Below, one piece after another: positions 1-64,000 of a DNA stretch of 64,000 nt. Under the pieces are notes generated by a model, which was given only the letters and a program-made list of their open reading frames with translations, made no database searches and was not told the DNA's origin. This stretch comes from Methylicorpusculum oleiharenae. GTDB lineage: Bacteria > Pseudomonadota > Gammaproteobacteria > Methylococcales > Methylomonadaceae. The position numbers and the translations under genes were made by a program. Each line of letters begins with the position of its first letter. Position 1 is the stretch's first letter. The stretch spans positions 1,704,492 to 1,768,491 of the forward strand of contig NZ_WUTY02000001.1 of the NCBI RefSeq assembly GCF_009828925.2, written 5' to 3'.

Positions 1-22
1 CGGGTTTGCAGCAGCTTTCTTC

Positions 23-841
23 ATGAAACCCTATACTTCCCGAGTGTCCGAAAAGAAACGATTGTCTGTCAATGATTTACAGGCTTTGAAAAACCGTGGC
101 GAAAAAATCAGTTGTCTGACTGCGTATGATGCCAGTTTCAGTACTGTTTTGGATAAAGCAGGCATAGAAGTCATTCTTGTCGGCGATTCACTGGGCATGG
201 TTTTTCAGGGACACGCTACTACATTGCCGGTTACGATGGATGATATGATTTATCACACCGCATGCGTCTCAAGAGGCTGTAACCGGGCGCTGGTGGTAGC
301 CGATTTGCCTTTTATGAGTTATACCAGCCTCTTGGCTGCTGCGGAAAATGCCGCACGACTGATTCAAGGCGGCGGCGCAAATATGATCAAGCTGGAAGGT
401 GCCCGGCCGGATGTGGTCGGTTTTCTCGTTGGTAATGGCGTGCCTGTGTGCGGACATCTGGGCTTGTTGCCGCAGTTTATTAATTGCCTGGGCGGGTATA
501 AAGTTCAGGGACGCGAGTTGCCTGATGCCGAGCGTATCATTTCGGATGCGGTATCATTGGAAAAAGCCGGAGCCGGTCTGTTGATACTGGAGTGCGTGCC
601 GGCCAGTCTTGCGCAAACCATTAGCCAGCAACTGAGCATTCCGGTGATCGGAATAGGCGCAGGCATTGACTGTGATGGTCAGGTTTTGGTGCTTTATGAT
701 ATTTTGAATATCGGTTCCGGCAGAAGACCGAAGTTCTCCAAAGATTTTATGGAAGGGGCTACTTCTATTGAAGAAGCTATTCATAATTATCATATTGCAG
801 TTAAAGAAGCCCGGTTTCCAACAATTGAACACAGTTATTAG
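23..841 (+). CDS. panB: 3-methyl-2-oxobutanoate hydroxymethyltransferase (ketopantoate hydroxymethyltransferase)
   Basis: PanB transfers a hydroxymethyl group from 5,10-methylene-tetrahydrofolate to alpha-ketoisovalerate, the first committed step of pantothenate (and so CoA) synthesis; it is a cytosolic TIM-barrel enzyme. The 272-residue length is normal. Visible family signatures include the N-terminal LTAYDASFS stretch, VGDSLGMV with the metal-binding Asp, a VADLPFMSY segment, and the IGIGAG phosphate/product loop near residue 212. The ATG at 23 precedes the conserved region by the usual distance. The stop is followed six bases later by panC, so the two are almost certainly co-transcribed. 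Any upstream gene lies outside the window. Identification is by direct recognition of family motifs and is supported by panC and panD next door. Confidence 0.97.
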   Translation: MKPYTSRVSEKKRLSVNDLQALKNRGEKISCLTAYDASFSTVLDKAGIEVILVGDSLGMVFQGHATTLPVTMDDMIYHTACVSRGCNRALVVADLPFMSYTSLLAAAENAARLIQGGGANMIKLEGARPDVVGFLVGNGVPVCGHLGLLPQFINCLGGYKVQGRELPDAERIISDAVSLEKAGAGLLILECVPASLAQTISQQLSIPVIGIGAGIDCDGQVLVLYDILNIGSGRRPKFSKDFMEGATSIEEAIHNYHIAVKEARFPTIEHSY

Positions 842-847
842 GGTGTT

Positions 848-1702
848 ATGCTAACCGTCTCATCGATTGCTGAACTAAGACCTCTGGTAAAAAAATGGCG
901 GCGTGAAGGAGATAGAATCGCTTTTGTGCCTACTATGGGCAATCTTCATGCAGGACATTTAAAGCTGGTAGACGAGGCGAGTAAAGCTGCTGAAAGAGTC
1001 ATAGTCAGTATTTTTGTCAATCCATCTCAGTTTGGTCCGGGAGAAGATTTTGCCAGTTATCCGCGTACCGAAGCCGATGATGCAAAAGCCTTGGCTTCTT
1101 GTTCGGTCGATGTGCTGTTTTTGCCCAGACCTGAGGCGATGTATGCCAAGGACCATGCTACTTCTATTGCAATAGATAAGCTGTCCACTTTGCATTGTGG
1201 TGTTTCAAGGCCTGGGCATTTTTCGGGTGTAGCTACCGTTGTTGCCAAGCTGTTTAATATTGTCCAGCCGGATATCGCTTTTTTTGGGGAAAAAGATTTC
1301 CAGCAATTAACAATTATCCGGCGGATGGTTCGTGATTTGAATTTTGATGTCGAGATAAGAAGTGTCGCAACCGTCAGAGAGCCAGATGGCCTGGCTATGA
1401 GTTCGCGAAACAATTATCTTTCTGCAGAACAAAGAACATGTGCTCCGGAGTTATACCGACTATTGTGTTCCGCCCGAGATAAAGCGCAACAACCCGACAG
1501 TCAGTTGGGTGAAATACAGAGGGAAGCCATGGCTACGCTAAAGTCCTTTGGATTTGAGCCGGACTATGTGAGTTTTTGCCGAACCTATGATCTTGAACCG
1601 GCATCTGAACAAGATGTTGAATTAGTTTTGCTGGCGGCGGCAAAACTGGATAAAACACGGTTAATTGATAATTTGAGATTTTCAAGGTATGCTCGTCATT
1701 AA
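848..1702 (+). CDS. panC: pantothenate synthetase (pantoate--beta-alanine ligase)
   Basis: PanC condenses pantoate with beta-alanine using ATP through a pantoyl-adenylate intermediate. The 284-residue protein shows the nucleotidyltransferase HIGH-type motif in its N-terminus (PTMGNLHAGH, about residues 28-37), the FVNPSQFGPGEDFASYPR substrate loop, FFGEKDFQQL near residue 145, and the KMSKS-like MSSRNNYL segment near residue 184. The length agrees with the family. It sits six bases behind panB and ahead of panD, so the full ketopantoate-to-pantothenate branch except ketopantoate reductase is present here; the reductase must be encoded elsewhere or replaced by another reductase. Confidence 0.97.
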   Translation: MLTVSSIAELRPLVKKWRREGDRIAFVPTMGNLHAGHLKLVDEASKAAERVIVSIFVNPSQFGPGEDFASYPRTEADDAKALASCSVDVLFLPRPEAMYAKDHATSIAIDKLSTLHCGVSRPGHFSGVATVVAKLFNIVQPDIAFFGEKDFQQLTIIRRMVRDLNFDVEIRSVATVREPDGLAMSSRNNYLSAEQRTCAPELYRLLCSARDKAQQPDSQLGEIQREAMATLKSFGFEPDYVSFCRTYDLEPASEQDVELVLLAAAKLDKTRLIDNLRFSRYARH

Positions 1703-1821
1703 TTGAGAGTGGGTATGTGATGTTGTCTGTTAAGAGTGATAAGCCGATATGAGTTTTTTGTTGTAGGCGATCACTTATTCGGGAATAATTTACGGTTTAT
1801 TTAAAATTTATTTGTTCGATT

Positions 1822-2202
1822 ATGCAAACAACAATGCTAAAAGCCAAATTGCACAGGGCTACAGTTACTTTTTCGGAGCTGGGTTATGAGGGTTCCTGTG
1901 CTATAGACAGTAAAATTTTGGATTATGCGGGTATCAGAGAATACGAACAAATTCAAATTTACAATATCAATAATGGCCAGCGCTTTACGACTTATGCTAT
2001 TCGCGCTGAGGCAGGTTCCGGCATTTTCTCTGTGAATGGTGCTGCTGCTCGTCTGGCTTGTCCGGGCGATCTGATCATTGTGTGTGCGTACGCGATTTTG
2101 GATCAGCAGGAGTTGGCTGCATTCAAGCCAACACTGGTTTATTTCAATGATAAAAATGAAATCATTCGAACCGGTAACGCGATTCCCGTCCAAGCGGCTT
2201 GA
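1822..2202 (+). CDS. panD: aspartate 1-decarboxylase proenzyme
   Basis: PanD makes the beta-alanine used by PanC. It is a pyruvoyl enzyme that self-cleaves between Gly24 and Ser25; this site is visible as YEGSCAID with Ser at position 25 when translation starts at 1822, exactly as in the 126-residue Escherichia coli protein, which begins with a similar short extension before its own internal Met. An internal Met at codon 5 (1834) is an alternative start. The gap of 119 bases after panC contains no ORF and could hold its own promoter, but the strand and order suggest a panBCD unit. The conserved [10 protein letters not shown] and SVNGAAARL segments are intact. Confidence 0.96.
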
Positions 2203-2344
2203 TGCGCGTCAATTTGAGCGGTTCTCGGGTTTTTAACTCATTCATTAAAACTTCATTACTTTAATCGCGCCATCCTTTTCTACCATTGGCTTGATAAGTC
2301 ACTGATAGCGAAAGTTTCACGGGTTGATCAGAGCTTGTCTTCTG

Positions 2345-2379
2345 CGTGTTTCCACCTGATTTCAGGGGTTGGAAACACG
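2345..2379. repeat. strong stem-loop between panD and fliW
   Basis: A perfect 10-bp outer stem (2345-2354 with 2370-2379) encloses a second 5-bp stem (2355-2359 with 2362-2366). It lies between the converging ends of panD (plus) and fliW (minus), where a bidirectional transcription stop would be expected. No T-run follows on either strand, so it is not a classical intrinsic terminator; it may act as an RNA 3'-end stabiliser or simply be a palindromic repeat. Confidence 0.5.
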
Positions 2380-2407
2380 GTGGAGGCAATGGTCTATCCC
2401 TTTGTTC

Positions 2408-2869
2408 TTATAGCTCACCAGCGTTTGCCATTTCATTTTTTTCGAACACGGTGATGGACTGTTCAATTTCTGACAAGTTTTTTTGAATAGCAACTCTTTC
2501 GGCGCTGTTGATAAGCAAAGGCGATTTGATGGAGCCTCTTATTGCCGGTTTTCCGGCTTCTTGAGCATCCGCTCCGGTATGCAAGAGAATCAGGATAATT
2601 AAATCGTCCATGTTTTCCAGTTTTAGCAAAGCCTGCTCTTCGTCGCTAATAACGAAACTGTAGCTGATATTGAAATTGGCCGGGTTTGCGACAGAGAACG
2701 TCAAATTTTCGTCATCAATGGATTGCAACCAGTAAATGATGGGGTTTTGTTCCTGATGAAAGAGTTTGAATCTTGTCTGGTTTTCGAAACCGGGGATGCC
2801 TTTGGGGAAAGTGATGAGGGTGGCCGGGTCGATCTGTTGTTCGCCGAGAAAACTTGATTTAATTTCCAT
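2408..2869 (-). CDS. fliW: FliW-family flagellar assembly / CsrA-antagonist protein
   Basis: FliW binds the RNA-binding regulator CsrA and, where studied, flagellin, coupling flagellin translation to export. The 153-residue protein has the typical start (conserved FPKGIPGFE near residue 23), the FSVANP segment and the LHTGAD... region of the family, and family-typical length. What is odd is the setting: there is no csrA, fliC or other flagellar gene beside it; its neighbours are a lipoprotein gene and panD. Homologous FliW proteins are usually adjacent to csrA or flagellin genes. Family membership is recognised from the N-terminal GIPGFE motif; the role here is inferred. Confidence 0.8.
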   Translation of the reverse strand: MEIKSSFLGEQQIDPATLITFPKGIPGFENQTRFKLFHQEQNPIIYWLQSIDDENLTFSVANPANFNISYSFVISDEEQALLKLENMDDLIILILLHTGADAQEAGKPAIRGSIKSPLLINSAERVAIQKNLSEIEQSITVFEKNEMANAGEL

Positions 2870-2933
2870 AGTATGATGCCGTTTGTTAATAATATCGTAA
2901 TGAGATTATAGCCGTTGATTGAGTAACCGCTAC

Positions 2934-3098
2934 CAGCAATTCCCAGTTTGAACTTTTATGTAGCTTTGAGGGGAGGCGTAAGCCTTGCGTTGAGCGCCGT
3001 AAACCTATCCATGAGGGCTTGACGGCAGTATCTCTGCTGCCGACATCCCCGCAAAGCTTACTCCTGCCCTTTTTTATCATCAAACCGGGAGTTGCTGA
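2934..3098 (+). repeat. MITE-like palindromic element, family A, copy 1
   Basis: This is a non-coding element of about 165 bp bounded by imperfect terminal inverted repeats (CAGCAATTCCCAGTTTGA at the left, its near-complement at the right, about 15 of 17 positions matching). The interior contains nested palindromes around CGTAAGCCTTGCG and GGCAG...CTGCC. The nine bases just outside each end are similar (AACCGCTAC left, AACCGCTCT right), as expected for a decayed target-site duplication. Related copies or fragments are at 9731-9890, 22839-23003, 31489-31638 and 50966-51006. It separates fliW from the upstream lipoprotein gene. Confidence 0.75.
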
Positions 3099-3136
3099 AC
3101 CGCTCTCTGAGCCAGCCAAATCAGTTAACTGTCTGC

Positions 3137-3403
3137 TTATTTTTGATAATCTTCATAATAGTCCTTTTGGACATCATAAATGAAGCTGTCTGTGCCATCG
3201 CGAATATCGTACATCAAGCCGTAAGCGCCCCGTTCGGTATCTCTCATAAAACCGTAAATCGAGCTGAAAAATCCTACCGCTTCTTCTCGTGAGCTAAGGG
3301 CTTCAGTAGAAGCGGCCTGATCGTTTATGTTTTGGTTTTGTGTTGCGCAGGACAATGTTGTGCAACCCAGTAGCAGGATAATCACCGGACGATAAAATCG
3401 CAT
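3137..3403 (-). CDS. small putative lipoprotein, unknown function
   Basis: An 88-residue protein begins with a short positively charged end, a hydrophobic stretch and two candidate lipobox cysteines (LLGC at residue 14, TLSC at residue 19), so it is probably an outer- or inner-membrane lipoprotein. The rest is acidic, aromatic and Tyr-rich (SIYGFMRDTERGAYGLMYDIRDG), with no domain I recognise. It is a monocistronic minus-strand gene between the BASS transporter operon and the family-A repeat. Coding appears genuine because of the intact signal sequence and consistent codon use. Confidence 0.6.
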   Translation of the reverse strand: MRFYRPVIILLLGCTTLSCATQNQNINDQAASTEALSSREEAVGFFSSIYGFMRDTERGAYGLMYDIRDGTDSFIYDVQKDYYEDYQK

Positions 3404-3511
3404 AAAAGCTCCTTTTTTCAGATATTCACTTTCCCAGCAATAAAAAGACCAACTGTTCTAATTCATTGATAATTAAATAAATTAAGGGTCAGGTGATGCG
3501 GGTGGTCATCC

Positions 3512-4420
3512 TCAAGCGTCATATTTTCGCCATATCATGGCGGCAAGCGAGCCTGATAGGTTATGCCAAATACTGAACAAGGCGCCGGGAAGTGCCGCTG
3601 CGCTGGAAAAATAAGTAACGGCCAATGCAACACTTAGCCCTGAATTTTGCATGCCAACTTCAATGCTGGCTGTTCGGCAGGTCTGTGTGTCATAGCGCAG
3701 CAGCCATGGAATCGCATACCCAGCCAGCATGCCGCCTATATTATGAAGAGCAACTGCCGCCAACAAAGTGTGCCCCATGTTTTTTATTTGCGGTTGATTA
3801 AGCGACACAATCACGGCAATGATGATGACGATGGCCAGACTGGCCATTAGCGGTAAAAAGTGATGGATTGTGTTTATCCGTTTATGAAAAAGCGTATTAA
3901 GCATAGTACCCAGCATGACGGGAATCATGACCAACTCTAACAGGCTTTTCATCAAGTCGGGGAAGGGCGGGCTGATCGACTGATCCATAAAAACCAGGGT
4001 GAGCAGCGGTGTCATAAAAATAGCAGCTACCGTTGACGACAAGGTCATCAGAATGGACAGGGCTACATTGCCTCTGGCCAGATAGCAGATCACGTTGGAT
4101 GCGGTTCCGCCGGCACTGCAGCCAACCAGCATCATGCCCGCTGACTGTTCATTCGTCAGGTTGAATGATCCTGAAAGCAGCCAGGCCAGCAGCGGCATCA
4201 CTGTAAACTGTATAGCCATGGTCAATAAAATGATGCCGGGATATTTTAAAGTGTCCTGAAAATGTCTCCAGGTCAGGGTCAATCCCATGGTAAACATAAT
4301 CAATGACAGCAACGGAACAATCATCTGTTTGCCGGAAATGAACAGGTCGGGATAAAAATAAGCGGTGCAAGACAGGATGGCAGCCCATAACGGGAAAAGA
4401 TTAACCAAGCGGTGAATCAT
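3512..4420 (-). CDS. bile acid:sodium symporter (BASS/SBF) family transporter
   Basis: A 302-residue, very hydrophobic protein with about nine to ten membrane segments. It shows BASS-family signatures: an early FTMGLTL segment near residue 43, then the conserved GCSAGGTASNVICYLARGNVALS crossover region near residues 100-122, and a C-terminal IEVGMQNSGLSVALA helix near residue 253. Bacterial members carry organic anions, including 2-keto acids, with sodium. Its ATG overlaps the stop of the mxaL-like gene (ATGA), so it is translationally coupled as the third gene of that operon. The substrate is unknown; pantoate-type acids are possible for some relatives, but nothing here fixes it. Confidence 0.88.
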   Translation of the reverse strand: MIHRLVNLFPLWAAILSCTAYFYPDLFISGKQMIVPLLSLIMFTMGLTLTWRHFQDTLKYPGIILLTMAIQFTVMPLLAWLLSGSFNLTNEQSAGMMLVGCSAGGTASNVICYLARGNVALSILMTLSSTVAAIFMTPLLTLVFMDQSISPPFPDLMKSLLELVMIPVMLGTMLNTLFHKRINTIHHFLPLMASLAIVIIIAVIVSLNQPQIKNMGHTLLAAVALHNIGGMLAGYAIPWLLRYDTQTCRTASIEVGMQNSGLSVALAVTYFSSAAALPGALFSIWHNLSGSLAAMIWRKYDA

Positions 4421-5292
4421 GGCTTTTGGGTGAACCGGTTTACTGCGTAGGGGCTGATTAACAAGAGTAGAGACAAGGCTGCCAGCAACCCTGCTATTGG
4501 ATAATTGACCGGCTGTTTTTGCAAGAGGCTGGATGATTTCAATGCGCTGAGCAGTTTATCCGCGTCTTCCAGATGGTGATACGATAATCCTGTGATAACC
4601 GCCAACCTCTGTAAGTAGTGTTCCTGAACTGCGGTGAGATAATTTCCGTTTGTCTCGTTGTTGGCTTGACGGCGTCCTTCTGCTTCTGATTGCTGCCAGA
4701 ACCCAAACTGTTGGTTTTGATTATCCAGTTTGGGAATGGGGACTGCCTCCAGATTGCCGGTGCCAACGATCAATCCGGGTATTTTCCCTGCTTCCATTTG
4801 AAAAAACGGTTCTTTGGCTGATTTTGGTGTTTGCTGGCCATCGGTAAAAAATACCAGACCGGGCTTTGACTCCAGTTTCTGAATGTCACTTAAACTGGTA
4901 TAGATTCCTCGGGCGATATGACTGTCTGCAGCCCAGGCCATGCGCCAGTCAATTTTTGCGAGACTTTCATTTATTGCTGCGTAATGAGCGCAAAGTTCCA
5001 AAGGCTCAAACAACAAAAATATATTTTTGGTCGAAAAGACCCCTAAACCTATTTTAGAGTCACAGGGCAGTCCGGCAAGGACTTCTTTCAATGCTGCTTT
5101 CACAAAAGACAAACGATCCGCGGGCTTGTTTTCGACATGATAATCCTGCGCATTCATGCTTTGCGTGATGTCAATGACCAGCATCATGTTGTAAGTGTCT
5201 TGCTGCAACTTGACCTGCGGATTGAAAAGCGCCCACGTCAGCAGTGCGATGGCAACCGCCGGACACCAAAGTCTAAAATCCCGGTAAATCAA
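4417..5292 (-). CDS. mxaL: MxaL-like von Willebrand factor A domain protein
   Basis: A 291-residue protein with an N-terminal membrane helix (about residues 8-25), a VWA domain and a C-terminal helix (about residues 265-285). The metal-ion-dependent adhesion motif appears as DITQSM near residue 40, and FFTDGQ near residue 150 is the later VWA Asp. The stretches LPCDSKIGLGVF and IDWRMAWAADS match what I recall of MxaL, an accessory protein needed to mature methanol dehydrogenase or insert its calcium. It overlaps both neighbours by four bases (ATGA). No mxaF, mxaI or other mxa genes are present, so this is a detached paralogue or a partner for another quinoprotein dehydrogenase. A general BatA/BatB-like VWA protein is the alternative. 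Confidence 0.65.
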   Translation of the reverse strand: MIYRDFRLWCPAVAIALLTWALFNPQVKLQQDTYNMMLVIDITQSMNAQDYHVENKPADRLSFVKAALKEVLAGLPCDSKIGLGVFSTKNIFLLFEPLELCAHYAAINESLAKIDWRMAWAADSHIARGIYTSLSDIQKLESKPGLVFFTDGQQTPKSAKEPFFQMEAGKIPGLIVGTGNLEAVPIPKLDNQNQQFGFWQQSEAEGRRQANNETNGNYLTAVQEHYLQRLAVITGLSYHHLEDADKLLSALKSSSLLQKQPVNYPIAGLLAALSLLLLISPYAVNRFTQKP

Positions 5293-5912
5293 GGCCCGCC
5301 CTCAGGTATCCCCGGCATGATCGCATGAACGCTGCTTTTATGGCCTTGCCAATCAGATTTTTCTTCTTCCTTGGCGGGGGGGCGAATCCGCAAAGCATAT
5401 TCCAGATTAAAGCGCGCCTGCCAATGATCAGGTTGTTTGCTGAGTACCTGTCTAAGGTATTGCTCGGTTAAATCCAAAAGAGTATTGATTTGGCTGTATT
5501 CCCAAATACCTTTTGATTTCCAGAGTTTACTGGCCTGTTGAAGATAGATCACGCCCATGTTGTATTGAACCTTCAATTGGAAGTTATCATTCCCCTGGTG
5601 TTCAATTTGTAAATAAAGGCGCAAAGCTTCCTGATAGTCACCTTGATCATTCAAATAACGTGCTTTTGCAAACAGAACTTCGGGTGGCAAATCCGTATCT
5701 GAAGAGCTGATTTTTTCAGGATTTTCGATCAGATCATTTAATCGCCATATCATTCTGATCTGATTAAGTTCATTTAGCGCGAAACCGGCCAAGATTAGAA
5801 AAACCAGCCAGGCAATAAAAGGATGAAATGAGGTGTATTGAGTTAACTTTTTTTGAGGATTCAGGGATGGCATTAATGCGAAAAAGCAAATGATAAGTAA
5901 ATTTGCTGTCAA
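5289..5912 (-). CDS. mxaK: MxaK-like membrane-anchored TPR protein
   Basis: A 207-residue protein with one N-terminal membrane helix (about residues 32-48) followed by TPR-like helices (LFAKARYLNDQGDYQEALRLY; VQYNMGVIYLQQASKLW; HWQARFNLEYALRI). This layout, directly upstream of and overlapping an MxaL-like VWA protein, is that of MxaK in methanol-dehydrogenase operons. The longest reading starts with TTG at 5912; an ATG at codon 14 (5873) is an alternative, and neither has a clear ribosome-binding site. A TATAAT-like box sits only about 10 bases ahead of the TTG, which favours the ATG start. The assignment is by architecture and context rather than by a decisive motif. Confidence 0.55.
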   Translation of the reverse strand: MTANLLIICFFALMPSLNPQKKLTQYTSFHPFIAWLVFLILAGFALNELNQIRMIWRLNDLIENPEKISSSDTDLPPEVLFAKARYLNDQGDYQEALRLYLQIEHQGNDNFQLKVQYNMGVIYLQQASKLWKSKGIWEYSQINTLLDLTEQYLRQVLSKQPDHWQARFNLEYALRIRPPAKEEEKSDWQGHKSSVHAIMPGIPEGGP

Positions 5913-6082
5913 TTAAAGCATATTATAAGAACTGTACAAGCAGATTCACCTGTGCATTTACAATCTTTTAAAAAAATCCGAGAGTTAGTTATTTATTTAT
6001 ATAAAAATCAGTTGCTTGGTGTTTGTGTCCACCGGTCAAATGATAAACATTTAACGGTTGCAATATGCAGCGCAATGAATTT

Positions 6083-7225
6083 TTAATGAGATAGAGGCCA
6101 AAAACGGTCCGGTTGGGTAGCAACGTTTTTAAGACGGTGAGTGGCATTTTTAATTTTAAACGCCACCGATTCATCAGTGACTCGTTGTCTTGGATTTGCG
6201 AGGGGCTTGCCTAGAGGATTAAGAAGGCTGAGCACTTGGGTAGAGTCTGAATCAACAGGCGCTCTTTTTAAAACAATCCCGGTTTCGCCATTGGCTAATA
6301 CAACGAAAGTGCCGGGCGGATAAATGCCGATTTCTTTGATCAGAAGATGGGCAAGTGATTCATCTACGGCGCTTCCCCGCTGTAAAAAAATGTCACGCAA
6401 GGCTTTTTTTACATAAAAGCCGTCGCGGTAAGACCGGGGTAAAATCATCGCACTGTAAATATCGGTAAGTGACAAAATTCGGGCTGCGATCGGGATTGAA
6501 TCGCCTGATAAACCTACCGGATAACCATTACCGTCGATACGTTCGTGGTGATTATGTACGGCATTCAACCAGTCCGCATTGTTAATGCCGGCTTTTTGCA
6601 GCAAGGCACGGCCCAATTCCGGATGAGCTTTGATGATGCCTCGTTGCTGGTCCGAGAGGGGAGCGGCTTGATTCGCCAGTTTTTTTTGGAGCTCCAGCAT
6701 TCCGATATTTTGGGTAAGTGCGGAGGCGATAAAGATTTTTCTATCGTCTTCATTCAGTTGTTTTCGTTTTCCCAGTAGTTCCGTCAAAACGGCGCTAAGC
6801 AGTGGATGAATATGGGAGTAACTAAAACTTTGATCCAGCAGGATGGTTCCCAGAACTGCATCGCATTGATTGTTGCAGAGCCTTTGGATGACGGCGGCTA
6901 AATCCAGAAAGTGATTTGAATAATCATCAGGCGTGTTCCCATGAATCTTGTCGAACAACTCTCTGAGTGTTTTGCCTAATAATTTCAGCGTATCATGTGT
7001 TGTGCCTTTAAAAAACTTACCGTCGTTCGGGGGTCTTGGTTTTTCAATAGGCTGAGCAGTGAAACCGAGCCGAAAAATACCCTGAGACAAAAGTATTTGC
7101 TTTTGCTTCTCGGAATTGAGCATATAGCCTTTATCGAGCAGTAACTGACCTTCTTCATCATAAACGGCCCATTCCAGCGGAATGCCGATTAATAAATCAC
7201 TTTCGAGGATTTTTATTTTTTCCAT
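6083..7225 (-). CDS. degenerate HD-GYP domain protein
   Basis: HD-GYP proteins hydrolyse cyclic di-GMP. This protein of about 380 residues has an N-terminal region typical of the family (LLIGIPLEWAVYDEEGQLLLDKGYML), then the phosphohydrolase fold with HHERIDGNGYP near residues 226-236 intact. The metal-binding HD doublet, normally in a L(L)HDIGK context, reads LTQNIGM here (about residues 170-176), so both metal ligands and the following Lys are gone. The protein is therefore probably catalytically dead or altered and may act as a c-di-GMP receptor or partner. TTG at 7237 would add four residues; ATG at 7225 is the more natural start. Confidence 0.85.
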   Translation of the reverse strand: MEKIKILESDLLIGIPLEWAVYDEEGQLLLDKGYMLNSEKQKQILLSQGIFRLGFTAQPIEKPRPPNDGKFFKGTTHDTLKLLGKTLRELFDKIHGNTPDDYSNHFLDLAAVIQRLCNNQCDAVLGTILLDQSFSYSHIHPLLSAVLTELLGKRKQLNEDDRKIFIASALTQNIGMLELQKKLANQAAPLSDQQRGIIKAHPELGRALLQKAGINNADWLNAVHNHHERIDGNGYPVGLSGDSIPIAARILSLTDIYSAMILPRSYRDGFYVKKALRDIFLQRGSAVDESLAHLLIKEIGIYPPGTFVVLANGETGIVLKRAPVDSDSTQVLSLLNPLGKPLANPRQRVTDESVAFKIKNATHRLKNVATQPDRFWPLSH

Positions 7226-7522
7226 AGCTTGATTCAAACGAAAAATTCACGTTCCTAAGTCTTAAAGTCATCAGTACCGCTTATAATTCACTTACCCCTT
7301 GAACAATGCCCTTGTTAAGGCTTTGGAAGGTTGTCATTCATATCTCCAAAGGCCGAAAAATCCGCTTTAAGGATTTTTGAGTAAAAAATACGGTCATTGT
7401 GAGGTGGAGCAGAATGAATTCTAAAATGTTAAGTTTAGCGGCATTTATTAACATTTGAAGAATCAAACTGGAATTTTACAGCGCTTAATGAGCGTTCAAA
7501 ATAAAACGAGGTTTAGAAAGAT
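7226..7522. other. divergent intergenic region with no recognised gene
   Basis: This is the shared upstream region of the HD-GYP gene (minus) and the stress cluster (plus). I see no coding potential. An imperfect palindrome (CCTTAAGG-like, around 7315-7380) and AT-rich stretches suitable for promoters occur, but I cannot assign a sigma factor. It probably contains promoters for both directions. Confidence 0.4.
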
Positions 7523-7666
7523 ATGTCCGGATTTTTCAGAAAATTGCTTGGTTTCATCTTGTTGGTGGCCACTGTCGGGCTGGTGACCTGTCAGTCTATG
7601 GTCAAGGCCGAGTCTGTAGATACGTTGACCGTAAATAACTCACCTTTAATACGCGGAATTCAATAA
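7523..7666 (+). CDS. 47-residue small membrane/lipoprotein-like protein
   Basis: An ATG at 7523, preceded by a GAGG motif about 11 bases upstream, opens a 47-codon frame that ends with TAA overlapping the ATG of the XpaC-like gene (shared base 7666). The product has a basic N-terminus (SGFFRK), a hydrophobic run (LLGFILLVATVGLVT) and a Cys at residue 23 in an LVTC context that could be a lipobox, then a short polar tail. The one-base overlap and signal-peptide-like composition argue that it is a real translated gene feeding the downstream stress cluster. I do not recognise a family. Confidence 0.55.
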   Translation: MSGFFRKLLGFILLVATVGLVTCQSMVKAESVDTLTVNNSPLIRGIQ

Positions 7667-8523
7667 TGGACAGATTACCGTCGCTGAAATTCGCTAAGCG
7701 TTTTACCGAAGATACTTTGCACCATTATTCGCCTAGAGGCCTGCTACTTTATTTCTTAGCGCTGGCTCTTATTCCAGCCGTGATCATCGGGCTTGTAAAA
7801 GGTCATGTAATGTCCATCATTGTCAATGCTTCCGGGTTTGCACTTTATTGCCTGGCGGCATTGTTGCTGCGCAGAGGTCTGGCGGCCGAAGCTCCGGCTC
7901 GAATGAACCGGTGGTTGAATTCGACCAAATGGCCATTGAAATTGACAGCGGCGCTGCTGGTTGCCGGAACAACCGGTCTGCTGGCCGTTTTAGGTGCGCG
8001 GCAAAGCCTTCCCGTGTCGTTGATCTATGCCGTTGGCGCCTTGTTGGGTATGTATTTAAGTTATGGATTTGATCGACCTAAACCGGTTCAATTGACAGAG
8101 GCGCATGGTTATTCCGGTGATGAGATCAGACAAACATTGGCGGGCGCATTTGCCACCATAAAGACCATTGAACAAGCCAATCGTAAAATTCTTAACAGTG
8201 AGCTTAATCAACGGATTGACAGCATTTGTGAAATTGCTGAAGGTGTGATCGCTGAACTGGAAGCGGACCCTCGCGGTATTCGCCGGGCTAGAAAGTTTCT
8301 TAATGTCTATCTGGACAGTGTCAAGCAAGTGACGGAAGGCTATGCAAAAACCCATAGACAATCCGCATCTCAGGAGCTGGAACAAAATTTCAGGCAAGCA
8401 CTGGAAGCTATAGAGTCTGCTTTTCAGGAACAACAACAAAAGCTTTTGGAAGAAGACATGTTCGATTTGGACGTGAAAATCGAAGTACTGACCGCACAAT
8501 TGAAACGCGAAGGCATCATGTGA
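7666..8523 (+). CDS. XpaC-like (5-bromo-4-chloroindolyl phosphate hydrolysis family) protein
   Basis: A 285-residue protein with about four membrane helices in residues 25-140 followed by a cytoplasmic helical region (residues 150-285) containing the family-typical ARKFLNVYLDSVKQVTEGY and a glutamine-rich coiled coil at the end. XpaC family proteins are commonly encoded directly beside TelA, as here (35 bases apart), in predicted metal/tellurite or envelope stress modules; the biochemical activity is unknown despite the family name. It overlaps the small lipoprotein-like ORF upstream by one base. Confidence 0.8.
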   Translation: MDRLPSLKFAKRFTEDTLHHYSPRGLLLYFLALALIPAVIIGLVKGHVMSIIVNASGFALYCLAALLLRRGLAAEAPARMNRWLNSTKWPLKLTAALLVAGTTGLLAVLGARQSLPVSLIYAVGALLGMYLSYGFDRPKPVQLTEAHGYSGDEIRQTLAGAFATIKTIEQANRKILNSELNQRIDSICEIAEGVIAELEADPRGIRRARKFLNVYLDSVKQVTEGYAKTHRQSASQELEQNFRQALEAIESAFQEQQQKLLEEDMFDLDVKIEVLTAQLKREGIM

Positions 8524-8557
8524 TAATGCAAAATAATTCGATGGAGAATCATCCGCT

Positions 8558-9724
8558 ATGAGTGAACAACAAAATCAGGTAACAACAAGCGCCCCTGTGC
8601 AAATAGACGAAGGCCAAAAGACCCCGGCTCAAGAACTCGTCCCGGGTGTTCAGGCCGGCATCGTTTCTTTTCAGGAGGCTCCGGTTGAAAAACAGCAAAA
8701 AATCAGCCTGCTGTTGCAAGAGATCGATATAAAAGATACGCACTCGATTTTATTTTTCGGTAGTAAAGCCCAGGAGCAATTGACCACGGTATCGGACCGT
8801 ATGCTGGAAGGCGTAAAAAACAAAGATACCGGCCCCGCCGGTGAGGATTTGAATGCGATGGTCGCGACAATTCGCGGCTTTGAAATAGACGACCTTGATC
8901 CCAATAAAAAACAGGGCTTTTTCTCAAAGTTAATGGGTAAGGCCAAGCCAGTCGTTAAGTTTGTTCAGCAATACGAAGAAGTGCGCAAACAAATTGACAG
9001 TATTACCGACAAACTGGAAAAGCATAAAACCAGTCTCTTGACCGATATTGCTTCATTGGACAGACTGTATCAGGCTAATCTTGATTATTTTCATTCGCTG
9101 GAAGATTACATCGCTGCCGGTGAAGAGAAGCTGCGTGAGCTGGATAACATCATCATTCCGGAGCAAGCCAAATTGGCCGAAAGCAGTCAGGAAGTGATCG
9201 CTTCGCAAAATTTGCGCGATTTGCGTTCGATCAGGGATGACCTGGAGCGTCGTGTTCATGATTTGCGTTTGACCCGCCAGGTATCAATGCAAAGTCTACC
9301 CAGTATCCGGCTGGTTCAGGAAAATGATAAAGGCCTGGTCAATAAAATCAATTCGACGATAGTCAACACCATACCGTTATGGCGTCAACAACTTGCGACC
9401 GCTGTGACCATTTTCAGATCATCGCAAGCAGCCGAAACAGTTAAAGCGGCTACCGATTTGACCAATGATCTGCTGGCGGCCAACGCCGAAAATCTTAAAC
9501 AAGCCAATGCCGAGACGCGTAAACAGTTGGAACGGGGCGTTTTTGACATAGAAGTCGTCAAGCAGGCTAACCAGGCTTTAATAGCAACCATCGAGGAAAG
9601 TTTGCAAATTGCCGATATGGGCAAAAAAATGCGAAGCGAAGCCGTGGTGCAGCTGCAGCAGTGCGAAGCTGAATTAAGAAAAACATTGGCATCGGCTCAA
9701 GCCAGTCCGTCGGCCAAGGTATAA
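8558..9724 (+). CDS. telA: TelA family toxic anion resistance protein
   Basis: A 388-residue, almost wholly helical cytoplasmic protein of the TelA/KlaA family, members of which are linked to tellurite and toxic-anion resistance and to some antimicrobial resistances. Recognised by its organisation and stretches such as KVVKF-type VKFVQQYEEVRKQIDSI (near residue 130), LLTDIASLDRLYQANLDYFHSLEDYIAAGEEKL (about 160-192), and SMQSLPSIRLVQENDKGLVNKI near residue 245. The ATG has GGAG 9-13 bases upstream. It is the second gene of an XpaC-TelA pair, the most frequent arrangement of these families. Mechanism is unknown. Confidence 0.92.
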   Translation: MSEQQNQVTTSAPVQIDEGQKTPAQELVPGVQAGIVSFQEAPVEKQQKISLLLQEIDIKDTHSILFFGSKAQEQLTTVSDRMLEGVKNKDTGPAGEDLNAMVATIRGFEIDDLDPNKKQGFFSKLMGKAKPVVKFVQQYEEVRKQIDSITDKLEKHKTSLLTDIASLDRLYQANLDYFHSLEDYIAAGEEKLRELDNIIIPEQAKLAESSQEVIASQNLRDLRSIRDDLERRVHDLRLTRQVSMQSLPSIRLVQENDKGLVNKINSTIVNTIPLWRQQLATAVTIFRSSQAAETVKAATDLTNDLLAANAENLKQANAETRKQLERGVFDIEVVKQANQALIATIEESLQIADMGKKMRSEAVVQLQQCEAELRKTLASAQASPSAKV

Positions 9725-9730
9725 AATTCC

Positions 9731-9890
9731 TACAATTCCCAGTTTGACGATAAAAAAGGGGAAGCTTAAGCTTTGCGAGGATGTCCGCAGCAGGGATGTT
9801 GCCGTCAAGCCCCCAGGAGGGGGGGCTACGGCGTTCCTCGCAAGGCTTACGCTAACCCTCAAAGCCACATTAAAAGTTCTGGCTGATTAG
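9731..9890 (-). repeat. MITE-like element, family A, diverged copy 2
   Basis: It carries the same core as the copy at 2934-3098 but reversed in the interior (GGCGTTCCTCGCAAGGCTTACG near 9831-9852, AAGCCCCC, GCAGGGATG...). The left end retains CAATTCCCAGTTTGA; the right end has lost part of its inverted repeat. It separates telA from the SPFH gene and so interrupts what would otherwise be one operon; transcription may continue through it. Confidence 0.7.
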
Positions 9891-9953
9891 ATCCGGTATT
9901 TTTTGAATCGGCCGTTGGATTAAAAGTGTCTGACATGAAACAGAGGAGACCCC

Positions 9954-11054
9954 GTGAGTATTTTTAATAAACTGTTTGGCGAATTTGTCGATGTGATTGA
10001 TTGGACCGATTCAACCAGTGATACGCTGGTTTACCGGTTTGAACGCTACGGCAACGAGATCAAATACGGCGCCATGCTGACGGTCAGAGAATCGCAAACT
10101 GCGGTGCTGGTTAACGAGGGGCGGATCGCCGATTTCTTTGAGCCCGGCCTTTATCGCCTGGAAACTCGAAATATGCCGATCATGACGACACTTGAAAGCT
10201 GGCCGCACGGATTTTCCAGTCCGTTCAAGGCGGAAGTCTATTTCTTTAACATGCGTCGATTTGCCGATTTAAAATGGGGTACCAAAAATCCGGTCATGTT
10301 GCGTGACAAGGAGTTTGGCCCGATTCGCCTCCGGGCTTTCGGTACCTATACGTTCCGGATCAAAGAGCCGTTGACCTTGATCAAGGAAATTGTCGGCACC
10401 AGCGGACACTTTCAAACCGGAGACATTGCCGAGCAATTGCGAAATCTTATTGTCGCCCGTTTTGCCGATATTCTGGGTGAGTCGGGTATTCCGGCGTTGG
10501 ATTTAGCTTCAAATTACAATGAGTTAGGCGAATTCATCACACAAAAAATCAAGCCGGAATTTGAGTCCTACGGTCTGGATGTGATGCAGTTGATGGTGGA
10601 GAACATCTCCTTGCCGCCTGAAGTGGAAGCGACTTTGGATAAGCGGACCAGTATGGGAATAATCGGCGATCTTGGTCGTTATACCCAATTTCAAGCGGCT
10701 GAAGCGCTGGCGGCTGCAGCAAAGAATCCGTCCGGTGGCGCAGGGGAGGGTATTGGCATGGGGATGGGGTTTGCGATGGCTCAAAATTTGGGGCAGACCT
10801 TGAATGCCTCATCGCGACCGCCCGGTTCGGGATCTCCTCCGCCTATTCCTGAGGAAGCCACCTATTTTATCGCGGTTTCCGGTCAGCAAAGCGGTCCGTT
10901 TTCTGTTCCCGAGTTAATGGAGAAAATCAAAGTAGGAGAGTTGACGCGTGCAACCTTGGTTTGGAGCCAGGATCTGATCGAATGGACAGCCGCAGAAAAA
11001 GTCACTGCGCTGGCCTCCGCGTTTGCGCATGTTCCTCCGCCAGTCCCTAAATAA
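9954..11054 (+). CDS. SPFH-domain (YdjI/virion-core-like) protein with C-terminal GYF_2 domain
   Basis: A 366-residue protein. The first 250 residues form an SPFH/band-7 domain (motifs KYGAMLTVRESQTAVLVNEGRIADFFEPGLYRLETRN and GLDVMQLMVENISLPPEVEATLDKRTSMG), without an N-terminal membrane helix, as in Bacillus subtilis YdjI. A glycine-rich linker (about residues 258-275) leads to a GYF_2 domain (YFIAVSGQQSGPFSVPELMEKIK...ATLVWSQDLIEW, residues about 303-345), a proline-peptide-binding fold. The start is GTG at 9954, supported by a strong AGAGGAG a few bases upstream. The following zinc-ribbon gene starts 10 bases after the stop. In Bacillus the homologue works with a YdjG-type zinc-ribbon membrane protein and PspA in membrane stress. 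Confidence 0.85.
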   Translation: MSIFNKLFGEFVDVIDWTDSTSDTLVYRFERYGNEIKYGAMLTVRESQTAVLVNEGRIADFFEPGLYRLETRNMPIMTTLESWPHGFSSPFKAEVYFFNMRRFADLKWGTKNPVMLRDKEFGPIRLRAFGTYTFRIKEPLTLIKEIVGTSGHFQTGDIAEQLRNLIVARFADILGESGIPALDLASNYNELGEFITQKIKPEFESYGLDVMQLMVENISLPPEVEATLDKRTSMGIIGDLGRYTQFQAAEALAAAAKNPSGGAGEGIGMGMGFAMAQNLGQTLNASSRPPGSGSPPPIPEEATYFIAVSGQQSGPFSVPELMEKIKVGELTRATLVWSQDLIEWTAAEKVTALASAFAHVPPPVPK

Positions 11055-11064
11055 TCGGCTAACC

Positions 11065-12252
11065 ATGTCTTCAGTTATCAAAACCCGTGAAGCCAAACAA
11101 TTGACGTTGCGTTTTCCGTGCAAACAATGCGGCGCAGTTATCAAATATGCACCCGGCACAGACCTGTTGGTCTGTCAGTACTGCGGCACCGAAAATCAAA
11201 TTGAACAACGCACGGGGGTTATCGAAGAGTATGATCTCAAAGAAGCGCTTAAACGGGTCACAGAAACCCGAGCCGAAGCGTCCGTTCCGACAATCCATTG
11301 TGACGAATGCGGGGCAGGGTTTCAGTTCGAAGCCAAAATTCATGCGGGGGAATGTCCTTTTTGCGGGACACCGATAGTCACGGCGACTACAGAATTAAAA
11401 CCGATCCAGCCTAAATCCCTGTTGCCGTTCAGTATTGACGAACCGGCTGCTCGGCAACGATTTAAACGCTGGATTGCCGGACTTTGGTTTGCTCCCAATG
11501 CGGTAAAAAAGTATGCCCGAAGTGATACAAAACTAACGGGTGTCTATCTTCCGTACTGGACGTTCGACAGCGATACGGTGACGGCCTACTCCGGAGAGCG
11601 GGGTGATGTTTATTACGTGCGGGAGGCTGTGCAGGTCGTCAAAAATAACCGAGTCGTGACTGAAATGAGGGAAGTGCCCAAAATTCGCTGGACTCCGGTC
11701 AGCGGGCAGGTCCGTCGTTTTTTCGATGATGTCCTGGTCGGTGCCAGCAGTTCATTGCCCCGCAAAATCCTGGATGCCCTGCAGCCCTGGGATTTGTACG
11801 CGTTAATTCCCTATGACGAGAACTATCTGAGCGGTTTTCGCAGTGAATATTATCAGGTCGAATTGGCGGAGGGCTTTGATCATGCCCGGCAGATCATGGA
11901 TGACCAGATTTACCGTGACATTTGCCACGATATCGGCGGTGATCATCAGCGTATTCACCAAGTCGAGACCCGGCACAGTAGAACGACATACAAGCATTGT
12001 TTGCTGCCGGTTTGGTCGGCGGCGTTTCGTTACAAGGATAAATCCTACCGCTTTGTCATCAATGGCCGTTCCGGTAAAGTTCAGGGCGAACGCCCTTACA
12101 GTGTTTGGAAAATAACCTTCGCCTTACTGGCTTCGTTAATGCTGGCAGCTGGCGTTTACTACTATCTTGATAAGTCCGGCGCCTTGCAGAAAATGCAGAA
12201 AAACGGAGTGGTCATTCAGCAGTATTCTATTGAACAGCCGATTCGTTATTAA
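11065..12252 (+). CDS. double zinc-ribbon membrane protein (YdjG-like)
   Basis: A protein of 395 residues when started at the ATG at 11065, ten bases after the SPFH gene; a longer in-frame reading from 11023 would overlap that gene and lacks support. Two zinc ribbons are visible: CKQC...CQYC (about residues 20-43) and CDEC...CPFC (about residues 79-102). A beta-rich middle region with YLPYWTFDSDT follows, and one membrane helix (about residues 350-370) precedes a short tail. Such proteins are often misannotated as primosomal N' or helicase-related; nothing helicase-like is seen. Pairing with an SPFH protein suggests that it anchors it at the membrane. Confidence 0.8.
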   Translation: MSSVIKTREAKQLTLRFPCKQCGAVIKYAPGTDLLVCQYCGTENQIEQRTGVIEEYDLKEALKRVTETRAEASVPTIHCDECGAGFQFEAKIHAGECPFCGTPIVTATTELKPIQPKSLLPFSIDEPAARQRFKRWIAGLWFAPNAVKKYARSDTKLTGVYLPYWTFDSDTVTAYSGERGDVYYVREAVQVVKNNRVVTEMREVPKIRWTPVSGQVRRFFDDVLVGASSSLPRKILDALQPWDLYALIPYDENYLSGFRSEYYQVELAEGFDHARQIMDDQIYRDICHDIGGDHQRIHQVETRHSRTTYKHCLLPVWSAAFRYKDKSYRFVINGRSGKVQGERPYSVWKITFALLASLMLAAGVYYYLDKSGALQKMQKNGVVIQQYSIEQPIRY

Positions 12253-12385
12253 AAAGACAGTTGAGCAGGCTTGAATTCAATGCCTTTTTCTTCTCAAAAT
12301 GAGAGTTACCGGTTAGAACTGATAACTTGTCAGTAAAGAATCACTTGGTGGTAGAATGACAAGTTTTGAAGAAATAGCTTCCAAT

Positions 12386-13315
12386 ATGCGCGTAGTCAGG
12401 GGGTTAGCACACTTGCAGCCATTACTAAAAGGTTGTGTGCTTACGATTGGAAATTTTGATGGTTTACATTTAGGTCACCGGGCTTTAATAGAAAAATTGG
12501 CCGAAAAAGGCAGGCAAATGAATTTGCCGGTCGTGGTCATTATTTTCGAGCCACAGCCTCAAGAGTATTTTATGGGCGATAATGCGCCCTCAAGATTAAT
12601 GCGGTTGCGCGAAAAAGTGACTCAATTTTCGACGCTTCCGGTGGACATCCTGTTGGTCATGAAGTTTGACATGCACTTTGCCAATTCGGATGCCGAAGAT
12701 TTTATACGCGAAGTGCTGGTAGCAAAGCTGAATGTAAAACACCTGGTTGTGGGTGATGATTTTCATTTTGGTAAAGCGCGTAAAGGTAATTTTGCGTTAC
12801 TTAACCATAAAAGCCAGGAGTACGGATTTAAGGTTGAAGATTCTCAATCTTACCGCTTGTCGGGCCACAGAATCAGCAGCACATTGATTCGTGACGCATT
12901 GGGTGAGGGAGATTTGCCGATGGCTGAAAAAATGCTGGGCCGCAGCTATTCGATTTGCGGCCGGGTTGCTTACGGCGAGCGCGTGGGAAGAACCATCGGT
13001 TTTCCTACGGCGAATATCAGGTTGTTGAGAAGAAATACACCAATCGACGGCGTATTCGCTGTCAGGGTGTCCGGATTGGATGACACGGCTTTGCCGGGTG
13101 TTGCCAATGTCGGCACCCGGCCTACCGTAAATGGCGCGTCTAAAGTTACTTTGGAAACGCATTTATTCGATTTTAATCGAGATATATACGGCCGGCAGAT
13201 AGAAGTTCATTTTATAAAGAAGATCAGAGACGAACGGCGATTTGAGTCATTGCAAGAATTGAAGACTCAGATTGAGAAAGACGTAACCGAAGCCAAAGAA
13301 TTTTTGCTGAAATAA
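12386..13315 (+). CDS. ribF: bifunctional riboflavin kinase / FAD synthetase
   Basis: RibF phosphorylates riboflavin to FMN and adenylates it to FAD. The N-terminal nucleotidyltransferase domain shows TIGNFDGLHLGH (HxGH-type motif, about residues 22-33) and the later RISSTLIRDAL; the C-terminal flavokinase domain begins near residue 175 (GRVAYGERVGRTIGFPTANI, then GVANVGTRPTVNG). The start at 12386 (MRVVRGL...) matches the usual family N-terminus; an upstream in-frame ATG at 12356 with GGTGG ahead would add ten residues. ribF-ileS-lspA is a classical gammaproteobacterial order, and ileS begins within about ten bases of the stop. Confidence 0.96.
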   Translation: MRVVRGLAHLQPLLKGCVLTIGNFDGLHLGHRALIEKLAEKGRQMNLPVVVIIFEPQPQEYFMGDNAPSRLMRLREKVTQFSTLPVDILLVMKFDMHFANSDAEDFIREVLVAKLNVKHLVVGDDFHFGKARKGNFALLNHKSQEYGFKVEDSQSYRLSGHRISSTLIRDALGEGDLPMAEKMLGRSYSICGRVAYGERVGRTIGFPTANIRLLRRNTPIDGVFAVRVSGLDDTALPGVANVGTRPTVNGASKVTLETHLFDFNRDIYGRQIEVHFIKKIRDERRFESLQELKTQIEKDVTEAKEFLLK

Positions 13316-13327
13316 CTAGTGATGACG

Positions 13328-16153
13328 ATGGATTATAAAAACACACTGAATTTACCCAAAACGGATTTTCCAATGAAAGGGAATCTGGCACAACGCGAGC
13401 CGGAGCAACTTAAAAAGTGGAAACAAGCCGGATTGTATTCAAAAATCAGAGAAACATTTTCCGGTCGTCCCAAGTTTATTCTTCATGATGGCCCCCCTTA
13501 TGCGAACGGTCCCATTCATATTGGTCATGCGGTTAACAAGGTTCTTAAAGACATCATTGTCAAATCCAAGACCCTGTCCGGATTCGACTCACCTTACGTG
13601 CCTGGCTGGGATTGTCACGGTCTGCCTATCGAGCTAATGGTTGAAAAAAAGGTCGGAAAACCTGGCGCCAAACTAACCTCAGCCGAATTCCGGACTGCCT
13701 GCAGAGACTATGCGGCTAAACAAGTCGAAATGCAAAAAGAGGAATTCATCCGCTTGGGTGTTTTTGGCGAATGGGACAATCCCTATCTCACCATGAACTT
13801 TAAAGTAGAGGCTGATATCGTTCGCGCGCTGGGTAAAATCAGCCGTCAAGGCCATCTAACCAAAGGTGCGAAACCGGTTCACTGGTGTACCGATTGCGGA
13901 TCAGCCCTGGCTGAAGCGGAAGTCGAGTACGAAGATAAGCATTCTCCGGCTATTGACGTCTGTTTCAGAGTCCTGGATGAGGCGAAGTTCATGGCGGCTT
14001 GCCATCATGTACCGGAACATCTGGGCGATGGACCTTTGTCAGTGGTTATCTGGACAACAACGCCCTGGACGCTGCCCGCTAACCAGGCTGTGGCTTTAAA
14101 TCCGGATCTGGAATACGCGGTTATTCAATTCAGCAACAACGGTCAGCCTGAGCGCTTGCTGCTGGCTGAAGCGCTGATGAAAGACGCGATGATGCGTTAC
14201 GGTATTTCGGATTACAAGGTTATTGCCTATTGCAAGGGCGATGCGCTGGAAAATCACATGTTGCAGCATCCGTTTTACGACAGGCAAGTGCCTATCATTC
14301 TGGGCGGTCATGTCACTACCGAAGCCGGAACCGGCGCGGTTCATACCGCGCCGGGGCATGGTCAGGATGACTATGTGGTCGGCCAGAAATACGGTTTGCC
14401 GGTTGATAATCCGGTAGGCGGTAATGGTGTTTTTTTGCCGGCAACCGAGTTCTTTGCCGGTGAGCATGTGTTTAATGCGAATGACCATGTCCTGGAAGTG
14501 CTCGCCGAGCGAGGTATGCTGATTCATAAAGAAGCCATTTTGCACAGTTATCCGCATTGCTGGCGTCACAAAACCCCGATCATTTTCAGAGCAACGCCGC
14601 AATGGTTTATTTCTATGGATAAAAACCGCTTGCGTGAACAGGCCCTGGAAGAAATCAATAAAGTCGAATGGATACCGGATTGGGGCAAGGCCCGTATAGA
14701 AGGTATGATTTCAGGAAGGCCGGACTGGTGTGTTTCACGGCAGCGGACCTGGGGCGTGCCCATTGCCTTGTTCGTCGATAAAGAAAGAGGCGAGTTGCAT
14801 CCTAATTCTGAAGAGTTGATCGAACAGGTCGCTCAAAAAATCGAAATAAAAGGGATTGATGCCTGGTTCGAGCTGGATAAGGCAGACTTGCTGGGTACTG
14901 AAGCCGAGCAATACGACAAAATTCAGGATACGCTGGATGTCTGGTTTGATTCCGGGGTTACGCACTTTTCGGTGCTGAGAAACCGTGATTATCTGGGATT
15001 TCCGGCCGATCTGTATCTGGAAGGTTCCGATCAGCATCGCGGCTGGTTTCAGTCGTCATTGTTGTCATCCGTTGCGATGGAAGGCGCTGCGCCTTTCAGG
15101 GAAGTGCTGACCCACGGGTTTGTCGTTGATGGCGAAGGCAAAAAAATGTCCAAGTCCAGCGGCAATGTCGTTGCGCCTCAATCCGTCATGAAAACACTGG
15201 GCGCCGATGTATTGCGTCTGTGGGTGGCTGCAACCGATTACCGGGGAGAAATCAGCGTTTCAGACGAAATTCTCAAACGCACATCCGATGTGTACAGGCG
15301 CTTGCGCAATACCGCCCGGTTTTTGTTATCCAACCTGGATGGTTTCGATCCTGCATTACACACTGTTTCAGCCGACGACATGCTCGCATTGGACCGTTGG
15401 GTCGTGGACAGGGCATTGGTGCTGCAGCAGGAAGTGATAGACGCTTACGATAATTACCAATTCAATTTGGTTTATCAAAAGGTTCACCATTTTTGTGCCG
15501 TTGATTTAGGCGGTTTTTATCTGGACATCATTAAAGACCGGCAATACACCGCCAAGCATGACAGCCTTGCGCTTCGCTCGGCCCAAACGGCGATGTATCA
15601 TGTGCTGGAGGCATTAACTCGCTGGCTGGCGCCGATACTCAGTTTTACCGCTGATGAACTTTGGCAGTATTTGCCCGGTTCTCGCGGTGAATCGGTTTTT
15701 CTTGAAACGTGGTATGAAGGTTTGTTCGAGCTGGATAATAACACCGCGTTGAATCGGGGCTTCTGGCAAACCATCATGACGGTGCGGGAAGCGGTCAGCA
15801 AGGAACTGGAGCAGGTGAGAAAGACCGGAGCCATAGGCGCGTCATTGAATGCGGAAGTCACCCTTTACGCGGATGAGTCGCTTTTTCCTGTGCTCAAACA
15901 GATTGAATCAGAACTGCATTTTATCTTTATCACGTCCCACGCTTGCGTTAAACCGGCATCCGAAAGACCGGCCGATGCCTCTCAAACAGAGGTGAGCGGA
16001 CTGGGTGTATTGGTTGTCGCGTCCACCCAACCAAAATGCGTCCGTTGTTGGCACCAACGCGATGATGTCGGCGTTCATCCTGACCATCCGGAACTGTGCG
16101 GACGGTGTGTTGAGAATGTCGAAGGCGACGGCGAAATCAGGCAGTATGCATAA
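13328..16153 (+). CDS. ileS: isoleucyl-tRNA synthetase
   Basis: A class I aminoacyl-tRNA synthetase of about 940 residues. HIGH appears as [10 protein letters not shown] near residue 60, the KMSKS loop as [11 protein letters not shown] near residue 606, and a C-terminal zinc-binding segment as [12 protein letters not shown]...CGRC near residues 900-925. The CP1 editing domain lies between ([12 protein letters not shown] near residue 240). GTG at 13319 and ATG at 13322 are alternative in-frame starts; [10 protein letters not shown] at 13328 best matches the family N-terminus. The stop overlaps the lspA start by one base. Confidence 0.97.
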
Positions 16154-16635
16154 TGGCAGGCACTAAGTTGAAATGGCTTTGGCTGTCATTTATTGCACTG
16201 GTGCTGGATCAGCTAAGCAAATGGGCAGTCAAAACCAGCATGCAGTTATACGAATCGATAGACATTCTGCCGTTTTTTAAACTGACCTATGTTCATAACA
16301 CCGGCGCAGCCTTCAGTTTTTTGAGTGAGGCTGGCGGCTGGCAACGTTGGTTTTTTACCGGAATGGCGTTCGTTGTCAGCGGTGTCATTGTCGTCTGGAT
16401 CATGCGGCTCAAAGAAAATGAGACCTTGCTGGCAATTGCGTTGTCGTTGGTATTAGGTGGCGCGATCGGTAATTTGATCGACAGACTGGCTTACGGTTAT
16501 GTGATCGATTTTCTGGATGTCTATTATCAAACATGGCATTGGCCGGCTTTCAATATTGCCGATTCCGCGATTACCGTGGGCGTAATGCTGATGCTGGCCG
16601 AATCGTTCGGATTCGGTAAGCCCAAGCTGGAATAA
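16153..16635 (+). CDS. lspA: lipoprotein signal peptidase (signal peptidase II)
   Basis: This inner-membrane aspartyl protease cleaves prolipoprotein signal peptides just before the lipidated Cys. The 160-residue protein has four membrane helices, the LDQLSKW motif near residue 20, VHNTGAAFSF near residue 48, GGAIGNLIDRL with the first catalytic Asp near residue 112, and FNIADSAITVG with the second near residue 132. The ATG overlaps the ileS stop (TAATG), so translation is probably coupled. The usual downstream partners (fkpB, ispH) are absent; a repeat follows instead. Confidence 0.97.
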   Translation: MAGTKLKWLWLSFIALVLDQLSKWAVKTSMQLYESIDILPFFKLTYVHNTGAAFSFLSEAGGWQRWFFTGMAFVVSGVIVVWIMRLKENETLLAIALSLVLGGAIGNLIDRLAYGYVIDFLDVYYQTWHWPAFNIADSAITVGVMLMLAESFGFGKPKLE

Positions 16636-16723
16636 CAGGGTCAACCGGGTGAGGTGTTGGCTTTAATCCGGAGATGTTTCGGGTAAGCCTCTTGGGATTT
16701 GGCGGTAAAACAATGTGACTTGA

Positions 16724-16830
16724 AGCCCGTTCGGTTACTCGCTTGACAGGACGCCGTAAATACGTCCATGTAGGCTTGACGACAGCAATCCCTGCCGCCG
16801 ACACTGGTCAATCGAGCTACCGAACGGGCT
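16724..16830. repeat. palindromic element with family-A core but different ends
   Basis: Outer arms of 18 bp (16724-16741 and 16813-16830; 16 of 18 complementary, AGCCCGTTCGGT...) flank an interior (ACGCCGTAAATACGTCCATGTAGGCTTGACG...CTGCCGCCGACA) that clearly matches the interior of the family-A elements. The ends are unrelated to the family-A CAGCAATTCCC ends. It lies between the converging lspA and ampD genes. Confidence 0.6.
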
Positions 16831-16853
16831 ATCCCAACATTCAAATAAGAAAG

Positions 16854-17399
16854 TTATTGGTCCAATCCCTTAAATAACCTGTCCCAATCAAATGCAGGGC
16901 CCGGATCGGTTTTTCGTCCCGGGGCTATATCGCAGTGTCCTGTGATGGCTTGCCGGGATAGTTTCGGATAATGCTTTAACAGGCAATCGATCACCGCTAT
17001 TAACTGCGTATATTGTTCACTTGTATAGGGGATCGTGTCCGTCCCTTCCAGCTCGATTCCAATAGAAAAATCGTTGCAGCGTTGTCTGCCTTGATACTCC
17101 GACATGCCTGCATGCCAGGCCCTCAGATTAAATGGAACGTACTGCGTTGTTTCGCCGGTGCGTTTAATCAGCAGATGCGCCGATACTTTCAGCTGATGAA
17201 TACTTTCAAAATAGGTATGGTCAGCCGGATTTAAACCATTACAAAACAATTGATCAATGCAGGCTGTGCCAAACTCCCCGGGGGGCAGGCTGATGCAGTG
17301 AATCACAATCAATGAAATGTCGTCAGGATCAGGTCGTTCGTCGAAATTGGGTGATATGATCTGACAACAATCGGTTATTCGGTGTTCGGCTAGGTGCAT
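16854..17399 (-). CDS. ampD: 1,6-anhydro-N-acetylmuramyl-L-alanine amidase
   Basis: AmpD is a cytosolic zinc amidase that strips the stem peptide from anhydro-muropeptides during cell-wall recycling; its loss induces AmpC beta-lactamase in species carrying ampR/ampC. The 181-residue protein shows the amidase_2 signatures: LIVIHCISLPPGEFG near residue 31 (zinc His), HLLIKRTGETTQYVPFNLRAWHAG (second His region), a FSIGIELEG segment and ITGHCDIAPGRKTDPGPAFDW (final zinc ligands and catalytic Lys region). The length is typical. It is alone on the minus strand and transcribed divergently from nadC. Confidence 0.95.
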   Translation of the reverse strand: MHLAEHRITDCCQIISPNFDERPDPDDISLIVIHCISLPPGEFGTACIDQLFCNGLNPADHTYFESIHQLKVSAHLLIKRTGETTQYVPFNLRAWHAGMSEYQGRQRCNDFSIGIELEGTDTIPYTSEQYTQLIAVIDCLLKHYPKLSRQAITGHCDIAPGRKTDPGPAFDWDRLFKGLDQ

Positions 17400-17500
17400 G
17401 ATTGGATCGAGTAAAAGTTGAAAACACTGTTATTATTCACTGGTCCGCATTTTATCGCATGATCAGACGGGCATGAAATAAACGAACCGAAGGAGACGCT

Positions 17501-18340
17501 ATGAAGCAAGCCCTAATTGATCAGGTCAAACAGATGTTGGCCGAAGATATAGGCAGTGGCGATATCACTGCAGAAATTATTCCCGAGCATCTCTCGGCAC
17601 AAGCCCAGGTGATGTCTCGCGATGCGATGGTGCTTTGCGGCAGGGACTGGTTCAATGCCGTATTTTTTATATTGGCTCCCGGCATGACTATTCACTGGCG
17701 TGTTGCAGAAGGCGAGGCTATCGCCGCAGATACCTTTCTATGCAGCCTGAAAGGTCCGGCCAGGTCTTTGTTGACCGGCGAACGCACCGCGTTAAACCTG
17801 TTACAAACCTTGTCTGCGACAGCAACGCTGGCCCGCCGTTACCGGGATGCGGTAGCCGGAACCGGCTGCAAGATTCTGGATACCCGTAAAACCATACCCG
17901 GATTACGGCAGGCGCAAAAATATGCAGTTGCCTGCGGCGGGTGTTACAACCACCGGATGGGCCTGTACGATGGGGTTTTGATCAAAGAAAATCATATTAT
18001 CGTTGCCGGATCCATCGCCAATGCGGTCAAAGCCGCCAGAGCCAAATCGTCTGTGCCGGTAGAAGTCGAGGTTGAAAATCTCGATGAATTGAACCAGGCC
18101 TTAGCGGCGGGTCCGGACCGGATCATGCTTGATAATTTCAATCTTGAGGATATGCGTAAAGCGGTGATTTTGACTGATAAGCGGGTTGAACTGGAGGCCT
18201 CCGGCAACATCACGCTGGAAAATATTCGCAAGGTGGCCGAGACCGGGGTTGATTTTATATCGATAGGCGCGCTGACCAAACACGTTGAGGCCATCGATTT
18301 ATCCATGCGTATTCAATTGGTGCTGGACCATGACGACTAA
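17501..18340 (+). CDS. nadC: nicotinate-nucleotide pyrophosphorylase (carboxylating)
   Basis: NadC (quinolinate phosphoribosyltransferase) converts quinolinate and PRPP to nicotinate mononucleotide in de novo NAD synthesis. The 279-residue protein has the family segments EDIGSGDITAE near residue 14, LTGERTALNLLQTLSATAT near residue 90, DTRKTIPGLRQAQKYAVACGGCYNHRMGLYDGVLIKENH (residues about 126-165), VEVEVENLDEL and the C-terminal ISIGALTKH. AAGGAG stands eight to thirteen bases before the ATG. ampD next to nadC, divergently transcribed, is a common gammaproteobacterial arrangement. Its end overlaps the flavin reductase gene by 11 bases. Confidence 0.97.
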   Translation: MKQALIDQVKQMLAEDIGSGDITAEIIPEHLSAQAQVMSRDAMVLCGRDWFNAVFFILAPGMTIHWRVAEGEAIAADTFLCSLKGPARSLLTGERTALNLLQTLSATATLARRYRDAVAGTGCKILDTRKTIPGLRQAQKYAVACGGCYNHRMGLYDGVLIKENHIIVAGSIANAVKAARAKSSVPVEVEVENLDELNQALAAGPDRIMLDNFNLEDMRKAVILTDKRVELEASGNITLENIRKVAETGVDFISIGALTKHVEAIDLSMRIQLVLDHDD

Positions 18341-18833
18341 ATTGGCGAATCTGTTCAGGCTTATCAGTCACGGCATTTATGTTATCGGCGTTTGCGACGA
18401 CGACAAGATCAATGCTTTTACCGCTGCGTGGGTGATGCAGGTTTCATTTGACCCGCCCATGCTGGCGTTCAGCATCAATCCTCAACACGCGTCGTATCAA
18501 TTATTGCGGGCAAGCGGCGTCTGTTCGGTCAATGTCTTGAGCGATCAGCAGATGGCGCTGGCCGAACGATTCGGCTCGTCCGGTAAAGACAAAATGCTGG
18601 GCATAGACTGGCAAACTGCCGTAACCGGCGCACCCATTCTGCCCGAGGCGCTGGCTTATTTTGATTGCGAAGTTTCCACCTACGCCGATGCGGGTGATCA
18701 TCAAGTGGTCGTGTGCCGCGTAGTCGATGCGCAAGACAAAAATCCAGGCCGTCCCATGCTTTACCGGCAAACAGGAGAGATGGATCAAAGCGAGAGGCTT
18801 TATTCCAGTTCTTCCGAGGAATCGTCATCTTAA
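18330..18833 (+). CDS. flavin reductase-like FMN-binding domain protein
   Basis: A 167-residue protein from the ATG at 18330, which overlaps the 3' end of nadC by 11 bases. It shows the flavin-reductase-like split-barrel pattern: ISHGIYVIGVCDDDKINAFTAAWVMQVSFDPPMLAFSIN, then SGVCSVNVLSDQQMALAERFG and AYFDCEVSTYADAGDHQVVVCRVVDA. Relatives use NAD(P)H to reduce FMN for partner monooxygenases or act as diflavin modules; the partner is unknown. The longer in-frame reading from 18285 lies wholly inside nadC and has no support. The protein ends in a Ser/Glu tail. Confidence 0.88.
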   Translation: MTTKLANLFRLISHGIYVIGVCDDDKINAFTAAWVMQVSFDPPMLAFSINPQHASYQLLRASGVCSVNVLSDQQMALAERFGSSGKDKMLGIDWQTAVTGAPILPEALAYFDCEVSTYADAGDHQVVVCRVVDAQDKNPGRPMLYRQTGEMDQSERLYSSSSEESSS

Positions 18834-18849
18834 ATCGCGTAAATTGAGC

Positions 18850-19082
18850 TGCCTGCTCTTTGGCAAGCTAGCATCAACCACCGGTCCTGTTGGGTTGACT
18901 GTCTTCAACCACAACCTGCTTGATTGCCGGAATGTCGGGTTATCCCAATTGGTTAAGCGGCTTCTGTTTTGTTACATTCCCGCCGGTAGGTTGGGTTGCC
19001 TGCTCTTAGGCAACCCAACATCAACCCCGGGTCCTGTTGGGTTGACAGTCTTCAACCACAACCTGCTTGATATGCCGGAATA
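18850..19082. repeat. tandem duplicated hairpin repeat, two units 147 bp apart
   Basis: Two similar units of about 75 bp (18850-18924 and 18997-19071) share CTGCCTGCTCTT, CATCAACC, GGTCCTGTTGGGTTGAC and TCTTCAACCACAACCTGCTTGAT. The second carries a perfect 12-bp stem (18990-19001 with 19008-19019) around a six-base loop. An ORF through the region is open only because the unit length keeps the frame; its content is explained by the repeat. It lies between the converging flavin reductase and dctM genes and may serve as a transcription end. Confidence 0.7.
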
Positions 19083-19103
19083 ATGGGATATCCCTAAGCG
19101 CTC

Positions 19104-20378
19104 TTATCGCAGAGAGGCAAGTCCCAGCGTCAGTGCGGGCCAGTAGGTAATGATCAGCACGGATAGCAGCAGAATGAAGAAAAACGGTAAGGTGGCGATG
19201 TAAAGTTGCAGCATTGGCCGCTGAAAGCGATAACTGGCGATAAACAGGTTCATGCCTACCGGCGGTGTAAAATAGCCAATTTGCATGTTGGCGAGAAAAA
19301 TAATACCCAGATGCACGGGATCCACGCCATAACCGACGGCAATCGGCAGCAGCAGCGGAATCATGATGACCAGCGCCGCAAAGATATCCAGCAGAGTGCC
19401 GAGAATCAGCAGAAAAATGTTAAGCGCCATCAAAAAAGTGAGCTGACTGGAGATGTGTTCTTTGACAAAACCAAACAGAAGCCCCGGCACATCGGCATCG
19501 ATCATATAGTTGGTAGACGCGAGCGAGACGCCCAGTATCACCAGAATTCCCCCCACCATGACCATGGCTTTGCGCATAATTTCCGGCAGATTTTGCAGAC
19601 TGATTTCCCTGTGAATCAATACTTCAACAATCAGCACATAAACCGTGGTAACTGCAGCCGCTTCCGATACGGCGAAATAGCCGCTGTATATGCCGCCCAA
19701 TACCACGAAGGGCAAAGGCACTTCCCAACGGGCTTCTTTGATCGCCTGCCAGGCTTCAGTAGCGGTAAATTTAATCAAAGGTAAATAGCGGTTTTGAAAA
19801 TAGCTCCAGCCCGAGAGCAACATCAGCATCAAAAGGCCGGGCATGATGCCGGCTAGGAATAATTCATCAATGGTAAACGGCCGGCCTACACTCATTTGCT
19901 GGGCAATCACGCCGTAAAGTATCAGCGGTAGCGACGGTGCAAACAACAGGCCGAGGCTCCCCGACGTGGTAATCAATCCGAGACTGAAGTTTTCCCGGTA
20001 ACCGGCCTGCATTAAAGCCGGATACAGCAATGCGCCCAATGCGACAATGGTGACACCCGAAGCGCCAGTAAAAGCGGTCAGCAATGCGCAAGCAGTGAGG
20101 GAAACCATGGCCAGACCACCGGGCAGCCAGCCTAATAGTGCCTGCGTGAGCCGCATCAGCCGTTGCGGCGCACGGCTTTCGCTTAATAAATAACCGGCGA
20201 AAGTGAATAATGGAATCGCCAGTAGAATCGACATATCAGTCAACCGGTAAAACTCGATGGCGACTACCGTTAGATCCACATCGTTTTGATAAAAGCCCAG
20301 TAAAGCTCCTGCGGCGATAATGGCAAACAACGGAGTGCCCAGCAACGCTAACAGAATCAATATCAGTGAAATCAGCAC
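19104..20378 (-). CDS. dctM: TRAP transporter large permease subunit
   Basis: The 424-residue, 12-helix membrane component of a tripartite ATP-independent periplasmic transporter, which drives solute uptake with an ion gradient. Family marks include IPLFTFAGYLLSES near residue 56, TGASGVTIVALGALLYPALMQAGY near residue 104, and MQIGYFTPPVGMNLFIAS near residue 370. The start is GTG (20376-20378), overlapping the end of dctQ by seven bases. It is the last gene of the tatT-dctP-dctQ-dctM operon. Confidence 0.95.
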   Translation of the reverse strand: MLISLILILLALLGTPLFAIIAAGALLGFYQNDVDLTVVAIEFYRLTDMSILLAIPLFTFAGYLLSESRAPQRLMRLTQALLGWLPGGLAMVSLTACALLTAFTGASGVTIVALGALLYPALMQAGYRENFSLGLITTSGSLGLLFAPSLPLILYGVIAQQMSVGRPFTIDELFLAGIMPGLLMLMLLSGWSYFQNRYLPLIKFTATEAWQAIKEARWEVPLPFVVLGGIYSGYFAVSEAAAVTTVYVLIVEVLIHREISLQNLPEIMRKAMVMVGGILVILGVSLASTNYMIDADVPGLLFGFVKEHISSQLTFLMALNIFLLILGTLLDIFAALVIMIPLLLPIAVGYGVDPVHLGIIFLANMQIGYFTPPVGMNLFIASYRFQRPMLQLYIATLPFFFILLLSVLIITYWPALTLGLASLR

Positions 20379-20848
20379 CGGGAAGGTTCCCTGTCAAGTA
20401 CGGCGTAGAGGAAAAAACGCAAGCTTATGATGCCGAAACCGAACGGGATAATCAGTTCGCAGATCCAGGCGGGGACAGAAGCAAAAGCAAGGGTGGTTTC
20501 CCGGTAGTCCATTAGCACCAGTCGCAAGCCTTGCCATGACAGCAGACCACAAATCACCGAGGTAAATAAATGCGTTAAAAATTGACTCGGTTTTATCAGG
20601 TAATCCGGTAAGAATTTGCTCAGTATATCAATGCTGATATGGTTGCGATCCCGCGTTGCCGCCATTGCGCCCAAGAGTGCTATCCATAACACCAGGATGC
20701 GCAGCAGCGGATCGGCCCAAACAAACCCGCTGCCCCAAATGTTGCGAAGCACCACCTGACCCATTGCCAATAGGATCATAGCTGCCAGTATTGTTATCAG
20801 GGTGAGATCTTCAAGGTGACGTAACCCTGTTATCACGCGCCGGAACAT
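20372..20848 (-). CDS. dctQ: TRAP transporter small permease subunit
   Basis: A 158-residue protein with four membrane helices and the DctQ pattern (VLRNIWGSGFVWADPLLRILVLWIALLGAMAATRDRNHISIDILSKFLP, about residues 32-80). It pairs with DctM in the membrane and is essential for TRAP transport. It starts four bases after the end of dctP and overlaps dctM by seven, so all are translated from one message. Confidence 0.93.
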   Translation of the reverse strand: MFRRVITGLRHLEDLTLITILAAMILLAMGQVVLRNIWGSGFVWADPLLRILVLWIALLGAMAATRDRNHISIDILSKFLPDYLIKPSQFLTHLFTSVICGLLSWQGLRLVLMDYRETTLAFASVPAWICELIIPFGFGIISLRFFLYAVLDREPSRC

Positions 20849-20852
20849 CGTC

Positions 20853-21863
20853 TTAATTGCCTGAGCCCTGATTCTGGCGAAACTCTCGCAGGTGCATTTT
20901 TAAGGTATCCAGAATAGATTGACTGAGAACGCCTTCCTTGCCCATTCTTGTCTCGGTGTCTTCCAGCATGGTTCGCCAACTGACCTGATCGTTTTTATCT
21001 GTCGGAACGAATTGGATGCCTTGATTACGCAAAACGTCCAGCGCCTCGTTATTGTCACGGCGATTGATGCGATCAAGATCTTTATAAACCGCACCGATGA
21101 CTTCTCGGACACTTTGTTGATCTTCAGGACTTAGTTCCGCAAAGGCTTTTGCCTGGACGATCATGGTTCCATAAAAATATGCCAGCGGCTCGTCGGTGAC
21201 ATATTTGATGCGGCTGTGCCATTGCAACGCGATGGCCCCCATCGGTGAGGCCGCCACAGTATTGATCAGTCCGGTTTGCAGGCTGGTCAGCACATCGGTC
21301 AGCGGCAAAGAGATAGGCGAAAGGCCAATAGACTGGAATGCGCTTCGGCTGATGTAATCCCCTTCCGGAATCCAGATTTTCTGGCCCTTCAGATCGTCTA
21401 CTTTCGCCACCGGCTTGTTAGCCATCAGATAGGCAAAGCCGCCTTCGCTCAATCCAAAACTGACAAAGCCGTTATTTTCCAGGCCTTTGATAATGAAATC
21501 ATCCATGTGGGAGCGGACATAATCGACTTCGTTGTAATTGCGGAAGATCAACGGCAGGCTGTAGATTTGCGAATCCGGATAAATGTCTTTCAATCCTCCG
21601 CCTGGAATGATGCCGCCTTGAAGCTGATTGACGCTGATTTTACGCATAACACTGGCATCGTTACCCATGATGCCGCCCGGATAAAAACGAAATATCACGC
21701 GTCCGGAAGTCCTTTGTTTAATGACCTCTGCCGCCTGACGCATTTTTTCCATCCACACGGTGCCATCAGGCGATGCGGTGGCTATCTTCAGCGTAATTGT
21801 GAAAGCATTTTGTGAGAAAAGGGTCAGAAACACCCCAAAAACGGCTGCCGTTAATCTGTGCAT
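20853..21863 (-). CDS. dctP: TRAP transporter substrate-binding protein, TatP-like (DctP family)
   Basis: A 336-residue periplasmic protein with a signal peptide (cleavage probably after residue 22, ...NAFT). DctP folds are recognised from IATASPDGTVWMEKMRQAAEVIKQRTSGRVIFRFYPGG and IYSLPLIFRNYNEVDYV. At the site where acid-binding family members carry the signature Arg (DLKGLKIRV-type), this protein has DLKGQKIWIPEGDY, with Trp at about residue 164. With a TatT gene directly upstream, it fits the TatP class, for which non-carboxylate, probably hydrophobic, ligands have been proposed. Ligand unknown. Confidence 0.9.
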   Translation of the reverse strand: MHRLTAAVFGVFLTLFSQNAFTITLKIATASPDGTVWMEKMRQAAEVIKQRTSGRVIFRFYPGGIMGNDASVMRKISVNQLQGGIIPGGGLKDIYPDSQIYSLPLIFRNYNEVDYVRSHMDDFIIKGLENNGFVSFGLSEGGFAYLMANKPVAKVDDLKGQKIWIPEGDYISRSAFQSIGLSPISLPLTDVLTSLQTGLINTVAASPMGAIALQWHSRIKYVTDEPLAYFYGTMIVQAKAFAELSPEDQQSVREVIGAVYKDLDRINRRDNNEALDVLRNQGIQFVPTDKNDQVSWRTMLEDTETRMGKEGVLSQSILDTLKMHLREFRQNQGSGN

Positions 21864-21866
21864 AAT

Positions 21867-22733
21867 TTACTCTTGAAAATAGCTGGAAGATTCGTCCAAT
21901 AAGTGTTGAGCTTCCTGTTGAGCCATCGTATTGGAAAGGGTCAGTCCTGAAGCCTTGGGGTCTGCCAGCAGGACTTCATGTAATAAGTTGTCGTGCAACG
22001 TGCGGTCGAAAATCATGCGCGCATAATTACGCGCCAGCGCCACTTTGACAGCCAGGTCTTTGCCTTGCGATAGCTCAATAGCCCGTTCGAAGTGGGTTTT
22101 TGCGAGTTCCGGTTTTCCGCCTAATGCCGGTGACAGTAGTGACCGGAGCAGGCCTAGATAATAATGGGCGCGGCCCGAATCAAAATGTTCATCCAGTTCG
22201 ATGATTCTTTCAAACAAGGCTTCGATTTTTGGACGGTCGGCAATGGCATTCCAGTCTCTGCTGTGCGCTTGCAGCCAGGCAGACCAAGTCAGTCCATACG
22301 TGTACAATTCGTTCGTCGCGTTCTGATTGAAATTATCCAGAGCAGGCTTGAAATCATCATAAGCCAGCGTGTCGATTTTGCACTGTGCGGCTTGTTTTAA
22401 ACACAGTGCTCGTTGAGCGTAGCTGCGGGCTTTTTCAGTCAGCTTGCGCGAACGGATGTTGTCACTGACCAAGTTTGAAGCATAAAAAGCATAGAGTTTT
22501 GCTCCCGAGACCAGCAGGCCCGCATTATCCGGATTACTTTCAATCAAGCCGTCCGTCATTAACAAATAGGCGGGTAATCCTTCGCGTACAATGGCGACGT
22601 CTTCCTGGTCGAGAATAGCGCCAGCAAATGAATCGGACATATCATGCAATGCCGATGATACGCAGCCGGTTAACAACGGCATTAGCAATAGCAGAACAGC
22701 CGCATTCATAGGTTTTGATCGTGCCACAAGCAT
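21867..22733 (-). CDS. TatT-like TPR lipoprotein associated with TRAP transporter
   Basis: A 288-residue protein with a lipoprotein signal peptide (MNAAVLLLLMPLLTGC; lipid-modified Cys at residue 24 from the first Met). The mature part is helical and TPR-like (AGLLVSGAKLYAFYASNLV; RAHYYLGLLRSLLSPALGGKPELAKTHFERAIEL; KVALARNYARMIFDRTLHDNLLHEVL), matching TatT, which was described for Treponema pallidum Tp0956 with its binding-protein partner Tp0957. It lies three bases ahead of dctP as the first gene of the operon. ATG at 22733 was kept; an ATG eight codons later is equally possible. Confidence 0.85.
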   Translation of the reverse strand: MLVARSKPMNAAVLLLLMPLLTGCVSSALHDMSDSFAGAILDQEDVAIVREGLPAYLLMTDGLIESNPDNAGLLVSGAKLYAFYASNLVSDNIRSRKLTEKARSYAQRALCLKQAAQCKIDTLAYDDFKPALDNFNQNATNELYTYGLTWSAWLQAHSRDWNAIADRPKIEALFERIIELDEHFDSGRAHYYLGLLRSLLSPALGGKPELAKTHFERAIELSQGKDLAVKVALARNYARMIFDRTLHDNLLHEVLLADPKASGLTLSNTMAQQEAQHLLDESSSYFQE

Positions 22734-22838
22734 TTTCCAGTGATTATGAGCGTTAACGGGGGAACTGAAGTTTTCTGAATCTTTAAAGAAGCTATATTAG
22801 CGCATCAAAATGCGTTCTGCTAGAACGCCCGATGATGA

Positions 22839-23003
22839 CAGCAATTTCCAGTTTGAACTTTTAATGCCGTTTTGAGGGTTGGCGTAAGCCTTGCGAGGAA
22901 CGCCGTAAACCCATCCATGGGGGGCTTGGCGGCAGTATCCCTGCTGCCAACATCCCCGCAGAGCTTACGACGCCACTTTTTGTCATCAAACTGGTAATTG
23001 CTG
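22839..23003 (+). repeat. MITE-like palindromic element, family A, copy 3
   Basis: Same length (about 165 bp), ends and interior order as the copy at 2934-3098. The terminal inverted repeats are CAGCAATTTCCAGTTTGA and its near-complement. The flanking nine bases are CGATGATGA (left) and CGATGACGA (right), eight of nine identical, consistent with a target duplication. It occupies the 507-bp space between the tatT and hsp20 genes; the remainder of this space holds only the hairpin at 23165-23233 and probably the tatT promoter. Confidence 0.78.
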
Positions 23004-23164
23004 CGATGACGACGGGTTGCGTGTCTTCAATCAGAGCCTGTCTGAAGTAACCGTGTTAATTGGCTGCATTTCTTTATCATGAAGGCAATGTCGAAATTGC
23101 AGGTGTGCATGAGCTTTGCGGCTTCCAACCGGGGGTTGTTGGATTGAGTAATCAAGGCTTTCCG

Positions 23165-23233
23165 ATGACAAGGGCCAGAGCTGACTATCATTCGGTAACA
23201 TGACTGGCAGTATCCTTGTCATGCTCTGGCCCT
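23165..23233. repeat. long inverted repeat downstream of hsp20
   Basis: A perfect 11-bp stem (23171-23181 AGGGCCAGAGC with 23223-23233) and an alternative pairing (ATGACAAGG 23165-23173 with CCTTGTCAT 23214-23222) share bases, so two folds compete. It lies eight bases past the hsp20 stop on its transcript and probably marks its 3' end, though no U-tract follows. Confidence 0.5.
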
Positions 23234-23240
23234 GCAACTT

Positions 23241-23726
23241 TTATTCGATATGGATGCTCTTACGTTTGCCCTTTTCTGTTTTTGGAATCATGACTTTTAA
23301 TATACCGTCCTTAAAAGACGCTTTGGCATTGTCATAATCAACGGTGCCGGGTAACGATAGCGTGCGCTGATATTCACCCCGGGTTATTTCTTTGCGGAAA
23401 TATTTCCCTTCTTCCTTTTTTTCTTCTTTTGTGGAAGTGCGTATCGTGATGGCCTGATCACTAAAAGTAACTTCCAGGTCTTCTTTTTTTACGCCGGGTA
23501 AAGCCGCCTGGACTTCTATTTTATTGTCATGATCGATAATATCTACTTTTGGAAAACCTTTCTCCAATCCCATGGCAGGCATATTCCAGTCTGAAAGTCT
23601 GGGCCATCTGCGTGACAGAAAGTCTTCAAAAAAATTGTCGAAATCGTCAAATGAAATCAGATTGCCGGTTGTTGAAGGGGCTGATAATTCTGAACTTTTC
23701 TTGTTATCTTTTTCATTGGAATTCAT
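23241..23726 (-). CDS. small heat shock protein (Hsp20 / alpha-crystallin family)
   Basis: An ATP-independent chaperone that binds unfolding proteins. The alpha-crystallin domain covers about residues 55-155: FPKVDIIDHDNKIEVQAALPGVKKEDLEVTF, then YFRKEITRGEYQRTLSLPGTVDYDNAKASFKDGILKVMIPK, ending with an IHIE tail (IxI-like oligomerisation motif). I chose the ATG at 23726 because GGAG stands eight bases upstream; ATG at 23738 would add four residues. Upstream, CCCCTATTTT (minus strand, about 23774-23783) resembles a heat-shock sigma-32 -10 element, but I found no convincing -35 partner at the right distance. Confidence 0.93.
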   Translation of the reverse strand: MNSNEKDNKKSSELSAPSTTGNLISFDDFDNFFEDFLSRRWPRLSDWNMPAMGLEKGFPKVDIIDHDNKIEVQAALPGVKKEDLEVTFSDQAITIRTSTKEEKKEEGKYFRKEITRGEYQRTLSLPGTVDYDNAKASFKDGILKVMIPKTEKGKRKSIHIE

Positions 23727-24462
23727 GAGATGCTCCATTGTGAGTGTTCAATCTTTTAAAAGTTATTCAGCTTAAAATAGGGGCAGGGTTCGCCATTGTT
23801 TTCTCATGATCGATTCATGAGTGGGTAAGTTTAAAAATTTTGACGAAAACCTTAAAAATACTTTGATTAAGACTTAGTCAGCGAATCGATAGCGGAAAAT
23901 TAAAATGGGGGACTGTACAAAGAGGGTGATTTAAGACCATTTACAAGACCGTCATAGAAACATTGACTGAGCACCGCCGTTATTAAAGATCAAATCAGGC
24001 AATCAATATATCAGGGTAAACACCTACAATGATTGCTGCCCCATAATCGACAATCAGTCTGATAGGGGGGCTGTTTATTGGTCGTTTGTATTCGGCTTCA
24101 AGGACTCGCTGAGCCTTTCTTTATGTGCAAAATTGCATTGTCCCAGATACTCAACATTGTCGCTAAGACAATTCAATCCATTCTTCATCTTGAAGAGCTT
24201 ATATTGGTAGGACCAATTTTCAGTCCTAGTGACGGGTCGTGGGTCCGCATAGGAAAATGAGACTAATACGCTAGCGCAGTCCAACTCGATCGGTGTTTCT
24301 GAAATTTCAAACGAAGTGGCGTCTTCAAATAAACTTGAGAATATACCGCCTTCAACCAGCGGGGGTTTTTCGGTTGGATAGCGGGTATTAAAGTCTTATT
24401 GAAACAGCCGGGCATTTTGAAGTTTCTCGTTAAGTCTGGAGCTAAGGTGTGGAGGCCAGCGC
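23727..24462. other. 736-bp intergenic region between fba and hsp20
   Basis: This region holds the upstream sequence of hsp20 and the region downstream of the class I aldolase. Apart from a weak, start-less open frame on the minus strand (24075 to about 24392, listed separately) I see no coding signature, no repeat shared with other intergenic regions and no intrinsic terminator. Confidence 0.4.
24075..24392 (-). pseudogene. possible gene remnant without start codon
   Basis: The minus frame is open for about 105 codons, from a TAA near 24392 to the stop at 24075, with protein-like composition (RYPTEKPPLVEGG..., FEISETPIELDCASVL, NGLNCLSDNVEYLGQCNFAHKERL). There is no ATG; the only conventional start is a TTG at 24284, which would leave 69 residues and cut through the better-looking part. 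It may be the degraded 3' part of a gene or chance. I recognise no family. Confidence 0.25.
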
Positions 24463-25485
24463 TTAGTCCTGTTCCATATCCGCTGTATATTTGCCGTAAC
24501 GGGCTGCGCCGTTGAGTTTTGCTCGTTTATAAAGTGCCTTTTGCGCTACCTCTGCGTTTTCCTGTTTGCCTTGCCAGGCTTCAAGTACCGGTTGCTGCAG
24601 TGCCCTGCCGTATGAAAAGCTTAAATGCCAGGGCGCATTCCCGGCGATTGCATTCATCGCGTTTAGGTTGGCTGTGGCCTCTTCCGATGTCTGGCCTCCG
24701 GAAAGAAAGTTAATGCTCGGAACAGCCGCAGGGACTGAACGGCGCAGTTCAATCAGCGTTTTTTCTGCAATTTCGTCAGGGCTGGCCCGATAGCCTGAAT
24801 CTTTGCCCGGTACAACCATGCTGGGCTTGAGCAGAATATATTCCAGTTCGACATGGTGTCTATGTAAAGCATGAAATACTGCATGTTGAACAATTTCGAT
24901 GACTTCCATGCAGCGATCGATTGAGTGACTGCCATCCAGCAACACTTCCGGTTCGACGATAGGTACAATCCCCAATGACTGGCAAATAGCCGCATAGCGA
25001 GCCAGGACTTCTGCATTAGTGTCTATGCCTGCCTGGGTCGGATTATCCGGGCTGATGGAATAGACTTCACGCCATTTGGCAAATCGAGCGCCTTGGGTTT
25101 TATAACCTGCCAGGCGGTCGGCCAATCCGTCCAAGCCTTGCGTAACTTGATCGCCCGGCGCATTGATCAGCGGCGTGGTGCCCTTATCAACTTTTATGCC
25201 GGGGACTATGCCCTGTGCTGCGGCGACTTCCGGCAAACTTTTGCCGTCATCGGTCGTTTGTCCCAGGGTTTCCTCAAACAGGATCACCCCGCTAATGAAT
25301 TCACCTAAACCGGGGGTGGTCAGCAATAAAGAGCGATAAGCGCAACGGTTGGCTTCGGTTGATTCCACATTGATCGCTTTAAAGCGTTTGATAATGGTGG
25401 GGGCACTTTCATCGGCCGCCAGTATTCCTTTACCCGTAACGGCCAACTCGGTAATTGTGTTTTGTAATTCTGTTTCTATAGACAT
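24463..25485 (-). CDS. fructose-bisphosphate aldolase, class I
   Basis: A 340-residue Schiff-base (metal-independent) aldolase that cleaves fructose-1,6-bisphosphate to dihydroxyacetone phosphate and glyceraldehyde-3-phosphate. Motifs: GKGILAADESAPTIIKRF near residue 18; RSLLLTTPGLGEFISGVILFEETL near residue 46; ARFAKWREVYSI near residue 132; VPIVEPEVLLDGSH near residue 178; the Schiff-base Lys in EYILLKPSMVVPG near residue 218; FLSGGQTSEEAT near residue 262. In a ribulose-monophosphate methylotroph the enzyme would serve the cleavage branch. The leader contains a good AGGAG ahead of the ATG. Monocistronic. Confidence 0.96.
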   Translation of the reverse strand: MSIETELQNTITELAVTGKGILAADESAPTIIKRFKAINVESTEANRCAYRSLLLTTPGLGEFISGVILFEETLGQTTDDGKSLPEVAAAQGIVPGIKVDKGTTPLINAPGDQVTQGLDGLADRLAGYKTQGARFAKWREVYSISPDNPTQAGIDTNAEVLARYAAICQSLGIVPIVEPEVLLDGSHSIDRCMEVIEIVQHAVFHALHRHHVELEYILLKPSMVVPGKDSGYRASPDEIAEKTLIELRRSVPAAVPSINFLSGGQTSEEATANLNAMNAIAGNAPWHLSFSYGRALQQPVLEAWQGKQENAEVAQKALYKRAKLNGAARYGKYTADMEQD

Positions 25486-25555
25486 TTTAAAGTCTCCTGT
25501 CAGGACTTGATTTCTTAAGCCAGAGACTTAAGCTATTTCCTAAACTGATGATTGA

Positions 25556-25680
25556 CTGAGGAAAAGGTTTTTAAAGCAAATGAGGCCTTTACGGCTTTCA
25601 ATGCTGCCCACGCCCACGCCAAACACCCCCTGCACCTTCAAAAAACCAGACATATTTCGATCAGATAGAAATAGCCCAAA
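25556..25680 (+). repeat. dispersed intergenic repeat, family D, copy 1 (diverged)
   Basis: It shares ordered short blocks with 41470-41575: GAAAAGGTT, GGCCTTTAC/GGGCTTAC, an A/C-rich run (AAACACCCCCTGCACCTTC versus AAAACCCCCACCTTC), AACCAG and TTTCGATCAGATAGAA. The last 15-base block is identical. Both copies lie upstream of plus-strand genes (ferritin-like; small conserved protein). The rest of the 416-bp gap holds the hairpin at 25814-25844. Confidence 0.45.
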
Positions 25681-25813
25681 TTGGCCTTTATGGAGATTGG
25701 TTATACTCGTTATTTTTACTGTTTACAATCAACGGAAAAATTGATTTTTTTATGAGTATTATTAATGGATCAGGCATCGTTTTGTTGAATAAAATAGACA
25801 GGGAAAAGCTTTT

Positions 25814-25844
25814 CATGCCAATAAACAAAGGGTTTATTGGCATG
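25814..25844 (+). promoter_or_regulatory. perfect 13-bp stem-loop in the leader of the ferritin-like gene
   Basis: CATGCCAATAAAC (25814-25826) pairs exactly with 25832-25844 around a five-base loop, 58 bases before the ATG of the ferritin-like gene. A tail of GAGGAG and AAACC follows, not a T-run, so it is not a normal terminator. It may be an operator (a 13-bp dyad) or an mRNA 5' structure. No Fur-box consensus was found nearby. Confidence 0.5.
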
Positions 25845-25901
25845 AGGAGATAAACCGGTTATAGTCGAAGGCTATCTATTCATACTTCAGGAGAAACTTT
25901 A

Positions 25902-26345
25902 ATGACTAGCACCGGAATCGATAATAATGCCGTGATCAAAGTACTGAACAAAATTCTGGAAGCAGAATTGGCAGGCGTTGTTCGTTACACACACTATGCG
26001 TTAATGATTGTTGGTTATAATCGCATCCCGATTGTTTCATGGATGCGCAGCCAGGCTACTGAATCGCTGACCCATGCCAATGAAGCGGGCGAATTGATTA
26101 CTCATTTGGGCGGCCACCCGTCACTGGGTATCGGTGCTCTGCTGGAAACTCATCGCCATGACATCGGCACCATTCTGACGGAATCACTCGAGCATGAGGC
26201 GCTGGCTTTAGCTGAATATAATAATTTACTGGAACTGGTTAATGGTCATAACGTTCTGCTTGAGGAATATGCGCGACGTATGATTGCTCAAGAGGAAATG
26301 CATTTGGGCGATGTGCGCAAGATGCTGACTAAACCTGGCGAATAA
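25902..26345 (+). CDS. bacterioferritin-like (ferritin-like diiron) protein
   Basis: A 147-residue four-helix protein close to the bacterioferritin family but about ten residues shorter than the typical 158. Likely metal ligands: Glu22 (ILEAELAGVVRYTHY), Glu54/His58 (TESLTHANEAGELI), a Glu in LEHEALALAEY, and the pair in MIAQEEMHLGDV. The position that carries the heme-ligand Met in bacterioferritin appears to be Leu, so heme binding is doubtful. AGGAG precedes the ATG. A heme-binding-type HbpS/GlcG gene follows 74 bases downstream, suggesting a shared role in iron or oxidative stress handling. Confidence 0.85.
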   Translation: MTSTGIDNNAVIKVLNKILEAELAGVVRYTHYALMIVGYNRIPIVSWMRSQATESLTHANEAGELITHLGGHPSLGIGALLETHRHDIGTILTESLEHEALALAEYNNLLELVNGHNVLLEEYARRMIAQEEMHLGDVRKMLTKPGE

Positions 26346-26419
26346 TGCACTCCTGACTATAAGACCGGCGCTGCCGCAACACTACCTTATTTTATTACCA
26401 TCAAAAAGGAAGTTAGATC

Positions 26420-26854
26420 ATGCATGTTACTTACGAACAAGCTAAAATGGCAATTGCCGCCGCAATTGCCGAATCAACAAAAATCGGTACACAAATGTGT
26501 ATAGCCGTTGTCGATTCCGGCGCTGATTTAAAAGCATTCACCCGAATGAACGGGGCCTGGGTCGGCAGTATCGATATTGCCATCAAAAAAGCCAAGACGG
26601 CGGTTTTCTTCGGTATGAACACAGGACAAATCGGCCAGCTATCGCAGCCGGGCGGACCGCTTTACGGCATTGAACATTCCAATCAGGGCTTGATTACCTT
26701 TCCCGGCGGCGTGCCTATTGTCGATAAAGACGGTGTGTTAATAGGTGCCATTGGCGTCAGCGGCAGTTCGGTAGAAAACGATCATCGCGTTGCAAAAGCC
26801 GGTGTGGATGTAATTGGCATGGCGGATCTACCTTCCCATCCCTGGCGTACCTGA
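26420..26854 (+). CDS. HbpS/GlcG-family protein
   Basis: A 144-residue cytosolic protein of the GlcG/HbpS family; HbpS of Streptomyces binds heme and senses redox stress, while GlcG is encoded with glycolate genes. Motifs: [39 protein letters not shown] near residue 26, and the glycine-rich [49 protein letters not shown] lies upstream of the ATG. It follows the ferritin-like gene on the same strand with no apparent terminator between. Function is inferred only at family level. Confidence 0.85.
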
Positions 26855-27009
26855 GTGTGGAAGGCTTTTTGGCACAGAGTGTCGTGGTCTGATAACTGAG
26901 CTCATGTCCGCCTGGGTGCGGGTATCCAGTGCCATGGACTTTTGATCAACCGCAACAAGGAAATCGTAATCCATTTGTTCGTGCTTTTCATGGTCTTAAT
27001 GGTAAGGTT

Positions 27010-28149
27010 TTACTTAGCTTCAAAGCCGCTTATTTGCTCGCGGGGTATTTTGATGCCGATCAGCTTTTCAACCAACAGCAACGCTGGATATTCGTCCTCT
27101 GAAATCAGAGAAACCGCTTGGCCGTTTTGTCCTGCCCGGCCTGTTCTGCCAATTCGGTGGACATAATCACTGGACGAGCGGGGTAATTCGAAATTGACCA
27201 CATGGGGCAACTGGGCTATATCTATGCCTCTGGTGGCAACATCGGTTGCTACCAATACCCGTATTTCTCCGGATTTAAAACCGGCCAGCGCGCTGGTTCG
27301 GGCACCCTGACTTTTGTTGCCGTGAATCGCAGCGGCTTTTATCCGTGCGGCGTTAAGTTTTTCTGTGAGTCTGTTTGCGCCATGCTTGGAGCTGGTAAAT
27401 ACCAGCACTTGCTGCCAGTTATTGGTTTTAATCAAATGTGTCAACAAGGCCGTTTTTGAGGTTTTATTCACGGTATAAACAAGTTGATCGATTGTTTCGG
27501 CCGCTATGTTTTCAGGGTCGACATTGATTTTTACCGGGTTAACCAGTAAATCACGGGTGAGTTTTTTGATATCGCTGGAAAAAGTGGCTGAAAACAGCAG
27601 GTTTTGACGTTTTTTAGGCAGGAACGCTAATAGTTTATCGATATCTTTGATAAAACCCATATCCAGCATTTTATCGGCTTCATCCAATACCAAAATTTCA
27701 ACTTTATTGAGCCTGACCGCATTTTGATTGACTAAATCCAATAATCGCCCAGGGGTGGCGGTCAATAGATCGACGCCTCCGCGTAAACGCATCATTTGAG
27801 GATTGATTTTTACTCCTCCAAAAACCACTTCAGATTTTAAACGCGGATTTTGATGCGCACCGTATTTCTTGACCGATTCGCCCACTTGTGCGGCTAGTTC
27901 CCGTGTCGGCGTTAAAATTAACGCGCGTAAAGGGCGATTACGGCTAAACGTTGTTTGCGCCATGCGCTGCAAAATGGGCAGTATAAACCCGGCAGTTTTG
28001 CCCGTGCCGGTTTGCGCGGCGGCAAGTAAATCGCGACCTTTTAAAATGGCGGGGATGGCCTGAATCTGAACCGGAGTAGGTGTTGTGTAGCCTGCATCAT
28101 TGATGGCTTGTAATAAGTCTTCTGACAAGCCGAAGCTGGAAAATGGCAT
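27010..28149 (-). CDS. rhlE: DEAD-box ATP-dependent RNA helicase, RhlE type
   Basis: A 379-residue helicase with the Q motif ([31 protein letters not shown]), Walker [12 protein letters not shown] near residue 43, PTRELAAQ (Ia), TPGRLLDL (Ib), [11 protein letters not shown] (II), SATF (III), then [15 protein letters not shown] (V) and [12 protein letters not shown] (VI). RhlE relatives unwind rRNA duplexes and join RNA-degrading complexes. Unlike many RhlE proteins it lacks a long basic C-terminal tail, ending soon after the helicase core. Monocistronic. The 150 bases upstream contain no ORF. Confidence 0.93.
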
Positions 28150-28301
28150 TAAGGATCTCGTTGAGGATGGGGGTTATAGCAGTGCGATGGTTATGTTTTT
28201 GATGCTTGAACTCATCAAGTTAGGCGAGTGTAACATTGAGTTCAAACCTAAAAGCCGTTGTTAGACCCCCTAAATAAATACATTATCGCTTATCCGGACG
28301 G

Positions 28302-28796
28302 TCAGATAATTAACATTAATAGATAAGAGCCCACATAAGTCACCAGAAAGTAGCCGCTTGCCAGCAATAACGAAAATAAAATATCGACGATTAAAATCCG
28401 TTTAATCAGATAAGTAATAATGGCTATATCCCAAATGATCAGTACGAACATCAGGTAGTAGCTCAATAAATCGTCTGTTGATGTGAGCCATACGACAACC
28501 GGCAAGCCAAATGATGCCACTATGTTTTCACAAAGCAAAAAACTGCTGGCCGCCGCAATAAATCCAGGCATTGCTTTTTTATAGCGAAGAAGGCCGGCAA
28601 CAAAAAGCAAAGTCAGCACAGTTTCTATGGCGACTCCGATCATTGCCTCAAACGGGTCTGTCACATTGGCTTGAATAAAAAGCTCTATTAATATGTAGAA
28701 ATAAAGATTTTTTTGGAAAAAACTGACCGAACGAGGTAATTCAAGAGGATTATTCCTGAATAGACAGAGTTGAGCGTAAAGTTTTAAATTTTCCAT
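28302..28796 (-). CDS. integral membrane protein of unknown function
   Basis: A 164-residue protein with four to five predicted membrane helices (about residues 30-40, 48-66, 78-100, 107-130, 137-162) and a conserved-looking N-terminus with RNNPLELPRSVSFF. I do not recognise the family, although the N-terminal amphipathic segment followed by closely spaced helices recalls Yip1-like proteins. It lies 135 bases downstream of the dynamin-like gene on the same strand and could be part of the same transcript. Confidence 0.6.
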   Translation of the reverse strand: MENLKLYAQLCLFRNNPLELPRSVSFFQKNLYFYILIELFIQANVTDPFEAMIGVAIETVLTLLFVAGLLRYKKAMPGFIAAASSFLLCENIVASFGLPVVVWLTSTDDLLSYYLMFVLIIWDIAIITYLIKRILIVDILFSLLLASGYFLVTYVGSYLLMLII

Positions 28797-28931
28797 AATT
28801 TACACAAGCCGGTTGGAACAGTTAAATACTCTGATTTTGACCCGCTCTAAGTTCACGAATTTATCTGAAGAGGCGAATACATTTGCCTCTTCAAGAAACT
28901 TAATAATCGGGAAGTTATTTCGTCCCTATCC

Positions 28932-30491
28932 TTAACGGGGCGTATTGTCAGTGTTGTTTTCCGGAGGGCGGATTGGAAACAGGCGTGATCGTGAAGTGGT
29001 CGGTGTTACAGAAGCTGCTGGCGCTGGCTCAGGTGCAGGTGTAACTGAAGGTGTAGGAGAAATTACTGGTGAAGGTGGCGGTGGTGAGACTGCTGCCGGC
29101 GTTTCGCTGGGTATGAACGAGTTTACGCTTGGTGTGGCGGGTGACGGGCTTTCATTCCCATAAACTTGGACACGATCGTTCATCGACAGTACCAATTCTC
29201 TGCTCAAAACAGTTAATTTGTTAAGCCGGGCTTTCATTTCCTTATTCCAGCCGACGGGTGTCGTTGAAGGTAACAACATACGCATTGAGGTCAGGCTTTT
29301 TTCAAAAACGCCCGATAAATTTTCCATGATATTCAGCTCTTTTTGCCGGTCATTAAGACGACCAATGATCAGCTTGGCTTGCAGCTTGCTTATGCCTATA
29401 TGGACGGGGATCATGAAGCCGGTTAGTGCGACCAGAAAAAGAGGTCCGATGATAGGATCAAAAAGCATGGCAAAAAAGCCAATCTGGATTTCGGCGAAAA
29501 GCATTAAGGTGGCTATAAAACCTAAGATGAGCAGACTTGAAAATGTGGACCGCTCTTTCCATAGCACTGTAGCTTCTACAATTTCCGGTATGAATACTTC
29601 CGTGATATCGCGGATGTTTTTTTCCAGAGTGTTCATGATCCGGTAGTTGCGGTAGAGGCCTATCTTATTGATGCGTTGATTTAAAATGCTGATAGAGGGA
29701 GCATTGACGGGATCAAACAGGCTGATTTGACTCGACAGTCCTATAAAATCAGTGGTTTTTATTCCGAGATCATCAAGCTTTCTTTGCCAAGGGCTCACGT
29801 CCAGCTTGTTAGAAGGCGGCTGGTCGATAATGTAGACAAACTTGTTGGAATCTTGCTGTTCAACAATTGTCCGGATTATTTCTTCAATCGCTTCAGGCTC
29901 GACATTAAACGAATCGGCAAAGACCAGCACCAGATCGGAGATGTCGATGGTGTGTTTCGCCAATAAGTTGAAAACCGGTTTTGGAACGGTGTTTTCAGTC
30001 AAATGGGGCAGCTGAATAAATAATTTATCTTTGAGCCGGTCATTGCTAATTGTTTTTAATTCAATAAAGGCGTTGATTTGTTGGCTGCTGCCTGGACTTG
30101 CGCGGTCAATCTCTTTGCTTATCGAGTGAAAAGGCAGGCGGTGATCGGCATCCAGTGCGGTACCGGGAAGAATGACATCATTATTGGGGGTGCAATATTG
30201 CATGACTGCAAATTTGTGGCGAGTTGTTTGAGCGCCCATCCTGGCTTGATGAATATCAATATATTCCTGGATGAAGCGGGACGCCGCCTGGGTGTTTCCG
30301 CCAATGATACTGATAATCGGCCACCAGGTTGTCTTGGTGGCAGTGGTGTCTTCGTCATCAATTAAGCCAAGGTCATACTCGATCTGATCCAGTTCTTGAA
30401 GCACCTTAACCGCTTCACGCAATGCAGGATTGTCCTGTGCAAATTGTTTTTCAATCCCGGCCAAGTGTTTGCTAAGTGTTTTTTTTGTCAT
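28932..30491 (-). CDS. dynamin-family protein with destroyed GTP-binding motifs
   Basis: A 519-residue protein. Residues 55-300 follow the bacterial dynamin-like GTPase pattern (PGTALDADHRLPFHSISKEIDR; then FIELKTISNDRLKDKLFIQLPHL; DISDLVLVFADSFNVEPEAIEEI; DSNKFVYIIDQ), but the P-loop expected as GNxxSGKSS reads GGNTQAASR near residues 64-72, so the Gly-Lys pair is Ala-Ala. The IDxPG motif reads IQLPH, and the NQID-like G4 motif reads DQPP. Two membrane helices lie about residues 325-375, and a Pro/Ser/Thr-rich tail fills residues 445-519. It is probably a non-hydrolysing pseudo-GTPase scaffold at the inner membrane. Family recognition is from memory of these motif contexts. Confidence 0.7.
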   Translation of the reverse strand: MTKKTLSKHLAGIEKQFAQDNPALREAVKVLQELDQIEYDLGLIDDEDTTATKTTWWPIISIIGGNTQAASRFIQEYIDIHQARMGAQTTRHKFAVMQYCTPNNDVILPGTALDADHRLPFHSISKEIDRASPGSSQQINAFIELKTISNDRLKDKLFIQLPHLTENTVPKPVFNLLAKHTIDISDLVLVFADSFNVEPEAIEEIIRTIVEQQDSNKFVYIIDQPPSNKLDVSPWQRKLDDLGIKTTDFIGLSSQISLFDPVNAPSISILNQRINKIGLYRNYRIMNTLEKNIRDITEVFIPEIVEATVLWKERSTFSSLLILGFIATLMLFAEIQIGFFAMLFDPIIGPLFLVALTGFMIPVHIGISKLQAKLIIGRLNDRQKELNIMENLSGVFEKSLTSMRMLLPSTTPVGWNKEMKARLNKLTVLSRELVLSMNDRVQVYGNESPSPATPSVNSFIPSETPAAVSPPPPSPVISPTPSVTPAPEPAPAASVTPTTSRSRLFPIRPPENNTDNTPR

Positions 30492-31053
30492 CAGACTGAA
30501 CTCACAGTTAATTAATGGGACGTAGGCATCGTATTTAAGAGGCTGATTTTACATACTTTGGGCCAGGATTAAGGCATCATTAAAATCTCAGAACGAATCT
30601 GAGTCAGCATAGTCGAAAATTTCCTCATCTTAACCGGCAGCATGATACGGAATACCGGGGATAAATGATCTACCAATAAAGTTTTTTGGGCTGGCGCATT
30701 TTATAATGCTTTCTGATTAAGGTTGGCAATATAAAAAGTAAAGGCAATTTTACAACTCATTTAGTCAATTCATCAAAATCCACCTGGAATGAACTCTCTT
30801 TTGTCATAAATACCGATGCCGGATACTGATTTAACTCATTTCAATGGCAGGGTAATAAAGGTTAAAAAATCTGTATTTAAAAAATGTAAAGTTTACAAGA
30901 GTGAGTATACTTTTTTAAGAATCTGGAGTGATAATAATCCTTTTTATCTGCTCCATACGGGGTTTTATCCTGATTTGCATAGCAGCAGATTATGACCCGC
31001 CGCTATCTATAACAGTTATAAACGAGTTACTGATTTTAAATGATGGTATTTTG
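30492..31053. other. 562-bp divergent intergenic region
   Basis: This AT-rich stretch lies between the divergently transcribed dynamin-like gene and a small lipoprotein gene. It should contain both promoters. A short perfect dyad (TGTAAAGTTTACA, about 30886-30898) could be an operator. An open frame from a GTG at 30928 merges into the lipoprotein frame but lacks a ribosome-binding site at the proper distance. No RNA gene was recognised. Confidence 0.35.
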
Positions 31054-31455
31054 ATGAAAGAACGAAAAACGATGTTTGCTGTTCGTGTTTTGTTTTGTAT
31101 GCCGCTTTTGTTGTGCAGCTGTCAGGGGGTATTGACCGGTAAGTACGGTGAATACAGTCAGTCACGAGAAGAATTTACCCGTTATGTAGAGGACGTTTTC
31201 CGATTACAGAATCAGTTGACGACTGAAGTCATGATGCTGGGCGGCGTTGATGACTCTGATGAATATGATGCTCTCCAGCAAGCCGAACAAAACATGCATG
31301 CCATCTGTGATCCACTCAATGAGTATGCAACTAAAGAGATGGACGGGGCCTCGATAGGTTATCTTCTGAGAAGACGTGTAGAGCGTTCCGCTGTAGCCTG
31401 TGAACGTGCAGCCAAAGAGGTGGGAGCTCAATTAAAGCATTTAACGGCCGATTGA
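31054..31455 (+). CDS. putative small lipoprotein
   Basis: From the ATG at 31054 this encodes 133 residues: a basic start (MKERKTMF), a hydrophobic segment (VRVLFCMPLLLCSC) ending in candidate lipobox cysteines near residues 21-23, and a helical, charged mature part (EEFTRYVEDVFRLQNQLTTEVMMLG; EQNMHAICDPLNEYATKEMDGASI). No family was recognised. A longer reading from the GTG at 30928 would bury the signal peptide, so I reject it. A family-A repeat follows, then the carbamoyltransferase operon. Confidence 0.6.
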   Translation: MKERKTMFAVRVLFCMPLLLCSCQGVLTGKYGEYSQSREEFTRYVEDVFRLQNQLTTEVMMLGGVDDSDEYDALQQAEQNMHAICDPLNEYATKEMDGASIGYLLRRRVERSAVACERAAKEVGAQLKHLTAD

Positions 31456-31488
31456 TTCAGATTGTTTCATTCTTTTTCAGTGTCAGGA

Positions 31489-31638
31489 CTGCATCCAACA
31501 AAGCTTCGATATTCTGGCCGTAAGCCTTGCGAGGAGTGCCGTAAAACCATCCCTGAGGGGCTTGAGACAGCATCCCTGTTATCGCATCCCCGCAAAGCTT
31601 TCTCCTCTCCCTCTGAATCATCAAACTGGGAAGTGCAG
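31489..31638 (+). repeat. MITE-like element, family A, diverged copy 4
   Basis: The interior matches family A (CCGTAAGCCTTGCGAGGAGTGCC, GGGGCTTGAGACAGCATCCCTGTTATCGCATCCCCGCAAAGCTT). The right end keeps TCAAACTGGGAAGTGCAG; the left end has decayed. No target duplication is evident. It occupies half of the 332-bp gap ahead of the carbamoyltransferase operon; the remaining 150 bases to the ATG probably hold that operon's promoter. Confidence 0.65.
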
Positions 31639-31787
31639 GAATGGCCGGCTTTTTCCTCTAAACATCAAAAAATTGCCTTAACGATTCATTCGGGGCGATA
31701 TTTTGCACCCATCTTTAACCTATCAGGTTTACAGAGAGGAACCAAGGCGCCCATAATTGGTGCACTTTAATTCCTATTCGTTCCGCT

Positions 31788-33539
31788 ATGAAAAAATACT
31801 ACATTGGTCTTTCCGTGACCTATCATGATCCTGGTCTGGCAATTGTTGACGACAACGGCGAAGTTTTGTTTGCCGAGGCTACCGAGCGTTATCTTCAGAG
31901 TAAAAGAGCGATCAATTGTGAGCCGGATCAGTTGAACTGGATAACCGATGTGCTGGACAGCTATTGCAGTTACCCCTGCGAATTTGTAATTGCGACCAAC
32001 TGGCGCAAAAAAAGACCGCATTATGAGCGGCTGATCAGTGGTTTAGGGCTGTTGACGGCAAAAGGGCTGCTTAAAAAAGACCTGAAAAAACTCCGTTCTC
32101 CTTTGGAAAACTACAAGCTGCATCACATGATCGCTTGTCAGCACAGCAGCTACCTTAAAACAGGACTGAATCTGGTCAGACGCTTGAAGGAATTTCACCC
32201 CGAGTGCCCGGTTTCCTTTCTGGATTTCGATCATCATTTGACGCATGCCGCGATGGCTTCTTACAGCAGTCCTTTCAGCAACGCTGCTTGTGCTGTTATC
32301 GATTCTTATGGTGAGAACGGTTCCATGGCTTTTTACCGTTACCATCATGGTAAATTGGATTGCATCCATGAAACGCGGGGTGTCGGCAGTCTGGGGTTCT
32401 TTTACATGAAAATCACCGAGCTGTGCGGATTTGACTGGCTGAAAGGCGAGGAATGGAAAGTCATGGGTCTTGCCGCTTACGGCAAACTGGATCAAAAACT
32501 CTATGACTTGTTGAAAGATACGCTGGCGGTTGATGGTTTAGATTTTGCCGTGCAGCCGCAACACTTTTTTGACCTGCTGGAGGCCTTGAATGCCTATCAG
32601 CAAAAAGAGGAAGATGTATTAAAGAAGGCGGCCGATCTGGCGTTTACCGGCCAGTATTTTTTTGCTGAACTGATGACGCAAATTTTGAAACATTTGAAGG
32701 CAGTGACCGGCGAAGACAATCTGGTTTTGGCCGGCGGCTGTGCCCTCAATTCATCTTATAACGGACAGATTGCAGAACGAACCGGTTTTAAGCAGGCGCA
32801 TATTCCATCGGCCCCGGCCGATGACGGCACCGCCTTGGGTGCGGCTTGGCTGGCTTACCACCGCACACCGGCAAAATCGGCAAAGCCGCCCCAGTTGTTG
32901 ACCCCTTATCTGGGTTCGAGAATCAGCAACGAAGCCATCAACCGGCTAATTCAGTACAACCGATCGCTTGATATTCGGCACTTACCTGATACGCTTTGTG
33001 AAGAAACAGCTCAATTGCTGGCATCCGGTGCCATCGTAGGCTGGGTTCAGGACAGGGCCGAATTTGGGCCGAGATCCTTGGGCAATCGTTCAATTCTGGC
33101 CGATCCCAGAGGCTCAGGCATGAAAGACACCATTAATCAGCACATCAAATTCCGTGAATATTTTCGCCCTTTTGCACCCTCGGTGCTGCATGAATACGGT
33201 CATGAGTATTTTGAAAATTATCAAGAATCACCTTACATGGATAAAACTCTGACCATAAAACCGGCCATGCGCGAATGTATTGCGGCAACTGTTCATGTTG
33301 ATGGGACCGGGCGTCTGCAAACTGTTAAAGAACAGTGGAATCCGCGTTTTTACCGCTTAATCAGTCATTTTCATGCGCTTACCGGCGTGCCTGTGCTGCT
33401 TAACACCAGTTTTAATGTAATGGGCAAACCCTTAATACACAGTCTTGAGGATGCTGTTTCGGTATTTTTAACGACGGGGCTGGATGCTTTAGTCATTGAT
33501 GATTATTTAATCACCAAACCTCATGACCGTAACCACTGA
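31788..33539 (+). CDS. O-carbamoyltransferase, NodU/CmcH/TobZ family
   Basis: A 583-residue, full-length enzyme of the family that moves a carbamoyl group from carbamoyl phosphate through carbamoyl-adenylate to a hydroxyl of a small molecule (Nod factors, cephamycin, tobramycin). The N-terminal Kae1/YgjD-like domain has DFDHHLTHAAMA (metal-binding His region, about residues 146-157), a VIDSYGENGSMAFY segment, and VLAGGCALNSSYNG near residue 315. The C-terminal YrdC-like part has FGPRSLGNRSILADPR near residue 425, FREYFRPFAPSVL near residue 450, and LLNTSFNVMGKPLIHSLEDAV near residue 538. It overlaps the next gene by 17 bases. Substrate unknown; the downstream hydroxylase suggests a lipid or terpenoid alcohol. 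Confidence 0.9.
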   Translation: MKKYYIGLSVTYHDPGLAIVDDNGEVLFAEATERYLQSKRAINCEPDQLNWITDVLDSYCSYPCEFVIATNWRKKRPHYERLISGLGLLTAKGLLKKDLKKLRSPLENYKLHHMIACQHSSYLKTGLNLVRRLKEFHPECPVSFLDFDHHLTHAAMASYSSPFSNAACAVIDSYGENGSMAFYRYHHGKLDCIHETRGVGSLGFFYMKITELCGFDWLKGEEWKVMGLAAYGKLDQKLYDLLKDTLAVDGLDFAVQPQHFFDLLEALNAYQQKEEDVLKKAADLAFTGQYFFAELMTQILKHLKAVTGEDNLVLAGGCALNSSYNGQIAERTGFKQAHIPSAPADDGTALGAAWLAYHRTPAKSAKPPQLLTPYLGSRISNEAINRLIQYNRSLDIRHLPDTLCEETAQLLASGAIVGWVQDRAEFGPRSLGNRSILADPRGSGMKDTINQHIKFREYFRPFAPSVLHEYGHEYFENYQESPYMDKTLTIKPAMRECIAATVHVDGTGRLQTVKEQWNPRFYRLISHFHALTGVPVLLNTSFNVMGKPLIHSLEDAVSVFLTTGLDALVIDDYLITKPHDRNH

Positions 33540-35712
33540 GCATCCCTTTTATCCTTTGCCGAATGACACGTGGCTTGAACGGGATAAAGCGGGTGAGTCT
33601 GACATCAATTCAAGAGATTTATTTCATGCCTTGATCACTATCGGTAGCCATTATGATTGGCTGCCGGATAGCAAATGCTTTTTGGTCACGCAATTACGCA
33701 GGGTTGAAAAGCAGTATGAGTCCTATCTGATGCCATGGAAGGGGGCTGATAATTTGACGGAATGGACCGCAGGTCAAGCCCCCGGAATAGCGTCTGCTCA
33801 AATGACGCCCATTTTAGATACGGCGTGCTTTAAGCTGGCGCTTATGCACGCTGCTCCGGTCATGCTGACTGAACCTTGCTGGCTCAAGTCAATCTCTCAG
33901 GTAGCAAGCTGTCAAACCGAATTGGCGGCAGGTTTGACCCACATTTATCTGTCATTACAAGGCACGGGATCGGCTGAACAGCCTTTCGAAAAGCTTTATC
34001 AGTCCTTGTTACTGAATCAATCCGTGAACTTGTCTGCGATCTATTCACGCAGTTTTTCTCAAAACCCCGAAATTCCCGTTGAAGCGTTCTCGCTGGCATC
34101 CCTGCAGTTGGCCTTTTCATACTTTCCCCGCACCTTTTTACCGGAAATTCTGGGCTTCAGCCTGGCCTATTGCCAGCGAATTACGGGTATGGAAGAACAA
34201 GTGGCCGCGTTTTCAGCCGAGCAGGGCAGCTATTATTTTTCGTATCGTCGAAATCGGCTCCAGATGCAGGTTACCCCTTTACTCAACTGCATCTCGGGTT
34301 ACCTCGATCTTTTGACCGGCCATGATGAACAGCAGATGCAGGTCTGGCGAAGAATCCAGTGCGGTTATTACCTATCTATTGATTCAGCGGAAAAATTAAG
34401 TAAGGTCAGTCAGTTGCAAAGGCTTGCCAATGGTTCCGTACAAGACGCATTGAGGGTTTTATTGAGCCGAAAAGCGAACGCGGCACAAGGTCATCATGGC
34501 CGGATTCAATTGGGTGGAAAGCCGTTGGATCACTGGTTTGCTGAATCGCCTTTTGACGCAGACGGATTTTTAAATGCGGTCAAAGCATCACGCTATTACA
34601 ACTCCGATGATCCAGGTCGCAGTGAACTGCTGAAACTGTTTTCGTTTGAAGGTCCGATGTTTGGCGTCATGACGGCTGACGAAACAGCCATATTAAAAGC
34701 CTGGCTGATGGATAAGCCGCTTGACGTTGTGCCGGTTAGTCAAGAATTACCCGCTGCTGAAAACCGCAAGTTTAGTAAACAAACTCTTAACGTTTCCGGG
34801 TCGCTTACCAACCGTGAATTGTTTTATCGGTTAGTCAATATCGAGCAATACCCGGATAGCTTGCCTATCGCCAAACAGAAGGCCCGGCAGCTAGTGATCA
34901 GCGCGGGACGCTGGCATAAGCCAATACTTAACGCCTATTCACAAGCAGCATTCGACTCGTGGTTTGAATCTTTTTACCGGCAAGAGATGTCCGCATACCG
35001 GCCATTGACCCAGAAACCCCGATTATCCCGGGAGGCCTATGTCTTTGGTATTGAACAATTTGCGCCGGCGATTTTGACCGACGGTTGCTGGCTACAGCAA
35101 AGCGGGCAACTGGATTTTTTACCGTTCAAATCCATAGGCGAAAAGCTGCAGCTTATTTTTTACGATGAGATAGGGGCGGGCATCAGGCATCAGAACCATC
35201 CTTATATATATGACCGGTTGTTGAAAAGTCTGGATATTCAACTGCCCCCGGTGCAAAGCAAGGCGTTCAGTAAGCACCCCGGTTTTATTGACAGTGCCTT
35301 TGATTTACCCGTATTCATGATGTCACTTGGATTTTTTCCGGCTGAATTTTTGCCCGAGTTGCTGGGCCTTAATTTGGCGATTGAACTCAGCGGATTGGGC
35401 AAGACCTATTTGCGTTTGGCCGATGAGCTGCAATTTTGGGGAATTGACCCGGCGATTATAAAGTTGCATGTCACTATTGATAACACCGATACCGGTCACG
35501 CGGCAATCGCTAAAGAAGCCATTCATGCTTATCTGGATGACATCGGTGCCGGATCTGATCAGCGAACCCAGCAAAAGCATTGGCGGCGGATTTCGGCAGG
35601 ATATGCTTCCTTAAACACCGTAACCCGCTGGTTTAAATGGGCGTTAGTCATCCGATATCTGAGTATGAAACTGCCCCGGCAACCTTTCTCAATCCCAAGT
35701 TTGTCTCGCTAG
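33523..35712 (+). CDS. two-domain heme-oxygenase-like iron-containing redox enzyme (HDO superfamily)
   Basis: A 729-residue protein built from two similar halves. The C-terminal half has the pattern of heme-oxygenase-like diiron enzymes: APAILTDGCWLQQ (about residues 520-532), DEIGAG near residue 550, FFPAEFLPELLGLNLAIELSG near residue 608, and the metal motif HVTIDNTDTGH (His649, Asp653, His659). The N-terminal half repeats APVMLTEPCWLK (about 110-121) and YFPRTFLPEILGFSLAY near residue 205 but lacks the His-Asp-His motif. Between them a segment with LGGKPLDHWF and FEGPMFGVMTADE (about 328-395) is typical of the same family. It overlaps the carbamoyltransferase by 17 bases and precedes the hydroxylase by 13. 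Reaction unknown; relatives do N-oxygenation, C-C cleavage or desaturation. Confidence 0.72.
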   Translation: MTVTTEHPFYPLPNDTWLERDKAGESDINSRDLFHALITIGSHYDWLPDSKCFLVTQLRRVEKQYESYLMPWKGADNLTEWTAGQAPGIASAQMTPILDTACFKLALMHAAPVMLTEPCWLKSISQVASCQTELAAGLTHIYLSLQGTGSAEQPFEKLYQSLLLNQSVNLSAIYSRSFSQNPEIPVEAFSLASLQLAFSYFPRTFLPEILGFSLAYCQRITGMEEQVAAFSAEQGSYYFSYRRNRLQMQVTPLLNCISGYLDLLTGHDEQQMQVWRRIQCGYYLSIDSAEKLSKVSQLQRLANGSVQDALRVLLSRKANAAQGHHGRIQLGGKPLDHWFAESPFDADGFLNAVKASRYYNSDDPGRSELLKLFSFEGPMFGVMTADETAILKAWLMDKPLDVVPVSQELPAAENRKFSKQTLNVSGSLTNRELFYRLVNIEQYPDSLPIAKQKARQLVISAGRWHKPILNAYSQAAFDSWFESFYRQEMSAYRPLTQKPRLSREAYVFGIEQFAPAILTDGCWLQQSGQLDFLPFKSIGEKLQLIFYDEIGAGIRHQNHPYIYDRLLKSLDIQLPPVQSKAFSKHPGFIDSAFDLPVFMMSLGFFPAEFLPELLGLNLAIELSGLGKTYLRLADELQFWGIDPAIIKLHVTIDNTDTGHAAIAKEAIHAYLDDIGAGSDQRTQQKHWRRISAGYASLNTVTRWFKWALVIRYLSMKLPRQPFSIPSLSR

Positions 35713-35725
35713 GTTCCCTGACATC

Positions 35726-36775
35726 ATGACTTCACGACTCAGCAGTTTATTGAGCCTTATATTTCCCATCACATCGCTGCTTTTTCTTAATTCAGGACCG
35801 CACGCTGTTACAGACGCGTTGCTGTGGACGTTGCCTTTCTGGTTGGTATTGGCTGTTGATTGGTTAAGTCCGTCAATGAAAACCCTGTCTGTAAAAAACA
35901 GTCCGCAAGGGTTTTATAATGGCCTGCTTTACGGACTGGCTTTACTTCAGTTTATAAACATTGCCGTGATGATCAAATTTGTCAGCGAGCTAGCCTGGCT
36001 TACACCCCAGGACATCGTGAGCAGTCTCATCAACCTGTTGGTCGTCCGCTTTCTGGTAGGAACATCCTCTTGCTGCTCCGGCATTATTGTTGCCCATGAG
36101 CTGATTCATCGGGGCCGCCCCGTGCAGCGCTTGCTAGGTCGCCTGTTGCTGATGAGTGTTTGTTATGATCATTTTGCGGTTGCGCACAAACGCGGGCATC
36201 ACAGTCATATCGGAACGCCGCACGATATCACTACGGCGCAACGTCATGAGAGTTTCAAAACTTACTGGCGCCGTGTTGCCAAAGAGCACTTTCTCTACGC
36301 CTGGCGCTGCGAAAAGCGAAGGCTGGATAAAAATAGCCGGGGGTTTTTACGTAATACGGTTTCAAACACGGTATTGCAAGGCCTGTTAATCGAATTGGCA
36401 GTCGTTGGATTCATCTATGCTGAGTTTGGCCTTTTGTGCGCAGCAATGTTTTTGTATCAGGCTTACTCGGCAATTCGGATGCTGGAGGCCGTCAACTACT
36501 TTCAGCATTGGGGATTAACCGAAGAAGAATCACATGATGCGATTGCCTGGGTCAGTGATAGCTGGTTTTCTAATCTGCTGTTGTTAGGCTTGCCGTGTCA
36601 CATTTGCCATCATCAGAATGCGACCGTGCAATTTCAGGATCTGGTGTATTACGACCAAGGCCCAAAAATGCCTTACGGTTACTTTGTAACCAATCTTTGG
36701 GTGCGGCTGAGCAATGCCTCGTTCAGACAAAATGCAGCGCTGCAATTGGAAAGTTATTCGCGCAGGGGGGACTAG
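35726..36775 (+). CDS. AlkB/XylM-like integral-membrane diiron hydroxylase (fatty acid desaturase superfamily)
   Basis: A 349-residue membrane protein with the full histidine set of alkane-monooxygenase-type enzymes: HELIH (124-128), HKRGHHSH (154-161), NYFQHWG (257-263, the AlkB-like NYxxHxG signature) and HICHH (292-296), spread over about six helices. These enzymes use O2 and electrons from rubredoxin or ferredoxin to hydroxylate a terminal methyl or similar C-H bond. No rubredoxin gene is adjacent. It starts 13 bases after the HDO gene as the last of three tightly packed genes, so its product may be the alcohol used by the carbamoyltransferase. Confidence 0.85.
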   Translation: MTSRLSSLLSLIFPITSLLFLNSGPHAVTDALLWTLPFWLVLAVDWLSPSMKTLSVKNSPQGFYNGLLYGLALLQFINIAVMIKFVSELAWLTPQDIVSSLINLLVVRFLVGTSSCCSGIIVAHELIHRGRPVQRLLGRLLLMSVCYDHFAVAHKRGHHSHIGTPHDITTAQRHESFKTYWRRVAKEHFLYAWRCEKRRLDKNSRGFLRNTVSNTVLQGLLIELAVVGFIYAEFGLLCAAMFLYQAYSAIRMLEAVNYFQHWGLTEEESHDAIAWVSDSWFSNLLLLGLPCHICHHQNATVQFQDLVYYDQGPKMPYGYFVTNLWVRLSNASFRQNAALQLESYSRRGD

Positions 36776-37001
36776 TCAGTTTATCAAGTCGGTTTTATTG
36801 TTGCATTTGCCAACGTTCATATCGGATTTTCAGGCACAGGGTTTTTGAAAAAATCCTTAATTACTCTTTTCAAACTGAAAAATCGTTCGACTTTGTTTAA
36901 ACTGCTCAACGTGCTTATCCCTAACCGCATTGAACCCTTCCTGGGTACTTGACGTCTTCATTTATGTTGCTGTCAGGAGGAATTTGCCCTGAATGAGAAG
37001 T
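36776..37001. other. intergenic region after the carbamoyltransferase operon
   Basis: No ORF with support. An inverted pair (GTTTTTGAAAA near 36841 with TTTTCAAAC near 36871) could be a weak transcription end for the operon. The region also precedes the cytochrome c4 gene, and an intrinsic terminator lies at its right edge. Confidence 0.35.
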
Positions 37002-37031
37002 GACGCCGGCTATCAATAAACGGCGTCTTTT
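37002..37031 (+). terminator. intrinsic terminator or attenuator ahead of cytochrome c4
   Basis: GACGCCG (37002-37008) pairs with CGGCGTC (37021-37027), followed by TTTT. It points with the plus strand and lies 46 bases before the cytochrome c4 ATG. It may end the upstream operon, 226 bases past its stop, or act as an attenuator for cytochrome c4 if that promoter is upstream. Confidence 0.55.
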
Positions 37032-37077
37032 AGTAAGATAACGAAAAATTTCTCTTTGATACAGGATTAGCTTAACA

Positions 37078-37680
37078 ATGAAAAAATCAATATTCGGATT
37101 GGCTTTCGGCGTTTTGGCGCTCTCAGGCATTCAAATGACTGCACAGGCAGCGGTAAACCTTGAAGAAGGAAAAGTGGCGTTTGATACTTGCCGTGGCTGT
37201 CACAGTTCACCGGGATACAGCAACGCTTATCCTACCTTTTATGTGCCTAAAGTGGGCGGTCAACGCGCCGCTTATATTGCTTCTGCTTTACAAGCCTATA
37301 AGGAACAGAAGCGTCCACACGGTACTATGAAAGCTAATGCTAATGGCCTGACGGATAAAACCATAGAAAACATTGCAGCCTATCTTGAGGCCTCAAAAGC
37401 CAGTCCTAGCGCCAGTCCGGCTGATGGCGACGCAGTCAAAGGCAAGGAACTGGCCCAAACGTGTTTGGGTTGTCATGCTGAAGGACCCGATGCCGGTCCT
37501 GCAATTCCCCGCTTAGCGGGCCAATATGGTAACTATTTGGTCAAGGCGATGAAGGAATACCAAAGCGGTAAACGCAATAATGCGTTGATGCAGTCAATGG
37601 TAAAAGATTTATCCGATAATGATTTAACGGATTTATCGGCTTATTTTGCCAGTTTGAAAGGCCTGGTTACGGCTGAATAA
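37078..37680 (+). CDS. cytochrome c4, diheme
   Basis: A 200-residue periplasmic protein with a signal peptide (MKKSIFGLAFGVLALSGIQMTAQA) and two class I heme-binding motifs, CRGCH (about residue 38-42) and CLGCH (about residue 131-135), each followed by a Met-ligand region (GTMKANANGL; NALMQSMVKDL). The two similar halves are typical of c4, which carries electrons to terminal oxidases and in some methylotrophs serves methanol oxidation. The usual neighbours in other gammaproteobacteria (polA, engB) are absent. AGGA lies about 13 bases upstream of the ATG. Confidence 0.95.
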   Translation: MKKSIFGLAFGVLALSGIQMTAQAAVNLEEGKVAFDTCRGCHSSPGYSNAYPTFYVPKVGGQRAAYIASALQAYKEQKRPHGTMKANANGLTDKTIENIAAYLEASKASPSASPADGDAVKGKELAQTCLGCHAEGPDAGPAIPRLAGQYGNYLVKAMKEYQSGKRNNALMQSMVKDLSDNDLTDLSAYFASLKGLVTAE

Positions 37681-37701
37681 GATTTTATTTGTAATTATTC
37701 A

Positions 37702-37792
37702 GTGTAGGTTTGGCAGCATGCTTTTTGCAGCCCAACAATTAACGCCATGATCTTGAAATGTTGGGTTGGTTATTGCCAACCGCAACCTACAC
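37702..37792. repeat. palindromic intergenic repeat after cytochrome c4
   Basis: Outer arms GTGTAGGTT (37702-37710) and AACCTACAC (37784-37792) pair perfectly, with further GGCA/TGCC and CCCAAC/GTTGGG pairing inside. Wording such as TTGGGTTG resembles the 18850-19082 repeat. It may also serve as the 3' end of the cytochrome transcript. Between this and 38110 I see no gene. Confidence 0.55.
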
Positions 37793-38110
37793 GGTGCATC
37801 ACCTTTGTTTGGTTGCTCCTCTGAAAAGTTTAAAATTACATACCTCTGAAGTGACAGGTTTCGGCTTGTCACTCTTGAATCTCCCCCTGTTTTATCTCTT
37901 TGAGACATTTTTAAATCACACTGTTTGATCCAAGCCCCTGTGTGTTGTTTAGTTCTGGTGCGAATCGGGGTTGTTTTTCCCCGGTTTGGTGCGATTTGGC
38001 CTATATCCATGACCATACTTTGCTGTCATTCTTCCTTTGAGATATCAATACGTGGCGAATGGCGGGCTGTTAAAGAAAGGAGAAGGGGATTATCAGGTTT
38101 AGGATGATTC

Positions 38111-38126
38111 TGGCATAAGCATTGCT
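38111..38126 (+). promoter_or_regulatory. sigma-54 promoter (-24/-12)
   Basis: TGGCATAAGCATTGCT has GG at 38112-38113 and GC at 38124-38125 with exactly ten bases between, matching the TGGCAc-N5-TTGCw consensus at nearly every conserved base. Start of transcription would be about 38137. No protein-coding frame follows on this strand; an intrinsic terminator does. No enhancer-binding-protein site was identified in the AT-rich upstream DNA. Confidence 0.7.
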
Positions 38127-38136
38127 TAGACTATAT

Positions 38137-38225
38137 TAAATTTGTTAACAATTTGATTTAAGGCGAATGTCTTTGGGGCTTGGCGTCCTGTTTAAGTGAT
38201 TACTTAGGCAGGGCGCCTTTTTTTT
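38137..38225 (+). ncRNA. candidate sigma-54-dependent small RNA, about 89 nt
   Basis: The RNA would run from the predicted sigma-54 start (about 38137) to the U-tract at 38218-38225. It has an AU-rich, probably single-stranded 5' part (ATTAAATTTGTTAACAATTTG; TTGTTAACAA is a small dyad), a GGCGAATGTC segment, and the terminator hairpin with eight U. No start codon with a ribosome-binding site and frame is present. Promoter-terminator spacing of about 90 bases with no ORF is a classic small-RNA layout. I do not recognise a known family; the role is inferred only as regulatory. Confidence 0.55.
38182..38225 (+). terminator. strong Rho-independent terminator of the candidate small RNA
   Basis: A continuous 15-bp RNA stem (38182-38196 with 38203-38217, three G-U pairs allowed) with a six-base loop, followed by eight T. 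The direction is plus only; there is no T-run on the minus side, so it does not serve the convergent minus-strand gene ending at 38255. Confidence 0.85.
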
Positions 38226-38254
38226 GCTTAAAGCTTCTATTCCAGTGATTGCAG

Positions 38255-38656
38255 TCAGGGTTGGTCTTGGTCTTGCTCTGGCGTAGAATCAACAGCTGGA
38301 TCCGGTTTTTCAGATTCTTCGTCAAGCTCATCCGAATCCGGAAAGCTGGTCGATAAATCGCCGCTGGTCTTGAAAATGTCCTCATGTATCACTTTGCCTC
38401 GGCTATCCACGGTCAAATCGATATCGATATATTCATCAGGCCCTACTGTTTTAGTACTCTCTATTTTGTATTTGAGATAGTTGTTTACCAGTACTTCTTC
38501 AATTTTCCGGATATCTTCCGGAGAAAGGCGTTCGAGTACCGTTTTTTTGACAGTATCGGGTAATTCTTCAAATTCCATTTCAATGCTTTCTTCGGCAATT
38601 ACGGGAAATGCCGGGATGGAAAGCAGCAAGCACAACGAAAGAAAAATATATTTCAT
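38255..38656 (-). CDS. periplasmic PepSY-like hypothetical protein
   Basis: With the ATG at 38656 the product has 133 residues: a signal peptide (MKYIFLSLCLLLSIPAFPVIA), a region FEELPDTVKKTVLERLSPEDIRKIEEVLVNNYLKYKIES...YIDIDLTVDSRGKVIHEDIF resembling the repeats of PepSY-like periplasmic proteins, and an acidic, Pro-rich tail. An ATG six codons earlier (38674) is an alternative. It is transcribed in the same direction as the mechanosensitive-channel gene upstream, 69-87 bases away. Function unknown. Confidence 0.65.
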   Translation of the reverse strand: MKYIFLSLCLLLSIPAFPVIAEESIEMEFEELPDTVKKTVLERLSPEDIRKIEEVLVNNYLKYKIESTKTVGPDEYIDIDLTVDSRGKVIHEDIFKTSGDLSTSFPDSDELDEESEKPDPAVDSTPEQDQDQP

Positions 38657-38742
38657 GATGGGTTTACTGATCATTTTTGAGTGGTTGATTGGGTAAATCT
38701 TTACTATATATTTCCGGCTTCACTTAATTTTAACAGGTGTAA

Positions 38743-41148
38743 TCAGTGATGCTTGTTATCGCTGATCGCAGCGGCCAATGCCTGTAAAAATTTATCGGAA
38801 TCTTTCAGTTGAATATCGCGCTGAGGGTATGGGATTTCAATGCCTTCTTGCCGGAAAAGATCATCTATTTCAAAAAAAAGGTCACTCATGACAAAATTGA
38901 CTTTTTCCACGTCAAACAAGAATGCCCGGAGTTCCAAATTTAACGCGCTTTCGCCATAACCTCTAAAGAGTACATTCGGTTCGGGGTATTTCTGAATTTC
39001 AGGGTGCTTGGATGCCGTTTTTAGCAAAATCGCTTTCACTTTTTGAGTGTCCGTTCCATAGGCAATCTGAACAGGAAGCACCAGTCGTCCGGTTTGATTG
39101 GCGTGTGTCCAGTTCATCAGCGGCCGCGAGATCAGCTCTGAATTAGGAATAAACAGTGTGGCCCGGTCCGAAGTTTCAATTTCCGTGGCGCGTACATTTA
39201 TTTTTTTGATGTGCCCTTTTTGGTCTCCGACGACCACCCAGTCACCCACTTTGACCGGGCGCTCTATAAGCAGAATCAAACCGGAAACGAAATTATTGAC
39301 GACATTCTGAAGACCGAAACCAATACCTACCGACAGTGCGCCTGCAATCATCGCCAGGTTACTCAAATCGAGCCCCAGTGTAGAGATGGCTGCCATAAAC
39401 GCCATGATAAAACCGACATAGCCCAATGCCGCGCGAATTGAATGTTGAATGCCCTTGTCAATCCGCGTGCGCGGCAAAATACGATTTTCCAGGGTACGTT
39501 GAGTCACGCGGGTGAGGAGCAATGTGCCGGCAAATAGAAAAATAGCCAGAAAAATATTGGAGATGGAAATGGTGACATCGCCTATTTTGAATCCCAGAAA
39601 GGCTTTGTAACCCCATTCCATCATGTCCTGACTATCGACACCCCAGATGATCAGCGCACCGATGATGCCGATAAAGAACATGATAAAGCTGAAGACTACT
39701 TTTACCCAGAATTCCAATATTTCTTTACCGTCCAGGTCCAGGTCCAGGCTGGTTTGAATGTTGGAGCCGGTTTGACTGTCCGGATCCAGTAATTCCTCAA
39801 TCAATTCCATTCCCAGTGTTTTTAATGTGCTCAATAAAATATAAAGACCTGCCGTCAGAACAATTTGAGCGGCTAACAATCTGGACATCGCAACATAACC
39901 GGCGAGGGCGGTAACCGGAATGGCTAATACCAGCAAGGCCATAATGACTCTCAAGCGTTGCCACAGTTTTAGCGGTGGTTCGTTTCTAAAATTATGCTGA
40001 GTGTCCGGTTGCCAGATGTTTTTACGGATTACCAATGCAAACAGAAAACCGCTGATAAGTACGCCGGCCAAAAATTTGCGAATGACATTAAATTCAAGTG
40101 AAGTTTTTTCCAGCGAAAAGTAATTATCGATAATCAAATCCGCTCCGAACAAAATACTCAGACCGATGATGATCTTGTGAACATACGCAGCATTATCGGT
40201 ACTGATCGGGGTTAACCGCCAATGCTGGTCGTCGGGTGCCAACATCGAACGGCTGATACCGGTAACCAAAAAGATCATGACCAGGACTGATAAAACGGTT
40301 TTGACCATAGGTGCAGGAAAATAGGAGGTCAATGACGCCGATTGTACCAAGATAAACAGACCTATGGCGATGGTCATCGGATACAGGGTCCGTACGATCG
40401 CCAGAACCAAGCCGGCTCTTAATTTTTCGTGGTAAGAGGGGTCTGGAAGAGCTGCAACCCTGCCGTATCGTTTACGTAGCCAATTGCCTATGACGCTCAT
40501 TAATATCAGGACAGGAATCAGCGAAATAAACAGATAGGCCAAGCTTGATTTGAGCCGGCTAATAAAGGTTTCATCGGCTAGAAACTGTTGATATTTGCTG
40601 ATCTGAAGTTCATATTTTTCTAATGCATCAGCACCGGCTTTAAGCCAGGCTTGACCGGATAGCGGAGATAAGCTTCTGGAAAATATCTCTTTGGTAAAGC
40701 GGTTAAGCCTGATGGCCGATAAGCGTTCAATCAGATTGTCAGCGTTTATCTGAATCAGCTCCGTTTCTTTAACCTGACCGGTGGTTTCTGAAAGTGAGGC
40801 ATTCAGTACCTGTCTTTTTCTGGCGATGGCTTTGGATTCTTTCAGGATGCCTTCTGCAGGCGGTGGTCCCAATTCTGTTAACTGGGTTTGGTAGGCTTTT
40901 TGTTGTTCAGACAAGTCTGTTTTGGTGGTTTGCAACTTCTTTTGCAGGTCCAAAAGCTGGGTACGCAGGGCAGATAAGCGGTCATCGCTCAATTTTGCAT
41001 CGCTCAGCTCTTTTTCCACTTGATTCAGTTCATTGTTCCACTGCTGTGACAATTCATAAAAATTAAGCGGCTGGGAATTTTGCGCCAGCGTCGATGAACT
41101 GATCAAAACAATCAAAATGAAAAGAAAAGAAGAGCAGTGTTTAAGCAT
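38743..41148 (-). CDS. MscS-family mechanosensitive channel with DUF3772-like N-terminal domain
   Basis: A protein of about 801 residues. A signal peptide is followed by a periplasmic coiled-coil domain (about residues 25-180; QQWNNELNQVEKELSDAKLSDDRLSALRTQLLDLQKKLQ), then about ten to eleven membrane helices, and near residue 590 the pore-lining and beta domain of MscS proteins: LSNLAMIAGALSVGIGFGLQNVVNNFVSGLILLIERPVKVGDWVVVGDQKGHIKKINVRATEIETSDRATLFIPNSELIS. Such channels release solutes upon osmotic downshock. ATG at 41148 was chosen over the TTG at 41169. Confidence 0.92.
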   Translation of the reverse strand: MLKHCSSFLFILIVLISSSTLAQNSQPLNFYELSQQWNNELNQVEKELSDAKLSDDRLSALRTQLLDLQKKLQTTKTDLSEQQKAYQTQLTELGPPPAEGILKESKAIARKRQVLNASLSETTGQVKETELIQINADNLIERLSAIRLNRFTKEIFSRSLSPLSGQAWLKAGADALEKYELQISKYQQFLADETFISRLKSSLAYLFISLIPVLILMSVIGNWLRKRYGRVAALPDPSYHEKLRAGLVLAIVRTLYPMTIAIGLFILVQSASLTSYFPAPMVKTVLSVLVMIFLVTGISRSMLAPDDQHWRLTPISTDNAAYVHKIIIGLSILFGADLIIDNYFSLEKTSLEFNVIRKFLAGVLISGFLFALVIRKNIWQPDTQHNFRNEPPLKLWQRLRVIMALLVLAIPVTALAGYVAMSRLLAAQIVLTAGLYILLSTLKTLGMELIEELLDPDSQTGSNIQTSLDLDLDGKEILEFWVKVVFSFIMFFIGIIGALIIWGVDSQDMMEWGYKAFLGFKIGDVTISISNIFLAIFLFAGTLLLTRVTQRTLENRILPRTRIDKGIQHSIRAALGYVGFIMAFMAAISTLGLDLSNLAMIAGALSVGIGFGLQNVVNNFVSGLILLIERPVKVGDWVVVGDQKGHIKKINVRATEIETSDRATLFIPNSELISRPLMNWTHANQTGRLVLPVQIAYGTDTQKVKAILLKTASKHPEIQKYPEPNVLFRGYGESALNLELRAFLFDVEKVNFVMSDLFFEIDDLFRQEGIEIPYPQRDIQLKDSDKFLQALAAAISDNKHH

Positions 41149-41192
41149 GCAATGGGTCCGGTCGGTCAACTATTAGGGGCACACATGTATTT

Positions 41193-41303
41193 ATTTTTGA
41201 TAACTACTCACCCGCTTGGAATTGAGGGTGTAGGTGCTTGATTGAAAAGGCTTCTGCTACCGGGACGTATTCATGCGTCTTTTGAAATCAAGCACCTACA
41301 CCG
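41193..41303. repeat. palindromic repeat, family B, copy 1
   Basis: Arms GTGTAGGTGCTTGAT (from 41228) and ATCAAGCACCTACAC (ending at 41302) are perfect complements. The interior holds GAAAAGGCTTCTGC on the left and GACGTATTCATGCGTC on the right. A leading block TTTTTGATAACTACTCACCCGC matches the copy at 50861-50969, whose interior is reversed. It lies upstream of the MscS-type gene. The remaining sequence to 41591 contains only the family-D repeat. Confidence 0.7.
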
Positions 41304-41469
41304 AATAAAATGGGAGGGATGAACAGATATTATTTTTGATTGCCAAGGATACAGCAATTCAGCGTTTTTATGCGGCTGTAAAAAGACAATTGGATTTAGT
41401 CGAAAACATAATGAACTTGCGTTTAAAATCTTCAGGACAGGTTAGGTGATTTATTGCGACGAACTGTCG

Positions 41470-41575
41470 CTGAAAAGGTTCACCAACGTTTTTTAGGGCT
41501 TACTTTTGATGGCAAAAACCCCCACCTTCTGGAAACCAGGCGTTTTTTCGATCAGATAGAAGTATAAGCCGCATC
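41470..41575 (+). repeat. dispersed intergenic repeat, family D, copy 2
   Basis: See 25556-25680 for the shared blocks. The 15-base TTTCGATCAGATAGA block and the preceding ACCTTC...AACCAG order are the clearest part. It ends about 17 bases before the ATG of the next small gene, so it may contain or replace its promoter. Confidence 0.45.
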
Positions 41576-41591
41576 TTACTGGTACAAAATC

Positions 41592-41861
41592 ATGATTACA
41601 CAATACAAACTTGAAATTTATAAGCGTTATAACGGTGATCTGGATGGCTGGTGTTTGTTGGGAGGTGATAGGGAAAAGACCCTAATGAACGACCATGACT
41701 GGTTTGAAATACAGGAGCTCGTTCAGAAAGTGACATTGCTAAAACAGGGGGTGGTTTCTCAGGCGTTTGCTCAGCTAATTAATCAAGCTATTCAAATTCA
41801 AACCGATAATGAGGAAACAGCAAATCTTTTGAAGGAATTGGCTGAGCAGTCAGTTTCATAA
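41592..41861 (+). CDS. conserved small hypothetical protein
   Basis: An 89-residue protein of the kind MITQYKLEIYKRYNGDLDGW...ILMNDHDWFEIQELVQKVTLLKQGVVSQAFAQLINQAIQ. I recall similar short proteins (YKxYxGDxDGW start, DDWFxIxELxQxLTLxxxG core) in many beta- and gammaproteobacteria, all without known function. No signal or membrane segment. There is no good ribosome-binding site before the ATG at 41592. Real coding is likely from conservation of this pattern. Confidence 0.65.
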   Translation: MITQYKLEIYKRYNGDLDGWCLLGGDREKTLMNDHDWFEIQELVQKVTLLKQGVVSQAFAQLINQAIQIQTDNEETANLLKELAEQSVS

Positions 41862-41942
41862 GTTTAAACAGGTTTTCAAGCCATGCCCGAGGCTTTTTCA
41901 GCTGGTTAAACACAGAAAATGCTCTGATCAACCTTATGCCAG

Positions 41943-42314
41943 TTAACGATCACACACATGATTTTCTTCTCCATCGCTCATTTCCGAGATCAGCGAGGGC
42001 AGCATGGCCGTTACTTGTTCGCCGCATTTTTTCATTTCTTCCATGGCCGGACTGACCGCGATTTCTTTGCCGAACGTAATGGCTTTTTGTTGAGCCGCAT
42101 CGCGTTCTCCCCCTGAACAAAGCGCTTTTATTTCAACGTCCAGGGCCTTGGCTTGCTGGCCGATTTTTTTCATTTCCGCTTTATCCGTTTTTTGAATACA
42201 CGATTGCATGGCTTTGAGCTGTTGTTTCATTTGTTCGAATTTTGCAGGGTCGATATTTTGAGCAAAAACGGTTACTGGCAGCAGCAGGACAAGCAAGGTG
42301 GATATTTTGAACAT
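41943..42314 (-). CDS. small secreted Cys-containing hypothetical protein
   Basis: A 123-residue protein with a signal peptide (MFKISTLLVLLLPVTVFA) and a helical mature part with four Cys (QSCIQK, ALCSGG, KKCGEQ, HVCDR), enough for two periplasmic disulfides. A lysine- and glutamine-rich central helix (KAEMKKIGQQAKALDVEIKAL) follows. No family was recognised. It is transcribed divergently from valS. The AGGAAG ahead of its ATG is a good ribosome-binding site. Confidence 0.65.
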   Translation of the reverse strand: MFKISTLLVLLLPVTVFAQNIDPAKFEQMKQQLKAMQSCIQKTDKAEMKKIGQQAKALDVEIKALCSGGERDAAQQKAITFGKEIAVSPAMEEMKKCGEQVTAMLPSLISEMSDGEENHVCDR

Positions 42315-42486
42315 AGTGGCTTCCTTTTTAACGTGGGCGAGTGAATATCGGTGTTTAATACTAATTCATATGTTCAAGAGTGAACAGGGATCATCCAAGA
42401 AACACCTTCATTTATTTACCACTGCTTAATTCTTTTGTTTTCCGGTTAAAATAGCTCAATTTCATTTTATTCAGCGACAGATAGTT

Positions 42487-45297
42487 ATGGAAAAAACATA
42501 CGATCCGCATTCAATCGAACAACATTGGTACGCTATTTGGGAAGAGCAAAATCATTTTGCGCCCAGCGAAGAAGGTGAATCCTATTGCATCATGATTCCG
42601 CCGCCCAATGTCACCGGTAGTTTGCACATGGGCCATGCTTTTCAGGATACGATCATGGATGCATTGACGCGCTATCACCGGATGCGCGGCTTCAGTACCT
42701 TATGGCAAGCCGGAACGGATCATGCCGGTATTGCTACGCAAATGGTCGTTGAACGGTTGATTAATACGGAAAATAAAACCCGGCATGATTACGGAAGAGA
42801 AAAGTTTGTCGAAAAAATTTGGGAATGGAAAGCGCAGTCCGGCGGTACCATCACTCAGCAATTACGGCGCATGGGCTCTTCTCTGGATTGGTCCAGGGAA
42901 CGGTTTACCATGGATGATGGGATGTCCGAGGCGGTGGGTGAAGTTTTTATCAGGCTCTACGAAGAAGGCCTGATTTACCGGGGTAAACGTCTGGTCAATT
43001 GGGACCCGGTTTTACATTCGGCGGTTTCCGATCTGGAAGTGCTGTCCGAAGAGGAAAACGGCTCCATGTGGCATATGCGTTACCCTTTATCGAATGGTAC
43101 GGGGTATTTGATCGTTGCGACAACGCGACCGGAGACTCTTCTGGGTGATGCGGCGGTGGCGATTCATCCTAATGATGAGCGCTATAAACATCTGCTGGGT
43201 GAATATGTCGAATTGCCGTTAACAGGTCGTAAAATCCCGGTGATTGCCGATGAGTATGTGGATCCTGAATTCGGTACCGGTTGCGTCAAAATTACCCCTG
43301 CGCATGATTTTAATGATTATGAAGTCTGGACGCGGCATAGAAACACCTCGGCTATTCAGGCATTACCGCATGGCGGCTTGATCAATATTTTTACAGCCGA
43401 TGCGTGTATCAGAAATAACAAGGGCGATGAAGATTTTTTAATCCCTCACAAATACATGGGGATGGATCGTTTTGAGGCGAGAAGGGAAATCGTCTCCGAT
43501 CTGGAAGCACAGGGTTTGCTGGAAAAAATTGTTGACCATAAATTAATGGTTCCGCGTGGCGATCGAACCAGTGCCGTGATTGAACCGTTTTTAACTGATC
43601 AGTGGTATGTCAAAGTGGCGCCTCTTGCCAAGCCGGCTATCGAAGCGGTAGAAAACGGCGATATCAAGTTTGTGCCGGATAACTGGAAAAACACTTATTT
43701 TGACTGGATGCGCAATATTCAGGATTGGTGTATTTCAAGGCAGATCTGGTGGGGACACCGCATTCCCGCCTGGTACGATGATAAAGGCAATATTTATGTG
43801 GGCCGTTCAGAGCGAGCCATACGCGAACAACATAAGCTGCCGGATGATTATTCTTTAAAGCAGGACGAGGATGTGCTGGATACCTGGTTCTCATCAGCAT
43901 TGTGGCCATTTTCAACATTAGGCTGGCCGGAACAAACACCGGAATTGGGCAAACATTATCCGACCAGCGTTTTGGTAACCGGTTTCGATATCATCTTTTT
44001 CTGGGTGGCCCGGATGATTATGATGGGCCTTAAATTTCAGGGGCAGGTGCCTTTCAGGGAAGTGTATATACATGGCCTGGTGCGGGATGCGGAAGGGCAG
44101 AAAATGTCCAAATCCAAAGGCAATGTGCTGGACCCTATCGATCTGATCGACGGTATCGATCTGGAAGCGCTGGTTGAAAAGCGTATTTCCGGAATGATGC
44201 AGCCGCATTTGGCCAAGAAAATAGAAACGGTTACCCGTAAACAATTTCCAGACGGTATTCCGTCTTATGGGACCGATGCCTTGCGTTTCACGTTTGCTTC
44301 TCTGGCCTCAACCGGGCGCGATATCCGCTTTGATTTGGCGCGTACCGAAGGATATCGCAATTTCTGTAACAAACTCTGGAATGCCGCCCGTTATGTGTTG
44401 ATGAATACGGAAGAACAGGATAATGGCTTATCCGGTCTTCCTTGTGAATACACTCAAGTCGATCGCTGGATAATGTCCCGTTTACAGCAGCAAATTGCTG
44501 TTACACGGCAGGCGATCGATAATTACCGCTTCGATTTGGCCGCGCAGGCACTTTACGATTTTACCTGGAACGAATATTGTGACTGGTATCTGGAATTGGC
44601 CAAGATCTCGCTGCAGTCTGAAAATGAAGCCGTTCAACGCGGAACAAGGCAGACTTTGGTGTCGGTTCTGGAGACCGTTTTACGGTTGGCTCATCCCATC
44701 ATGCCTTTTATTACTGAGGAAATATGGCAGCGCGTTGCGCCGTTAGCGGGGATTAATGGTCCTACCATCATGCGTCAATCCTATCCTGAGACCGATGCAT
44801 CCCTTATTGATACGGCAGCCATTGCTGAAATTGAATGGGTGATGGCATTTATTCTCGGCGTACGCAGAATCCGCGGCGAAATGAATATCGCACCAGGAAA
44901 GCCGTTGCCGGTTTTGATTCAAAACGGCACGGCTACCGATCAGGCGATGCTGGAAAACAGTCAGGCTTATTTGAAAAAATTAGGCAGACTTGAGGCTATC
45001 ACCTGGCTCGGTTTAGATGAAATTGCTCCCGAATCGGCAATTGCACTGGTGGGCGAGATGAAGATTTTAATTCCGATGGCGGGCCTGATCGATAAACAGG
45101 CGGAACTGACCCGGCTGGATAAGGAGATTCAGCGCATCAGTAAAGAGTTGCCCCGCATTGAAGGCAAGTTGAACAATCCCAGCTTTGTGGATAAGGCTCC
45201 GGCTGACGTCATCGTCAAAGAAAAAAACAAGCTGTCCGATTTACAGTCTACACTTAGAAGTCTCGAAGAGCAGGTGCTAAAAATAAAGGCCCTTTAA
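42487..45297 (+). CDS. valS: valyl-tRNA synthetase
   Basis: A 936-residue class I synthetase. HIGH appears as [13 protein letters not shown] (about residues 38-50), the editing domain has [19 protein letters not shown] near residue 212, and KMSKS as [14 protein letters not shown] near residue 540. The end forms the valS-specific coiled-coil arm ([41 protein letters not shown]). The length is normal for bacterial ValRS. It stands alone, with holC/pepA not adjacent. Confidence 0.97.
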
Positions 45298-45429
45298 AGA
45301 TGGCTTACAGGTAAAACCGGAGTATCTAGTGACAAACTGGTGTGTGAGCGTACCGTCTCCATGCCTTTTTGTCATGAACCTTCAACGAAGGCTGCCGTTG
45401 GCCTTGATGTTAAATGAACAAAGCGAGTT

Positions 45430-47142
45430 ATGGTGACCAATAATCCTGACCAACAGCTGGGTGGTCTTTCGAGATGTTTGATTCAGGCCGGCTTGGTTTC
45501 TGAGGCGGAAATGTTGGCTCATATACAGGCAGCCAAAAAAGCAAAAATCTCGTTAATTAACTACCTGGTTTCCAATAAGGTTGTAAGCAGCAAAGCTATC
45601 TCAGAGCGTGCTTCAGTTGAATTCGGCTTGCCGCAATTCGATCTTAGCGCTATTGATGTCAAAAGTTTGCCGGTAGCCTTGGTTACCGAAAAGCTGATCA
45701 GGAAGCATCATGCGCTGCCTTTGCTTAAGCGGGGAAACCGGCTGTTTCTGGCCATATCTGACGCCAGCAATTTTCAGGCTCAAGATGAAATAAAATTCCA
45801 TACCCGGCTGAATATTGACACCATTCTGGTTGAAGAAGACAAGCTGGGCAAGGCGATAGATTCAGCATTGGAAGCTGCCGAAACGATGATGACGGATCTG
45901 CTGGATTCGGATTTGGATAATCTGGAGATAACCGGTGGTGATCAGGATAATTTAAAGGATGATTCCGGACCGGAAGTGGATGATGGTCCGATTGTTCGTT
46001 TTGTGAATAAAATTCTGCTGGATGCGATTAAAAAAGGCGTTTCGGATATCCATCTTGAACCGTATGAAAAATCTTTTCGTATCCGGTACCGCGGCGATGG
46101 CATGTTGTATGAAGTAGCCAGCCCCCCTTCAAATATTTCCAATCGTATTATTTCCAGATTAAAGGTAATGGCCAGAATGGACATTGCCGAGCGGCGTATT
46201 CCTCAGGATGGTCGTATTAAGATGGCGTTATCCAAAACGCGCGCCATTGATTTCCGGGTCAATACCTGCCCAACGTTGTTTGGTGAAAAGGTGGTATTGC
46301 GGATTCTGGATCCAACCAGCGCCCAGCTCGGTATAGAAAAATTGGGTTTCGAGCCCATACAACAACAACGATTTTTGGAAGCCATTCACAGACCATACGG
46401 AATGGTGCTGGTTACAGGACCTACCGGAAGCGGTAAAACCGTTACGCTTTATACCGGCTTGAATATTTTGAACAGTGTCGAACGGAATATTTCGACAGCA
46501 GAGGATCCGGTTGAAATCACGGTTCCGGGCATTAATCAGGTGAATGTTAATCCTAAAGCGGGATTAACCTTTGCTACAGCGTTAAGAGCTTTTTTGCGGC
46601 AAGATCCCGATATCATTATGGTGGGCGAAATTCGAGACCTGGAAACAGCGGAAATTGCTGTTAAAGCCGCTCAAACAGGGCATTTGGTGTTATCCACACT
46701 GCATACGAACGATGCGCCGCAAACCCTGAACCGCCTCGTTCAAATGGGGATACCCCCGTTTAATATTGTCTCGGCGGTAAACTTGATTATGGCGCAACGT
46801 TTGGCCCGGCGCTTGTGTGAAAACTGCAAGGCCCGCGTTAATCTTCCCGAAGTGGCGCTTTTATCGGCCGGCTTTTTGGAAGATGAAGTTAAAGACCTCA
46901 AATTGTATGGACCTGTCGGCTGTGAGCTTTGCACCGCAGGCTATAAAGGCCGGGTGGGTATCTATCAGGTGATGCCAATCAGTGAAGGTATGCGTAAATT
47001 AATTTTAGAAGGCGGCAACACGCTGGAACTGGCGATTCAGGCTAAAGCGGAAGGCTTTAACGATTTGCGCAGGTCCGGTTTGGAAAAAGTCAAGCAAGGC
47101 GTTACCAGTCTTGAAGAAGTCGATCGAGTGACGAAGGAATAA
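45430..47142 (+). CDS. pilB: type IV pilus assembly ATPase
   Basis: PilB powers pilus extension at the cytoplasmic face. The 570-residue protein has an N-terminal MshEN/GSPII_E domain (about residues 40-150), then the ATPase: GPTGSGKTVTLY (Walker A near residue 332), an EDPVEI Asp box, IMVGEIRDLETAEIA (Walker B near residue 395), GHLVLSTLHTNDA (His box), and a C-terminal zinc-binding CxxC pair (CENCK...CELC). Followed two bases later by pilC and then pilD: the canonical pilBCD order. Confidence 0.97.
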   Translation: MVTNNPDQQLGGLSRCLIQAGLVSEAEMLAHIQAAKKAKISLINYLVSNKVVSSKAISERASVEFGLPQFDLSAIDVKSLPVALVTEKLIRKHHALPLLKRGNRLFLAISDASNFQAQDEIKFHTRLNIDTILVEEDKLGKAIDSALEAAETMMTDLLDSDLDNLEITGGDQDNLKDDSGPEVDDGPIVRFVNKILLDAIKKGVSDIHLEPYEKSFRIRYRGDGMLYEVASPPSNISNRIISRLKVMARMDIAERRIPQDGRIKMALSKTRAIDFRVNTCPTLFGEKVVLRILDPTSAQLGIEKLGFEPIQQQRFLEAIHRPYGMVLVTGPTGSGKTVTLYTGLNILNSVERNISTAEDPVEITVPGINQVNVNPKAGLTFATALRAFLRQDPDIIMVGEIRDLETAEIAVKAAQTGHLVLSTLHTNDAPQTLNRLVQMGIPPFNIVSAVNLIMAQRLARRLCENCKARVNLPEVALLSAGFLEDEVKDLKLYGPVGCELCTAGYKGRVGIYQVMPISEGMRKLILEGGNTLELAIQAKAEGFNDLRRSGLEKVKQGVTSLEEVDRVTKE

Positions 47143-47144
47143 CG

Positions 47145-48371
47145 ATGGCAGAAGCTAAAGCGACAGAACAAGTTGATTTTATTTGGGATGGTAAAGACAA
47201 AAATGGCATGCGGACCAAAGGCGAAATTGCTGCCAAATCCGAAACCGTTGCTCGTTCAGATCTGCGCCAAATGGGTATCCGTGTCATTAGTATCAAGAAA
47301 AAGCCCAAGCCTCTATTCGGTGTAAAAGTCCAAAAGATCACGCCCGGTGACATCGCCATTTTCAGTCGTCAGTTGGCAACCATGCTAGAGGCCGGTGTGC
47401 CTTTGGTTCAGTCATTTGACATTATTGGCAAGGGTCATGAAAACGCCAGCATGCAGCACTTGTTATTGAGCATTAAAGCGGATATTGAGGGCGGCAGCAC
47501 GCTGGCAGAGGCGTTAAAGAAAAATCCTGTTTATTTTGATGAATTATTCTGTAATCTTGTTGAGGCGGGGGAACATGCCGGTGTTCTGGAAACCTTGCTG
47601 GATAAAATAGCCACCTATAAAGAAAAAACAGAATCGCTCAAGAAAAAAATCAAGAAAGCGCTGACTTACCCTATTGCGGTGCTGGTGGTTGCGTTTGTTG
47701 TAACCGCTATTCTATTGATTTTTGTTGTTCCGGTGTTTGAAGAACTATTTCAAGGATTCGGGGCTGATTTACCGGCTTTCACAAGAATGGTTATCGATCT
47801 GTCTGAATGGATGCAGGCTTGGTGGTGGGTTATCGTCGCTGCGGTATTCGGTTGTGTTTATACCTTTGGCTACTTTAAAAAGCGTTCCCGGAAATTTAAT
47901 CACGCTTTGGATAGGACTTTGCTGAAAATTCCAGTGGTCGGTTTGATCCTGAACAAATCAGCCGTTGCTCGTTTTGCCAGAACCTTATCGACCATGTCGG
48001 CGGCAGGGGTGCCCTTGGTAGAGGCCCTGGAATCGGTGGCGGGCTCTTGCGGTAACATCATCTATGCCGATGCCGTACTCAAAATGCGTGAAGAAGTATC
48101 GACCGGTCAACGGCTTCAGTATGCAATGCAGCAAACCGCGCTGTTTCCTCATATGGTTGTGCAAATGGTGGCAATCGGAGAGGAGTCCGGATCTATCGAT
48201 ACGATGCTGACAAAAGTGGCGGATTTTTTTGAAGAGGAAGTGGATAACCTGGTCGATAATTTAAGCAGTTTGATGGAGCCAATTATCATGTCGGTATTAG
48301 GCGTTTTAGTGGGCGGTTTAATAGTGGCGATGTATTTGCCTATTTTCAAAATGGGCGCCGCGGTCGGTTAA
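47145..48371 (+). CDS. pilC: type IV pilus inner-membrane platform protein
   Basis: A 408-residue GspF-family protein with two similar T2SSF domains (DIAIFSRQLATMLEAGVPLVQSFDIIGKG near residue 66; ARFARTLSTMSAAGVPLVEALESVAG near residue 275) and three membrane helices (about 173-195, 226-246 and 380-402). PilC couples PilB to pilin extraction. It starts two bases after the pilB stop. Confidence 0.97.
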   Translation: MAEAKATEQVDFIWDGKDKNGMRTKGEIAAKSETVARSDLRQMGIRVISIKKKPKPLFGVKVQKITPGDIAIFSRQLATMLEAGVPLVQSFDIIGKGHENASMQHLLLSIKADIEGGSTLAEALKKNPVYFDELFCNLVEAGEHAGVLETLLDKIATYKEKTESLKKKIKKALTYPIAVLVVAFVVTAILLIFVVPVFEELFQGFGADLPAFTRMVIDLSEWMQAWWWVIVAAVFGCVYTFGYFKKRSRKFNHALDRTLLKIPVVGLILNKSAVARFARTLSTMSAAGVPLVEALESVAGSCGNIIYADAVLKMREEVSTGQRLQYAMQQTALFPHMVVQMVAIGEESGSIDTMLTKVADFFEEEVDNLVDNLSSLMEPIIMSVLGVLVGGLIVAMYLPIFKMGAAVG

Positions 48372-48393
48372 GCGTTCTACCCTGGATGACATC

Positions 48394-49272
48394 ATGATGC
48401 CGTTTGTCGATACTATTGCAATCAATTCCACGCATTTAATCGCAGTAGTGGCATTGGTTGGTTTGCTGGTAGGCAGCTTTTTAAACGTGGTCATCTACCG
48501 CCTGCCCATTATGATGAAGAGGGATTGGCGAAATGAATGTGCCGAATTTCTGAGCCTGCCCGCTGAACGATCAGAAGAGAATGCTGATTTCAATCTTGTT
48601 TTCCCTTTATCCCGCTGTCCTCACTGCAGTACGCCCATCAAGCCCTATCAGAATATTCCGGTGATCAGTTATCTGGTAATGAAAGGTCGCTGCGCGCATT
48701 GCCATGAGCCAATTTCTCTACGTTATCCCTTGGTTGAAGCGTTGACCGGCTTATGTTCAGCGTTGATTGCCTGGCGTTTCGGTTATTCGCCGGAAATGGG
48801 TGCCGCCTTATTCATGACCTGGGCTTTGATCGCGCTCAGTGCCATTGATCTGGATCATCAACTGTTGCCGGACTCGATTACGTTACCTTTGTTATGGTCC
48901 GGTTTGTTTTTAAGCCTGTTTCATGTCTTTGCCGATAGCCAGTCCAGTATCATTGGGGCGATTGCCGGTTACCTGTGCCTCTGGTTTGTTTATCATGGCT
49001 TTAAGCTGCTAACCGGCAAAGAGGGTATGGGCTTCGGGGATTTTAAATTACTGGCCGCATTCGGTGCCTGGCTGGGTTGGCAGTATTTGACCATGATCAT
49101 TCTTCTCTCGTCGGTTACCGGAGCGCTAATCGGAATGGCCATGATCATTTTTGTCAGGCACGACAAGAACATTCCCATTCCGTTCGGTCCTTATCTGGCG
49201 ATCGCAGGTTGGATAGCCTTACTCTGGGGCGATAAGATCAATCTGTTTTACCTCAACGCTACCGGATTGTAA
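48394..49272 (+). CDS. pilD: type IV prepilin peptidase / N-methyltransferase
   Basis: A 292-residue polytopic aspartyl protease that cleaves and N-methylates prepilins. A cytoplasmic zinc loop with CPHC...CAHC (about residues 73-100) follows the first helix; the catalytic aspartates sit in AIDLDHQLLPD near residue 150 and GFGDFK near residue 212. It is third in the pilBCD operon and only four bases before coaE. Confidence 0.96.
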   Translation: MMPFVDTIAINSTHLIAVVALVGLLVGSFLNVVIYRLPIMMKRDWRNECAEFLSLPAERSEENADFNLVFPLSRCPHCSTPIKPYQNIPVISYLVMKGRCAHCHEPISLRYPLVEALTGLCSALIAWRFGYSPEMGAALFMTWALIALSAIDLDHQLLPDSITLPLLWSGLFLSLFHVFADSQSSIIGAIAGYLCLWFVYHGFKLLTGKEGMGFGDFKLLAAFGAWLGWQYLTMIILLSSVTGALIGMAMIIFVRHDKNIPIPFGPYLAIAGWIALLWGDKINLFYLNATGL

Positions 49273-49276
49273 CTGA

Positions 49277-49909
49277 ATGCTGAGAATCGGTTTAACGGGT
49301 GGAATTGGTTCAGGCAAGACGACGGTCGCCTCACTCTTTGCAGAACAAGGCATTCCCATCATTGATGCGGATGAACTGGCCAAAGCGCTCGTCGAGCCGG
49401 GTCAGCCTGCATTGGCTAAGATTTCGCAAGCTTTTGGCGAAGCCATGATTGATGCTAAAGGGAGTCTGGACCGGGAAGCCTTGAGAAATCTTGTCTTTGC
49501 AGATGATGAGCAAAAGAAAAAACTGGAAGCCATTCTCCATCCTTTGGTGCGTGACCGCATAGTATCGACGGTAGAAGAGCTGACAGGGCCTTATTGTATT
49601 ATTTGTGTGCCGTTGTTGTTTGAATCGGGCATGAATGATTTGGTCGATAGGGTCCTGGTGGTAGATTGTCCGGTAAGTTTGCAAATAGAGCGGGTGAAAC
49701 AACGTAATCAACTGAGTGAGCCGGTTATCCTTGCAATTATTGCCGCTCAGCTTTCCCGTGAATCACGCAATGTCAGGGCAGATGAACTCATTGATAATAC
49801 CTGCGACAATTCTCAACTTGCAGAACAAGTCAAAAAACTGCACAATTTATATCTTTCGCTAAGCCTGAAGCAGGATAACGTTGTCAGTGAATACCGATAT
49901 AGTGTATGA
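49277..49909 (+). CDS. coaE: dephospho-CoA kinase
   Basis: CoaE phosphorylates dephospho-CoA, the last step of CoA synthesis. The 210-residue P-loop kinase has LTGGIGSGKTTVASLF near residue 6, DADELAKALVEPGQPAL near residue 32, IVCVPLLFESGM near residue 112 and the lid QRVKQRNQLS near residue 140. It is joined to pilD (four-base gap) and overlaps zapD, a common gammaproteobacterial arrangement. Confidence 0.96.
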   Translation: MLRIGLTGGIGSGKTTVASLFAEQGIPIIDADELAKALVEPGQPALAKISQAFGEAMIDAKGSLDREALRNLVFADDEQKKKLEAILHPLVRDRIVSTVEELTGPYCIICVPLLFESGMNDLVDRVLVVDCPVSLQIERVKQRNQLSEPVILAIIAAQLSRESRNVRADELIDNTCDNSQLAEQVKKLHNLYLSLSLKQDNVVSEYRYSV

Positions 49910-50657
49910 GTTTCCTCTCAATGAACGGATTCGAATTTTCATCCGGCTTGAATTACTGTTTAATCAGCTCAGTCACTTTCTTGAGGGTAATACCGAATTT
50001 GATAGACGAGCAGCCATCGATTCAATGCTTGATATTCTTACTATTTTTAGCCGTAATGACCTTAAGTCGGAAATTCTTAAAGAATTAGACCGTCACGGCA
50101 AAGTGCTGAACCAACTGGCTAACACCGAGGGTGTAGACACTGAAAAACTGATTGATATTCTGGCTGAATTAAATCAGATCAGTAAAAGTCTTTATGCCGA
50201 CAACGGCAAGATTGGCATTAAAGTGATGGAAAGCGATTTATTTCAAAGTATTTCGCAGCGCAGTTCGATACCAGGCGGTACCTGCTCCTTTGATTTGCCC
50301 GCGTTTCATTATTGGCTGGAGCAGGATGAAGAAGTCCAGTCCATGGCCCTGGATCAGTGGACAAAACCCTTTGCCGATATCCGCAAGGCGATCGATTTAA
50401 TAATGGGCTTTATTCGCCAGAGCACACGGCCTGTGGCAAAAATGGCCTCCGCAGGCTTTTTTCAGTTGCCGTTGGACAAGAGTCTGCCCTTACAATTATT
50501 GCGTATCAATGTAGCGCGTGATATTCCTTGTTTTGCGGAGATCAGTGGCGGAAAACACCGCTTTACGATTCGATTTATGGTGCCGTCTATTGATGGATCC
50601 AGGCCAACTCAAACGCCCGATAACATCCCTTTTCTGTTAACCTGCTGCCAGTTCTGA
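49881..50657 (+). CDS. zapD: cell division protein ZapD (FtsZ-bundling)
   Basis: A 258-residue protein with the ZapD start pattern (IVYEFPLNERIRIFIRLELLFNQLSHFL) and internal AAIDSMLDILTIFSRNDLKSEILKELDRHGKVLNQL. It cross-links FtsZ filaments at the division ring. TTG at 49881 has AGGA five bases upstream and is favoured; GTG at 49887 is another possibility. Either start overlaps coaE by over 20 bases. yacG follows immediately. Confidence 0.94.
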   Translation: MSVNTDIVYEFPLNERIRIFIRLELLFNQLSHFLEGNTEFDRRAAIDSMLDILTIFSRNDLKSEILKELDRHGKVLNQLANTEGVDTEKLIDILAELNQISKSLYADNGKIGIKVMESDLFQSISQRSSIPGGTCSFDLPAFHYWLEQDEEVQSMALDQWTKPFADIRKAIDLIMGFIRQSTRPVAKMASAGFFQLPLDKSLPLQLLRINVARDIPCFAEISGGKHRFTIRFMVPSIDGSRPTQTPDNIPFLLTCCQF

Positions 50658-50861
50658 ATGGATAACACGGATAAACCTTTAACGGTCAAGTGTCCGCAGT
50701 GCAAACGTCCCGTGCCATGGACTCAAGAACAGCTCTTCAAGCCTTTCTGCAGCGAGCGCTGCAAGCTGATAGATTTAGGTGAATGGGCCGCCGAGGAAAA
50801 AAGGATTCCCGGGGAGCCTGTATATGATGAGAACGAACTCGAAGATACTTTTTACCATTGA
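50658..50861 (+). CDS. yacG: DNA gyrase inhibitor YacG
   Basis: A 67-residue zinc protein with four Cys (CPQC near residue 12 and FCSERC near residue 32) and the family [11 protein letters not shown] motif. YacG binds GyrB and blocks DNA binding. It begins at the base after the zapD stop. The acidic, disordered C-terminus is typical. Confidence 0.95.
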
Positions 50862-51006
50862 TTTTTGGTAACTACTCGCCCGCTTTGAATTATAGGCGTA
50901 GGTGCTTGATTTCAAAGGACGCATGAAATCATCCCTGTTGCAGAAGCCTTTTCAATCAAGCATCTACCCCTCAAAGCCACATAAACGTTCAAACTGGGAA
51001 TTGCTG
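50861..51006. repeat. palindromic repeat, family B copy 2, joined to a family-A end
   Basis: 50861-50969 matches the copy at 41193-41303 in its leading block and arms (GTAGGTGCTTGAT...ATCAAGCATCTAC), but the interior is inverted: here TCAAAGGACGCATGAA is on the left and GCAGAAGCCTTTTCA on the right. 50966-51006 is the outer 40 bp of a family-A element (CTCAAAGCCACATAAACG then TTCAAACTGGGAATTGCTG). It lies between the converging yacG and Nudix-ThiE genes. Confidence 0.65.
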
Positions 51007-51019
51007 TTTTTTTAACTTT

Positions 51020-51952
51020 TCAGCTTAAAAAGGTACGGATGCCTGATATGCCTTGCCCGCCCATTTTCCTGGCTTCGTCTAACGATTCCCTGGATACTCC
51101 ACCCAACGCATAAACCGGTATATTAATCGGATTAACCCATTCGTGAAATTTCTGCCAGCCCAGCGAGGGCGTCATGGGATGAGTGGGTGTCGGTAACACA
51201 GGGGCAAGGACAGCGAAATCAAGCCCCAGTTTTTGTGCCTGTAATAACTCGACAGGGTTATGACAGGATGCGGCAATCCAACCTTTGAAGGGCGGTTTTT
51301 GGGTTAATGCCATTAAATGACGACTGGTCAGATGCACCCCGTCCGCATCCAGTTTTTCAAAGCCTTCGACACCGGAGTTAACGAGTAAACGGGCACCTTT
51401 TGCACGGCACAAAGGTTGCGCGTGAACGAAAAATTCGGCGGCTTGTTGCAATGTAAACGATTTTAACCGGGCTTGGATCAAAGTAACCCCTTGTCCCAGT
51501 AAGTTATCAAGGCGAGTGAGCAATGACTGCTCATCTTCATCATCAAGAATCGCATAATAGGGCGGTAACCTGACCGCTGAAATAATGGGTTTATTGGCTT
51601 CAGGAAAAGCAAAGTCAATCAATTTGTCCGGTAAAACCCATTGGATCGGCTGGCCTTCGCGGCCATGCGCTATGCCACTAAATTTTTCGACCCACCAGAC
51701 ATCCAGATTGACACTTAAGTCTGTGTAGTCATGATGGATGTTGATCAGCGGTGACGCTTTCTCTACCTGAATGGCTAATTCTTCATATAGCTCGCGTTCC
51801 AGGGCTTGTTCAACGCTTTCGCCCGCTTCAACTTTTCCGCCCGGAAACTCCCATAAATCGCCTTGATGAACCGTTGACGGACGTAAAGAAATAAGTACTT
51901 CGCCAAGCGCATTCTTTATTACGCCTACGGCAACATGCAAAGCAGCTTTCAT
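51020..51952 (-). CDS. Nudix hydrolase (MutT-like) fused to ThiE-like thiamine phosphate synthase domain
   Basis: A 310-residue fusion. Residues 1-130 form a MutT-type Nudix domain with the box GGKVEAGESVEQALERELYEELAIQVE (Gx5Ex7REUxEExGU pattern, about residues 38-64). Residues 135-310 form a thiamine-monophosphate-synthase-like TIM barrel (LIQARLKSFTLQQAAEF, LLVNSGVEGFEKLDADGVHLTSRHLM, AASCHNPVELLQAQKLGLDFAVLAPVLPTPTHP, PVYALGGVS). This fusion is widespread in gammaproteobacteria next to argJ; 8-oxo-dGTP cleanup and an uncertain role for the ThiE half are usual views. Confidence 0.93.
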   Translation of the reverse strand: MKAALHVAVGVIKNALGEVLISLRPSTVHQGDLWEFPGGKVEAGESVEQALERELYEELAIQVEKASPLINIHHDYTDLSVNLDVWWVEKFSGIAHGREGQPIQWVLPDKLIDFAFPEANKPIISAVRLPPYYAILDDEDEQSLLTRLDNLLGQGVTLIQARLKSFTLQQAAEFFVHAQPLCRAKGARLLVNSGVEGFEKLDADGVHLTSRHLMALTQKPPFKGWIAASCHNPVELLQAQKLGLDFAVLAPVLPTPTHPMTPSLGWQKFHEWVNPINIPVYALGGVSRESLDEARKMGGQGISGIRTFLS

Positions 51953-51995
51953 GTGTGATTACCAAGCCATGGTTTTGAGTCCAGTCTTATTAACA

Positions 51996-53210
51996 TCACG
52001 TTCTGTATTCAGCGTTAATTTTTACATAATCGTAGGAAAAATCGCAGGTCAGAATTTCTTGCCTAGCTTGGCCGCGCCCTAATGAGACCGTAACCGTTAT
52101 TTCCTCCTGATTCATGACGTGTTGTCCGGCAGCTTCCGTGTAACCAGCTGCGCGTTCACCGGCTTTGACTATGCAAACATCACCCAGATAGATATCGACA
52201 GCTTCCAGTACCATATTGTCAATGCCTGACCTGCCGACCGCAGCAAGAATGCGCCCCCAGTTCGGGTCGCTGGCGAAAAACGCGGTTTTGACCAGTGGCG
52301 AATGCGCAATGGTTTTGCCGACTCTGGCGGCTTCCTCGTCACTGGCGGCAGTATTCACAACGATGCGCATGAGTTTGGTTGCGCCTTCACCATCTCGCAC
52401 AATAGCCTCCGCCAGTTGTTTGCAGAGTGCCAAAACGGCTTGCGAAAATACTGCATAGGCTGGCGTGTCAGCTCGCAGTGCTGGCACCTCTGAGCCGCCG
52501 CTGGCCATCAGAACACAGGCGTCGTTGGTGGAGGTGTCACCATCGACAGTAATGCGGTTAAATGATTGCTCAACAGCCGCAGTCAAGCATGCCTGCAATA
52601 ACGGTTGGGCAATTTTGGCGTCGGTTGCGATAAATGCCAGCATTGTTGCCATGTTCGGCTGAATCATGCCCGCACCTTTGGATATCCCCGTTATCGTGAT
52701 GGTTTTGCCTCCAATGTCAATAATTTGCGAGGCTCCTTTGGCAAAGGTGTCGGTGGTCATGATGGCGCGAGCGGCTTTTTCCCAATGATCAATGGCCAGA
52801 TCTCTGACTGCGTTTGGTAAAGCGGCCTGAATTTTATCGACACGTAAGGGTTCGCCGATGACGCCGGTTGAAAACGGCAGGACTTGATCGGCATCGCCAT
52901 TGACTAATTCGGACAATCCGGCGCAGCTTGACAGAGCGTTTTCCATGCCCGATGCACCGGTTCCGGCATTGGCATTGCCGGAATTGATCAGCAGCCAGCG
53001 AGGACTTTTTGACAAATGCGCTCTGGCGACATGGACCGGCGCCGCGCAAAACGCATTTTGTGTAAATACTGCCGCGCAAGTTGAATCCGGAGCCATTTCG
53101 ACGACCAATAAATCATCGCGTAAGGTTTGTTTAATGCCGGCACACGTTGTACCTAAGGTAATACCGGCTACCGGATGCATGGGTGGAAACGGCAAAGCGC
53201 CAACTGCCAT
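51996..53210 (-). CDS. argJ: bifunctional ornithine acetyltransferase / N-acetylglutamate synthase
   Basis: A 404-residue self-cleaving enzyme of arginine synthesis that recycles the acetyl group from N-acetylornithine to glutamate. The cleavage site and nucleophile Thr are in FNRITVDGDTSTNDACVLMASG (about residues 188-210; family ATML-type site just upstream reads NMATMLAFIATD). Also SNPNW-like ASDPNWGRILAAVGRSG and the C-terminal DFSYDYVKINAEYRT. 43 bases separate it from the Nudix-ThiE gene. Confidence 0.96.
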   Translation of the reverse strand: MAVGALPFPPMHPVAGITLGTTCAGIKQTLRDDLLVVEMAPDSTCAAVFTQNAFCAAPVHVARAHLSKSPRWLLINSGNANAGTGASGMENALSSCAGLSELVNGDADQVLPFSTGVIGEPLRVDKIQAALPNAVRDLAIDHWEKAARAIMTTDTFAKGASQIIDIGGKTITITGISKGAGMIQPNMATMLAFIATDAKIAQPLLQACLTAAVEQSFNRITVDGDTSTNDACVLMASGGSEVPALRADTPAYAVFSQAVLALCKQLAEAIVRDGEGATKLMRIVVNTAASDEEAARVGKTIAHSPLVKTAFFASDPNWGRILAAVGRSGIDNMVLEAVDIYLGDVCIVKAGERAAGYTEAAGQHVMNQEEITVTVSLGRGQARQEILTCDFSYDYVKINAEYRT

Positions 53211-53562
53211 AGGATGACCTCTTATTGTATTTGAATGATTTTTGGCGAAAAACCGCTAGCTTATTGATTTAAGCTTGTTTATGCAACCCAGTTTGAGGAT
53301 TGAGACAGCTAGAATTGTTATCAAGGAGAGTTAATGAAGCGGATTTTTAATACGACAAAAGATGCGGTGTAACCGATATAAACTCTAACACAGAGGTCAA
53401 ATAATTCAGGGCCACTGACTTTTACCTAATGCCATTAAGTTAAGCCTATTTTGTAGGAGCGGTCCATGCCCGCGATTGAACCCCATTCGGTCGCAGGCAT
53501 GGCCGGCTCCTACAATACAGCCTATCGATTTATTGCGATGGCCTTATCTTAAAAGCATTGGT
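53211..53562. other. 352-bp divergent/converging spacer containing a hairpin and a 12-codon mini-ORF
   Basis: This is the upstream region of argJ (minus) and downstream of topA (minus). It contains AAGGAG followed by ATG and a 12-codon frame (53334-53372, MKRIFNTTKDAV) on the plus strand and the hairpin at 53452-53514. The mini-ORF has a perfect ribosome-binding site but no other support; it may be the 5' vestige of a lost gene or a leader peptide. Confidence 0.35.
53452..53514. repeat. REP-like stem-loop at the 3' end of topA
   Basis: Arms TGTAGGAGCGGTCCATGCC (53452-53470) and its near-complement (53496-53514; 17 of 19 paired) with CGCGA and TCGCA further inside. The TGTAGGAGC-CGCGA wording resembles REP sequences of pseudomonads. 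It lies 49 bases past the topA stop on its transcript. Confidence 0.6.
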
Positions 53563-55896
53563 CTATTGGGTGGCAGCCAGCTCTTTCGGCCCATTGACAT
53601 CTTCCGGATCGCCTTCATAAGGGGTCGCATATTTACAGTCTTTTTGCGGACACACTTTTTCAACGCCGCGCCGTTTGGTCGATTTTACGGTAAGAATAGG
53701 CCATTGGCAGGACGGGCATTCTTCCTTGATAGGCGCATCCCACAACGCATAGTTACATTTGGGATACTCGGAGCAGGAGTAAAATATTTTGCCGAACCGC
53801 GATTTACGCTTGAGAATAGTGCCCGCTTTGCATTGAGGGCAGGTAACGCCTGTATCCAGCGGTTTTTCCAGCGGCTCTATGTGCTTACATTTGGGATAAG
53901 CGCTGCAGCCGATGAACTTACCGTATTTACCGGCTTTGATGACCAAAGGCGAGTCGCATTTCGGGCACGTTCTTCCTTCTACGACTTCAGGCGCATCGGC
54001 GCTGCTGCCGTCTTCATTTAAATTCCGGGTGTAAGAACATTCCGGATAATTGTTGCAGCCGATGAAACGGCCGTTGCGGCCCAATCGAATCGATAGTTGA
54101 CTGCCGCATTCGGGACATTTTTCATCAATCGCTTCATGCGTCACATCCTTGCGTTGAACACTTTCATCTTTTTCATGGATGAGCGTGTTGAAGGGGTTCC
54201 AAAATGCATGCATTAACGGAATCCACTCTTTTTCTCCGCGCGAAACAGCATCTAACTCATCTTCAAGGTTGGCCGTAAAATCGTAATCGACGTATTTGGT
54301 GAAGTGTTCGGTCAGGAATTTATTGACGATTCGTCCCACGTCAGTAGGATAAAACCGCTTGCTTTCCAGTGTGACATATTCACGATTTTGCAAAGTCGAA
54401 ATGATCGATGCATAGGTAGAAGGCCTACCTATCCCGTGTTCTTCCAATGTTTTTACCAGGCTGGCCTCGCTGTAGCGGGGCGGCGGCTCGGTAAAATGTT
54501 GCCCGGCCAGGATGTCATTAAGCGGGACGGGACGTCCTTGTTCTAAAGCCGGTAAAAAGTTTTCTTTGTCATCGCCTTCCTGGGTATCGTCAATGCCCTC
54601 GAGATAAACGGCCATAAAACCCGGTTTGGCTATGGTTGATCCGGTCGCACGGAACAAATGTTGCTGCTCTTCACCGCAGCAAAAATCAATCGCCACCATG
54701 TCTATCGTGGCGTGAATCATCTGGCAGGCGATAGTGCGTTTCCAAATGAGATCATACAGTTTGAATTGTTCAGCGCTCAGGTATTTCTGCACATCGGCGG
54801 GCTGGTGCCTGATGGAAGTCGGTCTTATGGCTTCATGTGCTTCCTGGGCATTTTTTGACTTGGTCTTGAATAACCGGGCTTCTTTGGGTACGTTGATTGC
54901 GCCGTATTTTTCGGCAATCAATTCCCTGATTTCCAGCACCGCGTCAACCGACAAATTAACCGAATCGGTACGCATATAGGTAATCAATCCTGCGGTTTCA
55001 CCCCCCAGGTCAATCCCTTCGTACAGTTGTTGGGCTACCATCATGGTGCGTTTGGTGGTAAAGCCCAGTTTGCGCGCTGCTTCCTGTTGCAAGGTCGACG
55101 TGATAAAAGGGGGTGCCGGATTGCGACTTCGTTGTTTTTTCTCAACTTTGACAACATGCAGCTTGCCGTCTGCAGCATCCAGCAAGGTTTGTTTGACCTG
55201 GCTGGCGTGCTCTTCAGTTTCAAAGCTGAACTGGTTGAGCTTTTCGCCATTGAAATGAGTCAATTTGGCTTTAAACGTTTGCTCCTGCGCTGTCAGTTCC
55301 GCATCTATACTCCAGTATTCCCGCGTTTTGAACGCTTCTATTTCCAGTTCCCGTTCGACAATCATTCGCAGGGCCGGACTTTGAACGCGTCCGGCGGACA
55401 GGCCGCGGCGAATCTTTTTCCAGAGTAAAGGGGATAATTTAAAACCCACAAGATAATCCAGAGCTCGTCGGGCCTGCTGGGCATTGATTAAATTGATCGA
55501 AAGTTCGGTCGGGTTGGCGATGGCTTCAGTCACCGCTTTCTTCGTGATTTCGTGAAAAATAACCCGGTGTACCGGCTTGTTTTTAAGCAGTTTTTTATCT
55601 TTCAACAATTCGTAAAGATGCCAGGAAATCGCTTCGCCTTCTCTATCAGGGTCAGTCGCGAGATAGAGGGTTTGAGCTTCTTTGATAGCTTTGCTAATGG
55701 CCTGCACATGGCGCTGGTTGCGATCAATGATTTCATATTTCATCGCAAAGTCATGTTCCGGATCTACAGCTCCCTCTTTAGGGATCAGATCCCTGACATG
55801 ACCATAGGAGGCCAAAACATGAAAGTCTTTGCCCAGATATTTTTCAATCGTTTTAGCTTTTGCAGGGGATTCTACAATGACGAGGTTGTTACTCAT
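53563..55896 (-). CDS. topA: DNA topoisomerase I (omega protein)
   Basis: A 777-residue type IA enzyme that relaxes negative supercoils. The TOPRIM domain starts with IVESPAKAKTIEKYLG and DPDREGEAISWHL; the active Tyr lies in GLITYMRTDS near residue 312. The C-terminus has four zinc ribbons starting near residues 583 (CPECGSQ), 629 (CPKCDS), 672 (CPQCKA) and 720 (CPSCQW). It is shorter than the Escherichia coli enzyme (865) because the C-terminal non-zinc domains are reduced. Gene order dprA-smg-topA is standard in gammaproteobacteria. Confidence 0.97.
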   Translation of the reverse strand: MSNNLVIVESPAKAKTIEKYLGKDFHVLASYGHVRDLIPKEGAVDPEHDFAMKYEIIDRNQRHVQAISKAIKEAQTLYLATDPDREGEAISWHLYELLKDKKLLKNKPVHRVIFHEITKKAVTEAIANPTELSINLINAQQARRALDYLVGFKLSPLLWKKIRRGLSAGRVQSPALRMIVERELEIEAFKTREYWSIDAELTAQEQTFKAKLTHFNGEKLNQFSFETEEHASQVKQTLLDAADGKLHVVKVEKKQRSRNPAPPFITSTLQQEAARKLGFTTKRTMMVAQQLYEGIDLGGETAGLITYMRTDSVNLSVDAVLEIRELIAEKYGAINVPKEARLFKTKSKNAQEAHEAIRPTSIRHQPADVQKYLSAEQFKLYDLIWKRTIACQMIHATIDMVAIDFCCGEEQQHLFRATGSTIAKPGFMAVYLEGIDDTQEGDDKENFLPALEQGRPVPLNDILAGQHFTEPPPRYSEASLVKTLEEHGIGRPSTYASIISTLQNREYVTLESKRFYPTDVGRIVNKFLTEHFTKYVDYDFTANLEDELDAVSRGEKEWIPLMHAFWNPFNTLIHEKDESVQRKDVTHEAIDEKCPECGSQLSIRLGRNGRFIGCNNYPECSYTRNLNEDGSSADAPEVVEGRTCPKCDSPLVIKAGKYGKFIGCSAYPKCKHIEPLEKPLDTGVTCPQCKAGTILKRKSRFGKIFYSCSEYPKCNYALWDAPIKEECPSCQWPILTVKSTKRRGVEKVCPQKDCKYATPYEGDPEDVNGPKELAATQ

Positions 55897-55919
55897 TAGG
55901 TCTTTAATTCGAGGCCGGT

Positions 55920-56387
55920 TTAATGCAAGTAAGCAGGAATCTGATCGTAAACAATATCTTCCATTCGCGAAAAAGCAATTTCTTCATCGGGCTGACTTAA
56001 CAATACCATCAAGACGATCCATTTCAGTTTTTCCAGAGAAATCTCTTCGTTTTCCAGTGCGACTGCACGGTCTATAACGAGTTCACGGTTGGCAGGCGAC
56101 AGAATGCCGTTATGTTCAATAAACATCAAAAAATTGCGGCATTCAAGATCCAGTCTTTCAAGTTCCTGACTCGAAAATATACGGAAGGCATGCGAGGCCG
56201 AAGGATTGATTTTGCCTTGCAAACTCAAGGATTCCAGCCAATCGAAAGCCTTGCTGACTTCGGTTTGATCAAATCCCGCTTCTTCAAGTTCGTTCTTGAT
56301 CATCTCACTATCGGGCAGGATTTCAATCTCATCCTCCATATAGTTTTCAAACAGATACATCAAGACATCAAAAATATTTTCTTTCAT
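55920..56387 (-). CDS. smg: Smg family protein (DUF494)
   Basis: A 155-residue cytosolic protein with the family start (MKENIFDVLMYLFENYME) and core AFDWLESLSLQG...LMFIEHNGILSPANRELVIDRAVAL...ISLEKLKWIVLMVL. Function is unknown; it is found between dprA and topA in many gammaproteobacteria, as here. Confidence 0.94.
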   Translation of the reverse strand: MKENIFDVLMYLFENYMEDEIEILPDSEMIKNELEEAGFDQTEVSKAFDWLESLSLQGKINPSASHAFRIFSSQELERLDLECRNFLMFIEHNGILSPANRELVIDRAVALENEEISLEKLKWIVLMVLLSQPDEEIAFSRMEDIVYDQIPAYLH

Positions 56388-56399
56388 AGTGGTATTAAA

Positions 56400-57500
56400 T
56401 TATTTAATGCGGGTGTAACACCCGCCGGGCATCGATTCAATGTAGCCTTGAAGTTCCATAACCAGCAACATTGACGAAATGACTTCAACGGATTGGCCTG
56501 TGCTTTCTACCAGTTTATCAACAGAAGTGGGGCTAAACATGATCAGATTCAATAATGTTTGTTGCTCCAGGTCAAGCATTGATTGTGATAAAGACGGCGT
56601 TGATATGGCATCTTGTTGATTGTATTGACCTAATTCTTCAAGAATATCCTGAGACGTTTCAACAAGTTTTGCGCCTTCTCTGATCAGCGCATTACATCCT
56701 CGGGCGAGCGGGTTATGGATGGACCCGGGAATAGCAAATACTTCCCGGTTTTGTTCCAGTGCCATTCTGGCCGTGATCAGTGAGCCGCTTTGTTTGGCGG
56801 CTTCCACCACCAGTAAGCCCATACTCAAGCCACTGATGATACGATTACGTCTGGGAAAATGGTTCGCTTTCGCGGTGGTGCCGGGCGGAAACTCCGAAAC
56901 TAAAGCGCCGGTTTCCGAGATCCGGGTCGCCAAGGCTTTGTTACAGGCAGGGTACACCCGGTCGAGCCCGGTTCCAGCCACGGCAATGGTAAGCCCGCTA
57001 ACCAGCAGCGCGCCTTCATGACTCGCGGCATCTATCCCCAATGCCAGTCCGCTGGTAATGACAAAACCGGTGCTGGCCAGAGATTTGGCAAAACTGAGTG
57101 CAGTCTCTCGGCCCAGGTTAGAGGGATTTCGGCTGCCGACCATGGCAATTTGCGGTAAGTCCAAAATAGAGGATTCACCTCTGAAAAACAGTAATGGCGG
57201 CGGGTCCGAAATTTCTTTGAGCAAAGCAGGGTAAGCCGGATCACTAATGGTTATAACGCCTTGACGGGGCGATTCCAGCCACAGTAAATCGCTATCTACT
57301 TGAGACCAGTCAGGTGCTCGAATGAACTCAATGCTTTTATCATTCAAGCCTAATGCGGCAAGAGCGGTTCTGGATTCCTTAAATAACCGTTCCGGTGTGT
57401 GTGATTGCAGCAGTCTTAGAAAAGTTCTGCAGCCAACGCCCGGCGTGCGTAATAACGCCAGCCAGAATTTAAGATCATTGGCGGGGATGAGGCTGTTCAG
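56400..57500 (-). CDS. dprA: DNA processing protein DprA (probable CTG start)
   Basis: DprA loads RecA on incoming single-stranded DNA in transformation. The Rossmann core shows GVITISDPAYPALLKEISDPPPLLFFRG, VGSRNPSNLGRETALSFAKSLA, SGLALGIDAASHEGAL, AGTGLDRVYPACN, FPPGTTAKANHFPRRNRIISGLS and SGSLITARMALEQNREVFAIPG. The first conventional start (TTG at 57347) cuts the N-terminal domain. In the same frame the protein continues upstream with family-typical NDLKFWLALLRTPGVGCRTFLRLLQ up to a stop near 57516, and no ATG, GTG or TTG occurs there. A CTG at 57498-57500, overlapping the stop of the upstream LysM gene as CTGA, gives a normal 366-residue protein. Confidence 0.88.
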   Translation of the reverse strand: MNSLIPANDLKFWLALLRTPGVGCRTFLRLLQSHTPERLFKESRTALAALGLNDKSIEFIRAPDWSQVDSDLLWLESPRQGVITISDPAYPALLKEISDPPPLLFFRGESSILDLPQIAMVGSRNPSNLGRETALSFAKSLASTGFVITSGLALGIDAASHEGALLVSGLTIAVAGTGLDRVYPACNKALATRISETGALVSEFPPGTTAKANHFPRRNRIISGLSMGLLVVEAAKQSGSLITARMALEQNREVFAIPGSIHNPLARGCNALIREGAKLVETSQDILEELGQYNQQDAISTPSLSQSMLDLEQQTLLNLIMFSPTSVDKLVESTGQSVEVISSMLLVMELQGYIESMPGGCYTRIK

Positions 57501-58558
57501 GGGGTTCTTACACGGTCAAGAACATGAATAGCCTGTGTGGCTTCCATAACGAGGGCATAGCTGACCCGTTCAAAGACTCTGAATACCATCAATTTGCCGG
57601 CTATTTCATCGGGCATTTGAATCTCTTCATTACGCTGTATGCTAAAGGTATCGCGAACTGTCTTGCCGCTACGGTAGATATCGAATACATGACCAACGCT
57701 AATATTATCAACTTGACCTTTGTCTATGGACACTACGTTGTAACGGCCGATTTGCGTGACACCATCCAATACATTGATGATATTTCCCTCTATTGTCTCC
57801 TCAGGGGCGTGAGGAAAATAATTAAGCGTGAAATCGCCTTCTTCACGCGTCATCAACCGGTCACCGGTCCGAATTTCGCTGGTAGATTTCGTAATGGTCA
57901 GGGTGGCGGGATCGCCTTTCTCATTGAGTGTCGCTTCGGCGATATATTTTGCTTCATAGCCCAGAATTTCCTCTGAATTTGGACATTTCAATGTGTCGCC
58001 CTGCCGGTATATCGTATAAGAGAGCGTTTCTGGTGCCTCGATGGCGCGAACATAGACGCGATCTCCGGCGCCCGCCAGTAGACGATCGCCGGCAAAATCA
58101 ATGATGTAAGGCGCGTTATCAAGTTCATTAGGCCCGACAATGCGAGGAGATACCAGATACTTGGCAATGGTTTCAGACGGGATCAGTTTGATTGCCTGTC
58201 TTAAATCGGTTTCACGGATACGCGGCGTCAGTTTTACGTAGTCCGCATTCTCTGAGGTTTCGTAGGATGAGACATTCGTGTTTGCAAGGTTTAAGCGCGG
58301 CTGGCCATCAACCACGGAAAAAACGATGGTATCGCCTGGATAGATCAAGTGGGGGTTTTCAATTTGCTGGTTGGTTTGCCATAAATAAGGCCATTGTTCG
58401 GGGCGTTGTAAAAATCGTCCGGCAATATGCCACAATGTATCCCCTTCGACCACCGTGTAATGGTCAGGGTGATTGGGGTTTATTGCTATCAATTCCTCAC
58501 TGATGGCTAAGTTGGATATTAGAAGTGCCAATAATCCCAAAAGGTTACGCAAGGCCAT
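57497..58558 (-). CDS. LysM domain-containing periplasmic protein
   Basis: A 353-residue exported protein (signal peptide MALRNLLGLLALLISNLAISE) with a LysM peptidoglycan-binding motif at about residues 32-82 (HYTVVEGDTLWHIAGRFLQRPEQWPYLWQTNQQIENPHLIYPGDTI). The rest is beta-rich. Proteins of this kind are encoded upstream of dprA in many gammaproteobacteria and divergently from def. It overlaps the extended dprA by four bases. Function is unknown beyond cell-wall association. Confidence 0.92.
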   Translation of the reverse strand: MALRNLLGLLALLISNLAISEELIAINPNHPDHYTVVEGDTLWHIAGRFLQRPEQWPYLWQTNQQIENPHLIYPGDTIVFSVVDGQPRLNLANTNVSSYETSENADYVKLTPRIRETDLRQAIKLIPSETIAKYLVSPRIVGPNELDNAPYIIDFAGDRLLAGAGDRVYVRAIEAPETLSYTIYRQGDTLKCPNSEEILGYEAKYIAEATLNEKGDPATLTITKSTSEIRTGDRLMTREEGDFTLNYFPHAPEETIEGNIINVLDGVTQIGRYNVVSIDKGQVDNISVGHVFDIYRSGKTVRDTFSIQRNEEIQMPDEIAGKLMVFRVFERVSYALVMEATQAIHVLDRVRTP

Positions 58559-58656
58559 AAACAGGTTCCTGATCGGTCATTTTTATGTGGTGTGATTTCA
58601 AAGTTTAGATTAAATCATATAGAATTCCAGCATTGAAAATTCTGCAGGAGAGATTG

Positions 58657-59169
58657 TTGAGTATTTTGACTATTTTAGAGTTTCCTGACGAGCGTCTGCG
58701 AAAAAAAGCATTACCGGTTGCGCGGGTTGATGAGGGTATCAGGAAGCTGGTCGATGACATGTTTGAAACCATGTATGAAGCAAAAGGTGTCGGTTTGGCT
58801 GCTTCGCAGATCGATGTTCATCAGCGTATCATAGTTATGGATGTCAGCGAGGACAAAAAGTCGCCCTTATGTTTGATCAATCCCGAAATCATCGAAAAAC
58901 ATGGTGTCGAAGAAGGCGAAGAAGGCTGCTTATCAGTGCCGGGCTTTTTTGAGAAAGTTAAACGGGCCGAACGCATCAAAGTGAGGGCGCTGGACAGACA
59001 AGGCAAAGCGTTTGAAATGGAAGCGGATGATTTATTGGCGATCTGTGTGCAGCATGAAATGGACCATTTAGAGGGCAAATTATTTGTGGATTACATTTCC
59101 CCGTTAAAACGGCAACGCATCAAGCGAAAGCTAGAAAAAATTCACAAGTTGGAACAAAAAATCTTATGA
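58657..59169 (+). CDS. def: peptide deformylase
   Basis: A metal protease that removes N-formyl groups from new proteins; 170 residues from TTG at 58657, which has AGGAG six bases upstream and gives [15 protein letters not shown], the family start. A longer TTG at 58633 would add eight residues. Motifs: [14 protein letters not shown] (motif 1, near residue 45), EGCLSVPGF (motif 2, metal Cys near residue 92) and [12 protein letters not shown] (motif 3, HExxH near residue 133). Overlaps fmt by four bases (ATGA). Confidence 0.96.
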
Positions 59170-60098
59170 GAATCGTATTTGCCGGTACGCCGGAATTTGC
59201 TGTACCTGCGTTGCGTATGCTGCTGGCTTCACCGCATGAGGTCTGCGCTGTTTATACACAGCCGGATAAACCGGCGGGCCGCGGGCGAAAGTTGTCTCCC
59301 AGCCCCGTCAAAGCCTTGGCTCTTGAGTCCGGAATTCCCGTGGTTCAACCCGTGTCACTCAAAAATGAGGATGATTTCAAGCAGCTGTCTGAATTGAATC
59401 CCGACCTGATGGTTGTTGTCGCGTATGGAATGATTTTGCCGCAATCCGTATTGGACTTGCCAAAATACGGCTGTATTAATGTGCATGGCTCTTTGTTGCC
59501 CCGGTGGCGCGGCGCGGCACCTATTCAAAGAGCGCTGATGGCGGGCGACAAAGAGACCGGTGTGACGATCATGCAAATAGTCCGGCAATTGGATGCGGGT
59601 GATATGTTGCATAAGGAAGTTTATCGGATAGAGCCCCATGATACGGCCAGCGATTTGCATAATAAACTCGCACAATTGGGCGCTGTCGGGCTTAGCAAGG
59701 TGATCGATCAGCTTGTAAAGAACGCGTTGCATCCGGAAAAACAGGACGAAGCTTTAGTGACCTACGCAGAGAAACTCGACAAATCCGAGGCTTTGATAGA
59801 CTGGAGTCAATCTGCCGAGGTGCTGGCGCTTAAAGTCAGAGGCATGAATGCTTGGCCGGTGGCTCAAACCACTTTTAACGGCGATGTCTTGAGAATATGG
59901 TGTGCTGAACCGGTGAGTATTGAATCGAACGAAGCGCCGGGTACGGTTTTAATCAACGATAAACAACTGGACGTACAAACCGGAAAAGGTGTATTGCGTT
60001 TGTTGGAAGTTCAATTGCCCGGCGGAAAACGTGTTTCAGCCCAAGACTTTATCAACGCCCATGATCTTCACGCAAGAAGACTGGGTTGTGACGCGTGA
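59166..60098 (+). CDS. fmt: methionyl-tRNA formyltransferase
   Basis: Formylates the initiator Met-tRNA, the counterpart of Def. The 310-residue protein has [38 protein letters not shown], the catalytic region [25 protein letters not shown] (Asn/His/Asp set, about residues 106-130), and the C-terminal LSP-like and tRNA-binding domain ([13 protein letters not shown]). Its stop overlaps the rsmB start (GTGA). Confidence 0.97.
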
Positions 60099-61384
60099 AC
60101 GCAAGACTCCTGTCCGCCAAAATTATCAGCCGAGTCTTAAAAGAAGGGCAGTCGTTGACGGCGGCTCTTGATCAAATGTTGCCGGAAGTCATGACGCCTC
60201 AAGACAAGGCCTTTGTTCAGGCGATTTGCTACGGCGTTATCAGACAGTTTTATCCACTGGAGTTTTTGCTCAATCAATTGGTAACAAAACCCATCAAAGA
60301 TAATGAAGTCAAAGTGCTGGCGCTAATGGGTATTTATCAGCTAGCTTACATGCGAGTTAAAGAACATGCGGCCGTATCAGAGACGGTGGCCGCGTTGCCG
60401 AGAAAAAAAATCTGGGCAAAAGCCCTGATCAATGCAGTGCTTAGAAACTACCAAAGACAGCAGGAGCAGTTGCAGGCTAGGCTGGACAGTGAACCCATGC
60501 TGGCGGCCGGCCACCCGAAATGGCTGATCGCATTAATTGAGCAGGATTGGCCGGAACAGGCCGACAAGATTTTCCTGGAAAATAACCGCCAGGCGCCTAT
60601 GGTGCTCAGAGTTAATCAGGCGCGCTTGACTCGAGGTCAATACCTTCAGAAGTTGACTGACTGCGCCATTAATGCGGCAGAGTTTACCGTTGCTCCTGCT
60701 GCATTGGTCTTGGAACACCCTGTGCCGGTTGACCAATTACCCGGCTTTGGTGAAGGGTTGGTGTCGGTTCAGGATGCCGCTGCACAACTGGCCGTCGGGT
60801 TATTGGGCGTCGATGCCGGGCATCGAGTACTGGATGTCTGCGCGGCGCCGGGCGGGAAAACGGCGCATCTACTCGAAACTCAACCGGAGCTTGCTGAATT
60901 GGTGGCGCTTGATTGTGATGCGGCCAGAATGCAGCGAGTCGAGGAAAATATGGTGCGCCTGGGTTTGAAAGCGACTCTACTGGTTGGCGATGCGGCGCGG
61001 CCTGATTCCTGGTGGGACGGCAAACCGTTTGACCGTATTCTGGTCGATGCACCGTGTTCGGGTTTGGGAGTGATTCGTCGGCATCCGGATATCAAGTTAT
61101 TACGCAAGCCGGATGACATGGCTAAATTGGTCGAGTTACAGGCAAGTATACTCAACGCGATATGGCCTTTGCTGATGCCGGGTGGTGTTCTTGTTTACGC
61201 AACCTGTTCTATCCATAAACAGGAAAATGAATTCCAAATGGCTAAATTCCTAAAAGAGCATGATGATGCCCTGGAATTTACCATTGAACCTTTATGGGGT
61301 ATTCAAGCCAGTGTTGGCAGGCAGATTTTGACCGGAGAGTCAGGTATGGATGGTTTTTATTATGCGCGCTTACGCAAACAGTAA
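60095..61384 (+). CDS. rsmB: 16S rRNA (cytosine-967-C5)-methyltransferase
   Basis: A 429-residue enzyme: an N-terminal NusB-like helical domain (about residues 1-140) and a Rossmann methyltransferase with VLDVCAAPGGKTAHLLE near residue 246, DCDAARMQRVEENMVRLGL, ILVDAPCSGLGVIRRHPDIK (catalytic PC motif near residue 318) and LVYATCSIHKQENE (second Cys near residue 372). The start is GTG at 60095, coupled to fmt. def-fmt-rsmB is a canonical translation-maturation operon. Confidence 0.96.
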   Translation: MNARLLSAKIISRVLKEGQSLTAALDQMLPEVMTPQDKAFVQAICYGVIRQFYPLEFLLNQLVTKPIKDNEVKVLALMGIYQLAYMRVKEHAAVSETVAALPRKKIWAKALINAVLRNYQRQQEQLQARLDSEPMLAAGHPKWLIALIEQDWPEQADKIFLENNRQAPMVLRVNQARLTRGQYLQKLTDCAINAAEFTVAPAALVLEHPVPVDQLPGFGEGLVSVQDAAAQLAVGLLGVDAGHRVLDVCAAPGGKTAHLLETQPELAELVALDCDAARMQRVEENMVRLGLKATLLVGDAARPDSWWDGKPFDRILVDAPCSGLGVIRRHPDIKLLRKPDDMAKLVELQASILNAIWPLLMPGGVLVYATCSIHKQENEFQMAKFLKEHDDALEFTIEPLWGIQASVGRQILTGESGMDGFYYARLRKQ

Positions 61385-61949
61385 GTCTCTTTCTTTGCTT
61401 TGCCTACTGATTTTGGCGGGCATTTTTCCTGTTTCTGTCACGCCTGTTCACGCTCAAACTCCCCGAATTGAGATTAAGGATGTACTGATTAAACGGCACG
61501 ACGGTGCTTATCAGTTATCAGCCAATATTGTTTACAACTTAAGTAGCAAAGCCAGGAATGCTTTGCAAAAAGGTATCCCTCTGTATTGGGATGTGTCAGT
61601 CAAAGTGGCGCAAAGTCGAAACTGGATGTGGGATAAAACGATCTTTAGCTATTCAACACAGCTTCGTATTCAGTACCAGGCTTTATTCAACTCCTACCGT
61701 GTCACCCGAATCGAGAATAACGAGAGCGAAAGCTATTCTAATTTGCAGGCCGCGTTGACAGACATGGGGCTCATAAAGGATTTGATGCTGGTAAAACAAA
61801 GCGAAATGGACCCGGATCAAAATTATTATGCAGGCATTAAAGTCAATTTTGACAGGGAAGCACTGCCCTTGCCGCTGCGGCCGGAATCCTATGTTAATTC
61901 TCAATGGTACTTATCGAGTGATTGGATGTTATGGCCGGTAGAAAACTGA
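61362..61949 (+). CDS. DUF4390 secreted protein
   Basis: A 195-residue protein from the ATG at 61362 (an ATG at 61350 would add four residues); both lie inside the 3' end of rsmB. Signal peptide through about residue 31 (...TPVHA), then a DUF4390 domain (RIEIKDVLIKRHDGAYQLSANIVYNLSSKARNALQKGIPLYWDVSVKV; FSYSTQLRIQYQALFNSYRV). Its gene commonly lies between rsmB and an ntrY-type kinase gene, as here. Role unknown. Confidence 0.88.
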   Translation: MRAYANSKSLSLLCLLILAGIFPVSVTPVHAQTPRIEIKDVLIKRHDGAYQLSANIVYNLSSKARNALQKGIPLYWDVSVKVAQSRNWMWDKTIFSYSTQLRIQYQALFNSYRVTRIENNESESYSNLQAALTDMGLIKDLMLVKQSEMDPDQNYYAGIKVNFDREALPLPLRPESYVNSQWYLSSDWMLWPVEN

Positions 61950-64000
61950 GATTCCCGGTCAGTGTGCTGATTTTTGTCCTTTTCGGCTTTGTTCTGCTGT
62001 CTTTGCAATTGATGAGTTCGGCGACTCAGGAGTCATCGGAGTTAAATGAGCTGTATTCCTGGCTGTTGATCATCAATGCCTTGGGGTCGATCATTTTACT
62101 GGGACTGATCAGTGTCAATACCGTTTCATTGGTCCGGCAATTAAAAAAACGCGAAGCGGGCTCAAGACTGACGACCCGGATGGTTTCGTTATTTGTGTTG
62201 CTGGCTTTGGCCCCTGCCGCCATCGTGTTTTATTTTTCCATGCAGTTTTTGCATCAAGGCATTGACAGCTGGTTCAATGTGGAAATTGACAGGGCCATGG
62301 AGGATTCCCTGGAATTAAGCCAGGTGGCGCTAGATCAGCGAATGCGCTGGTATCTCAAGCAAACCGAGCAGTTGATCGACCGGTTGAGCGATAAGTCAGA
62401 AGCCGGGGTGACTCTGGAAATGGAGCATATGCGGGATTTTTCGGGGGCTTCGGAAATGACGCTTTTTTCCCGTCAAGGCCGGATTATTGCTTCCAGCAGT
62501 ATCAATCCCAGTGAGATTTTGCCCAGTATTCCCGATGAGCATATCTGGATGCGCCTTCGCCAGAACAGCAATTATGTCGCATTAGATCCCTCGCTTGAGG
62601 AGCAATTGCGCATACAGGTGATTGTTACGGTTAATTCAGATGATATTCAATATTTGCAGGCGCTATATCCTGTTCCTCTGAGAATCACCGATCTAGCGGA
62701 TTCTGTCGAATTTGCTTTTGTGCGTTATCAGGAAATGAATTTTCTCAGGGATTCATTGAAACTCAGCTTTTCGCTGGCGCTTTCTCTGGTTTTGTTAATG
62801 AGCTTATCGGCAGCCATTTGGGTTGCTTTTATCAGTATCCGGGAAATTGTTCAGCCGGTTAAAGAACTGGTCAAGGGAACTCAGGCGGTCGCGCAGGGTC
62901 ATTATGAGCAATGCCTGCCTGTTATGGCTCAGGATGATTTGGGATTTCTGGTCGAATCCTTCAATGACATGTCTCAACGCATCGCCAGGGCCCGCGATGA
63001 AACGCGCATGGCGGGGATAGAAGTAGAAAATCAGCGCGCCTATCTTGAAACTATTTTGTCCAATTTGACGGCAGGCGTTATCAGTTTCGATAGGCATTAT
63101 AAAATCCGCACTGCCAATCAAGCGGCCTATCGTATTTTTCATATTCAGGTCAGCCGGTTTGTTGACCAAACTTTGCTGGATCTGGCGGATGAACATAAAG
63201 AGCTGGCCGAACCGTTGCGGCAAATTCAGGAACTTCTGGAGCAGGCGGATGATATCTGGGAGCAGCGTATCTCTTTTCTGGGCATCAATGGCTTGCAAGA
63301 GCTGTTATGCCGGGGAACGCCCTTGTTTTCGCCTGAGGGAAGCCGGGTTGGGGCTGTTGTGGTGTTTGATGACGTGACTGATTTAATCCAGGCTCAAAAA
63401 AATGCGGCTTGGGGAGAGGTTGCCCGGCGTTTGGCACATGAAATCAAGAATCCATTGACGCCAATCCAGTTGTCCGCAGAGCGACTGCAGCTTAAACTGG
63501 CTGGTGAGTTACAGCCAAAATCGCAGGAAATTCTGCTGCGTTCTACTCAAACGATTGTTCAGCAAGTCGAAGCCATGAAAGAAATGGTTGACGATTTTTC
63601 TCAATATGCCAGGTCTTCAAAAAAACAAACCGAAAATATTGATTTGGCTATATTGGTTCCCGAAGTATTGGCGCTTTATGCCTTGCAATCCGGAGTTAAA
63701 TTTATTACCGCTTTTGACGATAATCCTCTTGTTATCAGCGCTGATCGTGTTGCAATCCGCCAGGTTTTGCATAATTTAATCAAAAATGCGCTGGAAGCGG
63801 CCGGAAAGACCGGAGAGATTCATATCGGACTAAGCCGCGCGAGAAAAAATAATGCGCATTTTATCGAAATGTTGTTTCGTGACAATGGCCCAGGTATCCA
63901 TGAGGATCAGGTGGACAAAGTCTTTGAACCCTATGTGACGACTAAAGCGAAGGGCACCGGTCTTGGACTCGCGATAGTTAAAAAAATCATTGAGGAACAT
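61931..64000 (+). CDS. ntrY: NtrY-type sensor histidine kinase (incomplete, runs past window end)
   Basis: An open frame of 690 codons from the ATG at 61931 (overlapping DUF4390 by 19 bases) to the window edge. Order of domains: two N-terminal helices (about residues 5-25 and 38-58) and a third at about 70-92; an extracytoplasmic region; a helix near residue 282-304; HAMP (about 305-358); PAS (FDRHYKIRTANQAAYRIF); HisKA with RRLAHEIKNPLTPIQLSAERL (phospho-His about 504); ATPase with NLIKNALEAA (N box), DNGPGI and GTGLGLAIVK (G boxes). It fits NtrY/YgiY-like kinases of nitrogen or envelope control, whose partner regulator NtrX, a sigma-54 activator, would follow outside the window. Confidence 0.92.
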   Translation, partial: MAGRKLRFPVSVLIFVLFGFVLLSLQLMSSATQESSELNELYSWLLIINALGSIILLGLISVNTVSLVRQLKKREAGSRLTTRMVSLFVLLALAPAAIVFYFSMQFLHQGIDSWFNVEIDRAMEDSLELSQVALDQRMRWYLKQTEQLIDRLSDKSEAGVTLEMEHMRDFSGASEMTLFSRQGRIIASSSINPSEILPSIPDEHIWMRLRQNSNYVALDPSLEEQLRIQVIVTVNSDDIQYLQALYPVPLRITDLADSVEFAFVRYQEMNFLRDSLKLSFSLALSLVLLMSLSAAIWVAFISIREIVQPVKELVKGTQAVAQGHYEQCLPVMAQDDLGFLVESFNDMSQRIARARDETRMAGIEVENQRAYLETILSNLTAGVISFDRHYKIRTANQAAYRIFHIQVSRFVDQTLLDLADEHKELAEPLRQIQELLEQADDIWEQRISFLGINGLQELLCRGTPLFSPEGSRVGAVVVFDDVTDLIQAQKNAAWGEVARRLAHEIKNPLTPIQLSAERLQLKLAGELQPKSQEILLRSTQTIVQQVEAMKEMVDDFSQYARSSKKQTENIDLAILVPEVLALYALQSGVKFITAFDDNPLVISADRVAIRQVLHNLIKNALEAAGKTGEIHIGLSRARKNNAHFIEMLFRDNGPGIHEDQVDKVFEPYVTTKAKGTGLGLAIVKKIIEEH

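Follow-up and report, generated by a model that had tools for sequence, protein, structure and literature searches.

In the type I methanotroph Methylicorpusculum oleiharenae, three consecutive genes code for a carbamoyltransferase (CT), a haem-oxygenase-like protein (HDO) and a membrane hydroxylase of the AlkB type, which raises the question of whether these proteins form one pathway and, if so, what that pathway might produce. The genes lie in the window, a 64,000-nucleotide stretch of a 5.85-Mb genome. An initial annotation had proposed a compact pathway which hydroxylates a hydrophobic molecule and caps it with a carbamate; we examined the locus, its counterparts in related genomes, and the wider protein families to which its products belong.

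Organization and gene families of the locus

ORF calling placed the CT gene at 31788–33539 (583 aa), the HDO gene at 33523–35712 (729 aa) and the AlkB-like gene at 35726–36775 (349 aa), all on the plus strand, and thereby confirmed the annotated overlap of 17 bp between the first two genes and the gap of 13 bp between the second and the third. The family assignments were upheld by Pfam and, for the CT and the AlkB-type protein, also by PDB sequence searches. Among the neighbours in the window, neither a regulator nor an exporter, NRPS or PKS gene forms part of the unit, in agreement with the initial annotation. A Pfam scan of five neighbours recognized a cytochrome c and a mechanosensitive channel, the other three having no family above the cut-off; a DEAD-box helicase, read from the translation, is encoded farther upstream. 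A weak promoter-like match precedes the CT gene (31728–31757, plus strand), but the region contained three such matches as compared to 6.9 in shuffled sequences, and the scan for promoters and terminators around the module was uninformative.

CTs of the NodU/CmcH family carbamoylate hydroxyl groups. The product of the first gene matches PF02543 (1.2e-30) and PF16861 (7e-70); scores of 107.6 bits for Carbam_trans_N (gathering threshold 24) and 234.4 bits for Carbam_trans_C (threshold 27) identify it as an O-carbamoyltransferase of the NodU/CmcH/TobZ type, whereas its score with the NodU equivalog model NF041651 was 155.3 bits against a required 1000. The solved CTs 9s2t, GdmN and TobZ are homologous to it, and residues H149, H150 and H153 are invariant in 15 aligned rows. 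Its predicted structure has a pLDDT of 70.2 and a pTM of 0.68, with residues 100–124 below 50. The protein shares both domains with NodU, TobZ, NovN and GdmN, but belongs to a long-branched clade of its own: in a midpoint-rooted tree of 38 hand-chosen rows, 16 module CTs and the second CT of one relative (L187) formed one fully supported group, apart from 12 other CTs and from nine gvg-type CTs, which made up a clade of their own.

The third gene product matches PF00487 (4.5e-27), and its two significant PDB matches are both AlkB (8f6t, 2e-29; 8sbb, 1.6e-22). This homology, together with the His motifs HELIH (36095–36109), HKRGHH (36185–36202), NYFQHWGL (36494–36517) and HICHH (36599–36613), all on the plus strand, assigns it to the AlkB family. 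Their His residues are conserved in an alignment of 14 rows, one of which (L068) was read in the wrong frame; NYxEHYGL is a motif that marks AlkB. AlkB enzymes hydroxylate hydrocarbon chains with the aid of rubredoxin. The module enzyme has the His motifs in common with AlkB alkane 1-monooxygenase, but lacks an adjoining rubredoxin gene and is tied to a CT and an HDO instead; three rubredoxins scored above the cut-off in the genome of the window.

Co-occurrence of the three genes in related genomes

When each module protein was used as query against 121 genomes (the window's own and 120 relatives), HDO was matched in 59, CT in 83 (60 of them at ≥50% identity) and AlkB in 71 (60 at ≥33% identity); both identity limits were chosen after inspection of the listings. 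The 11 AlkB matches below 33% are distant and all belong to one genus (g35) of another family. All three genes were matched in 58 genomes, one of which (G020) qualified through short pieces of HDO and AlkB, and none in 60, while only three had an incomplete set, lacking AlkB (G100) or HDO (G106) or containing an AlkB fragment with a stop (G067). Fisher tests of co-occurrence, which ignore kinship, gave p < 1e-30. HDO is present in 31 of the 73 genomes of the window's family and in 28 of the 48 from other families of the order. The three genes thus behave as a unit, and we regard their coupling with high confidence. Independent scattering of the homologues had been named beforehand as the finding that would speak against a common pathway; this was checked, and the outcome favours a module, in line with the claim of the initial annotation that the genes act together.

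The coupling does not depend on a fixed gene order. CT and AlkB genes were both present in 37 of 40 fetched neighbourhoods. In 22 of these, all from the window's family, AlkB follows downstream in the same direction; in the other 15, all from other families, it lies upstream of CT on the opposite strand, once at a distance of 4.2 kb. AlkB is on a separate contig in G088, and in G031 and G054 it is the CT gene that is on a different contig from HDO and AlkB, indicating that the unit persists without linkage. Of 38 fetched loci with CT and HDO on one strand, 37 show an overlap between the two ORFs. Individual overlaps are rough values, since ORFs were taken from the most upstream start, which also accounts for four overlaps of more than 200 bases.

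Among 80 named loci, short contigs included, 47 contain all three genes (23 in the same direction, 24 divergent), 15 CT and HDO only, six HDO and AlkB only, and 12 HDO only. Almost only methanotrophs carry the complete set in these named loci, among them Methylobacter favarea, Methyloprofundus, Methylocaldum, Methylococcus capsulatus Texas (L118), Methylohalobius and a Gigantopelta snail symbiont. Speaking against the unit, a whole-genome search did not find AlkB in the unfinished drafts behind three of the CT–HDO loci, L123 (a USC-gamma MAG), L128 and L143; the same search matched AlkB in six of 12 draft genomes, once with an in-frame stop. The module is also kept in genomes of 1.5–2.2 Mb (G068, G047, G031, G054), one being a sponge symbiont according to its record (L090), and this retention argues for a cellular role rather than an antibiotic.

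Relationship to gvg clusters

Outside the methanotrophs, a tandem HDO adjoins a CT in seven loci, six from Pseudomonas and one from Reinekea, which share five further genes; in L144, one of these codes for a protein related to the crocagin hydrolase CgnD (8a2n, E 1e-49), and the others for a TauD-like oxygenase, two ATP-grasp proteins and LysE. CT and tandem HDO genes also occur together in Agrobacterium vitis, along with an annotated SGNH/GDSL hydrolase and LysE, and are neighbours in Photobacterium and in one Pseudonocardiaceae genome. No AlkB gene was found nearby in any of the non-methanotroph loci examined. The HDO profile matched 193 of 298 Pseudomonas genomes, mostly weakly (three candidates were scored per genome), whereas strong matches of 315–477 bits were confined to 16 places in 15 genomes. 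Eleven of these places were fetched; ten contain a CT and the hydrolase, and one (L163) has neither. Two of the loci (L164, L165) are the same records as L144 and L145.

The core genes of L161 follow the gvg order, i.e., GDSL hydrolase, HDO, an amidinotransferase-type protein of the arginine-deiminase family, LysE, CT, aminotransferase III and formyltransferase, the hydrolase and the amidinotransferase-type protein being just below the Pfam cut-off. The gvg product FVG is 4-formylaminooxyvinylglycine, which carries an aminooxy group and hence an O–N bond; knockouts of gvgC (HDO) and gvgF (CT) are reported to abolish FVG activity, the role of gvgC being given as unknown. The HDOs of 18 gvg and gvg-like loci belong to the same tandem family as the window protein (25–30% identity), and a NodU-type CT adjoins them in 16 of the 18; the seven candidate metal ligands of the window protein recur in 19 rows of such HDOs, two of which are duplicates. 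The module differs in the clade of its CT, in the addition of AlkB, and in the lack of SGNH hydrolase, LysE, aminotransferase and formyltransferase genes: a gvgA-type hydrolase, an aminotransferase III and a formyltransferase were absent from the five scanned neighbours in the window and from the genes conserved with the module in the 80 named loci. A CgnD-type hydrolase as a hidden fourth module gene was considered but found no support, a single gvgA/CgnD-type query, run without a positive control, having matched none of the 121 genomes.

Tandem HDOs were also found without a CT in Streptomyces, Sinorhizobium, Nocardia, Planctomycetota and others; the pairing is therefore common but not obligatory. 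Since module and gvg CTs fall into separate clades, it may have arisen more than once. Different CT lineages combined with one HDO family, which is the simplest reading of the trees, would suggest that the tandem HDO family works on carbamoylated substrates. In a midpoint-rooted HDO tree of 39 rows, many of which fail the composition test, the module HDOs, interspersed with four others, are on one side of a weak split (75/93), and the gvg HDOs are intermixed with those of actinobacteria and planctomycetes. The initial annotation had considered that the CT might prove to be tied to a known antibiotic locus; this holds for the HDO family, members of which do occur in known antimetabolite loci, but not for this CT lineage.

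Features of the tandem haem-oxygenase-like protein

The second gene product matches PF14518 best over residues 543–694 (1.1e-14; 55.1 bits, gathering threshold 28.9), which identifies it as an HDO. According to the alignment and the structure model it is a tandem protein with candidate metal ligands in its C-terminal half only. The N-terminal half (33580–34431, about residues 20–303) has the HDO fold without the ligand set and is likely structural. It is followed by a linker (34450–34722) with the motifs GHHG...GPMFGV, in which H325, G377 and M379 are mostly conserved; that the GHHG linker derives from a cytochrome-c-like sequence is no more than a conjecture. The C-terminal half (34801–35688, residues 427–722) is likely catalytic. 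HDOs characteristically have three His and three to four carboxylate ligands on their core helices. The candidate ligands of this half, the putatively metal-binding E549, H559, E612, E621, H649, D653 and H659, are identical in 92 of 94 homologues. The usual ligand spacing of HDOs seems to differ from H649–D653–H659, and in the model (pLDDT 83.3) the third helix is broken at residues 653–658; both this spacing and the predicted break look unusual for an HDO.

A fold ranking of the model was headed by RohS (22.6) and SznF (21.6) on the C-terminal half and HrmI (22.3) on the N-terminal half, followed by FlcD (17.5), CADD (15.4), BesC (14.7, N-terminal half) and UndA (13.8), although the N-oxygenases are also larger domains. 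Foldseek returned no match for the model at E ≤ 0.001; a non-significant profile match to RohS (E 0.057) shows a conserved DE...H stretch. The module HDO thus appears, from its modelled fold, to resemble the N-oxygenating HDOs RohS, HrmI and SznF most, sharing with them the fold and, as far as the weak RohS match indicates, the DE...H stretch, but differing in its tandem form with a ligand-less half and seemingly in one ligand spacing. These nearest HDOs are reported to act on guanidine, amino-imidazole or amine nitrogen, SznF oxidizing a guanidine and the substrate of RohS being 2-aminoimidazole.

Proposed pathway and alternative interpretations

The functions of the AlkB and CT families and the N-oxidizing activity of the nearest HDOs suggest the order hydroxylation, O-carbamoylation, N-oxidation. 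The membrane-bound AlkB-type di-iron enzyme, served by a rubredoxin encoded elsewhere, would hydroxylate a hydrophobic molecule; the CT would carbamoylate a hydroxyl group, most simply the one newly introduced by AlkB; and the C-terminal half of the HDO would oxidize the carbamate nitrogen to form an N-hydroxycarbamate, which is bidentate in the same way as a hydroxamate. Alternatively, the carbamoyl carbon might be lost, leaving an alkoxyamine. By analogy, the NH2 group of a carbamate is a nitrogen related to those of the RohS and SznF substrates. The failure of the single, uncontrolled hydrolase query in the 121 genomes slightly favours N-hydroxycarbamate over alkoxyamine. We propose this single oxidative pathway of methanotrophs, with either outcome, tentatively, its probability falling somewhat short of an even chance. 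Our confidence in the chemistry is moderate; the step order, the oxidation of the carbamate nitrogen and the lipid nature of the substrate are what we infer.

In the initial annotation, the carbamate was the final cap. AlkB and HDO would then perform C–H oxidations such as hydroxylation, desaturation or cleavage, and the CT would carbamoylate their product. In favour of this reading, UndA and BesC, HDOs that act on C–H or C–C bonds, share the fold. However, the N-oxygenases are nearer in the fold comparison, and in gvg loci, which give rise to a product with an O–N bond, relatives of the HDO occur together with CTs. Both observations make the carbamate more likely a substrate of the HDO, and we consider the capping role possible but doubtful.

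A variant of the main reading, which seems unlikely to us, is excision of the carbamoyl carbon, with the HDO converting R–O–CO–NH2 to R–O–NH2 as may happen in gvg biosynthesis. The aminooxy group of FVG and its requirement for gvgC and gvgF are consistent with such a step, and FlcD is an HDO which excises a carbon. However, FlcD lacks two of the usual ligands, which the C-terminal half of the module HDO seems to have kept, and the gvg hydrolase and small ORFs were not found with the module (for the hydrolase, in the 121 genomes).

Returning to the proposed order of hydroxylation, carbamoylation and N-oxidation, the substrate is probably a membrane lipid. The hydrophobic substrate assumed by the initial annotation is supported in part, the support coming from the membrane-bound AlkB and the lack of exporter, NRPS and PKS genes in the unit. 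Accessory genes add a hint. A gene for a DUF4070-domain protein, with a radical SAM match just below the Pfam cut-off in the copy scanned (L079), lies directly upstream of CT in eight of the 80 named loci. It was detected at E ≤ 1e-60 in 12 of the 121 genomes, all of which have HDO, at ≤0.4 kb from CT in nine and at 1.6–1.7 kb in three, and it stays beside CT even in G031 and G054, in which CT is separated from the other two module genes; at this threshold it is absent from the window's genome. Identity of this neighbour with HpnR or HpnJ was rejected, the three proteins scanned being far below both cut-offs. A gene for a CDP-alcohol phosphatidyltransferase (assigned by Pfam in L079) follows AlkB in four named loci; in L128, for which AlkB was not found, it comes after HDO. 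Three such proteins scanned were below all NCBIfam cut-offs. The two genes hint at lipids, though for a single part of the tree.

Hopanoids, one of the substrates suggested by the initial annotation, deserve separate consideration, the hpn bacteriohopanepolyol (BHP) pathway of methanotrophs being a lipid pathway with nitrogen- and carbamate-bearing products. The module might introduce the extra side-chain hydroxyls of aminotetrol and aminopentol, or the methylcarbamate ends of methanotroph BHPs; methylcarbamate amino-BHPs are indeed known from type I methanotrophs (PMC5100885). HpnH exceeded its cut-off in 102 of the 121 genomes, among them 57 of the 59 that have HDO, but is too widespread for its co-distribution to discriminate. 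A link to 3-methylhopanoids is not supported: HpnR, found in 19 of the 121 genomes, exceeded its threshold in 12 of the 59 that have HDO and in seven of the 62 that do not, and so is not coupled to the module. On the evidence of these two genes, the distribution of the module does not appear to match that of the hpn genes. According to PMC5100885, methylcarbamate BHPs were present in all type I strains tested, apparently a wider occurrence than that of the module, with HDO in 31 of 73 genomes of the window's family, and the carbamate was provisionally assigned to the C-35 amine, where it would form a methyl ester. The Methylomicrobium strains described there made no aminopentol, whereas Methylomicrobium sp. 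RS1 (L074, identified by name) has the module. A hopanoid substrate therefore finds no specific support; methylcarbamate or aminopentol hopanoids appear unlikely as products, and we judge hopanoid tailoring as a whole distinctly unlikely.

A soluble, FVG-like antimetabolite or signal derived from an amino acid, for which the AlkB-like enzyme would have to act on a small substrate other than a lipid, is very unlikely. Loci of that kind are where the CT–HDO pair otherwise occurs, but the genes that accompany the module in the 80 named loci as conserved neighbours include no exporter, aminotransferase, ligase or hydrolase, small symbiont genomes retain the module, and AlkB enzymes are established to act on hydrocarbons.

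Implications for methanotrophs

The three-enzyme module is real, widespread and, as far as our literature search reached, undescribed. In openly licensed PubMed Central papers, no two of carbamoyltransferase, HDO and alkane hydroxylase were found together, nor was carbamoyltransferase together with Methylococc-, and the word start "Methylo" is absent from the main text of PMC8064604. The CT–tandem HDO pair is already known from gvg clusters; its variant in the module, which has a different CT lineage and is coupled to an AlkB hydroxylase, appears to be new. If, as suggested, tandem HDOs act on CT products, this would help to explain the O–N bond of FVG-type pathways, and the module may represent, for a lipid, a type of chemistry that had been linked to small amino acids resembling antibiotics.

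The N-hydroxycarbamate group is, to our knowledge, not known from any lipid. That a membrane lipid with an N-hydroxycarbamate or alkoxyamine group is produced by many type I methanotrophs, AlkB providing the hydroxyl, CT the carbamate and HDO the N–O bond, is a speculation which we consider improbable; if true, it would give these bacteria a hydroxamate-like metal ligand held in the membrane, possibly for the copper or iron of methane oxidation. More generally, many of the bacteria that keep methane release in check are predicted from the module to make a metabolite not yet known, which is probably a lipid, and the locus of Methylococcus capsulatus Texas is a place where this prediction can be tested.

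Genes flanking the module

A DUF4070/radical SAM protein is encoded next to the O-carbamoyltransferase (CT) gene in the named locus L079 (4582–6243), and likewise adjoins CT in seven further named loci. Among the 121 genomes searched, this protein was detected in 12 at E <= 1e-60, and the tandem haem-oxygenase-like protein (HDO) is present in every one of them. A CDP-alcohol phosphatidyltransferase gene follows the gene of the AlkB-like hydroxylase in four loci (L079, where it spans 12096–12674, L094, L096 and L115); in L128, a CT–HDO locus whose draft genome contains no AlkB match, it is placed after HDO. The minus-strand gene at 28932–30491 of the window codes for a 519-aa protein, which matches no Pfam family above cut-off and is also encoded close to the module in both of the two same-genus genomes.

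Homologues of CT and HDO

The linker GHHG...GPMFGV, which joins the two HDO halves (window 34450–34722), is conserved. Tandem HDOs with neither CT nor AlkB nearby are encoded in Methylobacter and Crenothrix (L065, L101 and L106, of which L101 is a short contig), and in the HDO tree these proteins are located near one from Leucothrix. Another branch of CT-less tandem HDOs comprises the Pseudomonas locus L163 together with L168 and L169; on the Streptomyces and Sinorhizobium plasmids of this branch, acyl-CoA dehydrogenase genes come after HDO.

A second CT near the module clade, with 50–52% identity, is encoded by L187 (G073:C88) and on contigs of two other genomes (G080:C24 and G086:C17), and is adjoined by a weak radical SAM match in G073 and G080. 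The CT tree places the L187 protein beside the CT of a USC-gamma metagenome-assembled genome.

In both trees, CT and HDO of L134, a record named Methyloversatilis universalis, cluster tightly with their Methylocaldum counterparts, and the bin name may be wrong.
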